DNA of 64,000 nt. Origin: Pseudomonadota bacterium. Its GTDB lineage: Bacteria > Pseudomonadota > Gammaproteobacteria > Burkholderiales > JAJZQI01. The DNA lies in the NCBI GenBank assembly GCA_021851875.1, contig JAJZQI010000013.1, forward strand, positions 1 to 64,000. Reading direction: 5' to 3'. Under the pieces are notes generated by a model. The model did no database searches. It worked only from the letters and a program-made list of their open reading frames with translations, and had not been told where the DNA came from. Positions 1-64,000 of this stretch are shown one piece after another. The position numbers were made by a program, and so were the translations under genes. Numbering within the stretch: the stretch's first letter is position 1; every line of letters begins with the position of its first letter.

Positions 1-92
1 GAGAATCACAAAACCATCTTGGGAGTGAAGCGGAATCGCCGCAGTGGGAAAAACGTGGCCTGCGGAAAATCTAAAAAGGGGTTTTTATACAG

Positions 93-164
93 CTTGAACG
101 TACCAGCTCAGGGGCGTGGAGCCGGCTTGCCGGCGGAGCGTCCCACTGGAGCGGAATGTTAGAT
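93..164 (-). repeat. attC-like imperfect inverted repeat with bulged bases
   Basis: The two arms align as AAC.T.CC.GCTC.AG.GGG.CG on both sides, closed by an inner GCCGG/CCGGC stem with a short loop at about 119-132. The right arm carries extra unpaired bases relative to the left. Unpaired extrahelical bases in an otherwise paired stem are characteristic of attC sites. The R'' box ATCTAAC overlaps the stop codon of the neighbouring minus-strand ORF. The other terminal box is not a perfect match, so ordinary REP-like repeat DNA remains an alternative. Confidence 0.45.
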
Positions 165-445
165 GGCGCTGGGCGGACTGGAGAAAAGCTCTTTGAGCAT
201 TTCATCGTGTTTCTTTCTTGTTGCAGAGTAAAAAATTCTCCGGCCTATGAGAATCCTCTTCATAGATATGGGAGAGACCAATTCTCTTGGTGTTATCAGA
301 ACTTCTTCCGTTTCCCTACTCTCGCTATCGACAATTTCCAGCACGTAGTGACTAACTGTCCCGTCAGTGTTTGGTTTGTATTTCAGGCAACGAAAACTGT
401 AATTTTCTTCAGTCATGGCGGCGTTTGAGTGGAGAAGCTATCTAA
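99..445 (-). mobile_element. putative integron-type gene cassette carrying one small ORF
   Basis: Read on the minus strand, a GTTAGAT box (440-446, fits GTTRRRY) lies 23 bases before the ATG of an 85-residue ORF. The ORF's TAA stop lies inside ATCTAAC (158-164, fits RYYYAAC), and an imperfect hairpin follows, ending in ACGTTCAAG. This is the layout of a cassette: a short leader, one gene, its stop in the attC R'' box, then attC. Integron recombinases cut between G and TT, which would give a cassette of about 347 bp. The distal core, GTTCAAG, departs from GTTRRRY at two positions, and no integrase gene is in the window, so this could be a terminal or decayed cassette or an integrase-less cluster continuing left of position 1. 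Confidence 0.45.
159..416 (-). CDS. hypothetical protein, 85 aa, putative cassette-borne
   Basis: A complete short ORF with ATG at 416 and TAA at 159. The protein is charged and begins MTEENYSFRCLKYKPN; I do not recognise a family. Its middle (YVLEIVDSESRETEEVLITPREL) looks like a small beta-rich domain, and its end (RKKHDEMLKELFSSPPSAI) looks helical. The region is clearly more AT-rich than the flanking chromosome. The ORF is preceded by a GTTAGAT box and its stop lies in the attC-like RYYYAAC box, which supports a cassette gene. There is no strong ribosome binding site; the nearest upstream bases read CCACTCAAACGCCGCC, and cassette genes often lack a good one. Function unknown. Confidence 0.5.
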   Translation of the reverse strand: MTEENYSFRCLKYKPNTDGTVSHYVLEIVDSESRETEEVLITPRELVSPISMKRILIGRRIFYSATRKKHDEMLKELFSSPPSAI

Positions 446-448
446 CTC

Positions 449-495
449 TAATTAGACACCATAAAAGGTGCCATCAAACACACCATATTGGGTGT
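449..495 (-). promoter_or_regulatory. promoter with two palindromes ahead of the cassette ORF
   Basis: On the minus strand TTGATG (472-477) and TAATTA (449-454) are spaced by exactly 17 bases, a fair sigma-70 promoter pointing at the 85-residue ORF. The spacer holds CACC-N6-GGTG (457-470) and a second near-palindrome ACACC-ATATT-GGGTGT lies just upstream (480-495), so a repressor could act here. The rest of 496-682 is AT-rich and I see no gene in it. Confidence 0.35.
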
Positions 496-682
496 ATAAA
501 AAAGTGTAACTGAAAAATTTCATACTTATGAATAAGTTATATTCGTGGTGGGAATTTAGTGCACCCTAATGGAAAAATGAAATACACAAAATCTGTGCCG
601 CCAATTCCCATATGTCATGAGCCAGTATAACTCGACAGAGCATGGGGTGTATTAATGATGTCTATTAAAATCTTAAGCTCAT

Positions 683-1650
683 CTACTGATTAAGCAACCC
701 GGGAAACAGCTGCCTGTTAAGCCGATCCACCCACCACTTCAACGCCGCCCCTTCATCATCCGTTCGCCAGGCCAGCCACATTGGCCCCGCGGGACGCGGC
801 AGTTCGGTTTGCAAGGTGAGCAACTCACCATTTTGTAATTCTTTTTCAACTTGCGCACGCGGGAGTGAGCCATGTCCCAGCCCGGCTTTTTGCAGGACGA
901 TTTTGTCGCGCATGCTGCTGACGGTGATGCGATTTTGGCCAGCCAACAGCCCCACTGTTCGGCTTGGCAGGGTGCGGGCGCTGTCGGCTACGACGATAGC
1001 GGTGTGCGCCAGCAGGTCGGCGGCAGTGAGGGGTTGCGGCAATTTGGCCAGGGGGTGGTTGGGGGCGACGCAGAAAATAAAGTCGATGCTGCCCACTTGG
1101 GCCAGTGCGTAGCCGCCGGCGAGGGGGCCTTCGCCCGAGGCGATGACGAGGTCGGCGCGGCCGTTTTTGAGGGCGTCCCAGCAGCCATTGAGGGCTTCGA
1201 CGCCGAAATTGAGGCGGGTGCCGCATTGCATGCTCTGGAAGGCTTTGATATCGGGCAGGAAGGCGCTGGTGGGCACGATGGAGTCGTGCACGATACGGAT
1301 TTCGGCTTCATAACCTTTGGCTACGCGTTGCAGCCGGTATTCCAGGTCGCCCGCCGCCTGCAGCAGCCACTGGCCCTCGGCCAGCAGGGTTTCCCGGCGG
1401 GGGTGAGGGTGACTTTGGGGCCGTTGCGCCGGAACAGGGTGACGCCCAGTTGTTCTTCCAGCCGCGCCACGCTGTAGGAAATGGTGGAGGGCACCTTGTG
1501 CAGGATCTCCGCGGCGGCGGAAAAGGAACCTTCGCGGGCAATGGTGCTGACGATTTGAATGGCTTCCAGGGTGAGCTTGAGTGTCATTTTCGAAAAATTC
1601 GATAATTGATCAGCTAAACGTTCAGCATATAGCTGATTCTCTTTTGCCAT
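683..1650 (-). pseudogene. yhaJ: YhaJ-type LysR regulator, broken by a one-base frameshift
   Basis: The N-terminal part (ATG at 1650) is a LysR winged helix-turn-helix (TLEAIQIVSTIAREGSFSAAAEIL, then STISYSVARLEEQLGVTLF). The C-terminal part, in another frame, is a LysR effector domain (IVHDSIVPTSAFLPDIKAF to the stop at 683). The frames would join if one G were restored in the minus-strand GGG run at 1393-1395: the reading AGKPCW would become AGETLLAEG. Together they match E. coli YhaJ end to end as I recall it, and the neighbour is yhaK, as in E. coli. The shift may be a genuine loss or a homopolymer sequencing error. An intact protein would have about 322 residues. A later start at MTLKLTLEAI is possible. 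Confidence 0.85.
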
Positions 1651-1686
1651 AATACACACATCAGATGTTTTTCAATGAACTAATTG

Positions 1687-1703
1687 GTTCGATGAATTCG
1701 AAC
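1687..1703. promoter_or_regulatory. palindrome (T-N11-A type) in the yhaJ/yhaK divergent region
   Basis: GTTCGA-TGAAT-TCGAAC is a perfect 6-bp inverted repeat containing the T-N11-A pattern bound by LysR regulators. It sits between the divergent yhaJ-like gene and yhaK, directly before the yhaK ribosome binding site AAGGAGG (1704-1710). A related TTCGA sequence recurs near 1590 inside the regulator gene. It is a plausible operator for the LysR protein. Confidence 0.5.
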
Positions 1704-1714
1704 AAGGAGGCGAA

Positions 1715-2428
1715 ATGTTGCAAGTGCGCAAGGCGGATGAGCGGGGTTATGCTGATTTTGGCTGGCTCAAATCACGCCATACGTTTTCCTTTGGACAGTA
1801 TTACGATCCGCAGCAGCTGGGTTTTTCCGATCTGCTGGTGATCAACGACGACCGGGTGGCAGCGGATGCGGGTTTTGGCACCCACCCCCACCGCGACATG
1901 GAGATTTTCTCCTACGTGCTGAAAGGCGCGCTGGAGCATAAGGATTCCATGGGCACGGGCTCGGTGATCCGCCCCGGCGATGTGCAGATGATGAGCGCGG
2001 GCAGCGGTATTACTCACAGCGAATTCAACCATTCCGACCGCGAATTGGTGCATTTTCTACAGATATGGATTCAGCCGGATCGTCGTGGCGTGCCGCCGCG
2101 TTACCAGCAGCGGAATTTTACGCCGGACGAAAAACGCGGTCATCTGCGACTGATTATTTCGCCGGCGGGTGAAAACGGGGCACTGAGCGTGTATCAGGAT
2201 GTCAAAGTGTATGCCGGGCTGTTTGATGGTGATGAGACAGATACTTTGACGTTGACCCCGGGCCGCCGTGCCTATGTGCATGTGGCGCGCGGGAATGTGG
2301 TGTTGAATGGAATTCCCCTGTCTGCCGGTGACGGTGTGCGGGTGACGGATGAGGAACGTTTACAGCTGGAGCAGGGTACGGATGCCGAGGTGCTGGTATT
2401 CGATCTTCGCAGCGCAAATCAAGACTGA
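1715..2428 (+). CDS. yhaK: pirin family protein YhaK
   Basis: A 237-residue bicupin of the pirin superfamily. The N-terminal cupin shows the pirin metal-binding signature FGTHPHRDMEIFSYVLKGALEHKDS (residues about 54-78), followed by MSAGSGITHSEFN. The length matches E. coli YhaK (about 233). YhaK and the related YhhW are cytosolic; YhhW has quercetinase activity and YhaK is linked to redox or nitrosative stress, while the physiological substrate is unsettled. The start is fixed by an AAGGAGG site 4 bases upstream. It diverges from the damaged YhaJ-type regulator and is followed 12 bases downstream by a flavin reductase gene, which suggests a small redox-stress operon. Confidence 0.9.
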   Translation: MLQVRKADERGYADFGWLKSRHTFSFGQYYDPQQLGFSDLLVINDDRVAADAGFGTHPHRDMEIFSYVLKGALEHKDSMGTGSVIRPGDVQMMSAGSGITHSEFNHSDRELVHFLQIWIQPDRRGVPPRYQQRNFTPDEKRGHLRLIISPAGENGALSVYQDVKVYAGLFDGDETDTLTLTPGRRAYVHVARGNVVLNGIPLSAGDGVRVTDEERLQLEQGTDAEVLVFDLRSANQD

Positions 2429-2440
2429 AAGGGTAAAAAA

Positions 2441-2977
2441 ATGATCAAAGTACTGGGAATTTCCGGCAGCCTGCGCAAGGCGTCGACCAACACCGGCCTG
2501 TTGCGCTGCGTGGCGCAAAATCTGCCGGAAGGTGTGCAGTTCGAGATTGCCGAGATTGGCGATGTGCCGTTGTATAACGGCGATATGGCAAAGCCCGCCA
2601 GTGTAGCGCGGGTGGTGGCGCAGATTGCCGCAGCGGATGCGCTGGTGCTGGCCTGCCCTGAATACAATTATTCCATTGCCCCGGCGCTGAAGAACGTACT
2701 CGACTGGGCGTCGCGCGAGCCGGACAATGCGCCGTTGGGCGGCAAGCCGGCGGCCATCATGGGCTCCGGTGGCGGCATGGGCTCGGGCCGGGCGCAGTAT
2801 CATCTGCGCCAGGTGTGCGTGTACCTCGACCTGCATCCGCTCAACCGGCCGGAAGTGTTCGGTCGCGCATTTGGCGGGGAATTCGACGCCGACGGCAATG
2901 TGACGGACGAGAAGCTGAAGCACAAGATTGTCGAACAGATGCTGGCGCTGAAGGCCTGGACGGAAAAAATCCGCTAG
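2441..2977 (+). CDS. NADPH-dependent FMN reductase (ChrR/azoreductase type)
   Basis: A 178-residue flavodoxin-fold reductase. The phosphate-binding loop GISGSLRKASTNTGLL (residues 6-21) and the flavin-contacting motif PEYNYSIAPALKNVLDWAS (about 74-92) are diagnostic of the NADPH-dependent FMN reductase family. A glycine-rich GSGGGMGSGRAQ segment follows. Such enzymes pass electrons from NAD(P)H through FMN to quinones, chromate or azo dyes. It starts 12 bases after yhaK behind AAGGG and is probably cotranscribed with it. The natural substrate cannot be read from sequence. Confidence 0.88.
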   Translation: MIKVLGISGSLRKASTNTGLLRCVAQNLPEGVQFEIAEIGDVPLYNGDMAKPASVARVVAQIAAADALVLACPEYNYSIAPALKNVLDWASREPDNAPLGGKPAAIMGSGGGMGSGRAQYHLRQVCVYLDLHPLNRPEVFGRAFGGEFDADGNVTDEKLKHKIVEQMLALKAWTEKIR

Positions 2978-3013
2978 GACTGGCTATATGTCAGGCTATG
3001 GGGGGGGAAGCCG

Positions 3014-3108
3014 AAATCCCCCTTTAGCAAAGGGGGAGACATGTTGCTCGTGCCGCCCGTGCCACTTGCGCGCCTCCCCCTTTGCTAAAGGGAGACCGAG
3101 GGGGATTT
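3014..3108. repeat. inverted repeat between convergent genes
   Basis: Left arm 3014-3038 (AAATCCCCCTTTAGCAAAGG...) and right arm 3074-3108 are reverse complements, except that the right arm carries an 8-base insertion. Each arm is itself close to palindromic (CCCCTTT-AGC-AAAGGGG). Total span is 95 bp. It lies between the convergent ends of the FMN reductase gene and pilU and could form a bidirectional transcription stop. Arms of this CCCCCTTTGCTAAAGGGGG type look like a dispersed genomic repeat. Confidence 0.7.
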
Positions 3109-3158
3109 ACTCCAGCGGCAGTTGTTTGGCGGCCGCAGCGACTTCACTTTTGCACGCC

Positions 3159-4295
3159 TCACATAATCTGCAGGTGGTTGAGCTCGGCACCCATTTCCTT
3201 GCCCTTGGATTCCTTGCCTTCCAGCTTGATCTTGAGGCGCAGATCGTTGACCGAGTCGGCGTTGCGCAGGGCGTCTTCGTAGCTGATCTGGTCGGCTTCG
3301 AACAGGTCGAACAGCGCCTGGTCGAAGGTCTGCATGCCCTGTTCGCGCGAACGCGCCATGATTTCCTTGATTTCGTGCACTTCGCCCTTGAAGATCAGGT
3401 CCGAAATCAGCGGAGAATTGAGCATGATTTCAATGGCGGCCACACGTCCCGTGCCGGACGAGTGCGGGATCAGGCGCTGCGACACGAAAGCCTTGAGGTT
3501 GAGCGACAGGTCCATCAGCAATTGCTGGCGGCGTTCTTCCGGGAAGAAGTTGATGATACGGTCGAGCGCCTGGTTGGCCGAGTTGGCGTGCAGGGTGGCC
3601 ATACACAAGTGGCCGGTTTCGGCAAAGGCGATGGCGTAGTCCATGGTTTCGCGGTCGCGGATCTCGCCGATCAGGATCACGTCGGGCGCCTGACGCAGGG
3701 TGTTTTTCAGCGCCGAGAACCAGTTTTCCGTATCGACGCCCACTTCGCGCTGGGTGATGATGCAGTTGCGGTGCTCGTGCACGTATTCCACCGGGTCTTC
3801 AATGGTGATGATGTGGCCGTAGCTGTTTTCGTTGCGGTGGCCGATCATCGCTGCCAGCGAGGTGGACTTGCCGGAACCGGTACCGCCGACGAAAATGACC
3901 AGGCCGCGCTTGGTCATGGCCACATCCTTCAGGGTGTCGGGCAGGCCCAGGTCGCCAAATGTGGGAATCTTGGTGTTGATGGTACGCAGTACCAGACCGG
4001 CACGGCCCTGCTGTACGAAGGCGTTGACACGGAAACGGCCGGAATCGGGCTGGGAAATGGCGAAGTTACACTCGTTGGTTTCTTCGAATTCCTTCGACTG
4101 CTTGTCGTTCATGATGGCGCGGGCCAGTTCGCGCGTGTGCTGGGCCGACAGCGGCTGGCTGGATACCGGCGTGACGCGGCCGTCGATTTTGATGGCGGGC
4201 GGAAAGCCGGAGGTCAGAAACAGATCGGAGGCCTTCTTTTCGACCATCAGGCGCAGCAGGTCGGACATGAATTTGAGTGACTGGTCGCGTTCCAT
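3159..4295 (-). CDS. pilU: twitching motility ATPase PilU
   Basis: A 378-residue secretion ATPase of the PilT/PilU group. Visible motifs: Walker A GGTGSGKST (about 135-143), the Asp box ITIEDPVEYVHEH, Walker B VILIGEIRDRETMDYA, and the His box GHLCMATLHANSANQALDRIINFFPEE. The C-terminal extension after NADSVNDLRLKIKLEG is typical of PilU rather than PilT. PilU works at the inner-membrane base of type IV pili as an accessory retraction ATPase. It follows pilT by 31 bases on the same strand, the usual arrangement. The stop faces the FMN reductase gene across an inverted repeat. Confidence 0.95.
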   Translation of the reverse strand: MERDQSLKFMSDLLRLMVEKKASDLFLTSGFPPAIKIDGRVTPVSSQPLSAQHTRELARAIMNDKQSKEFEETNECNFAISQPDSGRFRVNAFVQQGRAGLVLRTINTKIPTFGDLGLPDTLKDVAMTKRGLVIFVGGTGSGKSTSLAAMIGHRNENSYGHIITIEDPVEYVHEHRNCIITQREVGVDTENWFSALKNTLRQAPDVILIGEIRDRETMDYAIAFAETGHLCMATLHANSANQALDRIINFFPEERRQQLLMDLSLNLKAFVSQRLIPHSSGTGRVAAIEIMLNSPLISDLIFKGEVHEIKEIMARSREQGMQTFDQALFDLFEADQISYEDALRNADSVNDLRLKIKLEGKESKGKEMGAELNHLQIM

Positions 4296-4326
4296 GTGAG
4301 CATTTCCTTAATGTCTAGCCGCGTGC

Positions 4327-5370
4327 TTAACCGAGGAAGGCATCCTTGTTGGCGGCTTTCGTGCGGGCTTCGCCGACCGACACGATATTGCGGCGGACAA
4401 GATCCTGCAGGCACTGGTCGAGCGTCTGCATGCCGACGCTCTGGCCGGTCTGGATGGCCGAGTACATCTGCGCGATCTTGTTTTCGCGGATCAGGTTACG
4501 AATAGCCGGTGTGCCGATCATGATTTCGTGCGCCGCCACGCGGCCGGAGCCGTCCTTGGTTTTCAGCAGGGTTTGCGAAATCACTGCGCGCAGCGATTCG
4601 GACAGCATGGAACGAACCATTTCCTTTTCCGCGGCCGGGAACACGTCGACGATACGGTCGATGGTTTTGGCGGCGGACGAGGTGTGCAGGGTGCCGAACA
4701 CCAGGTGACCGGTTTCGGCCGCGGTCAGCGCCAGGCGAATGGTTTCCAGGTCGCGCATCTCGCCCACCAGAATCACGTCCGGGTCTTCACGCAGGGCGGA
4801 ACGCAGCGCGTTGGAGAATGACAGGGTGTGCGGACCGACTTCACGCTGGTTGACCAGGCATTTTTTCGATTCGTGTACGAATTCGATCGGGTCCTCTACC
4901 GTAAGGATGTGGCCGTATTCGTTTTCGTTGATGTAGTCGACCATGCCGGCCAGCGTGGTGGATTTACCGGAACCGGTCGGGCCGGTTACCAGCACGATGC
5001 CGCGCGGCTGGTTGGCGATTTCGGTGAAGATTTTCGGTGCATTGAGCTGTTCCAGCGTCAGCACCTTGGACGGAATGGTCCGGAAGACTGCGCCTGAGCC
5101 GCGGTTTTGCACGAAGGCATTGACACGGAAGCGGGCCAGGTTGGGCACCTCGAAGGAAAAGTCGACTTCCAGGTTTTCTTCGTAGACCTTGCGCTGACCG
5201 TCGTTCATGATATCGTACACCATGTCGTGCACGGTGCTGTGGTCCAGCGACGGCACGTTGATGCGGCGCACGTCGCCGTGAACACGGATCATCGGCGGCA
5301 GTCCGGCGGACAGATGCAGGTCGGAAGCCTTGTTCTTGACCGAGAATGCCAGCAGGTCAGCAATTTCCAT
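4327..5370 (-). CDS. pilT: type IV pilus retraction ATPase PilT
   Basis: A 347-residue hexameric ATPase driving pilus retraction. It begins MEIADLLAFSVKNKASDLHLSAGLPP, the standard PilT N-terminal domain, then Walker A GPTGSGKSTT, Asp box LTVEDPIEFVHESKKCLVNQREVG, Walker B VILVGEMRDLETI, His box TGHLVFGTLHTSSAAKTIDRIVDVFP and the AIRNLIRENK motif needed for retraction. Length is normal. It is the first gene of a pilT-pilU pair and diverges from yggS with about 180 bases between, the common arrangement in beta- and gammaproteobacteria. Confidence 0.96.
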   Translation of the reverse strand: MEIADLLAFSVKNKASDLHLSAGLPPMIRVHGDVRRINVPSLDHSTVHDMVYDIMNDGQRKVYEENLEVDFSFEVPNLARFRVNAFVQNRGSGAVFRTIPSKVLTLEQLNAPKIFTEIANQPRGIVLVTGPTGSGKSTTLAGMVDYINENEYGHILTVEDPIEFVHESKKCLVNQREVGPHTLSFSNALRSALREDPDVILVGEMRDLETIRLALTAAETGHLVFGTLHTSSAAKTIDRIVDVFPAAEKEMVRSMLSESLRAVISQTLLKTKDGSGRVAAHEIMIGTPAIRNLIRENKIAQMYSAIQTGQSVGMQTLDQCLQDLVRRNIVSVGEARTKAANKDAFLG

Positions 5371-5552
5371 TTATAATCTCCACGAGCAGGTGGGCAGGCA
5401 GTGAAACGGGCCGGCAGCCAGCCGCTTCTTTATCGTTCATTATAGTCGGGACCTGTTGCATTAATATTCGCGCACTGCGTTATTATTCTTGGAGCGGCTC
5501 CACGGCGGCTCTAACGAGCGCACAGGCGAATACAGTACAGGCTTCTTGCATT

Positions 5553-6236
5553 ATGGACACAATCACAAACGCTTTGCAAGCTGTGCGGCAGCGCATCAAA
5601 CAGGCTGCCGAGGCGGCCGGCCGCAAGCCGGACAGCGTACAGCTGCTGGCGGTGAGCAAAACCTTCGGCGCCGATACTGTGCGCGAGGTTCACGCCGCCG
5701 GCCAGCAGGCCTTTGGCGAGAATTACCTGCAGGAGGCGCTGGACAAGCAGGCTCTGCTGCGGGATTTGCCTTTGCAGTGGCACTTCATCGGGCCGATCCA
5801 GAGCAACAAGACCCGTCCTATCGCCCAGCATTTCGACTGGGTGCACAGCGTGGAACGCGAAAAGATCGCCCAGCGGCTCAACGAGGCGCGTGATGTGCAT
5901 GTGCCGCCTTTGAATGTGCTGGTACAGGTCAACGTGAGCGGTGAGGCGAGCAAGAGCGGCGTCAACCCCGCCGAAGCGCTGACCTTGGCACGCCAGATCG
6001 CAGCCCTGCCGCGCCTGCGCCTACGCGGGCTGATGGCGATTCCCGCCCCGACGGATGACGTGGCTGAGCAGCGGGCAGCCTTCCAGCAACTGAAAACCTT
6101 ATTCGACCAGGGCCGTTCGCAAGGTCTCGAATGGGATACCCTGTCCATGGGCATGTCGCACGATCTGGAAGCGGCCATTGCCGAGGGCGCGACCATGGTG
6201 CGGGTGGGTACGGCCATTTTCGGCGCACGACATTAG
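5553..6236 (+). CDS. yggS: YggS family PLP homeostasis protein
   Basis: A 227-residue single-domain alanine-racemase-fold protein. The PLP lysine lies in LLAVSKTFGADTVREVHAAGQQAFGENYLQEA (about 31-62), and FIGPIQSNKTR and SMGMSHDLEAAIAEGATMVRVGTAIFG are YggS/PROSC signatures. Family members bind PLP without known catalysis and buffer the cofactor in the cytosol. The ATG at 5553 gives the standard N-terminus; the frame stays open further upstream without family similarity. It is followed by proC after 14 bases, the widely conserved yggS-proC-yggT order. Confidence 0.93.
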   Translation: MDTITNALQAVRQRIKQAAEAAGRKPDSVQLLAVSKTFGADTVREVHAAGQQAFGENYLQEALDKQALLRDLPLQWHFIGPIQSNKTRPIAQHFDWVHSVEREKIAQRLNEARDVHVPPLNVLVQVNVSGEASKSGVNPAEALTLARQIAALPRLRLRGLMAIPAPTDDVAEQRAAFQQLKTLFDQGRSQGLEWDTLSMGMSHDLEAAIAEGATMVRVGTAIFGARH

Positions 6237-6250
6237 GGAGAAAAAACAGC

Positions 6251-7066
6251 ATGAAAATTGCCTTTATCGGCGGCGGCAACATGGCCAGCGCCATCATCGG
6301 CGGCCTGCATCAGGGCGGCTTCAATACGTCCGATATTACGGTGGTGGACCCCAATGCCGATGTGTCGGCCAAACTGGTGGACCGCTACGGCGTGCAGGCG
6401 CGTGAAGCGGTGGAAAAGGCCGATCTGAGCGGGATGGACGTGATCGTGCTGGCGGTCAAGCCGCAGCAGCTGCGGGCCGTGGCCCAGTCGCTGGCGCCGC
6501 AGATGAAATCGCAGCTGGTGCTGTCGATTGCCGCCGGCATCCGTCTGCAGGACATGTCGCGCTGGCTGGGCGGCTATACCCGCGTGGCCCGTTCCATGCC
6601 GAATACGCCGGCCCTGGTGCTGGCCGGCATGACCGGCCTGTTTGCCGGTCCGATGGTGTCGCCGGCCCAGCGCGACATGGCCGAGACGATTTTGCAGGCC
6701 GTGGGCGAAGTGGTGTGGGTGGACAAGGAAGCGCAGCTGGACGCCATTACCGCCTTGTCCGGCAGCGGCCCGGCCTATGTGTTCTACTTCATGGAAGCCA
6801 TGGTCGAGGCGGCGCGTGAATTCGGTTTTTCCGCTGACGACGGGCGCCGGCTGGCAATAGCCACCTTCAGCGGCGCAGCCAAGCTGGCGGGCAGCAGCGA
6901 GGAGGCGCTGGATCTGCTGCGCGCGCGCGTCACCTCCAAGGGGGGGACGACGGAGCGCGCCGTCAATACGCTGGAAGAGCAGCAAGCCAAGGCCGGTTTC
7001 GTTGCCGCCATGCGCGCGGCGCGTGACCGGGCCGTTGAGTTGGGCATCGAGCTGGGTAAAGATTAG
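6251..7066 (+). CDS. proC: pyrroline-5-carboxylate reductase
   Basis: A 271-residue NAD(P)H-dependent enzyme for the last step of proline synthesis. The Rossmann motif FIGGGNMASAIIGGL is at residues 4-18, VLAVKPQQL and SIAAGI follow, and the family signature is ALSGSGPAYVFYFMEAMVEAA and RVTSKGGTTERAVNTLE. The start is supported by the AGGGAGAAAA sequence just upstream. The TAG stop coincides with the left edge of a palindromic element (TAGGGCGTGTTAAC), so the final codons may have been reshaped by the insertion. proA of the same pathway lies near 20 kb. Confidence 0.95.
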   Translation: MKIAFIGGGNMASAIIGGLHQGGFNTSDITVVDPNADVSAKLVDRYGVQAREAVEKADLSGMDVIVLAVKPQQLRAVAQSLAPQMKSQLVLSIAAGIRLQDMSRWLGGYTRVARSMPNTPALVLAGMTGLFAGPMVSPAQRDMAETILQAVGEVVWVDKEAQLDAITALSGSGPAYVFYFMEAMVEAAREFGFSADDGRRLAIATFSGAAKLAGSSEEALDLLRARVTSKGGTTERAVNTLEEQQAKAGFVAAMRAARDRAVELGIELGKD

Positions 7067-7345
7067 GGCGTGTTAACCCTTACTTCACGCCTGCGTTGCA
7101 TCAAAGAGGCGACAGATGCAAGGCGTACTGAATATATCGGGCGCAGGAAAGGGTTATTCCCTGCACCAGCCAGGCAACGCGGCAGCTGCGCCTCTTTGAT
7201 GCAACCCTACGGGACGGGGGTGAATTGGGCACCCCCCTTTGTCGCAAGCCGCTTGCAGTGGTCTGCAATGCAGCGCGTCTTGCTTCGCGGGCGGTATCCC
7301 AATTGACCCCCGTCGCAGACGCGAAATAAGTGTTAACACGCCCTA
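7064..7345. mobile_element. MITE-like palindromic element, TA-flanked
   Basis: The ends are TAGGGCGTGTTAAC (7064-7077) and its exact reverse complement (7332-7345). Similarity continues inward to about 30 bp. Nested inside are a perfect 17-bp inverted repeat (7095-7111 with 7189-7205, core TTGCATCAAAGAGGCG) and a third pair around GACGGGGGT.AATTGGG (about 7212 and 7300). Flanking TA dinucleotides may be a target duplication. Total length about 280 bp. It contains no convincing gene. It supplies the TAG stop of proC and separates proC from yggT. Confidence 0.75.
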
Positions 7346-7356
7346 GGGAGAGTCAC

Positions 7357-7929
7357 ATGATTGGCAATGCACTGGATTTTTTGCTGGAAACAGTATTCGG
7401 GCTGTTTATTTATGCGTTCCTGCTGCGCTTTCTGTTTCAGCGCTTGCGGGTGCCGCTCGGCAATCCGCTGGGGCATTTTCTGTTTGCCCTGACCGACTTT
7501 GCCGTCAAGCCGCTGCGCCGTCTGCTGCCCGGTTGGAAAGGGGTGGACTGGTCGACCCTGCTGCTGGCCTGGCTGGCGGAGTTTCTGCTCACCGTCGCGC
7601 TGGCCTGGCTGGGCGGCTTTCCCTTTGCGGTGGCTGGCGGCGGCGCGTGGCTGACGCTGTTCCTGCTGTCCGGCGTCAATCTGCTGCGTACCTTTATCCA
7701 GATGTATATTTTCATCATTCTGGTGCAGGCGCTGCTCAGCTGGGTGCAACCGTATGCGCCGGTCAGTGCGATGCTGGATGTGCTCACCCGGCCTATCCTC
7801 AAACCGTTGCGCCAGATTATCCCGCTCATCGGCGGCGTTGACCTGACGCCGCTGGTGGCGATCGTGCTGGCGCAGCTGCTTCTGATGCTGCCGGTGGCCT
7901 GGCTGGATATGTTTGTGCGTACCCTGTAA
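7357..7929 (+). CDS. yggT: YggT family membrane protein
   Basis: A 190-residue integral membrane protein with two YGGT repeats. Each has a hydrophobic hairpin and a conserved FxxPLRRLLP-type stretch: ALTDFAVKPLRRLLPGWKGVD near residue 45 and LTRPILKPLRQIIPLIGGVDLTP near 145. Four membrane segments are apparent. YggT proteins are implicated in osmotic response or in positioning division/septum proteins; the mechanism is not settled. The ATG at 7357 follows a GGGAG site just outside the palindromic element. Its TAA overlaps the next start (TAATG). Confidence 0.93.
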   Translation: MIGNALDFLLETVFGLFIYAFLLRFLFQRLRVPLGNPLGHFLFALTDFAVKPLRRLLPGWKGVDWSTLLLAWLAEFLLTVALAWLGGFPFAVAGGGAWLTLFLLSGVNLLRTFIQMYIFIILVQALLSWVQPYAPVSAMLDVLTRPILKPLRQIIPLIGGVDLTPLVAIVLAQLLLMLPVAWLDMFVRTL

Positions 7930-8216
7930 TGGCGGATTGGTTCAGGCAGGCGGGCGACTGTGTGACGTTGAGCCTTTATGTACAACCGGGCGCCAAAAAA
8001 TCGGTGGTTGCGGGATTGCATGGCGATGCGCTAAAAATAAGAATCCAGGCTCCGCCGGTGGAAGGACAGGCCAACGCGCACCTGCGGGAGTACCTGGCAG
8101 AACGATTTGACGTGCCGCTGCGCGCGGTCACGCTCAAATCCGGCGAGACAAGCCGTAACAAGGTGATTGAAATCTGCGGCAGCCGGGTGTCCCCGGCCAG
8201 TCTGCTGGAACAATAA
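7929..8216 (+). CDS. yggU: DUF167 family protein YggU
   Basis: A 95-residue DUF167/YggU protein. The family pattern is clear: LYVQPGAKKSVVAGLHGDALKIRIQAPPVEGQANAHLREYLAERFDVP, then VTLKSGETSRNKVIEI. These are small soluble alpha/beta proteins of unknown function, nearly always next to yggT. Its ATG overlaps the yggT stop by one base, so translation is probably coupled. The next gene begins 57 bases downstream. Confidence 0.93.
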   Translation: MADWFRQAGDCVTLSLYVQPGAKKSVVAGLHGDALKIRIQAPPVEGQANAHLREYLAERFDVPLRAVTLKSGETSRNKVIEICGSRVSPASLLEQ

Positions 8217-8273
8217 AACGGCGAAATCGCCGGGCACAAGAATGTGTGCCGCAATGGGAGATGAACACACCAC

Positions 8274-10208
8274 ATGGCCGGGCAGCTTCAACAGGAAATG
8301 CTGCAGTTTTACGCCTGGCGATCCGCCTTGGCGCAGACCATCGCGGCATACCGCGCCTGGCTGGCCGACTCGATGTTGGCGGATCGAGCCCAGCTGGGCC
8401 GACTCGACAGTCTGACAGAGAGCCTGCGCAGTGAAAAGCTGGTGCTGGCTTTCGTGGCCGAGTTTTCCCGCGGCAAAACCGAACTCATCAATGCCCTGTT
8501 TTTCTCCGATTTCAAGCGGCGGCTGCTGCCCAGCGATGTCGGCCGCACCACCATGTGTCCGACCGAGGTGTTTTTCGACGCGGGCCATCCGCCCAGTCTC
8601 CGTTTGCTGCCGATTGAAACGCGCGGCAGCGACCAGAGCCTGGCGCAATGGAAAAAGGTGGCCAAGGCCTGGCGTACCTTTTTGCTCGATCCGGCCCATC
8701 CTGAAGCCATCGTTCGCATCCTGAGCGTGATTACCCAGACCAAGCTGGTCAGCGCCGAAGAGGCAAAAAGACTGGGTTTTCTGACGGACGACCCAGGCAT
8801 TGCGCCCACACCCGATGCACAGGTCCGCGTGCCGGCCTGGCGTTACGCCATGTTGAATTTTCCTCATCCATTGCTCAAAAGCGGCCTGGTCATTCTGGAT
8901 ACGCCCGGCCTCAATGCCCTCGGCACGGAACCGGAGCTGACCGTGAGCAGCATTCCCGGCGCTCATGCGGTGCTGTTTTTACTGGCCACCGATACCGGCG
9001 TGACGCGCTCCGACATGACCATCTGGCGGCATTTTGTCGAACCGCAGGTGGAACACCGGCTGGCAGTGCTGAACAAGATCGACGTGCTGTGGGACGAGCT
9101 CAAGTCGCCAGCCGAAATCGACATGACCATCGCCAAGCAGTTAAGCGAAACGCGCGATTTGCTCAAGCTGCCGCCCTCACGGGTGTTTGCCGTGTCGGCG
9201 CAAAAGGGCTTGTTGGCACGCATCCGCGGGGATAAGGCGTTGCTGATGCGCAGCGGCTTGCCGCGGCTGGAAGCGATGCTGGCGAAAGAAATCATTCCCT
9301 CCAGGTACCGCCTCGCACGCAATCAGACCGTGCGGGAAATCGGCGCAATGATACGCACCTCACTGCAATTGGCGCGGGGCGAACGCAAGCGTGTGGAGGC
9401 CGAGCTGGCCGGTCTGGGCGGCATTACCGAGCGCAACCATTCGGTCATGCTGCAACTGGACGAACGGGTGGCATTGGAAGAAGAGCGGTTTGACGAGAGC
9501 GTGCGCAATTATGCCCGGACCCATGTCCTGCTCGACAAGGAAGGCCGTAAATTGCTTGCCCTGTTGGACGAGGAGCGCTTGCATGCCATTCTGCAGACCG
9601 GGCGCGACCTCATTCAGAGCAGCTGGACGACGCATGGCCTGATGCTGACGATGGAAAACCTGGCCCGCCTGATGCTCAGCCAGTTCGAGCAGACGCTGGA
9701 TATCGCCCTGCGCATTACCAAGTGGCTTGACACTGCCTGCCATGCTTTCCACGAGAAGCACAGTTTCGAGCATATCATTCCGCAGCCGCTGACGTTGGAG
9801 AGCCACCGACACGAGCTGCGCCTGTTGGTGAAACGCACCGAGGGTTTCTGCGACGACCTGGTCAATATCATGACGGAGAAGCACTTTCTCGTGCGCAAGT
9901 TTTTCCTTGCCATCATGGCCGAGGTGGAAAAAATCTTCGCCGCGGCCCGCAGCGAAACGGAAAGTTGGCTACTGCAGGCGGAGCAGCCCTTGCAGCTGGA
10001 AATCCAGACCTATCACAGCCACCTGAACCGCCGACGGGAGGAGATCATGGCCATGGGGCATGATCTGGCGCGGCTCGACAAGCAACAGGCCCGCCTGCAG
10101 CAGCTGGCGGTGGAACTGCGTCAGCGGGAAGCGGCGCTGGGACGCATCGTGCAGGTGCTGGCAAAACAGGTGGGGACGGAGGAAAAAGCAGTAAGCAGTA
10201 AGCAGTAA
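8274..10208 (+). CDS. bacterial dynamin-like GTPase
   Basis: A 644-residue dynamin-superfamily GTPase. G1 is AEFSRGKTELINALF (about 62-76), switch-I Thr lies in GRTTMCPTEV, G3 is ILDTPGLNA (about 209), and G4 is LNKIDVLWDE (about 266). After residue 350 the protein is almost all helical with coiled-coil character, as expected of a dynamin neck/stalk. Bacterial relatives remodel or stabilise membranes; this one's role is unknown. It follows yggU by 57 bases. The last residues (EKAVSSKQ) and the TAA stop are encoded by a heptanucleotide tandem repeat, so the natural C-terminus was probably rewritten by repeat expansion. Confidence 0.85.
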   Translation: MAGQLQQEMLQFYAWRSALAQTIAAYRAWLADSMLADRAQLGRLDSLTESLRSEKLVLAFVAEFSRGKTELINALFFSDFKRRLLPSDVGRTTMCPTEVFFDAGHPPSLRLLPIETRGSDQSLAQWKKVAKAWRTFLLDPAHPEAIVRILSVITQTKLVSAEEAKRLGFLTDDPGIAPTPDAQVRVPAWRYAMLNFPHPLLKSGLVILDTPGLNALGTEPELTVSSIPGAHAVLFLLATDTGVTRSDMTIWRHFVEPQVEHRLAVLNKIDVLWDELKSPAEIDMTIAKQLSETRDLLKLPPSRVFAVSAQKGLLARIRGDKALLMRSGLPRLEAMLAKEIIPSRYRLARNQTVREIGAMIRTSLQLARGERKRVEAELAGLGGITERNHSVMLQLDERVALEEERFDESVRNYARTHVLLDKEGRKLLALLDEERLHAILQTGRDLIQSSWTTHGLMLTMENLARLMLSQFEQTLDIALRITKWLDTACHAFHEKHSFEHIIPQPLTLESHRHELRLLVKRTEGFCDDLVNIMTEKHFLVRKFFLAIMAEVEKIFAAARSETESWLLQAEQPLQLEIQTYHSHLNRRREEIMAMGHDLARLDKQQARLQQLAVELRQREAALGRIVQVLAKQVGTEEKAVSSKQ

Positions 10209-10289
10209 GCTGTAAGCAGTAAGCTGTACTACACTTTTGCTTGTTCGCTGTTCACTGTTCGCTGTTCACCACTCACCGTTCACCGCTCA
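10188..10289. repeat. two heptanucleotide tandem repeat tracts
   Basis: Tract 1 (10188-10229) is six units of GCAGTAA or GCTGTAA/C. Tract 2 (10241-10289) is seven units of the CTGTTCA/CTGTTCG/CCGTTCA type. The tracts fill the gap between the convergent dynamin-like gene and rng. The dynamin TAA stop lies in the third unit of tract 1, and the rng TGA stop (minus strand) lies in the last unit of tract 2. Confidence 0.85.
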
Positions 10290-11741
10290 CATCAGCACAA
10301 TGTCGTACTGTTCCTGCGGGTAGGCGGATTCCACTTGCAGGGAAATGGGTTTGCCGATGAAGTCTTCCAGCAGTGCCATGCTCTGCGATTCTTCGTCGAG
10401 GAACTGATCAATCACAGTTTGCGAGGCCAGAATGCGGAACTCGCGGGCGTTGAACTGGCGTGCCTCGCGCACGATTTCGCGGAGGATTTCATAACAGATG
10501 GTCTGGGCGGTCTTCACCTCGCCGCGTCCCTGGCAGGTGGGGCAGGGCTCGCACAGAATGTGTGCCAGGCTTTCCCGCGTGCGCTTGCGCGTCATTTCCA
10601 CCAGGCCCAGCGCGGTAAAGCCATTCACCGTCATGCGCGTGCGGTCGCGCGCGAGGGCCTTTTTCAGTTCCGCCAGCACGGCATCGCGGTGTTCCACGTT
10701 GTCCATGTCGATGAAATCCAGAATGATGATGCCGCCCAGATTGCGCAGGCGCAGCTGGCGGGCGATGGTCTGGGCCGCCTCGAGATTGGTTTTGAAAATG
10801 GTGTCGTCAAAGTTGCGCCCGCCGACGAAACCGCCGGTATTCACGTCGATGGTGGTGAGCGCTTCGGTCTGGTCGATGATGAGGTAGCCGCCGGATTTGA
10901 GTTCCACTTTGCGCGACAGGGCTTTCTCGATTTCCTGTTCGATGGCGTACAGATCGAACAGCGGGCGTTCGCCGGCGTAGTGCTCAAGACGCGGCAGCAT
11001 GTCGGCCATGTAGTTCTCGGCAAATCCCTGCATTTTCTGGAAGGTTTCGCGCGAATCGACTCGCAGTCGGCCGGTGTCCTCGTTGACGATGTCGCGCAGC
11101 ACGCGCATGGCGAGCGTCAGATCCTGATACAGCAGGGTGCCGGCGCCGGATACCCGGGCTGATGTCTGCAGGTCGTGCCAGATTTTGCGCAAATAGGCGA
11201 TGTCGGCTGCCAGTTCCCTGTCGGTGGCGCTTTCAGCCATGGTGCGGATGATGAAGCCACCGTGTTCCTCGGGCGGAATCAGGCTCTGCAGTTTTTCCCG
11301 CAGGTGTTCCCGTTCAGCTTCGTCCTCGATGCGCTGGGAGATGCCGATGTGGGTTTCCTGCGGCAGGTATACCAGAAACCGGCCGGCCAGGCTGATTTGA
11401 GTCGACAGCCGGGCGCCCTTGGTGCCGATGGGGTCCTTGATGACCTGCACCAGTATCGTTTGGCCCTCGAACAGCAGCTTCTCGATCGGTTTTTCCGCCT
11501 CGTGCGGTTTGCGCTGTTCCCAGATGTCCGCCACGTGCAGGAAAGCGGCCCGTTCCAGGCCGATGTCGATGAAGGCCGATTGCATGCCGGGCAGCACGCG
11601 GGCCACCTTGCCCAGATAGATGTTGCCGACCAGTCCGCGGGCGGAGCTGCGCTCGATGTGCAGTTCCTGCACCACGGCGGTCTGGATAATCGCCACGCGG
11701 GTTTCCTGCGGGGTCACGTTGACGAGAATTTCTTCGCTCAT
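10287..11741 (-). CDS. rng: ribonuclease G
   Basis: A 484-residue RNase E/G family endoribonuclease. The N-terminal S1 RNA-binding domain (GNIYLGKVARVLPGMQSAFIDIGLERAAFLHVAD, about 39-72) is followed by the catalytic region with DVNTGGFVGGRNFDDTIFKTNLEAA and IILDFIDMDN; the acidic residues in these motifs hold the catalytic metal. The zinc-link cysteines are in CEPCPTCQGRG. It lacks the long C-terminal scaffold of RNase E, so it is RNase G. It matures 16S rRNA 5' ends and decays some mRNAs. Its start overlaps the maf stop by 4 bases, the same pair as in E. coli. Confidence 0.95.
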   Translation of the reverse strand: MSEEILVNVTPQETRVAIIQTAVVQELHIERSSARGLVGNIYLGKVARVLPGMQSAFIDIGLERAAFLHVADIWEQRKPHEAEKPIEKLLFEGQTILVQVIKDPIGTKGARLSTQISLAGRFLVYLPQETHIGISQRIEDEAEREHLREKLQSLIPPEEHGGFIIRTMAESATDRELAADIAYLRKIWHDLQTSARVSGAGTLLYQDLTLAMRVLRDIVNEDTGRLRVDSRETFQKMQGFAENYMADMLPRLEHYAGERPLFDLYAIEQEIEKALSRKVELKSGGYLIIDQTEALTTIDVNTGGFVGGRNFDDTIFKTNLEAAQTIARQLRLRNLGGIIILDFIDMDNVEHRDAVLAELKKALARDRTRMTVNGFTALGLVEMTRKRTRESLAHILCEPCPTCQGRGEVKTAQTICYEILREIVREARQFNAREFRILASQTVIDQFLDEESQSMALLEDFIGKPISLQVESAYPQEQYDIVLM

Positions 11742-12352
11742 AAAGGCACTTGAAAAAGTTGCAGTAATTCGGCCGTTTCAAACAGGGGCAGCCCCATGAC
11801 GCCACTGTAGCTGCCGTTCAGATTGGTAATGAATGCCGCCGCCCGTCCCTGGATGGCATAGGCGCCGGCCTTGTCGTGCGGCTCGCCGGTATGGACATAA
11901 CGACGGACTTCCTCGGTCGTCAGGCCTTTAAAACTGACCGTGCTGCTGCACAGGCGGTATTCCCGGCGGCCGTCCAGCGACAGGGCAATGGCGGTATGGA
12001 CGGTATGCGTCCGGCCCGACAGCGACATCAGCATGGCTTCCGCTGCGTGCGCATTTTCGGGCTTGCCGAGAATATGTCCGTCGAACGTCACCGTGGTGTC
12101 GGCGGCCAGCACCGGATGTTTCGGCAGGCGCCGCATGTCGCGCGCCCGCTCTCCCGCTTCGGCTTTGGCTTGTGCCAGCCGCACGACATAAGCGGCCGGA
12201 TCTTCACCGGGCCGCGGCGTTTCGTCCACATCGCAGCGCTCAGGTCGTGTGCGCAACAGCAACGTCTCAAAGGAGACATTGATCTGTTTCAGCAGTTCCC
12301 GTCGGCGCGGACTGGCGGAGGCGAGGTAAATACGGCTGGTGACTGGATGCAT
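11738..12352 (-). CDS. yhdE: Maf/YhdE nucleotide pyrophosphatase
   Basis: A 204-residue Maf protein. Signatures: IYLASASPRRRELLKQINVSFE near the N-terminus, then VLAADTTVTFDGHILGKP, and DKAGAYAIQGRAAAFITNLNGSYSGVMGLPLFET. Family members hydrolyse dTTP/UTP or modified nucleotides to monophosphates as house cleaning and can affect septum formation. The ATG at 12352 gives the canonical N-terminus; an upstream in-frame extension is not conserved. It is translationally coupled to rng, which favours the YhdE subgroup over YceF. Confidence 0.9.
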   Translation of the reverse strand: MHPVTSRIYLASASPRRRELLKQINVSFETLLLRTRPERCDVDETPRPGEDPAAYVVRLAQAKAEAGERARDMRRLPKHPVLAADTTVTFDGHILGKPENAHAAEAMLMSLSGRTHTVHTAIALSLDGRREYRLCSSTVSFKGLTTEEVRRYVHTGEPHDKAGAYAIQGRAAAFITNLNGSYSGVMGLPLFETAELLQLFQVPL

Positions 12353-12419
12353 GGTGTTTATTATGTGGCTATCGGCCGTGAAAGTATAGGGCGGCAAGAC
12401 GGGATGGGTGAAAAGAAGC

Positions 12420-12470
12420 TTTACATTATTAGACATTCATCCAATAATAATTGGATGAATGTCTAATAAT
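12420..12470 (+). promoter_or_regulatory. 46-bp perfect palindrome overlapping a promoter (putative TetR operator)
   Basis: Arms of 21 bases (12425-12445 and 12450-12470) are exact reverse complements around AATA; each arm contains TTAGACATTCATCC. TTTACA (12420-12425) and AATAAT (12443-12448), spaced by 17, make a fair sigma-70 promoter whose spacer and -10 lie inside the palindrome. The downstream operon encodes an SDR protein and a TetR regulator, so autorepression is likely. Confidence 0.6.
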
Positions 12471-12480
12471 TGAGGATGTC

Positions 12481-13488
12481 ATGAGCAAGACTGTACTGGT
12501 TACCGGCGCAACCGGTTTTGTCGGCGGGCATGCGCTGGAAGCGCTGGCGCAGTACGAAGGGATCACGGCCGTGGCGGCCTGTCGGGACGCGGCGCGGCTG
12601 CCGGCTGGGTTTCGCGGCGAGGCGCGGCAGGGCGATTTGCGCGATCCGGCTTACCGGACAGCCATGCTCAAGGGGATCGACACGGTGTGCCATGCGGCGG
12701 CCTGGACGTCGTTGTGGGGTCATGCCGAGAAGTCACGGGAGCTGTATCTTGAACCGTCGCTGGCATTGCTGGCCGAAGCGAAACAGGCCGGGGTGCAGCG
12801 TTTCATCAATGTCAGCACCACCAGTGCGGCCGCACCGGAGCGCTCGTCCGACGCCATGTCGCAGGGCATTCCGCGCCCGTTCTGGCCGCACTTGTGCAAC
12901 GTGATTGCCATCGAAGATGCCCTGCGCAAAGCCAGTGATGCGCATTTTTGCGGGGTGAATCTGCGCCTGGGCATCTTTGCCGGCCAGCGCTATGCCTTGG
13001 GCCTCCTGCCCATTCTGGTACCGCGTCTGAAAACCCATCTGGTGCCCTGGGTGGCGGGCGGCAAGACCGGTCTGCCCATCATAGACGGGCGCGATATCGG
13101 GGCCGCCTTTGCTGCAGCCGCTACGGCTGATAATTTGTCGGGTTACGTCGGGTTTAATATCGTTGGGCCGGAGGTGCCGACCGTGCGCCAGGTGATCGAA
13201 TTTCTGCATGACGAATACGGGCTGCCCAAGCCGCACTTGGGTGTGCCTTTTGCCATTGCCTATCCGTTTGCCTGGCTGATGGAAAAACTCGATCCGCTGG
13301 TGCCGTGGGAGCCGCTCGTTACCCGTAGTATCATTCACCTGATGGAAGAAGCCGCGGCAGACAATGCGCGAGCGGGCAGGATGCTGGGCTACAAGCCGCG
13401 TTACCATTGGAAAGACGCCGTGCGGGCGCAAATGGATGAAATGCAGGCGCGCCAGACGCGACCGATGAAAATGTACCGGCCGATATAA
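12481..13488 (+). CDS. extended SDR (NAD-dependent epimerase/dehydratase family) with atypical active site
   Basis: A 335-residue extended short-chain dehydrogenase. The nucleotide-binding loop VTGATGFVGGHAL is at residues 6-18 and GDLRD and CHAAAWTSLWG follow, as in 3-beta-HSD/epimerase relatives. Where YxxxK is expected, before the AE helix, the sequence reads WPHLCNVIAIEDALRKA, so the usual tyrosine and lysine seem absent. A helical C-terminus ends in YKPRYHWKDAVRAQ. The ATG at 12481 has GAGG 6 bases upstream. It begins 10 bases after a 46-bp palindrome and lies 15 bases before tetR. Substrate unknown; it may be non-catalytic or use a different mechanism. Confidence 0.8.
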   Translation: MSKTVLVTGATGFVGGHALEALAQYEGITAVAACRDAARLPAGFRGEARQGDLRDPAYRTAMLKGIDTVCHAAAWTSLWGHAEKSRELYLEPSLALLAEAKQAGVQRFINVSTTSAAAPERSSDAMSQGIPRPFWPHLCNVIAIEDALRKASDAHFCGVNLRLGIFAGQRYALGLLPILVPRLKTHLVPWVAGGKTGLPIIDGRDIGAAFAAAATADNLSGYVGFNIVGPEVPTVRQVIEFLHDEYGLPKPHLGVPFAIAYPFAWLMEKLDPLVPWEPLVTRSIIHLMEEAAADNARAGRMLGYKPRYHWKDAVRAQMDEMQARQTRPMKMYRPI

Positions 13489-13503
13489 GCCAGCAGGGGT
13501 GGA

Positions 13504-14073
13504 ATGTTACAAGCCAAGGGCGAGAAAACCCGCAACGAGATCATCGAGTGCGCCAAGAACCTCTTTTACCACAAGGGATTCGAGGCCACGTCGTTTAGCG
13601 ACATTGTGGCTGCCGCACAAGTGAACCGCGGCAATATCTATCACCATTTCAAAAGCAAGGACGACATTCTGCGCGCCGTGGTCGATCAACGCTTGCAGGA
13701 GTTTGCCGCCCTGCTGACCGGTTGGGAAAGGCGGCTGAGCGATCCGCGCGAACGGCTGATCGCTTTTGTTCATATGGTCGTGTCGCGGCAGGATGAGCTG
13801 GCGCGCTATGGCTGTCCGATCGGCAGCCTCAACACGGAGCTGGGCAAGGACCGGCCGCTGCTGCAGCGCGAGGCGCGCCGGCTGTTCGACCTGTTTCGCG
13901 ACTGGCTGGCGCGGCAACTGGCCTTGTCGGGCACCGCAGGTAATAGTCAGGTGCTGGCGCTGCACCTGCTCGGCCGGGCGCAGGGCATTGCGCTGATAGC
14001 GCATGTGTACGGCGACAGAACATTTCTGCTGCGTGAGACGGCAGAGCTGGAGCAATGGCTCAGGCGGGTGTGA
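13504..14073 (+). CDS. TetR/AcrR family transcriptional regulator
   Basis: A 189-residue repressor. The N-terminal TetR DNA-binding domain is KTRNEIIECAKNLFYHKGFEATSFSDIVAAAQVNRGNIYHHFKSKDDIL (about 8-57). The ligand domain contains RYGCPIGSLNTELGKD, typical of a TetR subgroup that often partners with oxidoreductases. It lies 15 bases after the SDR gene, so both probably share the promoter with the 46-bp palindrome and are autorepressed. The inducer is unknown. Confidence 0.92.
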   Translation: MLQAKGEKTRNEIIECAKNLFYHKGFEATSFSDIVAAAQVNRGNIYHHFKSKDDILRAVVDQRLQEFAALLTGWERRLSDPRERLIAFVHMVVSRQDELARYGCPIGSLNTELGKDRPLLQREARRLFDLFRDWLARQLALSGTAGNSQVLALHLLGRAQGIALIAHVYGDRTFLLRETAELEQWLRRV

Positions 14074-14078
14074 AGCGA

Positions 14079-14108
14079 TTGCCTTGCCGGCGGGTCATGT
14101 CCGCCGGT
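14079..14108. terminator. hairpin in the convergent tetR/metR gap
   Basis: CCGGCGG (14087-14093) and CCGCCGG (14101-14107) form a 7-bp stem with a 7-base loop. The metR stop (TGA on the minus strand, 14095-14097) lies in the loop. The preceding ATTGCCTTGCCGG is identical to the left edge of the repeat copy at 34786, so this may be a fragment of that family. There is no T tract. Confidence 0.4.
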
Positions 14109-15030
14109 TTCCCGGCTCCGCGCCAATCTGCTTGATATTGCTCAAAGAGGCAAAAGCCGTTTCCGTCAGCAGGTCGGCGAATTCCCGGTGCAGCTCCGGC
14201 TCGGTTGCCCGCACGGCAGCGTAGAGTTGACTCCAGAGTCCTTTCTTGCCGATAGAGCGGGACTCGACGTAATTCCGCTCCAGATACCCTTGCACCGCCC
14301 AGCGCGGCAATGCGGCGACACCGCGGCGCGAGGCCACCAGCTGCAGGATGGCGACGGTCAGTTCGGCCGTGCGGCGCGGCGGGTTGACGCCGGCCGGACG
14401 CAATACCCGGCGGATGAGGTCGAGCATGCGGTCCGGTACGGGGTAGGTGATCAGGGTTTCGTCGGCAAAGTCGGCCGCCTCAAGGCATGATCGTTGAGCC
14501 AATGGGTGCCCGTGCGCCATCAGGGCGACGATCTCATAGGCAAACAGCGGCAGATAGGCGATGCCGCTCTGGCGCTTGCGCTCCGATACGATAACGATAT
14601 CGGCCTGATTGTTGCGCAACAGGGCCAGCGGTTCGCTATGAAAACCCGAGACCAGGTCCTGCTCCACTTCCGGGTGCCGCACGCGATAGGCGTCCATGGC
14701 GGGCATCAGCCAGTCGTAACAGGTATGGCACTCCAGCGCGATGCGCAGGCTGCGTTGCTGCGCGGTGTGTTGCAGCCGGCTGATCGCCAGGCGGGTTTGC
14801 TCCACCGCCGGCAGAACGTTGTGCGCCAGCTCGAGCAATGCGCGGCCGGCCGGGGTGAGACTGAAGGGGCGTTGCTGGCGCTCCAGCAGCGGCATGTCGA
14901 AATAGTGCTCCAGCGCGGCCAGCTGATGTGACAGGGCCGACTGGGTCAAATGCAGTCGGCCGGCGGCATGGGTGAGGCTGCCGGTTTCCGCCAGGACGGC
15001 GATCAAGCGTAAATGACGCAGTTCCAACAT
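14095..15030 (-). CDS. metR: methionine-pathway LysR regulator MetR
   Basis: A 311-residue LysR activator. The winged helix is LRHLRLIAVLAETGSLTHAAGRLHLTQSALSHQLAALEHYFDMPLLER (4-51). The effector domain has LRIALECHTCYDWLMPAMDAYR, the MetR-type signature thought to sense homocysteine. It diverges from metE across 93 bases holding a perfect MetR box, the classical arrangement. The last residues lie over the convergent hairpin with tetR. It likely activates metE and represses itself. Confidence 0.93.
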   Translation of the reverse strand: MLELRHLRLIAVLAETGSLTHAAGRLHLTQSALSHQLAALEHYFDMPLLERQQRPFSLTPAGRALLELAHNVLPAVEQTRLAISRLQHTAQQRSLRIALECHTCYDWLMPAMDAYRVRHPEVEQDLVSGFHSEPLALLRNNQADIVIVSERKRQSGIAYLPLFAYEIVALMAHGHPLAQRSCLEAADFADETLITYPVPDRMLDLIRRVLRPAGVNPPRRTAELTVAILQLVASRRGVAALPRWAVQGYLERNYVESRSIGKKGLWSQLYAAVRATEPELHREFADLLTETAFASLSNIKQIGAEPGNRRT

Positions 15031-15033
15031 ATG

Positions 15034-15046
15034 TGAATAAAATTCA
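15034..15046. promoter_or_regulatory. MetR binding site
   Basis: TGAATAAAATTCA matches the MetR consensus TGAA-N5-TTCA exactly. It lies just upstream of the metR start and 78 bases before metE, within the divergent regulatory region. A second degenerate TGAATATTATG follows at 15055, and MetR sites often come in pairs. Confidence 0.8.
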
Positions 15047-15123
15047 TGATTTATTGAATATTATGCGTTTGATTCATTTATGGCAAATCCGCATCATGGC
15101 GCCATGTATTTTGGAGACAGAAC

Positions 15124-17448
15124 ATGACGACCATTCACACCCTCGGATTTCCTCGCATCGGCGAGCAACGTGAACTGAAATTTGCGCTGGAGCGCTACTG
15201 GCGCGGCGCAGCATCCGCCGACGAACTGGAACAAACCGGCAAAACCTTGCGCGCCCGTCACTGGGCCATTCAGCAGCGCGCGGGTCTGGCCTACGTAACG
15301 GCGGGCGATTTCGCTTTTTACGATCAGATGGCCAATCACATTCAATGGCTGGGATGCGAGCCGGCGCGCTTCGGTTTCGACGGCAGCGAAACGCAACTTG
15401 AACGTTATTTCGCCATGGCGCGCGGCGTCAGGGCTAAAGCTGCGCACTCATCCGCCTGCGGGTGTGCGGGCGGCGCCCATGCCGACAACCAGACCGCTCT
15501 GGAAATGACCAAGTGGTTCGATACCAATTACCACTACCTGGTGCCGGAATTCGACGGGACCACCCGCTTCAGCCTGCAGGCCGAGCGCCTGCTGGCGGAG
15601 GTGGCCGAAGCGCAGGCGCTGGGTTACAAGGTCAAGCCGGTACTGATCGGGCCGCTGACCTTTCTGTGGCTGGGCAAGGTCCGCGCGGGCGGGTTGGAGC
15701 GGCTGGAACTGCTGGAAAATCTTACGCAGGTGTATGTCGAACTGCTGCTGCGTTTGCGTCAAGCGGGCGTGGAATGGGTGCAGCTCGACGAGCCGATTCT
15801 GGGGCTGGATTTGCCGGAAAACTGGCGGCAATCGTTCGAGCGTACCTATTGGCGGCTGGGCGCGGCGGGGGCAAAAGTGCTGCTGGCCACCTACTTTTCG
15901 CCCTTGCAGGAAAATTTGCGCCTGGCCTGCCAGCTGCCGGTAGCCGGCCTGCATGTCGATGCGCTGCGCGCCGGCCATGAGCTGGCTCAGGTGCTGGACT
16001 GGCTGCCGAATCACAAAATCCTCTCGGTCGGTATTGTCGACGGGCGCAATATCTGGCGTACCGATCTGGACGAGGCAATCGAAATTCTGCAGCCGGCTCT
16101 GCACAAGCGGCAGGGCGGCATCTGGCTGGCGCCGTCCTGTTCCCTGTTGCATGTGCCGTTCAGTTTGGCGGCAGAAACGGAGCTGGATGAGGAAATCCGC
16201 TCCTGGCTGGCGTTTGCCTGCGAGAAGCTGGACGAGTTGCGCCTGCTGCAGCAGCTGGTTGACGGAGACGTCACGGCGGCCGCGCCGGCCTTGCAGCAGA
16301 GCCGTCTGGCCCTGGCGCAGCGGCGTGCCAGCCAGCGCGTGCATGATGCCGCGGTGAGTGCGCGGCTGGGCAGTCTGCCGCCCGATGTGGACCGACGCCA
16401 TACTTCCTTTGCCGGGCGGCAGGCGGCGCAGCGCGCCCGCTTTAATTTGCCGCTCTTTCCCACCACCACAATCGGTTCATTTCCGCAGACGCCCGCCATC
16501 CGGGCGGCGCGGGCCGCCTGGCGATCGGGCGGGCTGGACGAGGCGTCATACCGCCAGCAGATGCGCAGCGAAATTGCCGCGGTGGTGGCCAAACAGGAGC
16601 AGATCGGCCTGGATGTACTGGTGCACGGCGAAGCCGAGCGCAACGACATGGTGGAATATTTCGGCGAGCAGCTGGCCGGTTTTGTCTTTACCCGCAACGG
16701 TTGGGTGCAGTCTTACGGTTCGCGTTGCGTCAAGCCGCCCGTCATTTACGGCGATGTGTCGCGCCCCGCGCCCATGACGGTGGAGTGGGCCCGCTATGCG
16801 CAAAGCCTGACGCAAAAGCCGATGAAAGGCATGTTGACGGGCCCGGTGACGATCCTGCAATGGTCGTTCGTGCGTGATGATCAGCCGCGCTCGGTGACCG
16901 CGCTGCAAATCGCCCTGGCGATACGCGACGAGGTGGCGGATCTGGAGCAGGCCGGCATCGGCATCATCCAGATCGACGAGCCGGCGGTGCGTGAAGGCTT
17001 GCCGCTGCGTAAAAACCAGTGGCAGAGCTATCTTGACTGGGCGACCAGGGCATTTCGCGTGTCTGCCTCGGGTGTAGCGGATGAAACGCAAATCCACACG
17101 CATATGTGCTATGCCGAGTTCAACGACATTTTGCCGGCCATTGCCGCGATGGATGCCGACGTGATCACCATCGAAACCAGCCGGTCCGCCATGGAGCTGC
17201 TGGAGGGATTCGGGCGTTTCAATTATCCGAACGAGATCGGGCCGGGGGTGTATGACATCCATTCGCCGCGCGTCCCCACGGTGGAGGAGATGACCGGCTT
17301 GCTGCAGAAGGCGTGCGAAGTGGTGCCGTCGCGCAATCTGTGGGTCAACCCGGATTGCGGCCTCAAAACCCGCGGCTGGCCGGAAACCGAAGCGGCTTTG
17401 CACTCAATGGTGCAGGCGGCGCAGATTCTGCGGGCTCGGGCGTGCTAA
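15124..17448 (+). CDS. metE: cobalamin-independent methionine synthase
   Basis: A 774-residue two-barrel enzyme that transfers methyl from 5-methyltetrahydropteroyl-triglutamate to homocysteine, the last step of methionine synthesis. The N-terminal barrel starts [24 protein letters not shown]. The catalytic C-terminal barrel starts [15 protein letters not shown]. The zinc ligands are visible: His and Cys in [11 protein letters not shown], Glu in [12 protein letters not shown], Cys in [25 protein letters not shown] provides the ribosome site. A Cys/Ala/Gly-rich insertion ([11 protein letters not shown], about 110-122) before [14 protein letters not shown] is slightly unusual. The final codons and TAA stop overlap a palindromic element. 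Confidence 0.97.
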
Positions 17449-17612
17449 GGAAATGCTGATTTATTCCTGATTCGGAATAAATCAGTCAGACGGTTGCGCG
17501 GCGCATGTCCGCACAACCTCACGCTTTCAATGACTTGCGTCATTGAGCGGCCGGACGAATGCTTCGCCCGGCAGGGAAACGCGAATAAATCAGCGTTTCC
17601 CTAACACGCCTA
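17438..17612. mobile_element. MITE-like element with nested hairpins between metE and rlmH
   Basis: The ends GGGCGTGCTAAGGAAATGC (from 17438) and the reverse complement of 17583-17612 (TTAGGCGTGTTAGGGAAACGC) match closely and continue as CTGATTTATTC, an imperfect terminal inverted repeat of about 30 bp. Inside are four hairpins: CTGATTTATTCC with GGAATAAATCAG (17457-17486), GTTGCGCGG with CCGCACAAC, TCAATGAC with GTCATTGA, and GCCGGACGAA with TTCGCCCGGC. The left end provides the metE TAA and the right end the rlmH TAG. The termini share the GGCGTGTTA signature with the element after proC. No gene inside; it probably also stops transcription from both sides. Confidence 0.75.
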
Positions 17613-18080
17613 ATCCCGATGATAGGGGTGCCCGGCGTTGATGCTCCAGGCGCGGTAGAGCTGTTCGGCCAGCACGACCCGCGCCATGCCGTGCGGCAGG
17701 GTCATGGGCGAGAGGGCCAGCATGAGTTTGGCGCGCTGCTTGATGGCCGGGTCGAGGCCGTCGGCGCCGCCGATGACGAAGGCCAGGTCGACGCCTTCTT
17801 GCTCGGTTTTCGCCAGCCAGTGGGCCAGATCGTGGCTGGTGAAGGCCTTGCCGCGCTCGTCCAGCGCCACGATGGCGGTCTGCGCCGGGACAGCCTGGCT
17901 GATGCGCTCGGCCTCGATGGCCTGCACCTGGGCGGCGGTGCGCCCGCCATCGCGTTTTTCCGGTTTGATTTCCACCAGGCGGGCCTGCCATTCGCGCGGC
18001 AAACGCTTGAGGTATCCGTCGCAGGCGCTGTTGACCCAGGCGGGCTGCTTGTGGCCGACAGTCAGCAAAGAGATTTTCAT
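17610..18080 (-). CDS. rlmH: 23S rRNA pseudouridine-1915 N3-methyltransferase RlmH
   Basis: A 156-residue SPOUT-fold methyltransferase acting on Psi1915 of 23S rRNA in assembled 70S ribosomes. The N-terminus MKISLLTVGHK, the SAM-knot motif FVIGGADGLDPAIKQRA and the C-terminal ALSPMTLPHGMARVVLAEQLYRAWSINAGHPYHRD are canonical. It follows rsfS by 11 bases, as in E. coli. The stop directly after HRD is the terminal TAG of a palindromic element, so the element landed exactly at the gene end. Confidence 0.96.
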   Translation of the reverse strand: MKISLLTVGHKQPAWVNSACDGYLKRLPREWQARLVEIKPEKRDGGRTAAQVQAIEAERISQAVPAQTAIVALDERGKAFTSHDLAHWLAKTEQEGVDLAFVIGGADGLDPAIKQRAKLMLALSPMTLPHGMARVVLAEQLYRAWSINAGHPYHRD

Positions 18081-18091
18081 GCCCGCAGGAC

Positions 18092-18481
18092 TTACTCGTC
18101 ACCCTCGCTGTAACGCATGGGCGGGGTGCTGTGCAGGGTGCCGACGCGCTTCATGTTCTGCGTTTCGCCCCACAGTTGTTCCAGGTTGTAGTACTGGCGC
18201 ACGGCAGGCACCATGATGTGGGCGACGATGTCGCCCAGGTCGACGACCACCCATTCGCCTTCGTGCTCACCCTCGGTGCCGAGGATGTCGTGGCCGGCTT
18301 CCTTGACCTTCTCGCGCACGTTGTTGGCAAGCGCGCGGGTCTGGCGGTTGGAGTCGCCGCTGGCGATGATGAGTGTGTCGAACAGGGTGCCCATGCGCGA
18401 GACATCAATCACCACGATGTCCTTCGCCTTGATATCTTCCAGCGCGTCGATGACGGTTTGTTCCAGTGCGTTGGGGGTCAT
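18092..18481 (-). CDS. rsfS: ribosome silencing factor RsfS
   Basis: A 129-residue RsfS/Iojap protein that binds uL14 on the 50S subunit and blocks subunit joining under starvation. Motifs: IDALEDIKAKDIVVIDVS, TLFDTLIIASGDSNRQTRALANNV, EGEHEGEWVVVDLGDIVAHIMVPAVRQYYNLEQLW. The ATG at 18481 overlaps the nadD TGA (ATGA); a longer in-frame extension is not conserved. A C-terminal tail of about 20 residues (TQNMKRVGTLHSTPPMRYSEGDE) extends beyond the usual end. Confidence 0.95.
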   Translation of the reverse strand: MTPNALEQTVIDALEDIKAKDIVVIDVSRMGTLFDTLIIASGDSNRQTRALANNVREKVKEAGHDILGTEGEHEGEWVVVDLGDIVAHIMVPAVRQYYNLEQLWGETQNMKRVGTLHSTPPMRYSEGDE

Positions 18482-19137
18482 GCTTTTCCTTGATACAGGT
18501 GGTTTTGTTGAATATAGGCCAGAACGCTGTCCGGCAAAAGGTAACGTGGGGTCTGCTGTTCGCTGACGCAACTGCGGATTTTGGTGGCGGAAATGTCCAG
18601 CGGGGTGATTTCCAGAGTGTTGATGAGCCCGGCCGGACTGTCCTGCAGTTGCCGCGGGTTGCTGGTCAGGCGGCTGTGCAGCTCCCCGCGCAGGCTGTCC
18701 GGCATGCTGTCGGCCCACATCACATGCGGGTAGCCGGGGCGCAGGGCCACGGCGATGTGGGTGAGGCTGAACAGCTCGCGCCAGCGGTGCCAGGAGGCCA
18801 GGCCCAAAAAGGCATCGGCCCCCACCAGCAGCACCAGCGGCTGCTGCTCGCCCAGCTCGGCGCGCAGCTCGGTGAGGGTGTCGATGGTGTAGCTGGGGGC
18901 GTCCTTGCGCACTTCGCGGTCATCCACCAGAAACAGCGGGTTATTGCCGGTGGCCAGGCGGGTCATTTCCAGCCGCTGCTGCGGCGAAACGCCGGGCGCC
19001 GCGCGGTGTGGCGGGCGACCGGCGGGAATGAAACGCACCTCACGCAGCTGCAGCGAGACGGCGGCTTCCTGGGCGAAGCGCAGGTGGGCGAAATGGATCG
19101 GGTCGAAAGTGCCGCCCAGGATACCGATCGGTTTCAT
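18478..19137 (-). CDS. nadD: nicotinate-nucleotide adenylyltransferase
   Basis: A 219-residue nucleotidyltransferase converting nicotinate mononucleotide and ATP to deamido-NAD. The N-terminal GILGGTFDPIHFAHLRFAQEAA carries the HxxH-type nucleotide-binding motif. FIPAGRPPHR and the C-terminal DISATKIRSCV (family ISSTxIR) are also present. The ATG at 19137 overlaps the proA stop by one base, and its own TGA overlaps the rsfS ATG, so three genes are translationally linked. Confidence 0.95.
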   Translation of the reverse strand: MKPIGILGGTFDPIHFAHLRFAQEAAVSLQLREVRFIPAGRPPHRAAPGVSPQQRLEMTRLATGNNPLFLVDDREVRKDAPSYTIDTLTELRAELGEQQPLVLLVGADAFLGLASWHRWRELFSLTHIAVALRPGYPHVMWADSMPDSLRGELHSRLTSNPRQLQDSPAGLINTLEITPLDISATKIRSCVSEQQTPRYLLPDSVLAYIQQNHLYQGKA

Positions 19138-20393
19138 TACTGACGGATATGCCCGTCGCCCAGCACCACCCATTTCTGGCTGGTCAGGCCTTCCAGACCC
19201 ACCGGACCGCGGGCGTGGATCTTGTCGGTGGAAATGCCGATCTCCGCGCCCAGGCCATATTCGAAGCCATCGGCAAAGCGGGTGGAGGCGTTGACCATGA
19301 CCGAACTGGAGTCCACTTCACGCAGGAAGCGGCGCGCACGGGTGTAGTCTTCGGTCACAATCGCTTCGGTATGCTGCGAGCTGTAGCGGGCAATGTGGTC
19401 CAGCGCGCTGTCCAGATCGTGCACCAGCTTGATCGACAGAATCGGCGCCAGATATTCCTCGTACCAGTCTTCCTCGGTGGCGGCTTTCATCTCCGGTACG
19501 ATGACGCGCGATGCCTCGCAGCCGCGCATTTCCACGCTCTTGGCGGTGTAGATTTCCGCCAGCTGCGGCAGCACCGTGTGGGCGATGCCGGCATGCACCA
19601 GCAGCGTTTCCATGGTGTTGCAGGTGCCGTAACGATGCGTTTTGGCATTGTCGGCAATGCGCACGGCCTTCGCCACGTCGGCCTTGTCGTCGATGTACAC
19701 GTGGCAGACCCCGTGCAGGTGCTTGATGACCGGCACACGGGCTTCGCTGCTGATGCGTTCGATCAGGCCCTTGCCGCCGCGCGGCACGATCACGTCGACA
19801 TAGTCCTTCATGGTGATGAGTTCGCCCACGGCAGCACGGTCGGTGGTTTCGATCACCTGCACCGCCGTTTCCGGCAAGCCGGCCGCTGCCAGGCCCTCGC
19901 GCACGCAGGCGGCGATGGTCTGGTTGGCGTGAAAGGCTTCCGAGCCGCCGCGCAGGATGGCGGCGTTGCCGGATTTCAGGCACAGGGCGGATGCGTCTGC
20001 CGTGACATTGGGGCGGGCCTCGTAAATAATGCCGATGACGCCCAGCGGCACGCGCATTTTGCCTACCTGGATACCGGAAGGGCGGTAATTCAGGTCGGTA
20101 ATGGCGCCGATCGGGTCGGGCAGTGCGGCAATCTGTTCCAAGCCTTCAGCCATGGAGGCAACGGTCTTTTCCGTCAGCGTCAGGCGGTCGATCATGGCCG
20201 GTTCCAGGCTTTTGGCGCGCGCCTCGTCCAGATCCTTGGCATTGGCAGCCAGCAACTTGGCGCTGTCGCGGCGGATGGCGGCAGCCATGGCCAGCAGGGC
20301 GCTGTTCTTGGCGTTGGTGTCGGCCCGTGCCATGGCGCGGGCGGCATGGCGGGCTTTTTGCCCGACTTCCAGCATGTATTCGGAGATGTTCAT
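19137..20393 (-). CDS. proA: gamma-glutamyl phosphate reductase
   Basis: A 418-residue aldehyde-dehydrogenase-fold enzyme making glutamate-5-semialdehyde from gamma-glutamyl phosphate with NADPH, in proline synthesis. Motifs: [53 protein letters not shown], and the catalytic cysteine in [16 protein letters not shown]. The ATG at 20393 ([10 protein letters not shown]) is preferred; a TTG two codons upstream is possible. It lies 7 bases after holA and overlaps nadD. proC of the same pathway is about 13 kb away in another operon. Confidence 0.96.
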
Positions 20394-20400
20394 AATCAAT

Positions 20401-21429
20401 TCAATTCAGTTCTTTAACGAGTAGTTTGCCACGCGCCAGCGTCAATGTCAGCGCTTCCAGTCGCGCCCATGGCTCGCCGCTGCCGACGCCCTTGATGGCG
20501 CGGTCCACTTCGGTCAGCTGGGTGAGACAGTAATGCAGCGCTTTCAGGCTCAGGCGTGCCAGTGCTTTCTCATACAACGGTTTGCGCGAATCCCAGATGC
20601 GCAACTGCTGCCACAGCCCTGCGAGCGGCTGGCCAGCCTGCTGGGCAACTTTCAGGCGCGCCAGGGCACGCACATCGTCGGCCAGCTTCCATACCAGAAT
20701 GGTGGGCGCAGTGCCTTCATCTTTCAAGCCGGTGAGCGTTTTGCCGGTGCGCGCCACATCACCCGCCAGGATGGCTTCGCTCAGCTTGTACACATCAAAA
20801 CGCGCCACATCCAGCACGGCCGTTTCGACCTGGGCAAAGGCCAGCTTGCCGGCAGGCAACAGCAGGCCCAGTTTGCGGATTTCCTGTTCGGCGGCCAGCA
20901 GGTTGCCTTCCACCCGTTCGGTGAGGAATTGCAGCACATCGCGGTCGGCAAACTGCTGTTGGCGCGCCAGTCGCTGTTCGATCCATTGCGGCAGACGGTG
21001 GCGTTCGACCACCGGTATGGCGAGGCTCATACCGGCCTTGTCGAGCGCCTTGAACCAGACGCTGTTCTGGTTGGTTTTGTCGAGCTTGGGCAAGGTGATC
21101 AGCGTCAGCGTGTCGGCCGGCAGATTGGCGCAGTATTCCTGCAGCACCTTGCTGCCTTCGGTACCCGGCTTGCCGCCGGGAATACGCAGCTCGACGATAC
21201 GCCGTTCGGCAAACAGCGACAGGCTGGCACCGCTGTGCAGCAGCTGCTGCCAGTCGAAACGGCCTTCCACGGTGAAAACTTCACGTTCCGTGTAGCCTTG
21301 CTGGCGGGCGGCCTGGCGCAGCTGGTCGACAGCCTCCAGCTGCAGCAGGGCTTCGTCGGAGTGGATGACGTAAAGCGGTGCAAGGCCCTGCTGCAGGTGG
21401 TTGGTCAGCTGGTCAGGACTGAGCTGCAT
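20401..21429 (-). CDS. holA: DNA polymerase III delta subunit
   Basis: A 342-residue clamp-loader subunit that opens the beta clamp. The start [41 protein letters not shown] is typical HolA. The degenerate AAA+ domain has no functional P-loop, and the collar domain lies near the C-terminus ([32 protein letters not shown]). The start is placed at 21429, inside the lptE coding end (17-base overlap). An upstream Cys-rich extension is not conserved. Confidence 0.94.
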
Positions 21430-21919
21430 CGGGTTTGAACGCGGACAGGCGACGCAACAACAGTTGCACGGCATCGTGCTGCATGTCGGTAAACATCATG
21501 CCTTCTTCGGCTTCCTTCGCCAGTACGTCGGCGTCGTTGAAGGTGATGTCGCGGTGCAGTTGCAGCGAAGCCGGCGGCGCAAGCGCAACGCCTTTGGCGT
21601 TACGCAGCTGATAGGTGATGGTGTAGCGCAGGCGGAACTCGCGCACGCGGCCATCGGCGCCAATGGACAGGATGTCCTTGAAGCGGCCTTCACCCAACAG
21701 AGCCAGAGTGGCCTCGGCTTCCTGTGGCGTATCCGTCAGGCGCGTATGGCTGGCGCTGCGGATGTTGCGCGACAGGTCGTTGACGAAGACGGAATTGCGA
21801 TCGCCGTTGATGTACAGGCTGGCAAAGGGCAAATCAGCCGTGCCGCGCAGCTGGAAGCCGCAACCGGCCAGCAGGGCGGCCAGTAGCGTGACGGTGACGA
21901 TATGCTTTAAGGTTTTCAT
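21413..21919 (-). CDS. lptE: LPS-assembly lipoprotein LptE
   Basis: A 168-residue outer-membrane lipoprotein that plugs the LptD barrel and helps insert LPS. The signal peptide MKTLKHIVTVTLLAALLAGC ends in the lipobox LAGC (Cys20), followed by GFQLRGTADLPFASLYI, the LptE start. It follows leuS by 4 bases and overlaps holA, the usual leuS-lptE-holA order. Presence of LptE agrees with an LPS-bearing outer membrane and with the polysaccharide locus at the right end of the window. Confidence 0.95.
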   Translation of the reverse strand: MKTLKHIVTVTLLAALLAGCGFQLRGTADLPFASLYINGDRNSVFVNDLSRNIRSASHTRLTDTPQEAEATLALLGEGRFKDILSIGADGRVREFRLRYTITYQLRNAKGVALAPPASLQLHRDITFNDADVLAKEAEEGMMFTDMQHDAVQLLLRRLSAFKPDAAQS

Positions 21920-21923
21920 GAGC

Positions 21924-24542
<2,619 letters not shown>

Positions 24543-24673
24543 TTATGAATTCGGGTTAAATCAAAACCTTGCATTATACCTTGTTGAGGGCGGGTATTGG
24601 GGAGTGGGAAACGGGAAGTTGGGGTGCAAACTCTGCGATAATCGCAATTTCGGCAACTAATTTTGGGAAAGCC

Positions 24674-24898
24674 ATGCAAATGCAAAAGGTGACGTTTGAA
24701 TTGACCGGCGAATACGTTGAATTGTGCAACCTGCTCAAACTGGCCGGGGTGGCCGATAGCGGCGGGCAGGGCAAGGCGCTGGTGGCGGACGACCAGGTCA
24801 AGGTCGACGGACGGCCGGAAAGCCGCAAGACGGCGAAGATTCGCGCCGGGCAGGTGGTTGAATGCCTGGGTGTACGGATTGAGGTGGTGGGTGGGTAG
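24674..24898 (+). CDS. small S4-domain RNA-binding protein (YbcJ-like)
   Basis: A 74-residue protein that is essentially one S4 domain: EYVELCNLLKLAGVADSGGQGKALVADDQVKVDGRPESRKTAKIRAGQVVE, like E. coli YbcJ, which binds RNA and may act in translation or ribosome biology. The ATG at 24674 follows a TTGGGAAA site; the ATG at 24680 is an alternative. The TAG stop is the first three bases of a heptanucleotide tandem repeat (TAGATAG)3, so the repeat sets the C-terminus. Confidence 0.88.
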   Translation: MQMQKVTFELTGEYVELCNLLKLAGVADSGGQGKALVADDQVKVDGRPESRKTAKIRAGQVVECLGVRIEVVGG

Positions 24899-24993
24899 AT
24901 AGTAGATAGTAGATAGTGGGAAGTGGGAAGTGGGAAGTGGGAAGTGGGAAGTGGGAAGTGGGAAGTGGGAAGTGGGAAGTGGGAAGTGGGAAG
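24896..24993 (+). repeat. compound heptanucleotide tandem repeat, (TAGATAG)3(TGGGAAG)11
   Basis: Three perfect TAGATAG units (24896-24916) run directly into eleven perfect TGGGAAG units (24917-24993). A degenerate GGGAGTGGGAAACGGGAAG lies just upstream of the S4 gene (about 24600-24620). The unit length is the same as in the 10.2-kb tracts and in the tract at the rfbB end. A perfect 11-unit array suggests recent expansion and likely copy-number variation between strains. Confidence 0.95.
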
Positions 24994-25030
24994 CGGCAAA
25001 CAGTGAAAGACCAAATCCAAAATCCATCCT

Positions 25031-25089
25031 CCTGGCCCAACGAGGCCAGGGTCTCCCCGCCCACCGGGCGGGGACGGAAGGGGTGGGGA
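25031..25089 (+). repeat. dispersed double-hairpin repeat (copy 1)
   Basis: Hairpin 1 is CCTGGCC/GGCCAGG with loop CAACGA (25031-25050). Hairpin 2 is a 9-bp stem TCCCCGCCC/GGGCGGGGA with loop ACC (25054-25074), followed by CGGAAGGGGTGGGGA. Partial copies occur at 42334 (second half) and 45040 (hairpin 1 plus ACGGAAGGGGTG). The rest of 24994-25180 shows no gene. Confidence 0.7.
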
Positions 25090-25180
25090 TATTTGTTTGG
25101 GCTGAGATGCTCAAGGAATGTTGAGGGCCGGGCTCTGCCCGGTCTTGCCGGTCGCAGCTTTCAGCTGACCCCAGCCCAAG

Positions 25181-25210
25181 GTGACAAACCCCTGATTTTT
25201 TGGCTACAAT
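25181..25210 (+). promoter_or_regulatory. sigma-70-type promoter for prkB
   Basis: GTGACA (25181-25186) and TACAAT (25205-25210) are separated by 18 bases, about 50 bases upstream of the prkB start. No CbbR site could be assigned with confidence. Confidence 0.45.
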
Positions 25211-25264
25211 AGCCGATTGATTTTTAACCTTTGTCTATATACCTGACTCTTGGGGAGTTGCCAG

Positions 25265-26155
25265 ATGTCGAAGAAGCACCCAGTCGTAGCTGTGACCGGT
25301 TCATCCGGTGCGGGTACCACCACCGTTAAGCGCGCGTTTGAACACATTTTCCGTCGCGAAAACATCAACCCGGTTGTGATCGAAGGCGATAGCTTCCACA
25401 GCCTGAACCGCGTGGAATTCCGTGAAGCGGTGAAAAAAGCTGAAGCGGCCGGCAACAAGAACCTGTCCCACTTCGGTCCGGAAGCCAACCACTTCGACAA
25501 ACTGGAAGAGCTGTTCAAGTCCTACGGCAAAAACGGCAAGGGCAAGAAGCGTTACTACCTGCATAGCGACGAAGAGGCCGCCGAACACAATGCCCGCCTG
25601 AAGACCAGCCTGAAGGCCGGCGAATTTACCCCGTGGGAAGACCTGCCGGGCGAATCCGACCTGCTGTTCTACGAAGGTCTGCACGGCCTGGTGAAGACCG
25701 ACAAGATCGACGTGGCGCAGCACGTTGACCTGGGCGTGGGCGTGGTGCCTATCGTCAACCTGGAGTGGATTCAGAAGATCCACCGCGACAACAAGGAACG
25801 CGGTTACTCCGCCGAAGCGATCGTGGACACCATCCTGCGCCGCATGCCGGATTACGTGAACCACATTGCGCCGCAGTTCTCCCGTACCCACGTGAACTTC
25901 CAGCGCGTATCCACCGTGGATACCTCCAACCCGTTCATCGCGCGCGACATCCCGACGCCGGACGAGAGCTTCGTGGTGATCCGTTTCAGCGAACCGAAGG
26001 GCGTGGATTTCCCCTACCTGCTGAACATGGTGCCGGATTCCTTCATGTCCCGCCGCAATACCATCGTGGTGCCGGGCGGCAAGATGGGTTACGCCATGGA
26101 GCTGATCCTGACCCCGATGATTCATGACCTGATCGAAGGTCGCAGCAAGAAGTAA
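25265..26155 (+). CDS. prkB: phosphoribulokinase
   Basis: A 296-residue class I (proteobacterial, usually octameric) phosphoribulokinase that phosphorylates ribulose-5-phosphate to RuBP in the Calvin cycle. The P-loop is VTGSSGAGTTTVKRAFEHIF (about 10-29). VIEGDSFHS, the LLFYEGLHGLVKT lid/Walker B stretch and the C-terminal FVVIRFSEPKGVDFPYLLNMVPDSFMSRRNTIVVPGGKMGYAMELIL are diagnostic. GGGAG lies 7 bases before the ATG. It stands alone between its own promoter and a strong terminator, not in a cbb operon here. It implies autotrophic CO2 fixation. Confidence 0.97.
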   Translation: MSKKHPVVAVTGSSGAGTTTVKRAFEHIFRRENINPVVIEGDSFHSLNRVEFREAVKKAEAAGNKNLSHFGPEANHFDKLEELFKSYGKNGKGKKRYYLHSDEEAAEHNARLKTSLKAGEFTPWEDLPGESDLLFYEGLHGLVKTDKIDVAQHVDLGVGVVPIVNLEWIQKIHRDNKERGYSAEAIVDTILRRMPDYVNHIAPQFSRTHVNFQRVSTVDTSNPFIARDIPTPDESFVVIRFSEPKGVDFPYLLNMVPDSFMSRRNTIVVPGGKMGYAMELILTPMIHDLIEGRSKK

Positions 26156-26175
26156 GCGCTGCCGGCTGTATAAGG

Positions 26176-26202
26176 AAAACCCCGCTGCGGCGGGGTTTTT
26201 TT
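26176..26202 (+). terminator. intrinsic terminator after prkB
   Basis: A 10-bp stem AAAACCCCGC/GCGGGGTTTT with a TGCG loop (26176-26199) runs into seven T residues. It lies 20 bases after the prkB stop: a textbook rho-independent terminator. Confidence 0.95.
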
Positions 26203-26246
26203 ATGGTTGTGCTACACTGGTCCTTACAGACATCATGGGGAAAGCC

Positions 26247-26831
26247 ATGTCAAATTCATCCGATCCGATTACGCTGATGGGCAGCTCTGCTCGCAATCCC
26301 GACCTGAACTGGAGCCAGGTACGCGAGACGATATTGATGCTGGAGCTGGCCATCGCCCAGATCGATGTGGCTTTGCGTGACAGCGACGGGTCGGTTTCGG
26401 TTTTGACCAACACGTTTACCGAGATGATGGGCTACATGAGCGATATCCAGGAAGAAATCGCCAAACTGCCGGAAGAGGGCGAGAGCAAGCACATCAAGGA
26501 GCGCGTGACCCGTTATGGCCACAGCGTGTCCACCATGATGCAGGAGTCCATCGTGGCGTTCCAGTTTTACGACAAGCTGACCCAGCGGCTCAACCATGTG
26601 GGTTTGAGCGTGAAACACCTGTCCAGCCTGATTGCCGAGCCGGCCAAACTGTACAACCCGACTGAATGGGTCAAGCTGCAGGATGAGATTCGCGGCAAAT
26701 ACACCATGGCGGAAGAGGTGCTGATGTTCGATGCCATCATGGCAGGCGGTTCGGTGGAGGAGGCGCTGGCCAAATACCGTGCGGCGCTGGAGGAGAGCAA
26801 GAAAAAGCTGCAGGACATCGAGCTGTTCTAG
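26247..26831 (+). CDS. conserved helical protein, CheZ/chemotaxis-like motif
   Basis: A 194-residue, almost wholly helical cytosolic protein that I cannot name with certainty. The segment SVSTMMQESIVAFQFYDKLTQRLNHVGLSVKHLSSLI (about 93-130) resembles the QFxDxxxQRLxHV stretch of CheZ-like and methyl-accepting proteins, and the C-terminus (EEALAKYRAALEESKKKLQDIELF) is coiled-coil-like. The ATG at 26247 has GGGGAAAG upstream; an ATG at 26235 is possible. It is monocistronic, between the prkB terminator and a 273-base gap (26832-27104) in which I see no gene. A signalling or filament role is speculation. Confidence 0.6.
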   Translation: MSNSSDPITLMGSSARNPDLNWSQVRETILMLELAIAQIDVALRDSDGSVSVLTNTFTEMMGYMSDIQEEIAKLPEEGESKHIKERVTRYGHSVSTMMQESIVAFQFYDKLTQRLNHVGLSVKHLSSLIAEPAKLYNPTEWVKLQDEIRGKYTMAEEVLMFDAIMAGGSVEEALAKYRAALEESKKKLQDIELF

Positions 26832-27104
26832 TGCTGCCGTGTTGGGTATCCCCGACAAACGACAAGTTAAATTGATTGGTATGCGTTATCCCCCTGTCCC
26901 GGCTTGCCACGGGTAGGGCGGCATGGTAGTTTTCCTTCGTTGCAAATAACAAATCGCGTGGCATAACGGCTGTGCCGGACGCGGCGAATAATAGACGGCT
27001 CCCGACCTTTCCATCGCTTTTCTGTTGCAGGGCTGCAGGGCTGCATTCGCCCGGCAGGGAGGTGGCGTCGGCGGCAAACCACAACGTTTCCAAGGATAAA
27101 ACAG

Positions 27105-30100
27105 ATGACCCAGCGTCCCGCCTATATTTACACCGGTGGTTCTGTCGTAATGCATTCGCCGCTCGCGCTGAAACGCGCCAGCATGTACGGTTTCTTTCTC
27201 AAGGGGCAGTTGCCCCAGCTGCAGCAAACGGTTGATTCGGCATTGAACCAGGTGGCGGCAAGCCGGATGGAGTTCAAGGTGCTGTCGCCCTATGTCATGA
27301 CCACGTTCACCCGCATCGCGCACGCCAATTCCACCACGCCGGTGGACGAGAACAAGGGCTGGATTACCGAAATCGACATCATCACCTGGGTCATGGTCGG
27401 CCGGCTGGATAAGGCGGGCAAGGTTGAATATGTCTATTGGTATCCCTGTCATGTGTTCGTCGACAATGCCATGGCGCTGATCAACGGGCGCGAACTGTAT
27501 GGCTACCCCAAATATCTGTGCCAATACGAAATTCCGCAGGATGGCGCGGAGCCTTTGCGCTGTTCCGTCGCGGCCGAGGGTTTCCAGCCGTTTGGCGAGA
27601 GCACGCAAATTGCCCTGCACCCCTTGCTCGAAATCAATGCGGGCAAGAAGCTCAATCCGCACAAGCCGCTGCAAAACTTCCTGGAGTTTCTCGCCGAGGC
27701 GCTGGAATTGCTGGCATCCATGCCGGATTTTCTCGATCTGGATGCGGCTGGCTGGGCCGATATTCTTTCCCTGCTGAGCAACCCGCGCACCGATCAGATT
27801 TTCCTCAAGCAATTCCCCGATTCCGCCGGCGAAAAGGCCGTCTACCAGGCCATTGTGACGGCTCCGGCAGAAGTCAATGCATTCCATAGCGGCGCATTGC
27901 TGGGTTACGACTACACGGCGACCCTGCACTCGTTCGCCAGCTTCCCGCTGGATCAGACGCTGGGATTGCCGCTGGGCGATTCGCCGGCCATTCTGCCGTT
28001 CAACCTGCAATTCGACTTTACCGTGATGCAAGGCGAGGAACTGGTCGACAACTCGCAGATCCAGCCGGAAAAAATCGCCATCCTGGGCGGCGGTGTGGGT
28101 TCCATGACCGCGGCGTACTACCTCACCAGCCAGCCGGGCTGGCAAAACAACTACGATCTTACGGTTTACCAGATGGGCTGGCGGATCGGCGGCAAAGGTG
28201 CGAGCGGACGCAATGCCGAATATGGTCAAAGGATTGAGGAGCACGGCCTGCATATCTGGTTCGGTTTCTATGAAAACGCTTTTGCCATGATCAAGGAGGC
28301 TTATGCGGCCTTGGGCCGGCCGGCAGGAGCCCCTCTGGCGACCTGGGAGGATGCCTTCAAACCGCACGATTTCATTGTCATCAGCGAGCTGATCGAGCAG
28401 CAATGGAAAATGTGGGGGATGGATTTCCCCATCCTGCCGGGTACGCCAGGTGATGGCGAGGAAGCGCTCACTTTGTGGCAAATGGTGGTGGCCGTGTGGG
28501 GCTGGGTGAAAAAATGGCTGGGTGACATCAAGGCGAATCATCTGACCGAACCGGCCCATCTGCGGTTGTCGGCCCCCGGTGAGCATGCCGATTGGCTGCA
28601 TCGCCTGGCGGACGAAGTGAAGCGGGATGTCGACGAGCTGGGCGGCGATATCGTCAATTTGAGCCATGATCTGCATATCCTTGCCGGCGACCTGGCGGAT
28701 ATTGCCGTTGATCACAGCGGTATCAAGCGCGGCTTGCTGCATGCGGCGGTGAAAGACGTCAAGCAATGGCTGGACGCCGCGGTGCTGCTGCAAACCGCGG
28801 GCAACGACGAGTTGCGGCGCTTGTATATCTGCGTCGACCTGGGCGTGACGGTGCTGTCGGGTATGGCGGAAGACGGCGTGTTTGAGAGCGGTTTTGACGT
28901 GATCAACGACACCGATTTCCGCGCCTGGCTGCTCAAGCACGGGGCAAATCCGTTAACCGCCGATTCGGGGCCGGTGCGCGGCTTCTACGATCTGGTGTTC
29001 GCCTATGAGAACGGGCATTACGACAAGCCCAATGCCGAAGCGGGTACTTTGCTGCGAGCCATGATGCGCATCGGTTTCTGCTACAAGCACAGCATCATGT
29101 ACAAGATGCAGGCCGGCATGGGCGACACGATCTTTACGCCGCTGTATGAGGTGCTCAAGTCGCGCGGCGTGAAATTCAAGTATTTCCACAAAGTGGAAGA
29201 GCTGCTGCCGGAGGGTGATGAAGTGGGCGAGATTCGCCTGACGCAGCAGGTCGCGCTGAAGCATGACGGCGAATACCGGCCTCTGGTTGACGTGAAAGGG
29301 CTGCCGTGCTGGCCGAGCGAACCCTTGTACGACCAGATCGACGCCGGGCAGGCCGCTTTGCTGCAGGCGAATAATGTCAATCTTGAGTCCAGCTGGAGCA
29401 ACTGGCCCCAGCTGTATCAGCAGCAATTCGGTCAGCCGCTGCCGCAGATCAGCCTGAAAAAGGGCCGCGATTTCGATCGCGTGGTGTTCGGCATTTCCGT
29501 CGCGGCGCTGCCGCAGCTCTGCTCCAAACTGGTGGCGCAAAGCCCGGCATTGCAGCATGTGGTCCAGCACGTGCAGGCCGTGCCGACCCAAGCCTATCAG
29601 GTTTGGCTTGACCAGGACTTGGCGCAGATGGGCTGGACCGATCAGCCGGAAGGCCAGCAGCCGGTGCTTAGCGCATTCAGTGAGCCGTACGACACCTGGG
29701 CGCCGATGGATCAGCTGTTGTGCCGGGAGGATTGGCCGGCCGGCTTGGAGCCGAAGAATGTGTCGTATTTCTGCAGCGCCTTCCCGGTTGACGGTTACCC
29801 GCCCGTCAGCGATCATGCTTTTCCGCAAACATGTGCCGAACAGGCCAAGCAGGGGGCCATTGATATGCTCAACCAGCGCATCAATGCGCTCTGGCCGAAT
29901 GCGGACGCGATGGGCGGCTTTAAATGGGATTGGTTGATCGATCCGAACAGTGGCAAGGGTCAGGCGCGATTTGACAGCCAGTATTGGCGGGCCAATGTGG
30001 ACCCGTCCGAACGCTATGTATTGTCCGTGGTCAACAGCACGAAACACCGGATCGCAACGGATGGGACCGGTTTTAAAAATCTGTTCATGACCGGCGACTG

Positions 30101-30215
30101 GATCAAGACGGGCATCAATGCGGGTTGTGTCGAAGCCGCCGTCATGGCGGGGATGCAAACTTCCAGGGCGATGACGGGTTTCCCGGCAGTGATCAAGGGC
30201 GAGAGCGATTTCTGA
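27105..30215 (+). CDS. acetoacetate decarboxylase-like / FAD-dependent oxidoreductase fusion
   Basis: A 1036-residue two-domain protein. Residues about 10-300 resemble the acetoacetate decarboxylase family; NGRELYGYPKYL (128-138) matches the ADC region that carries the Schiff-base lysine, with Lys136 present but the adjacent second lysine replaced by Tyr. Residues about 322-1036 are a flavin amine-oxidase/phytoene-desaturase-like oxidoreductase: IAILGGGVGSMTAAYYL (324-340) is the dinucleotide fold, YQMGWRIGGKGASGRN and EEHGLHIWFGFYENAF follow, and NLFMTGDWIKTGINAGCVEAAVMAGMQTSRA is the C-terminal FAD motif. No signal peptide. AAGGA precedes the ATG by 8 bases. The gene is monocistronic, so there is no pathway clue; a decarboxylation-linked oxidation of a lipid or isoprenoid is a guess. 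Confidence 0.7.
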   Translation: MTQRPAYIYTGGSVVMHSPLALKRASMYGFFLKGQLPQLQQTVDSALNQVAASRMEFKVLSPYVMTTFTRIAHANSTTPVDENKGWITEIDIITWVMVGRLDKAGKVEYVYWYPCHVFVDNAMALINGRELYGYPKYLCQYEIPQDGAEPLRCSVAAEGFQPFGESTQIALHPLLEINAGKKLNPHKPLQNFLEFLAEALELLASMPDFLDLDAAGWADILSLLSNPRTDQIFLKQFPDSAGEKAVYQAIVTAPAEVNAFHSGALLGYDYTATLHSFASFPLDQTLGLPLGDSPAILPFNLQFDFTVMQGEELVDNSQIQPEKIAILGGGVGSMTAAYYLTSQPGWQNNYDLTVYQMGWRIGGKGASGRNAEYGQRIEEHGLHIWFGFYENAFAMIKEAYAALGRPAGAPLATWEDAFKPHDFIVISELIEQQWKMWGMDFPILPGTPGDGEEALTLWQMVVAVWGWVKKWLGDIKANHLTEPAHLRLSAPGEHADWLHRLADEVKRDVDELGGDIVNLSHDLHILAGDLADIAVDHSGIKRGLLHAAVKDVKQWLDAAVLLQTAGNDELRRLYICVDLGVTVLSGMAEDGVFESGFDVINDTDFRAWLLKHGANPLTADSGPVRGFYDLVFAYENGHYDKPNAEAGTLLRAMMRIGFCYKHSIMYKMQAGMGDTIFTPLYEVLKSRGVKFKYFHKVEELLPEGDEVGEIRLTQQVALKHDGEYRPLVDVKGLPCWPSEPLYDQIDAGQAALLQANNVNLESSWSNWPQLYQQQFGQPLPQISLKKGRDFDRVVFGISVAALPQLCSKLVAQSPALQHVVQHVQAVPTQAYQVWLDQDLAQMGWTDQPEGQQPVLSAFSEPYDTWAPMDQLLCREDWPAGLEPKNVSYFCSAFPVDGYPPVSDHAFPQTCAEQAKQGAIDMLNQRINALWPNADAMGGFKWDWLIDPNSGKGQARFDSQYWRANVDPSERYVLSVVNSTKHRIATDGTGFKNLFMTGDWIKTGINAGCVEAAVMAGMQTSRAMTGFPAVIKGESDF

Positions 30216-30240
30216 GCCGGGTGCCGGTCTTGCTTCCCGG

Positions 30241-31941
30241 TCAGGTCTGTGCGGGGGCGGCGGTGTCCGATTGCAATCGGTTGGGCCGCCGCGACAGCTT
30301 GTGTTCATACATCAATTTGTCCGCCTGGGTATACATGTCGTTCAGCGACATGCTGCTGCCGGCATAGGCAACGCCGAAGCTGACGCCGGTTTCGCTGAAG
30401 CCGGCTTGCCAGAGGTTCTTCTCGATGCGTTTCAGCCCGTTGCACAGGCATGTTTCTTCATCTCTATTGGCCAGGATGGTGAATTCGTCGCCACCCAGAC
30501 GGTAGAATGAAACCCCCGGGTTTGCCAGTTTTTCCAGTTCGCGGGTGAACAGGCATAACAGTTCATCGCCGCGCGCGTGGCCGTATTTGTCATTGATCTT
30601 TTTCAGCCCGTCCAAATCGATCAGGAACAGAATCAATTCGCAGTCGGTGTCCGGTTTCTGTTCCAGGACTTTCTCCGCCAGGTCCAGATCGAATGCATGC
30701 CGATTGAGAATGCCGGTCAGGTGATCCGTGCGGGCGACTTTCATCATGGAATAGAAGCGCTGCAGGGCATGATCCTTCTCGCCCGCCAGCCGGCGAATCT
30801 TGTCGGCCAGGGCAAAAGCCAGCAGGATCGCATCCAGCGTGCCGCCCAGCAGGGTGAACAATTCCGGATTGGGCACCAGACTGGGCATGAGTCCAACGTT
30901 GGCCGGCAGGATGATCAGACCGGGGATGAGCAGCGCCATGAATGCCAGGACGAAATAGCGTGCCGGCCGGAAGCCGCTGCGCAGGGCGACGATACCGCAA
31001 GCCAGCGCAATGAACAGCCACAGGCTGATGGCAACCGTGGCCAGCATATGCGCGTACGGCAGCAGAATAAAGCAGCTGGGCAGCAGCGCCAGCGGCAGAA
31101 TCAGGTTGATCCGGCTGAGTTTTGCCAGGGCGGGGAAATGCTGCGGCAGATCAAGGAAGCGTATATAGAACAACGTGTTGAAAACGGGCAGCAGGAAAAA
31201 CGGCACATAGTGGAAGTGCAGATCATGCCAGCCGAACAGATCGGCGGGCAGCTGGAAAGTCAGTGCCCAGCCGGCGAAATAGGTGACCAGATAGATGGCG
31301 TAATAAAAATGCGCCTTGTCGTGGTGAATGGTGTAAATGAACAGATTGTACAGCGCCAGCGTCAGCAGGGCGCCGAAGGCCGCCAGAGCCAGCACGTTCT
31401 CCAGCAGGACATGCTGGCGATAGGCCGCCAGGGTTCGCACCATCAGTGCCGGAGTGGCGGCATAGTAAGGGCTTTCCACCCGCATCAGGACGAACGCGCC
31501 TTGATGCGCCGGGATGACCATGTCCTTGCCGTAGTGCAGCATGTAGTCGTGCTGCGCCACATAACCCGAGTCATAGTGCTGCACTGCGCCGTTGCGGGTG
31601 TAAATATAGGTCGAAACCCGTTCAATCAATCGGCCGTCCGGATCAATCACCCAGTTGTCGTTGTCTGTCGGATTATGCACCGGCGCATAAAGCCAGTAGG
31701 CGCCGCCGAACAGACTGATTTTGTCCGCGGGTTTAAGCTGGTCGAGCCAGCCGGGCAGGTCGGCGGTTGACGAAGGGGCTTTTTCCGGGCCCGCATGAAA
31801 GAGCTTCGCATGCGGGAAAAGCGCGACGGCCTGTTCGGTGGAGAGCGCAGTGGCGGCTGTGTCGGCAAAGGACAGGGCAGACAGGCAGAGCGTCAGGAAA
31901 AACAGAATGAATATCTGTTTTGTGTTAGCGCGCCATGACAC
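30241..31941 (-). CDS. 7TM-DISM diguanylate cyclase, no I-site
   Basis: A 566-residue membrane protein. A signal peptide (to about ALSFA) is followed by a periplasmic 7TMR-DISM extracellular sensor domain (about 30-175), seven membrane segments (about 180-385) and a cytosolic GGDEF domain (about 410-555). The active motif is intact (YRLGGDEFTIL), and TDHLTGILNRHAFDLDL opens the domain. The five-residue-upstream RxxD inhibitory site is absent (NPGVSFYRLGGDEF). It should make c-di-GMP in response to a periplasmic ligand. A GTG start at 31941 is chosen because AGGGGAC lies 6 bases upstream and gives the signal peptide. The 208 bases to the next gene hold only small hairpins. Confidence 0.88.
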   Translation of the reverse strand: MSWRANTKQIFILFFLTLCLSALSFADTAATALSTEQAVALFPHAKLFHAGPEKAPSSTADLPGWLDQLKPADKISLFGGAYWLYAPVHNPTDNDNWVIDPDGRLIERVSTYIYTRNGAVQHYDSGYVAQHDYMLHYGKDMVIPAHQGAFVLMRVESPYYAATPALMVRTLAAYRQHVLLENVLALAAFGALLTLALYNLFIYTIHHDKAHFYYAIYLVTYFAGWALTFQLPADLFGWHDLHFHYVPFFLLPVFNTLFYIRFLDLPQHFPALAKLSRINLILPLALLPSCFILLPYAHMLATVAISLWLFIALACGIVALRSGFRPARYFVLAFMALLIPGLIILPANVGLMPSLVPNPELFTLLGGTLDAILLAFALADKIRRLAGEKDHALQRFYSMMKVARTDHLTGILNRHAFDLDLAEKVLEQKPDTDCELILFLIDLDGLKKINDKYGHARGDELLCLFTRELEKLANPGVSFYRLGGDEFTILANRDEETCLCNGLKRIEKNLWQAGFSETGVSFGVAYAGSSMSLNDMYTQADKLMYEHKLSRRPNRLQSDTAAPAQT

Positions 31942-32149
31942 GTGTCGTCCCCTGTTTGCTTGCGTCTATTTTGCTAGATTTGTTCTAAATGTTTGCCACA
32001 ATAATACTGCAAATCTTTTTGCAGACAATGACTATTTGCACTTTTTTTAATTTGTACCTTTTGTGAGGCGGCTGTGCGGCTTGTGCATTTCTTCGCTTCG
32101 TGACTGCAGCTGTGAGTTTGCGGGCAGGTACTGTCTGCCCGTAGGGCAA

Positions 32150-32536
32150 TCAGCTTTTTTCAATCGGCAAACCTTCGGCGTCCCACACATCCATTCCGCC
32201 GGACAGGCTGTAGGCTCCGGTAAAGCCCATGTGGCGCAGGGTGGCGCAGGCCATGGCGCTGCGCGCGCCGCTGGCGCAGTACAGCAGCAGGGTTTGTTCA
32301 CGTGCGTTGCACAGGCGTTCGTCGCGGTGTTTGTTGCCGCATTCGGCCGCCGCTTCGAGGATGCCGCGCGGTACGTGGATGGCGCCTGGCAGATGGCCGG
32401 CGGCATATTCGTCGGCTTCGCGCACGTCCACCACCAGCATGCCGCCCTCTTCGATGCGTTCATGCGCGGTTTCCGCGTCCCATTCCTCGATTTGCGCCCG
32501 CGCTTCGCGGATGAAGTCGCCCAGGGTTTTGGCCAT
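32150..32536 (-). CDS. rhodanese-like domain protein
   Basis: A 128-residue single rhodanese domain, preceded by about 20 helical residues. The active-site loop is LLLYCASGARSAMACATLRHMGF, with the catalytic Cys near residue 88, and VDVREADEYAAGHLPGAIHVPRG is the N-terminal signature. Such proteins carry sulfane sulfur between thiols; in sulfur or iron oxidisers they often serve persulfide trafficking. It diverges from uvrD with 48 bases between. AAGGA precedes the ATG. Confidence 0.9.
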   Translation of the reverse strand: MAKTLGDFIREARAQIEEWDAETAHERIEEGGMLVVDVREADEYAAGHLPGAIHVPRGILEAAAECGNKHRDERLCNAREQTLLLYCASGARSAMACATLRHMGFTGAYSLSGGMDVWDAEGLPIEKS

Positions 32537-32584
32537 GACGTATAATCCTTAGCAATCTAACAAGCAGCCATTTTAGCACTTCCC

Positions 32585-34786
32585 ATGAGCGAATCCCTTC
32601 TGGCCGGGCTGAACCCGGAACAGCGCGCGGCGGTGACGCTGCCGCACGAGTCGGCGCTGGTTCTTGCCGGCGCCGGCAGCGGCAAGACGCGTGTGCTGAC
32701 CACCCGCATCGCCTACCTGATCCAGACGCATCAGGCCAGCCCGCACAATATCCTGGCGGTGACCTTTACCAACAAGGCCGCCAAGGAAATGCTCACGCGC
32801 CTGGCGGCCATGCTGCCGATCAACGTGTCGGGCATGTGGATCGGCACGTTCCATGGCCTGTGTAACCGTCTGCTGCGCACGCACTACCGCGACGCCAGTC
32901 TGCCGCAGCTGTTTCAGATTCTCGACTCGCAGGATCAGCAGGCGGCCATCAAACGCTTGATGAAGTCGCTCAATATCGACGACGAGAAATACCCGCCCAA
33001 GACGGTGCAGAACTTTATCAATTCGAACAAGGAAGCCGGTCATCGCGCAGGGGATTTGTCGGCACACGATCCGTTCACGCGCCGCCTGATCGAGCTGTTC
33101 GCCGCTTACGACGAGCAGTGCCAGCGCGAGGGCGTGGTGGATTTTGCCGAACTGTTGCTGCGCAGTTACGAACTGCTGAGCCGCAACGAGGCCTTGCGCG
33201 AGCACTACAGAAACCGGTTCACTCATATTCTGGTGGACGAGTTTCAGGACACCAACCGCCTGCAATACCGCTGGCTGCATCTCTTGGCCGGCCCGCAGGC
33301 GGCGGTGTTCGCCGTGGGCGACGACGACCAGTCGATCTATGCCTTCCGCGGCGCCAATGTGGGCAATATGCGCGAGTTCGAGCGCGACTTCAATGCCCGC
33401 CAGATCATCCGGCTGGAGCAAAATTACCGCTCCCATGGGCATATCCTCAATGCCGCCAATGCCCTGATCAAGCAGAACAGCGAGCGGCTGGGCAAGAATC
33501 TGTGGACATCCGAGGGCGAAGGCGAGCCGATTCGCGTGTTCGAGGCAGCCAGCGACAACGAGGAAGCCGATTTCATCGTCGACGAGGTGAAGAGCCTGCA
33601 GCGCGAGGAGGGCATCAACCTGTCCGACGTGGCCCTGCTGTACCGTTCCAACGCTCAGTCGCGGGTGCTGGAACACAAACTGTTCAACGCCGGCATCCCC
33701 TATCGCGTGTACGGCGGCTTGCGCTTTTTTGAGCGGCAGGAAATCAAGCACGCGCTGGCTTACCTGCGCCTGATCGCCAACCAAAACGACGATGGCGCTT
33801 TCTTGCGGGTGGTGAATTTCCCGCCGCGCGGTATCGGTGCGCGCACCATCGAGAACCTGCAGGATGCCGCCCAGGCGGCGGGGGTGTCGCTGTGGCAGGC
33901 GGCCGGCGGCGGGGCGGTGGGCGGGCGCGGCGGCGCCAGCCTGCAGGTGTTCGTACGCCTGATTGCGCAGGCCAAAGAAGTCACCCAGGGCTTGCCGTTG
34001 GCCGAGCTGGTCGAGCACGTGTTGGCGGTGTCCACCCTGATCGAGCATTACGAGGCGAGCAAAGGCGAGGCCGAACGGGTGGAAAACCTGAACGAACTGG
34101 TCAATGCGGCCGCTGCGTTCGAGCAGGAGGTCCGGCAGGAAGAAGAGATCGAGGGGCTGGCCGGATTCTTGTCGCACGCTTCGCTGGAGGCGGGCGAGCA
34201 CCAGGCCGGCAGCGGGCAGGAGGCCTTGCAGCTGATGACCGTGCATGCCGCCAAGGGACTGGAGTTTTACGCCGTGTTCGTCAGCGGGCTGGAAGAGGGG
34301 CTGTTCCCGCACGACCAGAGTTTCAACGATGCCGACGGTATCCAGGAAGAGCGCCGGCTGATGTATGTGGCGATTACCCGCGCGCGGCGGCGTTTGTACC
34401 TCACCCATGCGCAGAGCCGCATGCTGCATGGGCAGGTGCGCTACGGCCTGGCTTCGCGCTTCCTCGACGAATTGCCGGCCAATGTGCTCAAGGCGGTCGG
34501 CGGCCGTTCACGCCCAACGGGCTCATCGTGGAACGGCGGCTGGAATGAGGGCTGGCGCACTAACAGTCGCAGTTATGATGAACCGGCCCAACCGGCTTTC
34601 CGCCCCAAGAACGACACGCCGGTGTCGGGCGGCTTTCATATCGGCCAGAGCGTCAGTCATGCCAAATTCGGCACCGGCGTGGTGATCGGCAGCGAAGGTT
34701 ATGGCGACGACGTGCGGCTGCAGATCAAATTCGCCGTGGGCGCCAAGTGGCTATCGCTCAAATACGCCAAGCTCGAACCGGCTTAA
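32585..34786 (+). CDS. uvrD: DNA helicase II (UvrD/PcrA type)
   Basis: A 733-residue superfamily 1A helicase for nucleotide excision and mismatch repair. Motif I LAGAGSGKTRVLTTRIAYL (about 23-41), Ia AVTFTNKAAKEM, II LVDEFQDTNRLQY, III AVGDDDQSIYAFRGA, IV LEQNYRSHGHIL, V LMTVHAAKGLEFYAVFVSGLEEGLFP, VI EERRLMYVAITRARRRLYL are all present. The C-terminal tail has the UvrD tudor-like SVSHAKFGTGVVIGSEGYGDDVRLQIKF. A Gly-rich patch GGGAVGGRGGAS (about 440) sits in the 2B domain. The stop abuts a palindromic repeat copy. Confidence 0.96.
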   Translation: MSESLLAGLNPEQRAAVTLPHESALVLAGAGSGKTRVLTTRIAYLIQTHQASPHNILAVTFTNKAAKEMLTRLAAMLPINVSGMWIGTFHGLCNRLLRTHYRDASLPQLFQILDSQDQQAAIKRLMKSLNIDDEKYPPKTVQNFINSNKEAGHRAGDLSAHDPFTRRLIELFAAYDEQCQREGVVDFAELLLRSYELLSRNEALREHYRNRFTHILVDEFQDTNRLQYRWLHLLAGPQAAVFAVGDDDQSIYAFRGANVGNMREFERDFNARQIIRLEQNYRSHGHILNAANALIKQNSERLGKNLWTSEGEGEPIRVFEAASDNEEADFIVDEVKSLQREEGINLSDVALLYRSNAQSRVLEHKLFNAGIPYRVYGGLRFFERQEIKHALAYLRLIANQNDDGAFLRVVNFPPRGIGARTIENLQDAAQAAGVSLWQAAGGGAVGGRGGASLQVFVRLIAQAKEVTQGLPLAELVEHVLAVSTLIEHYEASKGEAERVENLNELVNAAAAFEQEVRQEEEIEGLAGFLSHASLEAGEHQAGSGQEALQLMTVHAAKGLEFYAVFVSGLEEGLFPHDQSFNDADGIQEERRLMYVAITRARRRLYLTHAQSRMLHGQVRYGLASRFLDELPANVLKAVGGRSRPTGSSWNGGWNEGWRTNSRSYDEPAQPAFRPKNDTPVSGGFHIGQSVSHAKFGTGVVIGSEGYGDDVRLQIKFAVGAKWLSLKYAKLEPA

Positions 34787-34891
34787 TTGCCTTGCCGGAC
34801 GGGCTCCTTGCTCGGCCGCTCAATGGCGCGAGTCGTTGAAATAATAAGTTATGCGGACATGTGCCGCGCATCCGCCCGGCTGATTTGTTCC
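34787..34891 (-). repeat. second copy of the metE/rlmH-type palindromic element
   Basis: Read on the minus strand this aligns with 17467-17580 almost throughout. Shared blocks are AAATCAG, GCGCGGC.CATGTCCGCA.AAC, TTCAA.GACT.GCG.CATTGAGCGGCCG and CCGGCA.GG.AA. It lacks the GGCGTGTTA outer ends. It fills the gap between the convergent uvrD and GGDEF genes, beginning directly after the uvrD TAA. Confidence 0.75.
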
Positions 34892-34905
34892 AGTATGAAA
34901 TAGCC

Positions 34906-36627
34906 TTATCGGCCCGCCTCACACTGCAGGAAGGGGCCGCTTGAGATACGGTCACGCCCCTCCTGTTTCGACTGGTAAAGCAGCCGATCGGCCGAGGCAA
35001 TCAGGGCGTCCAGCGTTTCGTGGTCGACCTCTTTTTGCGCCACGCCAAAACTGGCCGTGACAGACGTTTCTCCATTCGCATGCGGAATACGCAGCTGGGC
35101 AATGCCCTTGCGCAGTCTGTGCGCCAGCTGGAGCGCTTCGTCCGGGCTGGTTTCCGGCAGGAACACGATGAATTCCTCTCCGCCCCAGCGCGCCAATACA
35201 TCGGACTGGCGTACGGACGCCTGGAGCAGGCGGGCAATGGCGACCAGCACCTTGTCGCCGTGGGCATGCCCCAGCGTGTCGTTGATGTGTTTGAACCAGT
35301 CGATGTCGATCAACATGACCGACATGCACCGCTTCGTGCGTTGCGCCGTGCTCCAGGGCGCGGCGGTCTTGTCGTAAAACGCCCGCCGGTTGTTGAGGCC
35401 CGTCAGCGGATCTTTCTGCGCCAGCTGTTCCGCTTTTGCCCGTTCCTCCTGGCCGACGCGGAACTGGTAGGCCAGTGCCAACGCCAGCAGGGTGGCGTCC
35501 AGCAGCATACCGATTTCGACGGCATGATAGGTCCAGCCGCTAAACGGAATGAAGCCCCAGACGGACAGGGTGGTCAGCATCGCGCCGACCATCGCCGCCA
35601 GTGCTGCAATCAGGAAATAGCGCGCCGGCTTGTGCCCGGCACGCACGGCAACGATACCGAGCGCCAGCATGATGAAGGAAAAGAGAAATACGAACACGAA
35701 GGAGACCAGCAGAGCATAGAGCTGGCTGTGGAACAGCACCGTTGCGGCCATCAGCAGGCCGGATGCGGCGCCGTAACGAACCAGGCCGCGATGGATGCGC
35801 GGAAAGTTTTCCTGCGTGTCGAGAAAGCGGCTGGCGAACACCAGGCCGCTGAGCGCGTAGGTGTAGATGAGCAGGGGGTGCGACCACAGCTGCCATTTGA
35901 CCGAGTCCGGCCAGATCCAGGCAAAGCCGTGGCCGGTATAGGTGACGTTCATGCTGATGAACATCGCCAGATAAAGCGCGTAAAAGAGGAAACGCAGGCT
36001 GCCGAGGCTGAAAAACAGCATGGCGTTGTAAGCCATCAGCGCGATCAGAAAGCCGTAGATCAGGCCGTAGGCGTATTCCTGCTTGGATTCGCGCTGGCGC
36101 GCCTCGTCCTGTGTCAGCAGGTAAAGCGGTACCACCATGGGGTCGGGAGTGGCGATGCGGAAGTAAATATCGCTTTGGCCCGGTGCGAAAGTGTATTCCA
36201 GCGTGAAGAAGCGGCTCGGAATGGGACGGCGGGAGAAAGGCTGGCCGTCGCCAAGATGATAGACGGCCTGCGCTTTGCCGTTGCGGGAAAAGTAAACGTC
36301 GATTGCGTCGAGCCAGGAGTTTTCCAGCACCAGGCGGCGCGTCAGCGGCAAGGCCGTCGGGTTTTGCACCGCAAGATGCAGCCAGACGGGCTTGGCTCCG
36401 ATGCCGAAATCCGGCACGGTGGCCTGGGTCGGCGAGAATTGGCCGTTTTGATAGAGCGTTTCGGCCTGGGCGAGCGAAAGAGGAGGCCCCTGCTCCTGCC
36501 AGTAAGCAGTATACAAACCGAGCGGGCGCTCCAGTGTCAGGGTCAGAGAAAGCGGCGCGGCGCCGGCTGGGGTGACCCAGGCCAGCAGAAAAAGCGCAAT
36601 CCAGCTGATGAGGGCGCGCATCTTCAT
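34906..36627 (-). CDS. 7TM-DISM diguanylate cyclase with I-site
   Basis: A 573-residue membrane protein with the same architecture as the GGDEF gene at 30.2 kb: signal peptide ending near AGAAP, a 7TMR-DISM extracellular sensor domain (about 25-170), seven membrane segments (about 180-390) and a GGDEF domain (about 405-565). The catalytic motif is the GGEEF variant (ARWGGEEFIVFLPE), which is active in many cyclases. RQSD lies five residues before it, a proper product-inhibition site. DPLTGLNNRRAFYD opens the domain. It follows the BPSS1780-like gene by 93 bases on the same strand. It may be a paralogue of the first gene with different feedback control. Confidence 0.9.
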   Translation of the reverse strand: MKMRALISWIALFLLAWVTPAGAAPLSLTLTLERPLGLYTAYWQEQGPPLSLAQAETLYQNGQFSPTQATVPDFGIGAKPVWLHLAVQNPTALPLTRRLVLENSWLDAIDVYFSRNGKAQAVYHLGDGQPFSRRPIPSRFFTLEYTFAPGQSDIYFRIATPDPMVVPLYLLTQDEARQRESKQEYAYGLIYGFLIALMAYNAMLFFSLGSLRFLFYALYLAMFISMNVTYTGHGFAWIWPDSVKWQLWSHPLLIYTYALSGLVFASRFLDTQENFPRIHRGLVRYGAASGLLMAATVLFHSQLYALLVSFVFVFLFSFIMLALGIVAVRAGHKPARYFLIAALAAMVGAMLTTLSVWGFIPFSGWTYHAVEIGMLLDATLLALALAYQFRVGQEERAKAEQLAQKDPLTGLNNRRAFYDKTAAPWSTAQRTKRCMSVMLIDIDWFKHINDTLGHAHGDKVLVAIARLLQASVRQSDVLARWGGEEFIVFLPETSPDEALQLAHRLRKGIAQLRIPHANGETSVTASFGVAQKEVDHETLDALIASADRLLYQSKQEGRDRISSGPFLQCEAGR

Positions 36628-36720
36628 GGATCGAGAGCGTGCGCCGGACCGGCCGGGGCAGGATTCGGCGCGCTCGACGGGACCGGCAGACGGCCGGACG
36701 CACGGCTTGACCGGTGCAGC

Positions 36721-37548
36721 CTATTCCATTTGCGCAGATTCAGCAGCATCGTCTTTGTGGAATACATCGAGGAAGCTGCCGTAAATGCTGCCGACCAGTA
36801 GTGCCATGAAGAAAAATACGATGGGGAAGGTCAGCAGCGGAGCAAGGAATTCCGCCGCCGTTGTTCCCAGCGTCCCGGCGATCAATTGGACGAACAAGCC
36901 CAGCGCCAGCGACAGCAGGAAGTCCGCCAGCAGCAGCACTAGGCCGTAGAGCAGAAACGGCCAGGTATTGCTGACACATGCCCGCAGCGAGTACAGCATG
37001 GCCAGGCCGGGCGGGACGCCGTCAAACAGCACCAGCGCGGGAGCAAACCAGGACCCCATCAGCACCGGCAGCAGCAGGACGGTTCCCACCAGTGCCGGCA
37101 GCATGAGTTTTTCCGTCACGGCTTCCATCAACACCTGCGTGTCGCTGGCGTTAGAGGCCATGATTTCCTGCAGGGCGGTAAAATCGTCATGCCAGATCGT
37201 CAGCAGCAGCATGAATACGAACAGGGTCAAGGTGAGCGTCAAGAGGCCCAGTCGCGCCAAGGGCGCCGGACGGCTTTTGAAACCGGCGAAAAGATGCTGA
37301 ATTTCCAGTTCGCCGTCTTCAATCTGCTTCTTGGCGCCGAGCAGCAGGCCGGCTTGCCAAATCGGCCAGGTGACGAAAAAAACCAGCGCGCCCAGCAAGG
37401 GCACGGCCAGGGTAAAGATGTTGATGAAGAAAAGCGCGGCCATCAGCGACAGCCACAAGGCCGGGTTGCCGCGAAACAGGCGCCAGCCATCGTGGAACCA
37501 TTTCCAGCCGTACAGTGGGTTGCGTCGTTGCCAGGGGAATGTATTCAT
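36721..37548 (-). CDS. BPSS1780-type membrane protein
   Basis: A 275-residue integral membrane protein of the betaproteobacterial BPSS1780 family. After a soluble start (NTFPWQRRNPLYGWKWFHDGWRLFRGNP) there are about six hydrophobic segments, in three hairpins, and KKQIEDGELEIQHLFAGFKSR lies between the first two hairpins. Function is unknown. The ATG at 37548 gives the conserved N-terminus; the longer frame upstream is over the thrB end and not conserved. It starts 10 bases after thrB and is probably cotranscribed with it. Confidence 0.85.
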   Translation of the reverse strand: MNTFPWQRRNPLYGWKWFHDGWRLFRGNPALWLSLMAALFFINIFTLAVPLLGALVFFVTWPIWQAGLLLGAKKQIEDGELEIQHLFAGFKSRPAPLARLGLLTLTLTLFVFMLLLTIWHDDFTALQEIMASNASDTQVLMEAVTEKLMLPALVGTVLLLPVLMGSWFAPALVLFDGVPPGLAMLYSLRACVSNTWPFLLYGLVLLLADFLLSLALGLFVQLIAGTLGTTAAEFLAPLLTFPIVFFFMALLVGSIYGSFLDVFHKDDAAESAQME

Positions 37549-37558
37549 TAGATTGTTG

Positions 37559-38509
37559 TTAGACCCAAATTCGCTTGAGTTCGTTCTCGGCGGCAATGTG
37601 GCCGGCGAGAATGCGCTGGAAATGCCCGGGGTCCTTGGCATGCGTCTGTTCGCCCGGGCGCGGGAAGTGCAGGTCGTACAGCCGGCTCATCCAGAAACGC
37701 AGCGCGCCGGCGCGCAGCATCACCGGCCAGGCGCCGCGTTCGATCGGACTGAGCGGCCGCACGGCGTGGTAGGCCTTGAGCAGGGCCAGCATGCGCTCGC
37801 GGTCGAGCACGCCGCTGGCGTCCATGCACCAGTCGTTGACGGTGATGGCCACGTCGTACAGCCAGGCATCGTTGCAGGCAAAGTAAAAATCGATCACGCC
37901 TGCCAGACGGTCGCCGTCGAACAGGGCGTTGTCGCGGAACAGGTCGGCATGAATGACGCCGCGCGGCAGGTCCTGGAAGCGGAACAACGCCTGGTAGCGC
38001 AGTTCTTCCCTGAGCATGGCGGCGTCGGCGTCGTCCATATGCGACAGCACGTCCGGCGCGGTCTCTTTCCACCATTTCGGGCCGCGCGGGTTGTCCATGC
38101 TGGCGGGGTAGCTTTTGCCGGCCAGATGGATGCTGGCGAGCATCTCGCCGACCGCGGCGCAGTGGGCCACACTCGTCTGCTCGACCGATTTGCCGCTCAG
38201 GCGCGACACGAGGCAGGCGGGTTTGCCGTTCAGTTGCAGCAGGCGCCAGCCTTCCAGCGAGGCAACCGGGCCGGGGCAGGGAATGCCGTGCTCGGCCAGG
38301 TGCGCCATCAAATTGATGTAGTAGGGCAACTCGTCGGCGGTCAGCTTTTCAAACAGGGTCAGCACATAACGGCCGTGCTGGGTGTCGACGAAGTAGTTGG
38401 TGTTCTCGATGCCGGCGCTGATGCCCTGGAAATCAAGCAGTTCACCTACGGCAAACTGCTTGAGCCAGACAGTCAGTTCGTCACGGCTGACGGTAGTAAA
38501 AACAGACAT
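37559..38509 (-). CDS. thrB: homoserine kinase (ThrB, APH-fold type)
   Basis: A 316-residue homoserine kinase of the aminoglycoside-phosphotransferase fold used by beta- and many other proteobacteria, not the GHMP type of E. coli. It phosphorylates homoserine for threonine synthesis. Motifs: SVFTTVSRDELTVWLKQFAVGELLDFQGISAGIENTNYFVDT at the N-terminus, then the catalytic HADLFRDNALF and metal-binding GVIDFYFACND. It lies 10 bases after the DUF2782 gene and precedes the BPSS1780 gene, a conserved betaproteobacterial neighbourhood with polA. Confidence 0.94.
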   Translation of the reverse strand: MSVFTTVSRDELTVWLKQFAVGELLDFQGISAGIENTNYFVDTQHGRYVLTLFEKLTADELPYYINLMAHLAEHGIPCPGPVASLEGWRLLQLNGKPACLVSRLSGKSVEQTSVAHCAAVGEMLASIHLAGKSYPASMDNPRGPKWWKETAPDVLSHMDDADAAMLREELRYQALFRFQDLPRGVIHADLFRDNALFDGDRLAGVIDFYFACNDAWLYDVAITVNDWCMDASGVLDRERMLALLKAYHAVRPLSPIERGAWPVMLRAGALRFWMSRLYDLHFPRPGEQTHAKDPGHFQRILAGHIAAENELKRIWV

Positions 38510-38519
38510 GAATCAGAGT

Positions 38520-38861
38520 CTAGAAGCTGTGAATAACCCAAAGTGGAACACGCACGCCGGAATCGGTGCTTTCCTGGCGGCTGAATTTGCCGTCGCCCTT
38601 TTCGTCGACCAGGTAGTAGGGCTTGCCGTGTGAGGGCGTGACCTTGATCATGTAGACGCGGCCGTGAATTTTGTATTCCTCGTGTTTCTCGCCCTTTTGC
38701 TCGGTAATGGTGATCTCGGGCTCGAAGTTGGGATCATCGCTTACGCCGGCCGGCAGGGCGGGCGGTGCCGGTACATCGGCGGGAGCGGGTTTGGCTGCCG
38801 GGGTGTCGGCCAGGGCCGAGCAGGACAGAAGCAACAGGGCAATCAGGGAGAGGCGGCGCAT
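38520..38861 (-). CDS. DUF2782 periplasmic protein
   Basis: A 113-residue exported protein. The signal peptide MRRLSLIALLLLSCSALA is followed by a Pro/Ala-rich linker and the DUF2782 core EPEITITEQKGEKHEEYKIHGRVYMIKVTPSHGKPYYLVDEKGDGKFSR. Function unknown. The ATG at 38861 is chosen because it starts the signal peptide. It lies between the LOG family gene and thrB on the same strand, the typical place for this family. Confidence 0.88.
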   Translation of the reverse strand: MRRLSLIALLLLSCSALADTPAAKPAPADVPAPPALPAGVSDDPNFEPEITITEQKGEKHEEYKIHGRVYMIKVTPSHGKPYYLVDEKGDGKFSRQESTDSGVRVPLWVIHSF

Positions 38862-38877
38862 AGGGGTTTTCCTTGCT

Positions 38878-39609
38878 TTACAGGCCAAGCTGAATTTCGC
38901 GTTCGCGAGCGGAGGGCTCGAAACCGCGGGTTTCGTAATGTTTGAAGATGGCGTTGACCACTTCATCCGGGTTGTCGATCACCTGAATCAGGTTCAGGTC
39001 CTTCGGGTCGATCATGCCCTCGATCACCAGCACGTTGCGGAACCAGTCGATCAAGCCGTTCCAGAATTCCGAGGCCACCAGGATGATGGGGATTTTGCGC
39101 GTCTTGCCGGTCTGCACCAGCGTCAGGGCTTCCATCAGTTCGTCCATGGTGCCGAAGCCGCCGGGCATCACCACGTAGGCCGAGGCGAATTTGACGAACA
39201 TGACCTTGCGCGCGAAAAAGTGGCGGAAGGTCTGGCTGATGTCCTGGTAGGGATTGGAATGCTGTTCGTGCGACAGCTGAATATTCAGGCCCACGCTGGG
39301 CGAATTGCCGAAATAGGCGCCGCGGTTGGCCGCTTCCATGATGCCGGGGCCGCCGCCGGAAATGACTGCGAAGCCTGCATCGGACAGCTTGCGGGCGATT
39401 TTTTCGGTGAGTTCGTAATAGGGGTGGCCGATCGGCGTGCGGGCGCTACCGAAAATGCTGACGGCCGGCTGGATCGCCTGCAGACGCTCCGTCGATTCGA
39501 CGAATTCTGCCATAATCTCGAAAACACGCCAAGACTCGCGGGCCGAATAGGCCGACTGCGAGACGCGTTCCGGATCGCTGATCTGGGGTATTTTATCAGC
39601 CGAGCTCAT
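38878..39609 (-). CDS. LOG family protein (TIGR00730)
   Basis: A 243-residue Rossmann-fold protein of the LOG/YgdH-like family. ISGGGPGIMEAANRGAYFG and the PGGFGTMDELMEALTLVQTGK signature mark nucleotide 5'-monophosphate nucleosidases. Plant and some bacterial LOG enzymes release cytokinin bases; in most bacteria the substrate is AMP-like. The N-terminal region SARESWRVFEIMAEFVESTERL is typical of betaproteobacterial members. The start is only 10 bases from the divergent polA start, so its promoter must lie within polA. Confidence 0.9.
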   Translation of the reverse strand: MSSADKIPQISDPERVSQSAYSARESWRVFEIMAEFVESTERLQAIQPAVSIFGSARTPIGHPYYELTEKIARKLSDAGFAVISGGGPGIMEAANRGAYFGNSPSVGLNIQLSHEQHSNPYQDISQTFRHFFARKVMFVKFASAYVVMPGGFGTMDELMEALTLVQTGKTRKIPIILVASEFWNGLIDWFRNVLVIEGMIDPKDLNLIQVIDNPDEVVNAIFKHYETRGFEPSAREREIQLGL

Positions 39610-39619
39610 AGGAAAAACA

Positions 39620-42304
39620 ATGCAAACCTTGTTGTTGGTGGATGGTTCTTCTTACCTGTACCGCGCTTATCACGCCTTGCCGGATCTGCGTAACCACGCC
39701 AACGAGCCGACCGGGGCCATCTATGGCGTGCTCAACATGCTGCGCCGACTTGCCAAAGACCACACTGCAGATTATAGCGCGTGCGTGTTCGACGCAAAAG
39801 GTAAAACCTTCCGCGACGACTGGTATCCGGAATACAAGGCCCACCGTCCGCCCATGCCGGACGACCTTTCCTGCCAAATCGCCCCCCTGCACGAGGCCAT
39901 TCGCGCCATGGGCTGGCCGCTGCTGATGGTGGAGGGCGTGGAAGCCGACGACGTGATCGGCACGCTGGCGCGCCGGGCGGCCGAACAGGGCTGGCACACC
40001 ATCATTTCCACCGGCGACAAGGACCTGGCGCAGCTGGTGAACGACAGGGTCAAGCTGGTCAACACCATGACCAACGAGACGCTCGATATTCCCGGCGTGA
40101 AAAACAAGTTCGGCGTGCCGCCGGAAGGCATTGTCGATTACCTGACGCTGATCGGCGACGCGGTCGACAATGTGCCGGGGGTGGAAAAATGCGGTCCGAA
40201 AACAGCGCTGAAGTGGCTGGAAGCCTATGGCACGCTGGACAACCTGATCGCCCACGCAGATGAAATCAGCGGCAAGGTCGGCGAAAACCTGCGCGCCGCG
40301 CTCGACTGGCTGCCGCAGGGGCGCCGCTTGATCACGGTGAAGACCGATGTGGCCGATCTGCCGCCGCTCGACGATCTGAAATTTACCCAGATAGACAGAC
40401 CCCATCTGGCCGAGTTTTTCAATCACTACGACTTCAAGACCTGGCGCGAGGAATTGGGCGAGGTTGCCGGCGCGGCCGCGCCGGCCGCACCCACGCCAGA
40501 ACGGCATTACCACCAGATCACCCGCATGGCCGAACTGGACACTTGGGTGGAAAAACTCAAATCAGCCGGCGCATTCGTGTTTGACACCGAAACCACCAGC
40601 CTGGACGAGATGCAGGCGCGGCTGGTCGGCCTGTCCTTTGCCATCGAACCGCACGAAGCCATTTATATTCCGCTTAACCACCGTTACCCGGGCGCGCCGG
40701 AGCAGCTCGACCAAGACGCGGTGCTGGCGAAGCTGGCGCCACTGTTCGCCGACCCAACCATCAAGAAAATCGGCCAGAACCTCAAGTACGACCTGCATGT
40801 GCTGGCCAACCACGGCATCACGGTCAACGGTCTGGGACACGATACCCTGCTGGAATCCTACGTGCTGGAATCGCACAAGACGCACGACATGGACAGTCTG
40901 GCGGCTCGCCATCTGGGCGTGAAGACCATCACCTACGAGGAAATCGCCGGCAAGGGCGCGCAGCAGATCGGTTTCGATCAGGTGGATGTGGACACGGCCA
41001 CCACCTATTCGGCGGAAGACTCCGACATCACCCTTCAATTACATCAAGCCCTGTGGCCGCAAATCGAGCAGGACGAGGCGTTGAAGCGCGTCTACAGCAC
41101 CATCGAACTGCCGCTGGTGCCGGTGCTGCTGGCCATCGAACGGCAGGGCGTGCTGCTGGATACCGCCGTTTTGGCGAAACAGAGCCAGGCATTGGGCGAG
41201 CGCCTGTTGCAACTGGAGCAGGAGGCTTATGAACTGGCCGGCCAGCCGTTCAACCTCAATTCGCCCAAGCAGATCCAGGAAATTTTATTTGAACGGCAGG
41301 GCCTGCCGGTGATCAAGAAGACCCCCGGCGGCGCGCCGTCCACCGACGAGGAGGTACTGCAGCAGCTGGCGCTGGATTATCCGCTGCCGAAAGTGCTGCT
41401 GGAGTCGCGCAGCCTGTCCAAGCTCAAGTCCACCTATACCGACAAACTGCCGCGCATGGTCAATCCCGCCACGGGCCGGGTGCACACGCGTTTTTCCCAG
41501 GCGGTAGCGGTCACCGGCCGGCTGTCCAGTTCCGATCCGAATTTGCAGAACATTCCCGTGCGCACGGTGGAAGGCCGCCGTATTCGCGAGGCCTTCATTG
41601 CGCCGCCGGGCTGGCAGCTGGTGTCGGCGGATTATTCGCAGATCGAGCTGCGCATCATGGCGCACATTTCCGGCGACGCCAATCTGATCCGCGCCTTTGC
41701 CGCGGGCGAGGACGTGCACCGTGCCACGGCGGCGGAAATTTTCAGCGTCACCCCGCTGGAAGTGGATGCCGAGCAGCGCCGCGTCGCCAAAGTGATCAAT
41801 TTCGGCCTCATCTACGGCATGAGCGCCTTCGGCCTGGTGCGTGAACTGGGCATTACCCGCGCTGCCGCGCAGCAGTACATCGACCGCTATTTCGAGCGCT
41901 ATCCCGGCGTGGCCGCCTACATGCAGCGCACCCGCGAGGAAGCGAAAACGCGCGGCTACGTGGAAACGGTATTCGGCCGCCGCCTGTGGCTGCCGGACAT
42001 TGTCGGCAAAAACGGCGCCAAGCGTCAGGCCGCCGAGCGCGCCGCCATCAACGCCCCCATGCAGGGCACGGCCGCCGACCTGATCAAACTGTCGATGATT
42101 GCCGTGCAGAACTGGCTGGAAAAGTCGGGCATGCAGACCCGCCTGGTGCTGCAGGTGCATGATGAACTGGTGCTGGAAGCGCCACAGAGCGAATTGGCAA
42201 CGGTGATGAAGGAAGTGCCCCGTCTTATGGCGGGTGTGGCGCAGTTGCAGGTGCCGTTGCTGGCGGAAATCGGTAGCGGCAACAACTGGGGCGAGGCGCA
42301 TTAG
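39620..42304 (+). CDS. polA: DNA polymerase I
   Basis: An 894-residue three-domain enzyme for Okazaki fragment processing and repair. The 5' nuclease domain (about 1-290) begins QTLLLVDGSSYLYRAYHALP and has EGVEADDVIGTLA and STGDKDLAQLV. The 3'-5' exonuclease (about 310-490) keeps its catalytic acids (FVFDTETTSLDEM), so proofreading is likely active. The polymerase domain (about 520-894) has motif A VSADYSQIELRIMAHISGD, the finger helix RRVAKVINFGLIYGMSAFGL and motif C LQVHDELVLEAP. It diverges from the LOG gene with a 10-base gap. Confidence 0.97.
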   Translation: MQTLLLVDGSSYLYRAYHALPDLRNHANEPTGAIYGVLNMLRRLAKDHTADYSACVFDAKGKTFRDDWYPEYKAHRPPMPDDLSCQIAPLHEAIRAMGWPLLMVEGVEADDVIGTLARRAAEQGWHTIISTGDKDLAQLVNDRVKLVNTMTNETLDIPGVKNKFGVPPEGIVDYLTLIGDAVDNVPGVEKCGPKTALKWLEAYGTLDNLIAHADEISGKVGENLRAALDWLPQGRRLITVKTDVADLPPLDDLKFTQIDRPHLAEFFNHYDFKTWREELGEVAGAAAPAAPTPERHYHQITRMAELDTWVEKLKSAGAFVFDTETTSLDEMQARLVGLSFAIEPHEAIYIPLNHRYPGAPEQLDQDAVLAKLAPLFADPTIKKIGQNLKYDLHVLANHGITVNGLGHDTLLESYVLESHKTHDMDSLAARHLGVKTITYEEIAGKGAQQIGFDQVDVDTATTYSAEDSDITLQLHQALWPQIEQDEALKRVYSTIELPLVPVLLAIERQGVLLDTAVLAKQSQALGERLLQLEQEAYELAGQPFNLNSPKQIQEILFERQGLPVIKKTPGGAPSTDEEVLQQLALDYPLPKVLLESRSLSKLKSTYTDKLPRMVNPATGRVHTRFSQAVAVTGRLSSSDPNLQNIPVRTVEGRRIREAFIAPPGWQLVSADYSQIELRIMAHISGDANLIRAFAAGEDVHRATAAEIFSVTPLEVDAEQRRVAKVINFGLIYGMSAFGLVRELGITRAAAQQYIDRYFERYPGVAAYMQRTREEAKTRGYVETVFGRRLWLPDIVGKNGAKRQAAERAAINAPMQGTAADLIKLSMIAVQNWLEKSGMQTRLVLQVHDELVLEAPQSELATVMKEVPRLMAGVAQLQVPLLAEIGSGNNWGEAH

Positions 42305-42333
42305 AAGATTGGCTGTCCTCTTGTTTCTCGAAG

Positions 42334-42457
42334 TCCCCACTCCTTCCGTTCCCGCCCGGTGCCGAGGCGCTTGAAGTAGTGGGCCTATACACCCGGGTTC
42401 AATTCGTGCAATCAAGCACTTCTAAAGTGCGAATCTTTAGAAATTTGCGTGATTGCA
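42334..42457. repeat. repeat fragment plus long hairpin in the polA convergent gap
   Basis: 42334-42361 is the reverse complement of the second half of the 25031 repeat with two mismatches over 28 bases. After it, TGCAATCA (42407) pairs with TGATTGCA (42450) and TTCTAAAG (42420) with CTTTAGAA (42435), forming a two-part 51-base hairpin. It separates polA from the oppositely oriented accessory operon and could stop transcription from both sides. Confidence 0.65.
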
Positions 42458-42494
42458 GGACGGTATCTGACCCTGAGGGTTTTGTTCGGACCAT

Positions 42495-43343
42495 TTACTT
42501 CCCGGACAGAATCATGTTCTGTCCGCAGGCCAATTCAAACTGGTCCTCGCCCTCATCGTTATCCGCTGAGCTCAGATGATTCAATCGCCACAAATCGTAA
42601 GTAAGCATGTCTTCGATTGAAAAATGGGCTCCGGAAACGGCCGCGCAGGAGATCAAATAAACCGGTGGCTGACCGATTTCCTGCCCAAAGGCGGTTACGA
42701 GTATGTCCCTCAATTGCTGGGCAATCGCCCCCGCTTCGTCTTGCATGCAAGATTGTGTGTCGTACACCAGAACAACGGACACTTCGAATGGTACATCGGG
42801 TGTTTCATTGCCCTCAATCTTAAGGAACAACCCAGTGTATTTTTGCTGAACTGGCTCAAACAGCTCGGATATGACTTTTTCGGGTGTTTTCTCAGTATCT
42901 GCAAAATACGTTTGGCTCAGGTAAGCTTCAATTTCATTGGCAAATGCAGGCCGGCCGTACCGCGCCGAGAGCCATTGCTTCAGGAATCGTTTTTCTTGTG
43001 GATTGGATAGGCGATCGAAAACATTTGCCGGATCGGTCACATCCAGATTGGATTTATCCAATACAATTCGCTTGGAAAACTTGAGCTCCAGTACAAGCCC
43101 GTTAGGGTAGGTGCAGTGCAGCTTACGCACATGGTTGGCCCGTCCGAATGTCGGGTTGTAGGTGGCCTTCTTCGCGACGATCACATCAATATGGGGTTCT
43201 GTACCAGGATCCAAATTTGGTAGATCGCAGTCGTGTGTAATGACGACTAGGTACTCTTTTGAACGAAGGCTAATTCCGAGTGCTTGGGCGGCCGCAGGGG
43301 ACAGAATGTCCCCCTGCATTAATGCGCACGCTCGCTGCTCCAT
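42495..43343 (-). CDS. hypothetical protein with QGDIL and HDCDL motifs
   Basis: A 282-residue soluble protein not assignable to a characterised family. It begins with MQGDILSPAAAQALGI, then EYLVVITHDCDLPNLDPGTEPHIDVIVAKK; the QGD...HDCDL combination (residues about 9-42) suggests a conserved small domain with possible Cys/His/Asp chemistry or metal binding. The rest mixes beta segments with a helical middle (EKRFLKQWLSARYGRPAFANEIEAYL). GAGGG lies 6 bases before the ATG. It is the last gene of a three-gene minus-strand operon, 17 bases after the HTH gene, in locally AT-rich DNA, which suggests acquisition. A role in defence or genome conflict is possible but not shown. Confidence 0.6.
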   Translation of the reverse strand: MEQRACALMQGDILSPAAAQALGISLRSKEYLVVITHDCDLPNLDPGTEPHIDVIVAKKATYNPTFGRANHVRKLHCTYPNGLVLELKFSKRIVLDKSNLDVTDPANVFDRLSNPQEKRFLKQWLSARYGRPAFANEIEAYLSQTYFADTEKTPEKVISELFEPVQQKYTGLFLKIEGNETPDVPFEVSVVLVYDTQSCMQDEAGAIAQQLRDILVTAFGQEIGQPPVYLISCAAVSGAHFSIEDMLTYDLWRLNHLSSADNDEGEDQFELACGQNMILSGK

Positions 43344-43360
43344 TTGCCACCCTCATGATG

Positions 43361-44008
43361 TCACTCGGATAGTGTAGCAGGAATAGTCAGCGTTGACAGC
43401 GCATTGCCTCCAGTATGCAATCTCCGTCCTTCAGATGCCGATGCAAGCATTTGATGGTGCGCTGCATCAGCCTTACGGGCCTCATCAATAAGTCGCGTGA
43501 TATCGGTTTCAGACAGCATATGGCTGGCAAATCGTTCGAGGAGACTCGCTGGCCCTTCTGAAAAAGCACGCATTTTGAGTAGTGCCCCCGGATTGTCTAG
43601 TCCGGCTGACTGGATTTGTTCTGCAATGTTCGCAAAATCAGCCAGTCTCATCCGGTTATCTCCTTCAGGTTCAGAACCACCCATCCAGTTGTAGATGGCC
43701 TGACGGCTTACGCCGAAAAGCGTTCCCATATCAATCGTGGATGGACGAAACACAGACCGCACCAAGTCAAGATCCTGTTGTGCGGTTCGACTGGGTTTTA
43801 CCGGAACATTCAGATAGCTTGTGTCGTTTGCTGCGACATAAGCCGAGCCAGGAGCAGGCACTACGTAGATCGGGTGCGCCTGCCCCGCACCGGGATAACC
43901 CGTTCCCAATCCGGCAGCCACTCCGGCGGCCATGGTGGCCGCCAGCAATGCCTGCGTATGCTTGGATGAAAATTGTCCGGTTGAAGTTTGTGCATGTCTC
44001 TCGATCAT
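43361..44008 (-). CDS. HTH protein with N-terminal hydrophobic segment
   Basis: A 215-residue protein. Residues about 18-40 (TQALLAATMAAGVAAGLGTGYPGA) form an Ala/Gly-rich hydrophobic stretch that could be a membrane anchor. A Pro-rich linker follows. Residues about 80-135 hold a helix-turn-helix: DLVRSVFRPSTIDMGTLFGVSRQAIYNWMGGSEPEGDNRMRLADFANIAEQI, similar to the HTH of Xre/MbcA-type antitoxin-like proteins. The C-terminus (LSETDITRLIDEARKADAAHHQM) is helical. The ATG at 44008 overlaps the TIGR04255-like stop (ATGA), so the two are coupled; a GTG four codons upstream is possible. It may regulate its own operon. Confidence 0.65.
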   Translation of the reverse strand: MIERHAQTSTGQFSSKHTQALLAATMAAGVAAGLGTGYPGAGQAHPIYVVPAPGSAYVAANDTSYLNVPVKPSRTAQQDLDLVRSVFRPSTIDMGTLFGVSRQAIYNWMGGSEPEGDNRMRLADFANIAEQIQSAGLDNPGALLKMRAFSEGPASLLERFASHMLSETDITRLIDEARKADAAHHQMLASASEGRRLHTGGNALSTLTIPATLSE

Positions 44009-44811
44009 TTTACACCCCACAGCTGATGCGTTTTCTCTGACACCATATCAAGTAGCATGGTCTTGGTTTGTGCATGCATAGCTTCCATTTGCCGCCGGAT
44101 TTCAGGAAGATCCAGTGGTGAAGCTCCGAACGAAAAATGATCAATATCAAGCAGCATGTATTCTGGCAAGGTCGTGCCTGAATAGGCCGGATTGATATCA
44201 AGCCCCCAAGGGGAAATATCCGCAGGGAATGAAATTGCCCCCGTCACTTTTGACGTCTTTGCCCGCATTGTTTTAATCGCAAAATACGGACTGCCGCTGT
44301 TGTAATCGAATATATGTTCTGTCACCGCTTGTCTAACGGCGAATCCGCTATTGATGCCGCGTAAACCTTCAGCCAGGTAGGACGACAATGTCTCGCCTTC
44401 CTCGGGAAGAAGAACATTTACATAACGCAAACCTATGCGCGTTATGATTCTCGGGTCAACAATTCTATTTACAACTTCCATGCCATCAAACAAGTTATCA
44501 AAAAGCCATTCATGGCCTTCATATATGGAAGCGTGAAATGAAAGCGCAGATTGTGCCAGAACGTAGCCAGACCCTTTTTGTGGATCCGAATAGATCCACA
44601 AAGGGATGTTCTGGATTTCCGACTTCTGCTGCTGAGTGATTTGATCCTGAATGACGCTGATATGCTGCAGCGCGGTTTTCTCGCTCAATGGAAACTTTTT
44701 GCGTAACACGTCCTGAATTTCAGGAGCATACTTTTCCATTGCTTCAATGCTGCCAAATTGCACTTGTGCAATCACGTGCAGCAAAGGTGGCCGATCCCAC
44801 TTGGTGGTCAC
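44005..44811 (-). CDS. TIGR04255-like family protein
   Basis: A 268-residue soluble protein with the pattern of the sporadically distributed TIGR04255 family: PPLLHVIAQVQFGSIEAMEKYAPEIQDVLRKKFP at the N-terminus, IPLWIYSDPQKGSGYVLAQSALSFHASIYEGHEWLFDNLFDGM in the middle, and TRIGLRYVNVLLPEEGE. Function of the family is unknown; its patchy distribution suits accessory DNA. The GTG at 44811 is supported by GGAGG 6 bases upstream. It heads a three-gene operon with the HTH protein (4-base overlap) and the QGDIL/HDCDL protein. Confidence 0.7.
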   Translation of the reverse strand: MTTKWDRPPLLHVIAQVQFGSIEAMEKYAPEIQDVLRKKFPLSEKTALQHISVIQDQITQQQKSEIQNIPLWIYSDPQKGSGYVLAQSALSFHASIYEGHEWLFDNLFDGMEVVNRIVDPRIITRIGLRYVNVLLPEEGETLSSYLAEGLRGINSGFAVRQAVTEHIFDYNSGSPYFAIKTMRAKTSKVTGAISFPADISPWGLDINPAYSGTTLPEYMLLDIDHFSFGASPLDLPEIRRQMEAMHAQTKTMLLDMVSEKTHQLWGVK

Positions 44812-44844
44812 GTTACCCTCCGTAGTCCTGGCATGTTTTTATAG

Positions 44845-44875
44845 TACACCCATGAGGTAAAGATACACCCATGAG
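44845..44875 (-). promoter_or_regulatory. direct repeats upstream of the accessory operon
   Basis: TACACCCATGAG occurs twice with a 19-base period (44845-44856 and 44864-44875), 34-64 bases upstream of the operon's first start. Direct repeats near the start of an operon that encodes an HTH protein are a likely operator. The stretch 44812-45039 is otherwise AT-rich (long T runs at 44987-45013) with one GC island (44933-44955); I see no gene in it. Confidence 0.4.
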
Positions 44876-45039
44876 TTACAAGTTTACATTTGACTTTACA
44901 TCATTACAAGGGGAGGTTGTAGGCAGCCTAACTGACCCCCCTCGGGGCCAGGCCTCACATTTTACATTCGCATATTTAATGCATTGATTTTTTATAATTA
45001 TTTTTTCTTTTTTCGGTGTAAATTGTGATCCTCAATGTA

Positions 45040-45072
45040 CACCCCTTCCGTCCCCGGCCTCGTTGGGCCGGG
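45040..45072 (-). repeat. dispersed hairpin repeat (copy 3), possible pyk terminator
   Basis: On the minus strand the stem is CCCGGCC/GGCCGGG with loop CAACGA, followed by GGACGGAAGGGGTG. The copy at 25031 has CCTGGCC/GGCCAGG with the same loop, so one base pair changed on both sides and pairing was kept. It lies 36 bases downstream of the pyruvate kinase stop. Confidence 0.65.
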
Positions 45073-45108
45073 TGAAGTTGGTAGCTTGCTTTCGTAGTGG
45101 GAGAGAGC

Positions 45109-46959
45109 TTATTCCGCTTCGCTGAGGGCGGTGCTGGCCACCGACAGTTTGCGCAGGGTGGCGCGCCGCTTGAAGTAATGCGATTCCATGCGGCCGATGA
45201 TGCCGGCGAGGAAGCGCACGGTTTCGACGATGTGCGGGCCCTTGTTGAGCATGGCGCATTCGGCGCGGATGCTCATGGCGGCGTCGCTGACTTCGGCGCG
45301 CGAGGGGGCGCCTTTTTTCGCCATGCCTTCGAGAATCTGGGTGGCCCAGATGACCGGCACGTGGGCGGCTTCGCACAGCCAGAGAATTTCTTCCTGCACC
45401 TCCGACAGCCGGTCAAATCCCATCTCCACCGCCAGATCCCCGCGCGCCACCATGACGCCGAAGGGCGGGTACTGCATGCTGCTGAAGAGGATGTGGGGCA
45501 GTTGCTGGAAAGCCTGGCGGTTTTCGATTTTCAGTATCATGCCGGTTTCCGCCTGGCCCTGTTGTCGCAGGAATTCGTGCAGTTCTTCGATGTCTTTTGA
45601 GTTGCGCAGAAATGACAGGGCGACCAGATCGATGTGTGGCAGCAGCAGGGACAGGTCACTCTTGTCCTTGTCGGTCAGGGCGGGCAGATGGAACACCGTA
45701 TCGGGAAAATTGATGCCTTTTTCCGCTTTCAGCTTGGAGCCATCCGCTGCGGCATGGGTGATGCGCACCTGCATGGTATCGTTCGTACAGTTCTGAATCA
45801 CGCCGCCGATCTTGCCGTCGTCCAGCCAGACACGCTGACCGGCGGTGACCTGTTCAAATGCGCTGGCAAGGCTGCAGTGGATGTGGGCTGGTTCCACAAC
45901 CGTGCCGTCCGGCGCCAGCGCGGCATTTTCGCCGGCAATGTCCGCGCGCGTGAGCACCAGTGTGTCGCCCGTGTTGAGCACGATGGGCAGGATAATGTCA
46001 GGCACTTCGCCGACATTGCCGCGCAAGATCAGCGTATGACGGCGCCAGAGAGAAACGGGTGTGTGCGGTTCGATATAGGTTGTCCGGCTGGTCTCGGCCA
46101 GCCAGGACTGGCCATGCCGGCTGAGCATGACCAGCTCGATTTCATCGGCCCGTGTGTCGCTCAGCAGCAGGCGGTCGCCTTCCTGCGCATGGGCCAGCAA
46201 TTGCGCGCTTATCGGCAGGGTGAATTGATGTTTGTCCGGCGCCGGTTCGGCTGCATCCAGCGGGGTCAGCCATACCTGGGCGGGAGCGATGACCTGGCCG
46301 AAGACGTTTCTCCGCGGTTTGATTTTCAGTACCCGGCCGCTCGATGCCAGCGAACCGGTGCGCAGTTTCGGTCCGGCCAGGTCGGCCTGCACCAGGCAGG
46401 GACGACCGGTTTCCTGTATGGCCGTTTGCAGATTGCTGATCATGGCCAGCCAGTCGGCCGGGGTGTCGTGGGCGCAATTGATGCGCATGATGTCCATGCC
46501 GCTTTTGAGCAGGTCGCGCAGCAGGTGCGGGTTATTGGCCCCTTCCGGCGGCATGGTGACCATGATGCGCACCTGTCGTTGTTCGGGTTGCACGCCAAGC
46601 AAGCGGTCGGCGTTGCTTTTCAGCAGCTGATGGCCCTCGCCGCGCGTGACCGGCGGCTCGGCTACATCCGGCACTGCCTGGCCGGTCAGGTGCGCCACGG
46701 CGAAAATGACCGTGTTGAGCTTGTCCAGCACATGCGGCTCCAGCACGCCCAGGGATGACAGGCCGAGGGCCGACAGTTCCTGCTGAACGGAACGGATGTC
46801 GTGCTGCCGCAGACTCAGGTAGTGCAGCAGGTTGCGTGCACTGGCCTGCTGCGAGGCGGGCAGGGCTTGCCACAATGACAGGTGCTGTTGTTCCATCAGC
46901 TGCGCTTGCTGGCGCAGCTGCAGCAATTGCTGCATGAGCCGTTTCGGTTTGGCGGACAT
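45109..46959 (-). CDS. pyruvate kinase-like protein, atypical, with N-terminal extension
   Basis: A 616-residue protein. Residues 1-125 form a helical extension without pyruvate kinase similarity. From about 128 a pyruvate kinase barrel follows: VRIMVTMPPEGANNPHLLRDLLKSGMDIMRINCAHD (canonical RLNFSHG is altered), VQADLAGPKLRTG, ILKIENRQAFQQLPHIL, and VMVARGDLAVEMGFDRLSEVQEEILWLC...ATQILEGMAKKGAPSRAEVSDAA. The C-terminal allosteric domain of standard enzymes is missing. The ATG at 46959 is chosen because further upstream codons are unconserved; its ribosome site is weak. It may be a divergent PEP-to-pyruvate enzyme or a regulatory homologue. Confidence 0.8.
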   Translation of the reverse strand: MSAKPKRLMQQLLQLRQQAQLMEQQHLSLWQALPASQQASARNLLHYLSLRQHDIRSVQQELSALGLSSLGVLEPHVLDKLNTVIFAVAHLTGQAVPDVAEPPVTRGEGHQLLKSNADRLLGVQPEQRQVRIMVTMPPEGANNPHLLRDLLKSGMDIMRINCAHDTPADWLAMISNLQTAIQETGRPCLVQADLAGPKLRTGSLASSGRVLKIKPRRNVFGQVIAPAQVWLTPLDAAEPAPDKHQFTLPISAQLLAHAQEGDRLLLSDTRADEIELVMLSRHGQSWLAETSRTTYIEPHTPVSLWRRHTLILRGNVGEVPDIILPIVLNTGDTLVLTRADIAGENAALAPDGTVVEPAHIHCSLASAFEQVTAGQRVWLDDGKIGGVIQNCTNDTMQVRITHAAADGSKLKAEKGINFPDTVFHLPALTDKDKSDLSLLLPHIDLVALSFLRNSKDIEELHEFLRQQGQAETGMILKIENRQAFQQLPHILFSSMQYPPFGVMVARGDLAVEMGFDRLSEVQEEILWLCEAAHVPVIWATQILEGMAKKGAPSRAEVSDAAMSIRAECAMLNKGPHIVETVRFLAGIIGRMESHYFKRRATLRKLSVASTALSEAE

Positions 46960-47108
46960 GGCGCAAAAACAGGTTGTGGGGACTTTGCCACGGTAACGAA
47001 GAATTATGAAACTTTGCTGACATTGGCCGCTCTTTTCTTGACGATGACATGGATGCTTACCAAAATGAGACGCTGCCGCCAAGAAGAGTCAGTCAAAAAG
47101 AGTCTGTT

Positions 47109-49226
47109 ATGCCCAATCTGTTTCCCCGCACCCCCCTATTTCCCCGCACACCTTGGCTGACCGGTGCCGACCCGCAAGCCAAACGCGCCGAGATTCGCCG
47201 CTATTTCCACGCTACGCTGGATCGCTACGAGTCGCTGTTTGCAGTGCTCAGTTGCGACGAGGCGTATTACAAGAAGCCCATTACCTTACGCCATCCGCTG
47301 ATTTTCTATTTCGGCCATACCGCTACGTTCTTCGTCAACAAGCTGGTGCTGGCCGGCTTGCTCAAGTCGCGCATCAACCAGCGGCTGGAATCGATGTTTG
47401 CCATCGGCGTGGACGAGATGAGCTGGGACGATCTGGACGAGAAGAATTACGCCTGGCCGACGGTGGACGAAGTGCGGCAATACCGCCGGATCATGCGGCA
47501 GCAGGTGGATGAGCTGATCCAAACCCTGCCGCTGACTCTGCCGATCGACTGGGACAGCGCCTGGTGGCCCATCCTCATGGGCATCGAACACGAGCGCATC
47601 CATCTGGAAACCTCGTCCGTGCTGATGCGCCAGCATCAATTGCAGTATGTGCAACCGCAGCCGGACTGGGCGCCTTGCCGGGAAGCCGGCGTCGCGCCGG
47701 AAAACAGCCTGCTGCCGGTGACTGGCGGCCATGTGACGCTTGGCAAAACCGACGCCACCTACGGTTGGGACAATGAATACGGTCACCACGAAGCCGCTGT
47801 CAGCGATTTTTCCGCTTCGCGTTATCTGGTGAGCAACGGGGAATTTCTCGCCTTTGTCGAAGCCGGTGGGTATGTTCAACAGCACTATTGGCTGGAAGAG
47901 GGCTGGGGCTGGCGGCAGTTTGCCCGGGCGCAACACCCGACCTTCTGGGTAAATAAAAGCGGCGACTGGCATCTGCGCCTGTTGGCGGAAGAAGTGCCCA
48001 TGCCGTGGGATTGGCCGGTGGAGGTCAATTACCACGAAGCCAAGGCTTTTTGTAACTGGAAGGCCGCGCAGACCGGTCAGCCGGTGCGCCTGCCTACTGA
48101 AGATGAATGGTACCGGCTGTATGATGCGGCCCACATTGCGGAAGTGCCGGCCAATGACAAGGCGGCCGCCAACCTGCAGCTGGACTACTGGGCCTCATCC
48201 TGCCCAGTAAACCGGTTTAAACAGGGCGAATTTTACGATGTGGTCGGCAATGTCTGGCAGTGGACCGAAACCCCCATTTACCCATTCGAAGGCTTCAAGG
48301 TGCATCCGCTGTATGACGATTTCACCACGCCCACCTTCGACGACCGGCATAATCTGATTAAGGGCGGCTCGTGGATCGCCTGCGGCAACGAAGCCGTCAA
48401 AGCCTCGCGCTACGCCTTCCGCCGCCACTTTTTTCAGCATGCCGGTTTTCGCTACGTGGTGTCGGATGCACCGGCCAGCCAGCCGACCTCACGCTATGAA
48501 ACCGACAGGATGTCTTCGGAATACGCCGAATTCCACTATGGTCAACAATATTACGGCGTGGCCAATTTTCCGCGGACGCTGGCGCAGATGGCTATTGTCG
48601 CCATGGGCAGCAAACCCGCCCGCCGTGCGCTCGACCTCGGCTGCGCCGCCGGCCGCGCCACGTTCGAATTGGCCCGTTATTTCGAGCACGTGACCGGTAT
48701 CGATTTTTCCGCCCGTTTTGTCGGCCTGGGCACGCAGATGAAAGAGCGGGGCGTACTGCGCTACACCCTCACCGACGAAGGCGAACTGGTGTCCTACCAT
48801 GAAGCCCGCCTGACCGAACTGGGGCTGGATGACGTGCAAGACAAGGTGGAATTCTGGCAAGGCGATGCCTGCAACCTGAAGCTCCATTTCAGCGGCTACG
48901 ACCTGATTCTGGCCGCCAACCTGATCGACCGGCTCTACAGCCCGCGCAAATTTCTCGGCAACATATACGAACGCATCAACCCGGGCGGCTTGCTGATGAT
49001 TACCTCGCCCTATACCTGGCTGGAGGAGCACACACCGAAAGAGGAATGGCTGGGCGGTTTCAAGCGCGATGGCGAGAATGTCACGACGCTGGACGGTCTG
49101 AAGGAGGTGCTGGGGTCGCATTTCCGCCTGGTGGGCGAGCCGGTGAAGGTGCCGTTTGTGATTCGGGAGACGCAGCACAAGTTTCAGCATACCTTGTCGG
49201 AGGTGACGGTGTGGGAGCGGAGGTAG
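47109..49226 (+). CDS. ovoA: OvoA: 5-histidylcysteine sulfoxide synthase / 4-mercaptohistidine N-methyltransferase
   Basis: A 705-residue fusion for ovothiol synthesis. The N-terminal DinB-like part has HPLIFYFGHTATFFVNKL and the iron motif MGIEHERIHLETSS (HxxxHxE). The FGE-sulfatase-like central domain has PVRLPTEDEWYRLYDAAH, VVGNVWQWTETP and KGGSWIACGNEAVKASRYAFRRHFFQHAGFRYV. From about residue 460 a SAM methyltransferase follows (RRALDLGCAAGRATFELARYFEHVTGIDFS). Together they oxidatively couple cysteine to histidine and methylate the product. The ATG at 47109 fits known OvoA N-termini; an ATG at 47049 is possible. It diverges from the pyruvate kinase-like gene. Confidence 0.92.
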   Translation: MPNLFPRTPLFPRTPWLTGADPQAKRAEIRRYFHATLDRYESLFAVLSCDEAYYKKPITLRHPLIFYFGHTATFFVNKLVLAGLLKSRINQRLESMFAIGVDEMSWDDLDEKNYAWPTVDEVRQYRRIMRQQVDELIQTLPLTLPIDWDSAWWPILMGIEHERIHLETSSVLMRQHQLQYVQPQPDWAPCREAGVAPENSLLPVTGGHVTLGKTDATYGWDNEYGHHEAAVSDFSASRYLVSNGEFLAFVEAGGYVQQHYWLEEGWGWRQFARAQHPTFWVNKSGDWHLRLLAEEVPMPWDWPVEVNYHEAKAFCNWKAAQTGQPVRLPTEDEWYRLYDAAHIAEVPANDKAAANLQLDYWASSCPVNRFKQGEFYDVVGNVWQWTETPIYPFEGFKVHPLYDDFTTPTFDDRHNLIKGGSWIACGNEAVKASRYAFRRHFFQHAGFRYVVSDAPASQPTSRYETDRMSSEYAEFHYGQQYYGVANFPRTLAQMAIVAMGSKPARRALDLGCAAGRATFELARYFEHVTGIDFSARFVGLGTQMKERGVLRYTLTDEGELVSYHEARLTELGLDDVQDKVEFWQGDACNLKLHFSGYDLILAANLIDRLYSPRKFLGNIYERINPGGLLMITSPYTWLEEHTPKEEWLGGFKRDGENVTTLDGLKEVLGSHFRLVGEPVKVPFVIRETQHKFQHTLSEVTVWERR

Positions 49227-49253
49227 TTGCGGCTGGTGGATAGTTTGATGTGA

Positions 49254-49330
49254 GTAGGCCGGGAGGCGCCCGGCCTACTGCCTGAACACAACAGCCACCC
49301 GGCGGGTTACGCTACGCTAATCCGCCCTAC
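49254..49330. repeat. hairpin and REP-like palindrome between ovoA and recQ
   Basis: GTAGGCCGGG (49254-49263) pairs with CCCGGCCTAC (49269-49278) around AGGCG. About 20 bases on, GGCGGGTTACGCTACGCTAA (49301-49320) with TCCGCCCTAC is a GGCGG..CCGCC palindrome of a kind widespread in proteobacterial intergenic DNA. Both lie in the convergent ovoA/recQ gap and may stop transcription; no T tract. Confidence 0.65.
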
Positions 49331-49357
49331 ACATGCTACCCCAATCAACACGAGGGC

Positions 49358-51193
49358 TTATCGGTTCAACACCTCTTCCACCACCCTTAAAAACTCATCC
49401 CCATACCGCACCAGCTTCGCCTGTCCCACGCCGGTAATCTCCCCCAGCTGATCCAGCGTCTGCGGCCGGCGGTTGAGGATTTCCAGCAGGGTGCTGTCGT
49501 GGAAGATGACATAAGGCGGCACGCCCTGTTCCTTGGCCAGCTCCAGCCGTTTGGCCTTGAGGGCCTGCCACAGGGGGTCGTCGTTGGCGCCGGCAAAGGC
49601 TTCACGGGCGCGACTGGCGCGTTCGGCGCCGCTGCTTTTACGCCGGGCGGGAATGGCGTCCTGTCTTAACCACACAGGCTGCTCGCCTTTTAACACCGGC
49701 CGGGCGGCTTCGGCCAAACGCAGGCCGCCAAAGCCCTCCATGTCGACTTCCAGCAGACCGGCGGCCACCAGCTGGCGATAGACGCTGCTCCACTGTGCCG
49801 GGGTGAGCGATTTGCCGATACCGAAGGTGCTGAGGTTATGGTGGGCGAAGCGCTCCACCTGTGAGGTGGTTTTGCCCAGCAACACGTCGACCAGATGGCC
49901 GACACCGAAACGCTGGCCGGTACGGTACACGCAGGACAGGGCCATTTGCGCCGGCACGGTGGCATCCCAGGTATCCACCGGCGACAGGCAGTTGTCGCAC
50001 TGACCGCAACCGCCCGGGTGTTCCTCACCGAAATAGCGCAGAATGGTCTGGTGGCGGCACTGGGTGGATTCGCAGAAACCCAATAGAGCGTCGAGTTTCT
50101 GCCGCTCGACACGCTTGCGCTCTTCCGGCGCTTCGCTGCTGTCGAGCATCTGCCGCATGGATACCACGTCGCCCAGGCCGTACACCATCCAGGCGTTGGC
50201 AGCCAGGCCGTCGCGCCCGGCGCGGCCGGTTTCCTGGTAATAGCCTTCCATGCTTTTAGGCAGATCAAGATGGGCGACAAAACGCACATTGGGCTTGTCG
50301 ATACCCATGCCGAACGCCACCGTCGCCACCATGATGACGCCTTCGTCACGCAGGAATCGGCGCTGATTGGCTTGGCGGGTTTCCGCGTCCAGTCCGGCAT
50401 GGTAGGGCAAGGCATCCCAACCGCGCTCCTTCAACCAGGCGGCGGTTTCTTCCACCTTGCGGCGCGACAGGCAATAGACGATGCCGGCATCGTTGGGGTG
50501 ATGGGTTTCCAGAAATTGCTGCAACTGCTCGCGCGCCTTGTCTTTCAGCGCCACGGTGTAGCGGATGTTGGGCCGGTCAAAGCTCGATACAAAAGCACGC
50601 GCATCCTGCAGACCGAGACGCTCGACGATTTCCTGCCGGGTGGGCGCATCGGCCGTGGCGGTCAACGCCACTCGCGGCACAGCAGGAAAGCGCTCGTGCA
50701 GCACCGTCAGTTGGCGGTATTCCGGGCGGAAATCGTGCCCCCACTGGGATACGCAGTGCGCTTCGTCGATGGCGAACAATGCCAGCCCGCCCTCTGCCTG
50801 AATCTGTTCCAGCGTGTTGAGAAAAGCGCCGGTGAGCAGGCGTTCCGGCGCCACATAGAGGATTTTCAGCTCGTTCCGCATCAGCTTGCGATAAATGTCG
50901 CGGGCCGCTTCGGCGTCCAGACTGGAATTGAGGTAGGCCGCGGCGACGTCCAGCTGCTGCAAAGCCTCCACCTGATCCTGCATCAGCGCGATCAGCGGCG
51001 AAACCACCACCGCCAAGCCAGAGCGCAGCAAGGCGGGAATCTGGTAGCACAAGGATTTGCCGCCGCCGGTGGGCATCAGCACCAGAGCATCGCTGCCGCC
51101 GGCGAGGTGCTCGACAATGGCCTGCTGCTGGCCGCGAAAGGCGCTGTAGCCGAACACGTCGTGCAGGATGTGCTGTGCAGATGGAGCAGCCAT
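49358..51193 (-). CDS. recQ: ATP-dependent DNA helicase RecQ
   Basis: A 611-residue RecQ helicase. Motif 0 [17 protein letters not shown], Walker [17 protein letters not shown] (about 42-57), DEAH box [20 protein letters not shown], and [11 protein letters not shown] are present. The zinc-binding module has cysteines in [32 protein letters not shown] winged-helix domain and a C-terminal HRDC domain ([35 protein letters not shown]) complete it. The ATG at 51193 is preferred over an upstream TTG. It restarts or resets forks and works in the RecF pathway. Confidence 0.96.
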
Positions 51194-51244
51194 TGCCAAA
51201 TCCGGAAAGATAAAACCGCTATTTTACCTGCTTGTGCTGCGGTT

Positions 51245-51273
51245 TTCTTAGCGCTAAGCGCACATGGTATGAT
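51245..51273 (+). promoter_or_regulatory. possible promoter of the polysaccharide locus, with a palindrome
   Basis: TATGAT (51268-51273) is a good -10; TTCTTA (51245-51250) lies 17 bases upstream but is a poor -35. The spacer overlaps the perfect 12-base palindrome CTTAGCGCTAAG (51248-51259), a possible operator. Confidence 0.35.
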
Positions 51274-51303
51274 TGCGCATTATTTTTCAGTATTTACATA
51301 AAC

Positions 51304-51351
51304 ATGATTTTAGCGACGGGTGGCGCCAGCTTTATCGGCTCAAACTTTAGT
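51304..51351 (+). pseudogene. remnant of a second rfbB 5' end
   Basis: The first 16 codons of a diverged rfbB copy: MILATGGASFIGSNF against [15 protein letters not shown] of the intact gene 125 bases downstream. Many third positions differ while the protein is nearly unchanged, so this is not a recent tandem duplication. After that the frame runs into unrelated sequence. It looks like the stump of an older or foreign rfbB left after replacement. Confidence 0.6.
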
Positions 51352-51428
51352 TCAGGCGTAACGTCTGCTGCGCAGACATTAGCCTGCTCTGAAATTCCGC
51401 AACGCTGTCTTTGTTTTAAGGATATCTC

Positions 51429-52502
51429 ATGATCCTCGTGACCGGGGGAGCCGGCTTTATCGGCTCGAATTTTGTCCTCGACTGGCTGGAAGAGAACGAC
51501 GAGCCGGTCATCAACCTCGACAAACTCACCTACGCCGGCAACCTGGAAAACCTGGCCAGCGTACAAAATGATCCACGGCATATTTTCGTGCAGGGCGACA
51601 TCAACGACCGCGCCCTGGTCGAATCCCTGCTGGCGCAGCACAAGCCCCGCGCGATTGTGCACTTTGCCGCAGAAAGCCATGTCGATCGCTCGATCCACGG
51701 GCCGGAAGACTTTGTCATTACCAACGTCAACGGCACTTTCCATTTATTAGAAGCGGCCCGTGCTTACTGGTCTGCCCTGCCGGAAGCGGAAAAAACCGCT
51801 TTCCGCTTCCTGCACGTCTCTACCGACGAAGTGTACGGCTCGCTCGGCCCGAATGATCCGGCCTTTACCGAAACCACGCCATACGCGCCCAACAGCCCCT
51901 ATTCGGCCTCCAAGGCGGCATCCGACCATCTGGTGCGGGCTTATCACCATACTTATGGTTTTCCGACCCTGACCACCAACTGCTCGAACAACTACGGGCC
52001 GTACCAGTTCCCGGAAAAACTCATTCCGCTGATGATCCACAACGCGCTGACCGGCAAAGCCCTGCCGATTTACGGCGACGGCATGAACGTGCGCGACTGG
52101 TTGTATGTGAGCGACCACTGCTCCGGTATCCGCCAAGTGCTGGACAAAGGCAAACTTGGCGAGACCTACAACATCGGCGGCTGGAACGAAAAACCCAATC
52201 TGGAAATCGTCCATACCCTGTGCGACCTGCTGAACGAGTTGCAACCGCGCGCCGACAAACAAAGCTACCGCACGCAGATCACCTACGTCACCGACCGCCC
52301 CGGTCACGACCGCCGCTATGCCATCGACGCGCGCAAGATCGAGCGCGAACTGGGCTGGCGTCCGGCTGAAACGTTTGAGACCGGCATTCGCAAAACCGTA
52401 CAGTGGTATTTGCAGCATGGCGAATGGGTCGAACACATCGTCAATGGCAGCTACCTGCATTGGGTGGAGAAGCAGTACGGGACAGTTGGAAATGGGAAGT
52501 AG
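51429..52502 (+). CDS. rfbB: dTDP-glucose 4,6-dehydratase
   Basis: A 357-residue extended SDR (RmlB/RffG) making dTDP-4-keto-6-deoxyglucose. The NAD loop [17 protein letters not shown] (4-20), [20 protein letters not shown], the catalytic [14 protein letters not shown] and [22 protein letters not shown] (YxxxK), and [20 protein letters not shown] are complete. The last residues (GTVGNGK) and TAG stop are encoded by a degenerate heptamer tract at the edge of an inserted four-helix-bundle gene. The product feeds RmlC, the VioA-like transaminase, or both. Confidence 0.96.
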
Positions 52503-52890
52503 GAAGTGGGGAAACCCCATGAGCAACTCGACGCCTGGAAGCAGTCAATGACCTTGGTAAAGGTCGTTTACGAGCTGACTCAAAACTTTCCCATGGAAGA
52601 AAAATTTGGCCTTGCCCAACAAATGCGTCGGGCCGCCGTTTCGATTCCCAGCAATATTGCCGAAGGCGCTGCCCGTAGTTCAGCCAAGGAATATGCTTAT
52701 TTCCTTAATGTCGCCCGCGGCTCTCTAGCTGAGCTGGACACCCAATTACAGATTGCCGTCATGCTAGAATTTGCCACCTTGTCGAATGATGCTTTTGCTT
52801 TAAGCGATCAGGTTGGCAAACTGCTCACCGGCCTATACAAAAAGTGGAACACTCAATGACACCCCACCCGACTACCCACTCCCCATTGCC
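52488..52890. mobile_element. putative insertion: four-helix-bundle gene with inverted degenerate heptamer flanks
   Basis: The left flank (52488-52511, GGAAATGGGAAGTAGGAAGT...) and the reverse complement of the right flank (52867-52890, GGCAATGGGGAGTGGGTAGT...) align with about 18 of 22 positions identical. They bracket one gene for a four-helix-bundle protein. The unit (about 400 bp) sits between rfbB and rfbA, which are normally adjacent. Its left flank supplies the rfbB stop and its right flank is now the first codons of rfbA. The heptamer flavour matches the (TGGGAAG)n array at 24.9 kb. Confidence 0.5.
52506..52859 (+). CDS. four-helix-bundle protein (23S rRNA intervening-sequence / TIGR02436 family)
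   Basis: A 117-residue all-helical protein of the S23/IVS family: [54 protein letters not shown], then [26 protein letters not shown]. Relatives are encoded in intervening sequences of 23S rRNA in Leptospira and Coxiella and, in many genomes, at unrelated loci; the avd protein of diversity-generating retroelements shares the fold. Biochemical role is unsettled. The start is a GTG in a heptamer tract; no in-frame ATG fits. Its TGA overlaps the rfbA ATG (ATGA), so rfbA translation is now coupled to it. Confidence 0.85.
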
Positions 52891-53782
52891 GACTACCCAG
52901 CCAACCCGGAAAGGCATTATCCTTGCAGGCGGCTCCGGCACTCGCCTGTACCCTATTACCCAGGCCGTGTCCAAGCAGCTGCTGCCGATCTACGACAAAC
53001 CGATGATCTATTACCCGCTGTCGACCCTGATGCTGGCCGGCATTCGCGATATTCTGATCATCAGCACACCGCAGGACACGCCGCGTTTCACCCAGCTGCT
53101 GGGCGACGGCAGCCAGTGGGGGCTGAACCTGCAGTATGCCGTGCAGCCCTCGCCCGACGGGCTGGCGCAGGCTTTCATCATCGGCGAAGAGTTTGTCGGC
53201 AACGACACGTCCGCTTTAGTACTCGGCGACAACATTTTCTTCGGCCATGATCTCGCTACCATGCTCACGCGTGCCGCCGGCAAGGACAGCGGCGCCACCG
53301 TCTTCGCCTACCCGGTGCACGATCCGGAACGCTACGGCGTGGTGGAATTCAACGACCAGGGTCAGGCGATCAGCCTGGAAGAGAAGCCGGCCCAGCCGAA
53401 GTCGCGCTATGCCGTCACCGGGCTGTATTTCTACGACAAGCAGGTGGTGGATATCGCCAAGAACATCAAGCCGTCCAAACGCGGCGAGCTGGAAATCACC
53501 GATGTGAACGCCCACTATCTCGCCAAAGGCGAATTGACGGTGGAAAACCTCGGCCGCGGCATGGCCTGGCTGGATACCGGCACACACGAATCGCTACTGG
53601 AAGCATCCGCCTACATCGAGACCATCGAAAAGCGCCAGGGCCTGAAAGTCGCCTGCCCGGAAGAAATCGCTTTCCGCCAGGGCTATATCAGCGCCGAACA
53701 TGTGGTCAAACTGGCTGAGCCGCTGAAAAAGAATGCCTACGGCCAATACCTGCTGGCCATGCTGGAAGAGAAGATTTTCTGA
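52856..53782 (+). CDS. rfbA: glucose-1-phosphate thymidylyltransferase
   Basis: A 308-residue RmlA/RffH enzyme making dTDP-glucose from glucose-1-phosphate and dTTP. The nucleotide loop [45 protein letters not shown] begins at residue 19, not 2. The normal initiator Met is replaced by Arg18, and a 17-residue Pro/Thr-rich leader ([17 protein letters not shown]) encoded by a repeat tract precedes it. The ATG at 52856 overlaps the stop of the four-helix-bundle gene and has no clear ribosome site of its own. The catalytic core is otherwise intact ([30 protein letters not shown]). Confidence 0.93.
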
Positions 53783-54327
53783 TGCAGGCCACCCGCACCG
53801 CCATTCCCGACGTGATCGTTCTGGAGCCGAAAGTGTTCGGCGATGAGCGCGGTTTTTTTTTCGAAAGCTACAACGAAAAGAAATTCGCCGAAGCAATCGG
53901 CTACGCGCCGCAATTCGTGCAGGATAACCACTCCCGCTCCGCCAGGGGCGTGCTGCGCGGCCTGCACTATCAAATTCAGCAGCCGCAGGGCAAACTGGTG
54001 CGGGTAACTTCAGGCGAAGTGTTTGATGTCGTGGTCGATATCCGCAAAAACTCGCCCACCTTCGGCCAGTGGGTCGGCGTGTACCTGTCGGGCGACAACA
54101 AGAAACAGCTGTGGATTCCGCCGGGCTTCGCCCACGGCTTCGTGGTGCTGTCCGAGTTTGCCGAATTTCTCTACAAGACCACCGACTTTTACGCCCCGGA
54201 ACACGAGCGCTGCATCATCTGGAACGACCCGCAAATCGGTATCGAGTGGCCCCTGACGGACGCCCCCCTCTTGTCGGGCAAGGACCAGCAGGGCAAACTG
54301 CTGGCTGACGCCGAACTGTTCGAGTAA
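53782..54327 (+). CDS. rfbC: dTDP-4-dehydrorhamnose 3,5-epimerase
   Basis: A 181-residue cupin epimerase (RmlC). Motifs: VIVLEPKVFGDERGFFFESYNEKKFAEAIG, FVQDNHSRSARGVLRGLHYQIQQPQGKLVRV with the catalytic His, VVVDIRKNSPTFGQWVGVYLS, and the second catalytic region KQLWIPPGFAHGFVVLSEFAEFLYKTTDFY. Its start overlaps the rfbA stop. The reductase RmlD that would finish dTDP-L-rhamnose is not in this window. Confidence 0.95.
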   Translation: MQATRTAIPDVIVLEPKVFGDERGFFFESYNEKKFAEAIGYAPQFVQDNHSRSARGVLRGLHYQIQQPQGKLVRVTSGEVFDVVVDIRKNSPTFGQWVGVYLSGDNKKQLWIPPGFAHGFVVLSEFAEFLYKTTDFYAPEHERCIIWNDPQIGIEWPLTDAPLLSGKDQQGKLLADAELFE

Positions 54328-54330
54328 GCC

Positions 54331-55434
54331 ATGCCGCGACCGATTACCGTCACCCAGCCTTTTCTGCCGCCGCTGGAGGAATTTCAGCCCTATCTGGAAG
54401 AAATCTGGCAGAACAAGTGGCTGACCAATGCCGGCCCCTTTCACCAGCAACTGGAAGAGGCACTGGCGCGCTATCTGGGCGTCGAGCACCTGGCGCTGTT
54501 TTCCAACGGCACCATCGCGCTGGTGACGGCGCTGCAAGCCCTGCGCATTACCGGCGAGGTCATCACCACGCCTTATTCGTTTGTCGCCACCGCCCATTCG
54601 CTGCTGTGGAACAATCTGAAGCCGGTGTTTGCCGACATCGACCCTGACACCTTCAATCTCGACCCGCAAAAGATCGAGCAAGCCATCACGCCGCAGACCA
54701 CCGCCATCATGCCGGTGCATGTGTACGGCCGTCCGTGTGACACCGAGGCAATCCAGAAAATCGCCGACACCTATGGGCTGAAGGTTATTTACGATGCGGC
54801 GCATGCCTTTGCCGTCACCCAGAGCGAAGAAAGCGTGCTCAAGGCCGGCGACCTGTCGGTGTTGTCTTTTCATGCCACCAAGGTGTTCAACACCTTCGAG
54901 GGCGGAGCGATCGTCTGCCCGGACGCGGTCACCAAACAGCGCATCGACTACCTGAAGAACTTCGGCTTTGCCGACGAAGTCACTGTCGTCGCCCCCGGTA
55001 TCAACGGCAAGATGAACGAAATTCAAGCGGCCTTCGGCCTGCTGCAGCTCAAGCACATGCCGGAAATCCTGCAACGGCGGCAACAGATCGACAGCCGTTA
55101 CCGCGCGGGCTTGGCGGGGATCAAAGGCATCCGCATCCTGCCCCTGCCGGACAACAGCCGGCAGAACTATTCCTATTTCCCCATCCTGGTGGAAGCCGGT
55201 TACCCCCTTGGCCGCGACGCGCTGTACCAGAAACTGCGCGAGCAGGACATTTACGCCCGCCGCTATTTTTACCCGCTCATCAGCGATTTTCCCATGTACC
55301 GGGGTCTGCCGTCGGCCACGCCGGCCAATTTGCCTGTGGCCAGCCGCATTGCCGAGCAGGTCATCTGCCTGCCGATTTACCCGGCGCTGGAGGACAGCGA
55401 CGTCGACCGGGTCATCCAGCTGATTGCCGGATAA
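54331..55434 (+). CDS. DegT/DnrJ sugar transaminase, VioA-like
   Basis: A 367-residue PLP-dependent nucleotide-sugar aminotransferase. The PLP lysine lies in LSVLSFHATKVFNTFEGGAIVC (about 183), and NGTIALVTALQALRITGEVITTPYSFVATAHSLLWN and YLKNFGFADEVTVVAPGINGKMNEIQAAFGLLQL follow. These phrases are closer to VioA (dTDP-4-amino-4,6-dideoxy-D-glucose forming) than to WecE as I remember the sequences. The substrate would be the RfbB product. It starts 3 bases after rfbC. Product stereochemistry cannot be proved from sequence. Confidence 0.85.
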   Translation: MPRPITVTQPFLPPLEEFQPYLEEIWQNKWLTNAGPFHQQLEEALARYLGVEHLALFSNGTIALVTALQALRITGEVITTPYSFVATAHSLLWNNLKPVFADIDPDTFNLDPQKIEQAITPQTTAIMPVHVYGRPCDTEAIQKIADTYGLKVIYDAAHAFAVTQSEESVLKAGDLSVLSFHATKVFNTFEGGAIVCPDAVTKQRIDYLKNFGFADEVTVVAPGINGKMNEIQAAFGLLQLKHMPEILQRRQQIDSRYRAGLAGIKGIRILPLPDNSRQNYSYFPILVEAGYPLGRDALYQKLREQDIYARRYFYPLISDFPMYRGLPSATPANLPVASRIAEQVICLPIYPALEDSDVDRVIQLIAG

Positions 55435-55438
55435 AAAC

Positions 55439-56014
55439 ATGGCCCTCTACAGCCGCGAACAGCTCGAAAATATGGGGTTTGCCGCGCTGGGCGAGGATGT
55501 GCGCATCTCCGACAGGGCCTCGATCTACGGTGCCGGCCATATCCGCATCGGCGACCATGTGCGCATCGACGACTTTTGCGTGCTGTCCGCCGGTGCGGGC
55601 GGCATCGACATCGGCAGCTGGATCCACATTGCCGTCTACAGTTCGCTGATCGGCGCAGGCCGCATTCAGCTGCAGGACTTCAGCAACATTTCCTCGCGCG
55701 TGTCCGTCTATTCCAGCACCGACGACTTTTCCGGCGAGTGGATGACCAACCCCATGGTGCCGGCGGAATTCACCGGCGTCAGCCATGCCGACGTGACCCT
55801 CGGCCGGCACGCCGTGGTCGGCTCGGGCTCGGTTATCCTGCCCGGCGTCACACTGGAGCAAGGCGTCGCCATCGGCGCGCTGAGCCTGGTCAAGCACAGC
55901 TGCCGCGAATTCACCATTCACGCCGGCACGCCCGCGCGCCAGATCGGCGAACGCAAACGCGACCTGCTGGAGCGCGAGCGCGCTTTTCTCGCCAGTCTCA
56001 ACCGCACGGAATGA
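55439..56014 (+). CDS. left-handed beta-helix acyltransferase
   Basis: A 191-residue hexapeptide-repeat acyltransferase. Repeats such as VRISDRASIYGAGHIRIGDHVRIDDFCVLSAGAGGIDIGSWIHI and VTLGRHAVVGSGSVILPGVTLEQGVAIGALSLV build the beta-helix. Next to a VioA-like transaminase it is likely to acetylate the new amino group (giving, for example, dTDP-Qui4NAc), as a functional counterpart of VioB or WecD. The ATG at 55439 is 4 bases after the transaminase stop, and its TGA overlaps the next ATG. Confidence 0.85.
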   Translation: MALYSREQLENMGFAALGEDVRISDRASIYGAGHIRIGDHVRIDDFCVLSAGAGGIDIGSWIHIAVYSSLIGAGRIQLQDFSNISSRVSVYSSTDDFSGEWMTNPMVPAEFTGVSHADVTLGRHAVVGSGSVILPGVTLEQGVAIGALSLVKHSCREFTIHAGTPARQIGERKRDLLERERAFLASLNRTE

Positions 56015-57162
56015 GAGTCCTCCACCTCGTCACGGACGAGAAATTCATCGACTTCATTGCCCGCCAGTTTGCCCTCACGGGCGACGAGCACCGCTACATC
56101 GTCCACCAGCCCGGCGGCACCCTGCGGCATATCAAGGAAGTTAAGCCCTGGCGCATCGTCGATGACGGCTATTTCTCCTCTACCACGCTGCAGCAGGATC
56201 TGGCCGCCTGCGATGGTCTGGTGGTGCATTTCATGACGCCATCTGCCGCCCGCATGGTGCTGCAGGCGCCGCACCACCTCACCATCGCCTGGAGCGGCTG
56301 GGGGGCCGATTACTACCACCTGCTGCCGGGCGGCGAGATGGCGCTGCTGGGGCGACAAACTGCCCGCATCGAGCGCCGCCTGAACCGGCAAAAGGCCCTG
56401 CGCCACCCGCTGGCCATGGCCAAATTTCTGCTGGGCCGTGTGCGCCGCCACCGCCTGCAAACACGCCTGATCCTGCCGGCAATACGCCGGGTACACCTCT
56501 TTTCCGCCCCGCTGCCGGAAGATTACGCCCTGCTGCAAAAAGCGCTGGGGCCGGCATTCACCGCTCGCTACAGCCAGATCAACTACGCCAGCGTGGAAGA
56601 AACCTTCGCGGTCGGCGCAGTGGAACTGGCCGGCAACGACATTCTGGTGGGCAACTCGGCCTCGGCCAGCAACAATCATGTGGAAGCCTTTGAACAGTTG
56701 GCGCAGCACGACCTGACCGGCCGCAGGGTGGTGGTGCCGCTCAGCTACGGCGATGCGGATTACCGCAAGGAAATCCTGCGCCAGGGGGCCGCGATGCTGG
56801 GCGAGCACTTCGACCCGATCGTCGATTTCATGCCGCTGGCCGACTACAATGCCCACATTGCGCGGTGCGCCGTGGTGGTGATGAACCACCAGCGGCAGCA
56901 GGCGCTGGGCAACATCGGCGCGCTGCTGTATCAGGGCGCCAAACTGTTTTTCGACGAACGCAATGTGGTGTACGGCTTCCTGCGCCAGCGCGGTGCACAT
57001 GTGTATCGCACAGCGGAACTGGAAAATGACAGCGCCTTTGCTCCGTTGACCACGGCTCAGCGCGAGCATAATAAACTGGTTTTGCATGCGTTCTGGGGCC
57101 ACGATACAGTGGCGGCCAATACCCTGCGATTCATGGACACATTACGGCAGCTCAATGCATAA
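56011..57162 (+). CDS. WecF-like TDP-4-acetamido-sugar:lipid II transferase
   Basis: A 383-residue glycosyltransferase of the WecF/RffT (Glyco_transf_56) type. MRVLHLVTDEKFIDFIARQF at the N-terminus, GLVVHFMTPSAARMVL, IAWSGWGADYYHLL, LVGNSASASNNHVEAFEQL and VVVPLSYGDADYRKEILRQGAAMLGEHFDPIVDFMPLADYNAHIARCAVVVMNHQRQQALGNI match that family. WecF adds Fuc4NAc to the ECA lipid II intermediate at the inner membrane. Here the donor may be the VioA-type dTDP-amino-sugar. The ATG overlaps the acyltransferase stop (ATGA). Confidence 0.8.
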   Translation: MRVLHLVTDEKFIDFIARQFALTGDEHRYIVHQPGGTLRHIKEVKPWRIVDDGYFSSTTLQQDLAACDGLVVHFMTPSAARMVLQAPHHLTIAWSGWGADYYHLLPGGEMALLGRQTARIERRLNRQKALRHPLAMAKFLLGRVRRHRLQTRLILPAIRRVHLFSAPLPEDYALLQKALGPAFTARYSQINYASVEETFAVGAVELAGNDILVGNSASASNNHVEAFEQLAQHDLTGRRVVVPLSYGDADYRKEILRQGAAMLGEHFDPIVDFMPLADYNAHIARCAVVVMNHQRQQALGNIGALLYQGAKLFFDERNVVYGFLRQRGAHVYRTAELENDSAFAPLTTAQREHNKLVLHAFWGHDTVAANTLRFMDTLRQLNA

Positions 57163-57832
57163 GATTTCCCTGTTCAGCCACAACTGGCTGGCCCTGCTGA
57201 TCAACAACCGCCAGGTAGCCCGTCATCTGCCAGCCATGACAGGTGCCGTCTACGACCTGGGCTGCGGCAAGCGTCCCTACGAGGCGGACATCCTGCGCCA
57301 CGCCAGCCGCTACGTCGGCGTCGACTGGTCCAACAGCCTGCACGGCCAGCAGACGGACGTGACCGCCAACCTGAACGAACCGCTGCCGATTGCAGACGCG
57401 GCAGCCGATACAGTCGTGTCCTTCCAGGTACTGGAACACCTGTCACAACCGCAAACCATGCTGGCGGAAACCCGGCGCATCCTCAAACCGGGCGGCACGC
57501 TGCTGCTCGCCGTGCTGTTCCAGTGGGCGGTACACGAAGCGCCGTGGGATTTTTACCGCTATACCCAGTACGGCTTAACCCACCAGCTCAGCCAGGCCGG
57601 GTTCAGCGACATCCGGGTCGAAGCCGTCAGCGGTTTTCTGCCGCCCTGGGTGCTCAAGCTCAACTACCAGACCCTGCGCCTGGTGCGTGGCCCCAAGCCA
57701 GTGCAATGGCTCATCAAGCTGCTGTTGCTGCCGCTGTGGCTGCCGAATCAAACAACGGCCCTGCTGCTTGACCCGCTGTGGCGCGGCGAAGAAGAAACCA
57801 TGGGCTATTTCGTCACGGCGCGCAAACCGTGA
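57155..57832 (+). CDS. SAM-dependent methyltransferase (class I)
   Basis: A 225-residue class I methyltransferase. Motif I is VYDLGCGKRPYEADIL, with VGVDW as the acidic loop, VVSFQVLEHLSQPQTMLAETRRILKPGGTLLLAV as motifs II/III. The C-terminal part has a hydrophobic segment (LIKLLLLPLWLP) that may touch the membrane. The location between the WecF-like gene (8-base overlap) and the flippase suggests methylation of a lipid-linked sugar or chain end. Confidence 0.82.
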   Translation: MHKISLFSHNWLALLINNRQVARHLPAMTGAVYDLGCGKRPYEADILRHASRYVGVDWSNSLHGQQTDVTANLNEPLPIADAAADTVVSFQVLEHLSQPQTMLAETRRILKPGGTLLLAVLFQWAVHEAPWDFYRYTQYGLTHQLSQAGFSDIRVEAVSGFLPPWVLKLNYQTLRLVRGPKPVQWLIKLLLLPLWLPNQTTALLLDPLWRGEEETMGYFVTARKP

Positions 57833-59277
57833 GCCTGAAAAAACAAGCGCTTTCCGCCGCCCGCTGGACCACTCTGGCCATGCTCGGCAAGGCCGGGCTG
57901 CAGTTTGTACAGCTGGCCGTACTGGCGCGCTTTCTCGCACCCGGCGATTTCGGCCTGATGGCGCTGGTGGGCGCAGTCATCCTGTTCACGCAGATTTTTG
58001 CCGATGCCGGCGTCAGCAACGCCATCATCCACCGGCAGGATATCAGCCGCTCACAACTGGCCGGGTTGTACTGGCTCAATGTGGGCATGAGCGGCACACT
58101 GATGCTCGGCCTCATGCTGTTGAGTCCGCTGCTGGCAGCGCTTTACCATGAGCCGCGCCTGCAGGGCCTGCTGATCTGGGTCAGTGGCACGTTGTTAATT
58201 AACGCCCTCAGCCAGCAATGGCGCATCCTGGCGGAAAAGGAACTGCAGTTCGATAAACTGGCCCGCATCGAGCTGGGCTCCGCCGGGCTGGGCTTTGCCA
58301 CGGCCTGCCTGCTGGCAGTAAACGGTGCGGGAGTATACTCCCTGGTCGCTGGCGTACTGGTGAATTCACTGACCATGACCGGGCTGGCCTGGCTGCTGCT
58401 GAAACCCGAATGGTTGCCGCTGCAGCACTGCAAATGGACGGAAATCCGCGGCTTTGTCGGTTTCGGCGCCTATATGGTCGGCAACAATCTGCTCAACACC
58501 TTCACCACTCAAGCCGACATCCTGCTCGGCGGGCGTCTGCTCGGCTCCGCCAGCCTGGGGCAATACAGCGTGCCGCGCGAGCTCAGTCTCAGATTGGGCA
58601 ACCTGCTCAACCCCATCGTCACGCGCGTGGGCTTTCCGGTCATGTCTAAAGCTCAACACGACAGGGAGCAGTTGCAGCGCGTCTACCTGAAAACCCTGCG
58701 CATGACCGCCTCGGTGAACTTTCCGTTGTATCTGGCACTGAGCCTGTTCGCGCCGGAAATCGTACAGTTGTTACTGGGCCCGAGCTGGACACAGTCGGCC
58801 GACCTGCTGCGCATCCTGGCACTGTGGGGCATGGTAAGAGCGACCGCCAACCCGTCCGGCAGCCTGATTTTTGCCGTGGGCCGGGCCGACCTGGCCTTCA
58901 AGTGGAATCTGGGACTGGCTTTTGCCATGACGCCGACCCTGTGGTTCGGCTCGCACTACGGCAATACCGGCCTGGCGATCGCCCTGCTGGCCAGCCAGAC
59001 GTTGCTGATCGTGCCGGCCTGGGCCATTCTCATCCGCCCCCTGTGCGGCGCGGGCTTTGCCACTTACCACGTCCAGCTACTGGTGCCGCTGGCGCTTGCC
59101 GGCCTCGCCAGCGCGGCCGCCTGGCTCGCCGCAATGCCATTGAACGGCGACATTCCACGTCTGGCTATTGGGCTTATAGTTGGACTGGTAAGCTACATCG
59201 GCCTCAGCCGGCAGTTCAACCGGGACTGGTTCAATACGGTATTGGAACTGGTGCTGAAGCGATCCGGCACAAACTGA
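57829..59277 (+). CDS. Wzx-like polysaccharide flippase (MOP/PST family)
   Basis: A 482-residue polytopic protein with about 12-14 membrane segments, of the WzxC-like branch. SLKKQALSAARWTTLAMLGKAGLQFVQLAVLARFLAPGDFGLMALV is the standard N-terminus, followed by FADAGVSNAIIHRQDIS. It should flip undecaprenyl-linked oligosaccharide across the inner membrane. The GTG at 57829 overlaps the methyltransferase stop (GTGA). Its TGA lies in a short terminator hairpin. Confidence 0.85.
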   Translation: MSLKKQALSAARWTTLAMLGKAGLQFVQLAVLARFLAPGDFGLMALVGAVILFTQIFADAGVSNAIIHRQDISRSQLAGLYWLNVGMSGTLMLGLMLLSPLLAALYHEPRLQGLLIWVSGTLLINALSQQWRILAEKELQFDKLARIELGSAGLGFATACLLAVNGAGVYSLVAGVLVNSLTMTGLAWLLLKPEWLPLQHCKWTEIRGFVGFGAYMVGNNLLNTFTTQADILLGGRLLGSASLGQYSVPRELSLRLGNLLNPIVTRVGFPVMSKAQHDREQLQRVYLKTLRMTASVNFPLYLALSLFAPEIVQLLLGPSWTQSADLLRILALWGMVRATANPSGSLIFAVGRADLAFKWNLGLAFAMTPTLWFGSHYGNTGLAIALLASQTLLIVPAWAILIRPLCGAGFATYHVQLLVPLALAGLASAAAWLAAMPLNGDIPRLAIGLIVGLVSYIGLSRQFNRDWFNTVLELVLKRSGTN

Positions 59278-59289
59278 AATTCAGTTTTT
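59271..59289. terminator. compact convergent terminator containing both stop codons
   Basis: AAACTGA (59271-59277) pairs with TCAGTTT (59281-59287) around AAT, with a T run on the plus strand. The wzx stop TGA (59275-59277) and the wecC stop (minus strand, 59281-59283) are both inside the stem. Only 3 bases separate the two genes. Confidence 0.6.
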
Positions 59290-60528
59290 GTCCCACAGAC
59301 CGCGCGTATCAATCACCGCCTTACCCGCCAGCGCACCGATGCTGATGCCGTTGAACAGCTGGTGATTCACCAGCAGCAAGACGATATCGGCTTTGGCAAC
59401 GGCTTCCTCGGCCTCGGCAAAATGCACGTTCTCGCCCGCCAGGCCGGCAGGCAACTGGGAAATGTGTGGCTCGGCCACATACAGTGTGCCCAAATCCATG
59501 GACTTCAGCTGCTCGACGATCTCCAGCGACGGACTCTCGCGCAGGTCGTCGATGTCCGCCTTGAATGCCAAGCCCAGACAGGCAATAACCGGCTTATCGA
59601 TACGCGCGGCGGCAGCTTTCACCTTATCGATCACCGCATGCGGTTTGTGATCGTTCACTTCGCGCGCAGTGCGGATCAGGCGCGCTGTTTTGGGGTTGGA
59701 ATGGACGATGAACCACGGGTCCACCGCAATGCAATGCCCGCCCACGCCGGGGCCCGGCTGCAGGATATTGACGCGCGGGTGGTGGTTGGCCAGACGGATC
59801 AGCTCCCACACATTGATACCCTGCTCGTCGCAGATCAGCGACAACTCGTTGGCAAAGGCGATATTCACGTCGCGGAAGGAGTTTTCCGTCAGTTTGCACA
59901 TCTCCGCCGTGCGGGCATGGGTGATGATGCACTGGCCTTTGACAAAGGTTTTGTACAGCCCGGCGGCGCGCGCGGCGCATTTGGGCGTCAGGCCGCCGAC
60001 CACGCGGTCGTTTTCCACCAGCTCATGCAGAATCTTGCCCGGCAGCACTCGCTCGGGGCAGTAGGCCAGGTTGATATCGGCCGCTTCGCCCGCCTGCGGG
60101 GGAAAGGTCAGGTCCGGCCGCTCCTGCGCCAGCCAGCCTGCCATCAGCTCGGTAGTACCCACCGGCGAGGTGGATTCCAGAATCACCAGATCGCCCTTTT
60201 TCAGCACCGGCGCAATCGAACGGGTAGCCGCTTCCACGTAAGCCAGATCCGGTTCATGGTCGCCCTTGAACGGTGTCGGCACGGCAATCATGAAGGCATC
60301 CGCCGCTTCCGGCCTGAGTGTGGCGCGCAACCGTCCCGCCTCGACCACGCTTTTCACCAGCTTGTCCAGATCCGGCTCGACGATATGGATATTGCCGGCA
60401 TTGATGGTGTCCACGGCAAACGGGTTCACATCCACGCCGATGACGCTGACACCGTGGCTGGCCAGCACGGTGGCCGTCGGCAGCCCGATGTAGCCCAGGC
60501 CGATCATGCATACACTGTTGAATTTCAT
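59281..60528 (-). CDS. wecC: UDP-N-acetyl-D-mannosamine dehydrogenase
   Basis: A 415-residue UDP-sugar dehydrogenase making UDP-ManNAcA by two NAD-dependent oxidations. The Rossmann loop is VCMIGLGYIGLPTATVLASHG (4-24), the FIIAVPTP equivalent reads FMIAVPTPF, ILESTSPVGTTELM follows, and NSFRDVNIAFANELSLICDEQGINVWELIRLANHHPRVNILQPGPGVGGHCIAVDPWFI is WecC-specific in context. In this last motif the catalytic Cys lies in GGHCIAVDP. The ATG at 60528 is chosen; the upstream frame is not conserved. It lies 11 bases after wecB on the same strand. Confidence 0.94.
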   Translation of the reverse strand: MKFNSVCMIGLGYIGLPTATVLASHGVSVIGVDVNPFAVDTINAGNIHIVEPDLDKLVKSVVEAGRLRATLRPEAADAFMIAVPTPFKGDHEPDLAYVEAATRSIAPVLKKGDLVILESTSPVGTTELMAGWLAQERPDLTFPPQAGEAADINLAYCPERVLPGKILHELVENDRVVGGLTPKCAARAAGLYKTFVKGQCIITHARTAEMCKLTENSFRDVNIAFANELSLICDEQGINVWELIRLANHHPRVNILQPGPGVGGHCIAVDPWFIVHSNPKTARLIRTAREVNDHKPHAVIDKVKAAAARIDKPVIACLGLAFKADIDDLRESPSLEIVEQLKSMDLGTLYVAEPHISQLPAGLAGENVHFAEAEEAVAKADIVLLLVNHQLFNGISIGALAGKAVIDTRGLWDKN

Positions 60529-60539
60529 GACTTCATCTC

Positions 60540-61658
60540 TTATTTCAATCTCGCCACAATACGTTCGCACGCCCTGCCGTCGCCATAGGGGTTGTGTGCC
60601 GCGCTCATTTGCGCATAAATTTCAGCATCATCCAGCAACTGGCTGACAAAATGCACGATTTTTTCGGTATCCGTGCCGACCAGTTTGACCGTTCCCGCCG
60701 CCACCGCCTCGGGCCGTTCGGTCGTGTCGCGCATGACCAGCACCGGCTTGCCCAGCGAGGGCGCTTCTTCCTGTATGCCGCCGGAGTCCGTCAGAATCAG
60801 CGTGGCATTGCGCATGAGATAAACAAACGGCAGGTAGTCCAGCGGCTCGATGAGGTGCACATTGGGCAAATTCGACAGCAGCCGGTTCACCGGTTCGCGC
60901 ACATTGGGGTTGAGGTGCACCGGGTAAACCATGTCCACGTCCGGGTAACGCCTTGCCAGTTCCGCCAGCGCAGCGCAGATACGCTCGAAGCCGCCGCCGA
61001 AACTCTCGCGCCGGTGGCCCGTCACCAGCACCATGCGGCGCTCGTTCGGCTGGTAGGGAATCGTCGCGCCCACCTTTTCGCACAGGACCGCATCCTTCTC
61101 CAGGCGGGCATTGACCGACAACAGCGCATCGATCACGGTATTGCCGGTGACGCAAATCACCTCCGGCGCAACACCCTCCGCCAGCAAATTGGCCTGCGCG
61201 GTCTTCGTCGGGGCAAAATGCAGCCGGGTCAGCACGCCGGTCAATTTACGGTTGGCCTCTTCCGGCCAGGGAGAATACAGGTTGCCGGTACGCAGCCCCG
61301 CTTCCACATGGGCAACCGGAATTTGCTCATAAAATGCCGCCAATGACGCGGCAAAGGTGGTGGTCGTGTCGCCGTGCACCAGCACGAAATCGGGACGAAA
61401 GTCTTGCAGAATGGGTTTCAAACCGAGCAGCACCGCACTGGTGATATCCGTCAGGCTCTGGCCGGGGCGCATCAGGTTCAGGTCATAATCGGGCCGGATG
61501 GCAAACAACTCCAACACCTGGTCGAGCATCTGCCTGTGCTGCGCCGTCACGCACACGCGCGCCTCAAAATCGCTATCCGCCGCCAATGCCTGTACCAGCG
61601 GCGCCATTTTGATGGCTTCCGGCCGGGTACCGAAAACGGACAACACTTTGATGGGCAT
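60540..61658 (-). CDS. wecB: UDP-N-acetylglucosamine 2-epimerase (non-hydrolysing)
   Basis: A 372-residue epimerase converting UDP-GlcNAc to UDP-ManNAc. Motifs: [21 protein letters not shown] (4-24), [83 protein letters not shown] and [31 protein letters not shown]. It pairs with wecC to supply UDP-ManNAcA. It diverges from the TTG-initiated glycosyltransferase gene. Confidence 0.96.
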
Positions 61659-61741
61659 ATGCGCGCAATTAATGCGTAAAATAACGTCGCATTATATCCT
61701 ATGCACCGTTTCGCCACTTATCCCCTTTTAGAAAGCCGGCC

Positions 61742-62977
61742 TTGTCCAAAGCTGTTTTGTTCGCCCCCTTCTGGCGTCAGCCGGGCCATATCGGCAACAA
61801 CCGTATGGAACGTTTTGTGCGCTGGCTGGCGGAAGACGGTTATCAGGTGATCGTCATTCGCGGCGGCAGTGCGGACGGGGAACAGCAGATGGCCTGGGGC
61901 ATCGAATACACCGTGCGCGACCCGGCCGGCATTTACCGCGATAACGTCGCCGCCAGCGGTTTTGCCGCTCAGGGCGGCAAATCATGGAAAAAATGGCTCA
62001 AGGCGATCGGACACCGGTTGCTCAACCCCGACCCCAGCATCATCTGGGCTCGCCGCGCCATGCACCACCCGCGCGTGCAGGAACGAGTACAGGGTGCCTC
62101 ATTCATTTTGTCGTCCAGCCCGCCCGAATCGCCGCACGTGGGCGCCAACTACCTGGCCAGAAAATTTGCTATTCCGCATATTGTCGACATGCGCGACGGC
62201 TGGCTGGACGAACCGCTCAAACCCTTGCTGAAAACCTCCGCCCTGCGCCGCTGGCAGGAAGGCCGGCTGGAAGCGCGCATTCTTGAACACGCCAGCGCCA
62301 TCCTGGTGACCTCGGCCGCCTGGAAACAGCATCTGTGCACGCGTTTTCCCTCCTTCAACAGTAAGGTCGTCGAAATCACCAACGGTTACCCGGCCAGCCA
62401 GCCGCCCAGCATTCCGCCCGCCGCCGGCCAGCCGCTGATCCTCATGCATACCGGCCGCTTTTCCGCCTCCGACAGCCGCCGCACGCCGGAAGCCGTGCTG
62501 CTGCCCTTACTGGACGCCCTGCAGGGCCGAACACAAGCCGGCCAAATCCGCCTTATCGGTGCCCTGTCGCCGGAAGAAAATCGCCGCATCGACGGTATGG
62601 AAAGGGAGTTCGCCAAACATCAGTGGAAAATCGAACGCACCGGCAATATTCCACGCGCCGAACTGCTGCAGGAACTGACCCAGGCGCACGGTCTGCTGCT
62701 GGTTTCCAGCTCCCAGGCGGCCCTGCCCAGCAAGCTGTTTGAATACATCCCCACGCGCCGCCCCATTCTGGCTGTCACGGAAGCAAGCAGCGCGACTGCA
62801 CAACTATGCCGCGATTTGCCGCAAGCCTTTGTGGTTGAGCCGGGGCAACCCGATATTGCAGTCATACGTGCGTTTCTTGCAGCCGGTAGCCAGACAAACC
62901 CGCCCGCCAGCGTGCCGGAGCAATATGGCGAACCGGCCCTGCGCGAGACGTTGCGCTCGGTTATTCGCCAGCTTTAA
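61742..62977 (+). CDS. glycosyltransferase, GT4-like
   Basis: A 411-residue GT-B-like glycosyltransferase. The N-terminal half has VLFAPFWRQPGHIGNNRMERFVRWLAEDGYQV and ILSSSPPESPHVGANYLARKFAIPHIVDMRDGWLDEPL, the C-terminal half LILMHTGRFSA and LTQAHGLLLVSSSQAALPSKLFEYIPTRRPILAVTE (E-x7-E-like nucleotide site, partial). Acceptor and donor unknown. The start is a TTG at 61742, chosen because the conserved N-terminus begins there and no ATG precedes it in frame; the ribosome site is weak. Confidence 0.75.
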   Translation: MSKAVLFAPFWRQPGHIGNNRMERFVRWLAEDGYQVIVIRGGSADGEQQMAWGIEYTVRDPAGIYRDNVAASGFAAQGGKSWKKWLKAIGHRLLNPDPSIIWARRAMHHPRVQERVQGASFILSSSPPESPHVGANYLARKFAIPHIVDMRDGWLDEPLKPLLKTSALRRWQEGRLEARILEHASAILVTSAAWKQHLCTRFPSFNSKVVEITNGYPASQPPSIPPAAGQPLILMHTGRFSASDSRRTPEAVLLPLLDALQGRTQAGQIRLIGALSPEENRRIDGMEREFAKHQWKIERTGNIPRAELLQELTQAHGLLLVSSSQAALPSKLFEYIPTRRPILAVTEASSATAQLCRDLPQAFVVEPGQPDIAVIRAFLAAGSQTNPPASVPEQYGEPALRETLRSVIRQL

Positions 62978-63170
62978 GGAAACGTTAAACTTAAGGAGCG
63001 AGCGGAGTGAAGTGCAAGGAACCCGGAGCACAGCGACCAAGAAAACTCTGTTTCGGTGGAGGCTAACTTGCACAAGCAAGTTAAGCGTAGCGGCCGAAGC
63101 CACATATCAATTGGATAGACGAGGAAGCGAGCACCGCGAGACGCCGCAATTCGCCCGCGCAGCCGTTAAG
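62978..63170. other. non-coding spacer with hairpins between two glycosyltransferase genes
   Basis: I see no gene in these 193 bases. A clean hairpin AACTTGC/GCAAGTT with loop ACAA lies near 63065-63082. The stretch GGAGCGAGCGGAGTGAAG at 62995 onward, with CCCGGAGCACAGCGACC, looks like an ordered repeat unit and could be a dispersed element, but no second copy was found in the window. Confidence 0.4.
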
Positions 63171-64000
63171 TTAGCGATTCCTCGGAGCCTGAAGAACCTC
63201 CCACCACAGCAGGAGATCTTTTAGCGGCTTGTGAGTGCCCACTCCCAGCCGCCGTAGCCGCCAAAGCCTGCGCGGCGAGAAACGGGGCAAGGCAAATAGG
63301 GCGGCAAAGCCGTTGAGTACGTCATGTTGCCCGGAAAGATGCGTTTGTTCACGCGCCAGCAACGCGTCCGCCTGACCGAAGCAGGCGCGCAGCTCGCCCC
63401 GCGTATGCGCCAGTTTGCGCAACAGGGCAGCAGGCCGCAGATAACGCAGCACACCGCCGGCGCCGCGCACATTGCCGCCGTGTTGGCGGTACTTCAACGT
63501 CGCCTGCGGCAAAAACAGCAGTTGACCCCAGGTTGCCGCGCAGACGGCGAGCCAGCGGTCATGCAGCACAGCCTGCGTTGGAATCGGGGTAACCAGATCA
63601 AGCAATGCGCGATTCATCACCATCGTGCAGCCGGTGACAAAGTTATGCACCAAGAGAGTTTTCAGCGGTTCGACATCGACATGCCGCAAATGCTGGTAAG
63701 ACAGGAAGGAAGGATGCAACAGGTTCAGGTCTGCATCGACCACCTGCAAATCAGTATGCAGCAACACCGCTTCAGACGGCCCGCACGGCTGTAATGCCGC
63801 CAACGACACGGCCAATTTTTCCGGCAACCAGACATCATCCTGATCAGCGAAGGCGATCCACGGCTCGACTCGCTCCTGCGCAAGCCGCATCAACTGGCCA
63901 AAATTGCCTGTTACGCCAAGGTTGCCCAGATCATCCTGGCACAACACGATTCTGCCGTCTTTACGTGCCATTTCCTCTATAATTTCGAGCGTGTTATCGC
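63171..64000 (-). CDS. family 2 glycosyltransferase, 5' end beyond the window
   Basis: The visible 276 residues are the C-terminal part of a GT2 transferase of the rhamnosyltransferase-like group. The frame is open to position 64000 and the codons before the first Met read DNTLEIIEE, the usual run from the missing N-terminal DDGSTD motif. AFADQDDVWLPEKLAVSLAAL is the metal-binding DxD region, and LVHNFVTGCTMVMNRALLDL and VLHDRWLAVCAA match the acceptor part. Truncated by the window edge. Confidence 0.8.
   Translation of the reverse strand, partial: DNTLEIIEEMARKDGRIVLCQDDLGNLGVTGNFGQLMRLAQERVEPWIAFADQDDVWLPEKLAVSLAALQPCGPSEAVLLHTDLQVVDADLNLLHPSFLSYQHLRHVDVEPLKTLLVHNFVTGCTMVMNRALLDLVTPIPTQAVLHDRWLAVCAATWGQLLFLPQATLKYRQHGGNVRGAGGVLRYLRPAALLRKLAHTRGELRACFGQADALLAREQTHLSGQHDVLNGFAALFALPRFSPRRLWRLRRLGVGTHKPLKDLLLWWEVLQAPRNR

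What the first reader, a model, noticed from the sequence alone, without database searches (positions are those of the whole stretch)
42495..44811. Three-gene accessory operon of TIGR04255-like, anchored-HTH and HDCDL proteins
Tightly coupled genes (ATGA overlap, 17-base gap) in AT-richer DNA, flanked on both sides by copies of a dispersed repeat and by hairpins. The TIGR04255 family is sporadic and uncharacterised; the HTH protein may be membrane-anchored; the third protein has a conserved-looking QGDIL...HDCDL core. A regulator-sensor-effector layout fits a defence or toxin-antitoxin-like system, though that is inference only.
Basis: inference. Interest (0 to 1): 0.65.

Follow-up and report, generated by a model that had tools for sequence, protein, structure and literature searches.

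The report
Mobile three-gene toxin-like prophage cassette
Three small genes inserted between two housekeeping genes form a travelling unit found across many bacteria and often inside resident viruses; it looks like a toxin with its two keepers, probably an anti-virus defence, and related units swap in different toxin-type genes at the third position.

Summary
On the minus strand at 42495-44811 lie a TIGR04255 protein (A), an HTH protein (B) and the HDCDL protein (C), coupled by an ATGA overlap and a 17-base gap, in low-G+C DNA with one copy of a dispersed repeat on each side. A congeneric genome has polA and pyk about 105 bases apart there: an empty site. The three genes are an obligate unit: about 133 of 141 homologous loci carry A-B-C in that order; the rest are mostly contig ends or decayed. 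They are sporadic and often prophage-borne; 29 loci lie beside the portal gene of P2-like prophages, a known defence hotspot. C has a predicted MazF/Kid/CcdB toxin fold plus an extra domain, without MazF's sequence signature. Best reading: toxin-type effector (C), cognate regulator/antitoxin (B), shared chaperone or sensor (A), carried for phage defence. Anatomy and linkage are shown, the fold is predicted; toxicity and defence are inferred. By PADLOC models it is not Rst_3HP.

The parts
44005..44811 (-). Gene A: TIGR04255 family protein, 268 aa, GTG start with GGAGGG upstream; predicted duplicated alpha+beta fold (distant TBP/AdoMetDC-like)
   Evidence: NCBIfam E 4.6e-33; AlphaFold2 pLDDT 94; VIA Z 7-9 only, no firm fold assignment
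43361..44008 (-). Gene B: helix-turn-helix protein, about 215 aa from the ATG in the ATGA overlap; N-terminal hydrophobic stretch followed by a GTG motif, HTH near residues 95-125 of the longer frame
   Evidence: Homology profile and conserved GVSRQAIYNW-type core; weak HTH matches in PDB; KD scan
42495..43343 (-). Gene C: QGD...HDCDL protein, 282 aa; residues 5-132 predicted MazF/Kid/CcdB fold, then an alpha/beta C-terminal part
   Evidence: AlphaFold2 pLDDT 84; Foldseek top hits nearly all MazF/CcdB, prob about 1.0; VIA Z 9.4, 102 of 105 residues, 3.4 A
44845..44875 (-). Two direct copies of TACACCCATGAG (44845, 44864) just upstream of gene A: candidate operator for B (inference)
   Evidence: Only two copies in the window
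42342..42357 (+). Left copy of dispersed repeat CCTTCCGTNCCCGNCC, between polA and the operon
45044..45059 (+). Right copy of the dispersed repeat, between the operon and pyk
39620..42304 (+). Left host neighbour: DNA polymerase I (polA), one edge of the insertion site
   Evidence: ORF, named from its sequence; 95% identical in the sister genome
45109..46950 (-). Right host neighbour: pyruvate kinase-like gene (pyk), other edge of the insertion site
   Evidence: ORF, named from its sequence; 89% identical in the sister genome, next to polA

Best explanation
The operon is one version of a modular, mobile three-gene toxin-type cassette headed by TIGR04255. C is the effector: a MazF/CcdB-fold domain with its own conserved C-D, E, E, R, Y, R set fused to a second domain, which probably acts on RNA or on a core cell protein when free. 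B is the cognate partner that holds C inactive and, through its HTH, represses the operon at the TACACCCATGAG repeats. A is the component shared by all cassettes and probably stabilises or presents B, with B's hydrophobic-GTG N-terminal segment a candidate docking element; a phage product or other stress would disturb A-B and free C, stopping growth and phage production. Shown: operon, obligate linkage, mobility, prophage hotspot location, swappable third gene, co-variation of second and third genes. Predicted: fold of C. Inferred: toxicity, neutralisation, A's role, the trigger, phage defence.
For: Obligate A-B-C order in five of five plasmids and about 133 of 141 loci. C-profile hits sporadic: 5 of 100 relatives, 12 of 369 class genomes. 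Empty polA-pyk site in a congener. Operon between gpA and gpQ of P2-like prophages in E. coli (3 regions read; 19 of 5426 genomes match) and beside the P2 portal gene in 29 of 141 loci; that locus is an experimentally supported defence hotspot (PMC9122126). C fold MazF/CcdB. The same slot in other TIGR04255 cassettes holds PemK_toxin (E 1.1e-18) and PIN (2 members). Short QGD-SNTCD third genes are homologous to C (hhalign 92%). Second- and third-gene families co-vary, ARI 0.61 against 0.19 maximum in 2000 shuffles. Toxin-antitoxin-chaperone logic has an antiphage precedent in CmdTAC (PMC11618068).
Against: No toxicity, neutralisation or phage assay exists. C gives no significant sequence match to PemK and the MazF catalytic Arg and Thr positions appear not conserved (by strand register only). 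A shows no SecB resemblance in the lists seen. B's N-terminal segment is not conserved as a TM helix and its motif is absent in some homologues. Most TIGR04255 cassettes carry third genes of unknown fold, so 'toxin slot' is not proved for all. No PADLOC model matches A or C.
Confidence: 0.58

Rival explanations
1. An addiction or stabilisation module: same toxin-type parts, but selected to keep the prophage, plasmid or island in the cell, not to stop phages.
For: Carried by prophages and plasmids; P2 hotspots also hold partition genes (PMC9122126).
Against: P2 hotspot position is rich in tested anti-phage systems (PMC9122126); chromosomal copies such as this one sit between housekeeping genes with no visible element to stabilise.
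Confidence: 0.2
2. A lysogenic-conversion or regulatory operon: A and B are transcription regulators (A TBP-like, B HTH) and C is a MazF-fold nucleic-acid-binding protein without toxic activity, acting on prophage or host expression.
For: B has an HTH and a repeat upstream of A looks like an operator; A's full-length fold matches include TBP; MazF catalytic positions seem lost in C.
Against: Found far outside prophages; PIN and PemK genes in the same slot point to an effector; TBP resemblance is weak (Z about 7).
Confidence: 0.12
3. The operon is the published Rst_3HP (3HP) system of P2-like phages.
For: Same hotspot, three genes without clear domains, mainly prophage-borne (PMC9122126, PMC9090908).
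Against: PADLOC-DB 2.0.0, used in a paper that reports 3HP (PMC10855318), has no model matching A or C of the E. coli prophage orthologues at E up to 10. No positive control for 3HP was run here.
Confidence: 0.05

Closest known systems
MazF/Kid/CcdB (PemK_toxin, PF02452) type II toxins
   Same: Predicted fold of C residues 5-132; small operon with a DNA-binding partner; a canonical PemK occupies the same slot in one TIGR04255 cassette (L254)
   Different: No significant sequence match; catalytic positions apparently different; extra domain of about 150 residues; third gene of three, with TIGR04255 always present
Toxin-antitoxin-chaperone (TAC) systems, CmdTAC in particular (PMC11618068)
   Same: Three-gene layout that could be toxin, partner with an exposed hydrophobic segment, and a stabilising protein; accessory element of E. 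coli
   Different: A is not recognisably SecB; toxin families differ; hydrophobic segment is N-terminal in B; function untested
P2 hotspot defence systems (old-tin, Rst_3HP, DUF4238, DprA-PRTase; PMC9122126)
   Same: Exact position between gpA and gpQ in E. coli prophages
   Different: No PADLOC model matches A or C; also widespread outside prophages
TIGR04255 'sporadic' protein family
   Same: A is a clear member
   Different: The model describes one protein only; its place in a three-gene cassette with an exchangeable third gene is not described in any paper of the library (no paper holds the name)

Membership tests
TIGR04255 family (A) | Score over the curated cut-off of the NCBIfam model | tested here: met
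   115.1 bits against 30, full-length
PemK/MazF toxin family (C) | Match to Pfam PF02452 | tested here: not met
   No Pfam family at E up to 1; hhalign against a PemK alignment not significant
PemK/MazF toxin family (C) | MazF/Kid/CcdB fold | tested here: met
   Predicted model only: Foldseek prob about 1.0, VIA Z 9.4 over 102 of 105 residues, top list uniformly MazF/CcdB/Kid
PemK/MazF toxin family (C) | Catalytic Arg and Thr/Ser of MazF RNases | tested here: inconclusive
   Not conserved at the positions expected by strand register; no residue-level structural alignment available
PemK/MazF toxin family (C) | Toxicity and neutralisation by a partner | not testable with these tools
   Needs expression assays
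Toxin-antitoxin-chaperone (TAC) | Three adjacent genes: toxin, antitoxin, chaperone | tested here: inconclusive
   Three adjacent genes certain; roles inferred only
Toxin-antitoxin-chaperone (TAC) | SecB-like chaperone | tested here: inconclusive
   SecB not in the listed matches of A, which does not exclude it
Toxin-antitoxin-chaperone (TAC) | Antitoxin that depends on the chaperone through an extension | tested here: inconclusive
   Hydrophobic stretch plus G[TS]G motif in the N-terminal part of most B proteins and hydrophobic N-terminal stretches in several other middle genes; dependence untested
Rst_3HP (P2 hotspot) | Match to PADLOC models of the system | tested here: not met
   E. coli prophage orthologues of A and C match no PADLOC-DB 2.0.0 model; no positive control run
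Prophage-encoded anti-phage system | Location in a known defence hotspot | tested here: met
   gpA-gpQ region of P2-like prophages for orthologues; the window copy itself is chromosomal between polA and pyk
Prophage-encoded anti-phage system | Protection against phage | not testable with these tools
   Needs plaque assays

The most novel reading that the evidence does not exclude
TIGR04255 marks an unrecognised superfamily of three-gene bacterial immune or toxin-type cassettes: one conserved chaperone- or sensor-like core, a middle partner matched to the effector, and an exchangeable third gene (divergent MazF-fold, PemK, PIN, HEPN-like and several unknown families), present in roughly 7-10% of the genomes sampled in this class and phylum.
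Probability: 0.5. Interest if true: 0.82.

Novelty: new variant of a known kind. Interest (0 to 1): 0.66.

Why it matters
If right, a family name that so far labels orphan proteins becomes a handle for finding a whole class of modular toxin-type or antiviral cassettes, with several effector families of unknown fold in the third slot. It also gives a divergent MazF-fold protein whose target can be tested at once with copies already present in E. coli P2-like prophages.

Tried and rejected
Pfam, NCBIfam, PHROG, PADLOC and PDB sequence searches found no family for C and only weak HTH matches for B. Single-sequence related-loci scans gave nothing, and the 19-row alignment was too diverse to scan; a closer five-row alignment worked. 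HDCD frequency in alignment A8 is biased by the search pattern; the unbiased set A4 shows C-D invariant and the H and first D variable. Sequence-level link of C to PemK: not significant; the short QGD-SNTCD relatives give a weak in-register match with a score above controls (24.7 against 9-13) but low probability. Identity with Rst_3HP rejected on PADLOC models, without a positive control. Membrane anchoring of B as a general feature rejected. The viral structure library gave no firm match for C, with a PemK-like protein among the weak hits. The labels 'HEPN-like' and 'NlpC-like' for other third genes rest on eye and one weak PADLOC hit, not on Pfam. SecB was not among the listed fold matches of A.

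Full report
Observation. The window holds three minus-strand genes exactly as described. A (44005-44811) is a TIGR04255 protein over the full model. B overlaps A by ATGA, so its start is better set at 44008, and C (42495-43343) follows after 17 bases. The block has 45-54% G+C in surroundings of 58-65%. One copy of a dispersed repeat flanks it on each side (42342 and 45044; a third copy at 25066; 0.02 expected by chance). Copies of the same repeat occur elsewhere in this genome and in a sister genome.

Insertion. In the only other genome of the genus that is held, polA (95% identical) and the pyk-like gene (89%) are next to each other, with about 105 bases between them and a hairpin of the same repeat type in that gap. 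The operon is therefore an insertion at, or a loss from, a repeat-bearing intergenic site. I saw no integrase or transposase gene in the block.

Distribution and linkage. tblastn with C found five plasmid records, from Robbsia, two Pseudomonas, Klebsiella and Meiothermus; all five carry TIGR04255, a middle gene and C in the same order. A C profile hit 5 of 100 relatives and 12 of 369 genomes of the class, so the operon is sporadic. Collection scans brought 80 genome loci and 41 viral-contig loci. Of 141 loci scored, 134 show A, B and C together; one of these (L078) is really a contig-end case, and the remainder are mostly contig ends or decayed copies. The loci are partly redundant, as the same contig can come from two collections. 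One copy is visibly decayed by stop codons (L034). Hosts range over Beta-, Gamma- and Alphaproteobacteria, Deinococcota and, by record titles of MAGs, other phyla.

Prophage hotspot. In E. coli 19 of 5426 genomes match the operon, all on chromosomes. In the three regions read it sits between the DinI-like gene behind the replication endonuclease and the portal gene of a P2-like prophage. Twenty-nine of the 141 loci have the P2 portal gene immediately behind C. Rousset et al. showed that this gpA-gpQ position is a hotspot of anti-phage systems (PMC9122126). That paper's three-gene system against P1 is, to my knowledge, the one called Rst_3HP or 3HP by the detection programs. PADLOC detects 3HP (PMC10855318), yet A and C of the E. 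coli orthologues match no PADLOC model, so this is most likely a different system; I ran no positive control.

Structures. AlphaFold2 on a 71-row alignment gave C at pLDDT 84. Foldseek returned MazF and CcdB structures almost exclusively at the top, and the second aligner gave Z 9.4 over 102 of 105 residues with a uniform MazF/CcdB/Kid list. The match covers residues 5-132; the rest is an extra part. Sequence comparison does not detect this. The positions that should carry MazF's catalytic Arg and Thr are not conserved, while C39, D40, E49, W124, R128, Y129 and R131 are invariant in a diverse set, so any activity would use another site. A was modelled at pLDDT 94: a duplicated alpha+beta arrangement with only weak resemblance to TBP, AdoMetDC and others. 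B has a clear HTH core and a variable N-terminal part in which a hydrophobic stretch is usually followed by G[TS]G; it is TM-like in some homologues and not in others.

The wider cassette. TIGR04255 occurs in 34 of 339 class genomes and 30 of 398 phylum genomes, and in none of 14 control genomes. I read 56 TIGR04255 loci that mostly lack a window-type C. Most again start a tight three-gene run: A, a short middle gene, a third gene. The third gene falls into unrelated families: C-like proteins (about 15, in a long and a short form; the short form is homologous to C by hhalign at 92% probability), one canonical PemK toxin (Pfam E 1.1e-18), two PIN domains, three HEPN-like and five NlpC-like proteins by eye, and larger families of unknown fold. 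Middle-gene and third-gene families co-vary far beyond shuffling (ARI 0.61, shuffles at most 0.19; related loci inflate this somewhat), while A is common to all. This is the pattern expected if the third gene is an effector, the second its matched partner, and A a general component.

Mechanism. The most likely working model is a toxin-type system with three parts. C is the effector, B its matched repressor or antitoxin, A a shared stabiliser or sensor. CmdTAC is the nearest worked-out precedent: its antitoxin is lost when a phage capsid protein competes for the chaperone (PMC11618068). What is shown here is anatomy, linkage, mobility and hotspot location; the fold is predicted. Toxicity, neutralisation, sensing and defence are inferred. 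Two direct TACACCCATGAG repeats upstream of A are a plausible operator for B.

Novelty. No paper in the library names TIGR04255, and no PADLOC model matches A or C. The parts are of known kinds (MazF fold, HTH, prophage cargo), so I file it as a new variant of a known kind, with a stronger reading open: a whole superfamily of modular cassettes.

Noticed in passing
L254:494-1848 (G625:C94): A TIGR04255 gene followed by a 95-aa gene and a canonical PemK/MazF toxin gene (Pfam E 1.1e-18), with a large methyltransferase-like gene directly behind.
   Followed up: partly
L231:4063-5595 and L243:3277-4746: TIGR04255 cassettes whose third gene is a PIN domain protein.
   Followed up: partly
L235, L241, L259, L278, L284 and similar loci: The commonest TIGR04255 cassette has a middle gene with a WDGYGA-type motif and a third gene of about 150 aa with an LSV motif, no Pfam match: an unexplained conserved pair.
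   Followed up: no
window 25066-25081, 42342-42357, 45044-45059: Dispersed repeat GTCCCCACCCCTTCCGTCCCCGCCC with hairpin, also in another contig and in the sister genome: a REP-like element of this genus; one copy, on the minus strand, lies inside the span called as tRNA-Gly (25026-25122), which makes that tRNA call doubtful.
   Followed up: partly
window 44845-44875: Two direct copies of TACACCCATGAG 19 bases apart upstream of gene A, the only two in the window.
   Followed up: partly
L161:343-2019: In E. coli JML285 the same P2-like prophage also carries a SNIPE-associated domain protein beside its repressor, that is, a possible second defence gene at another spot.
   Followed up: no
G000:C40:72361-72678: The genome itself has a canonical PemK-like toxin gene about 8 kb beyond the window's end, and a broken one on contig 22.
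   Followed up: no
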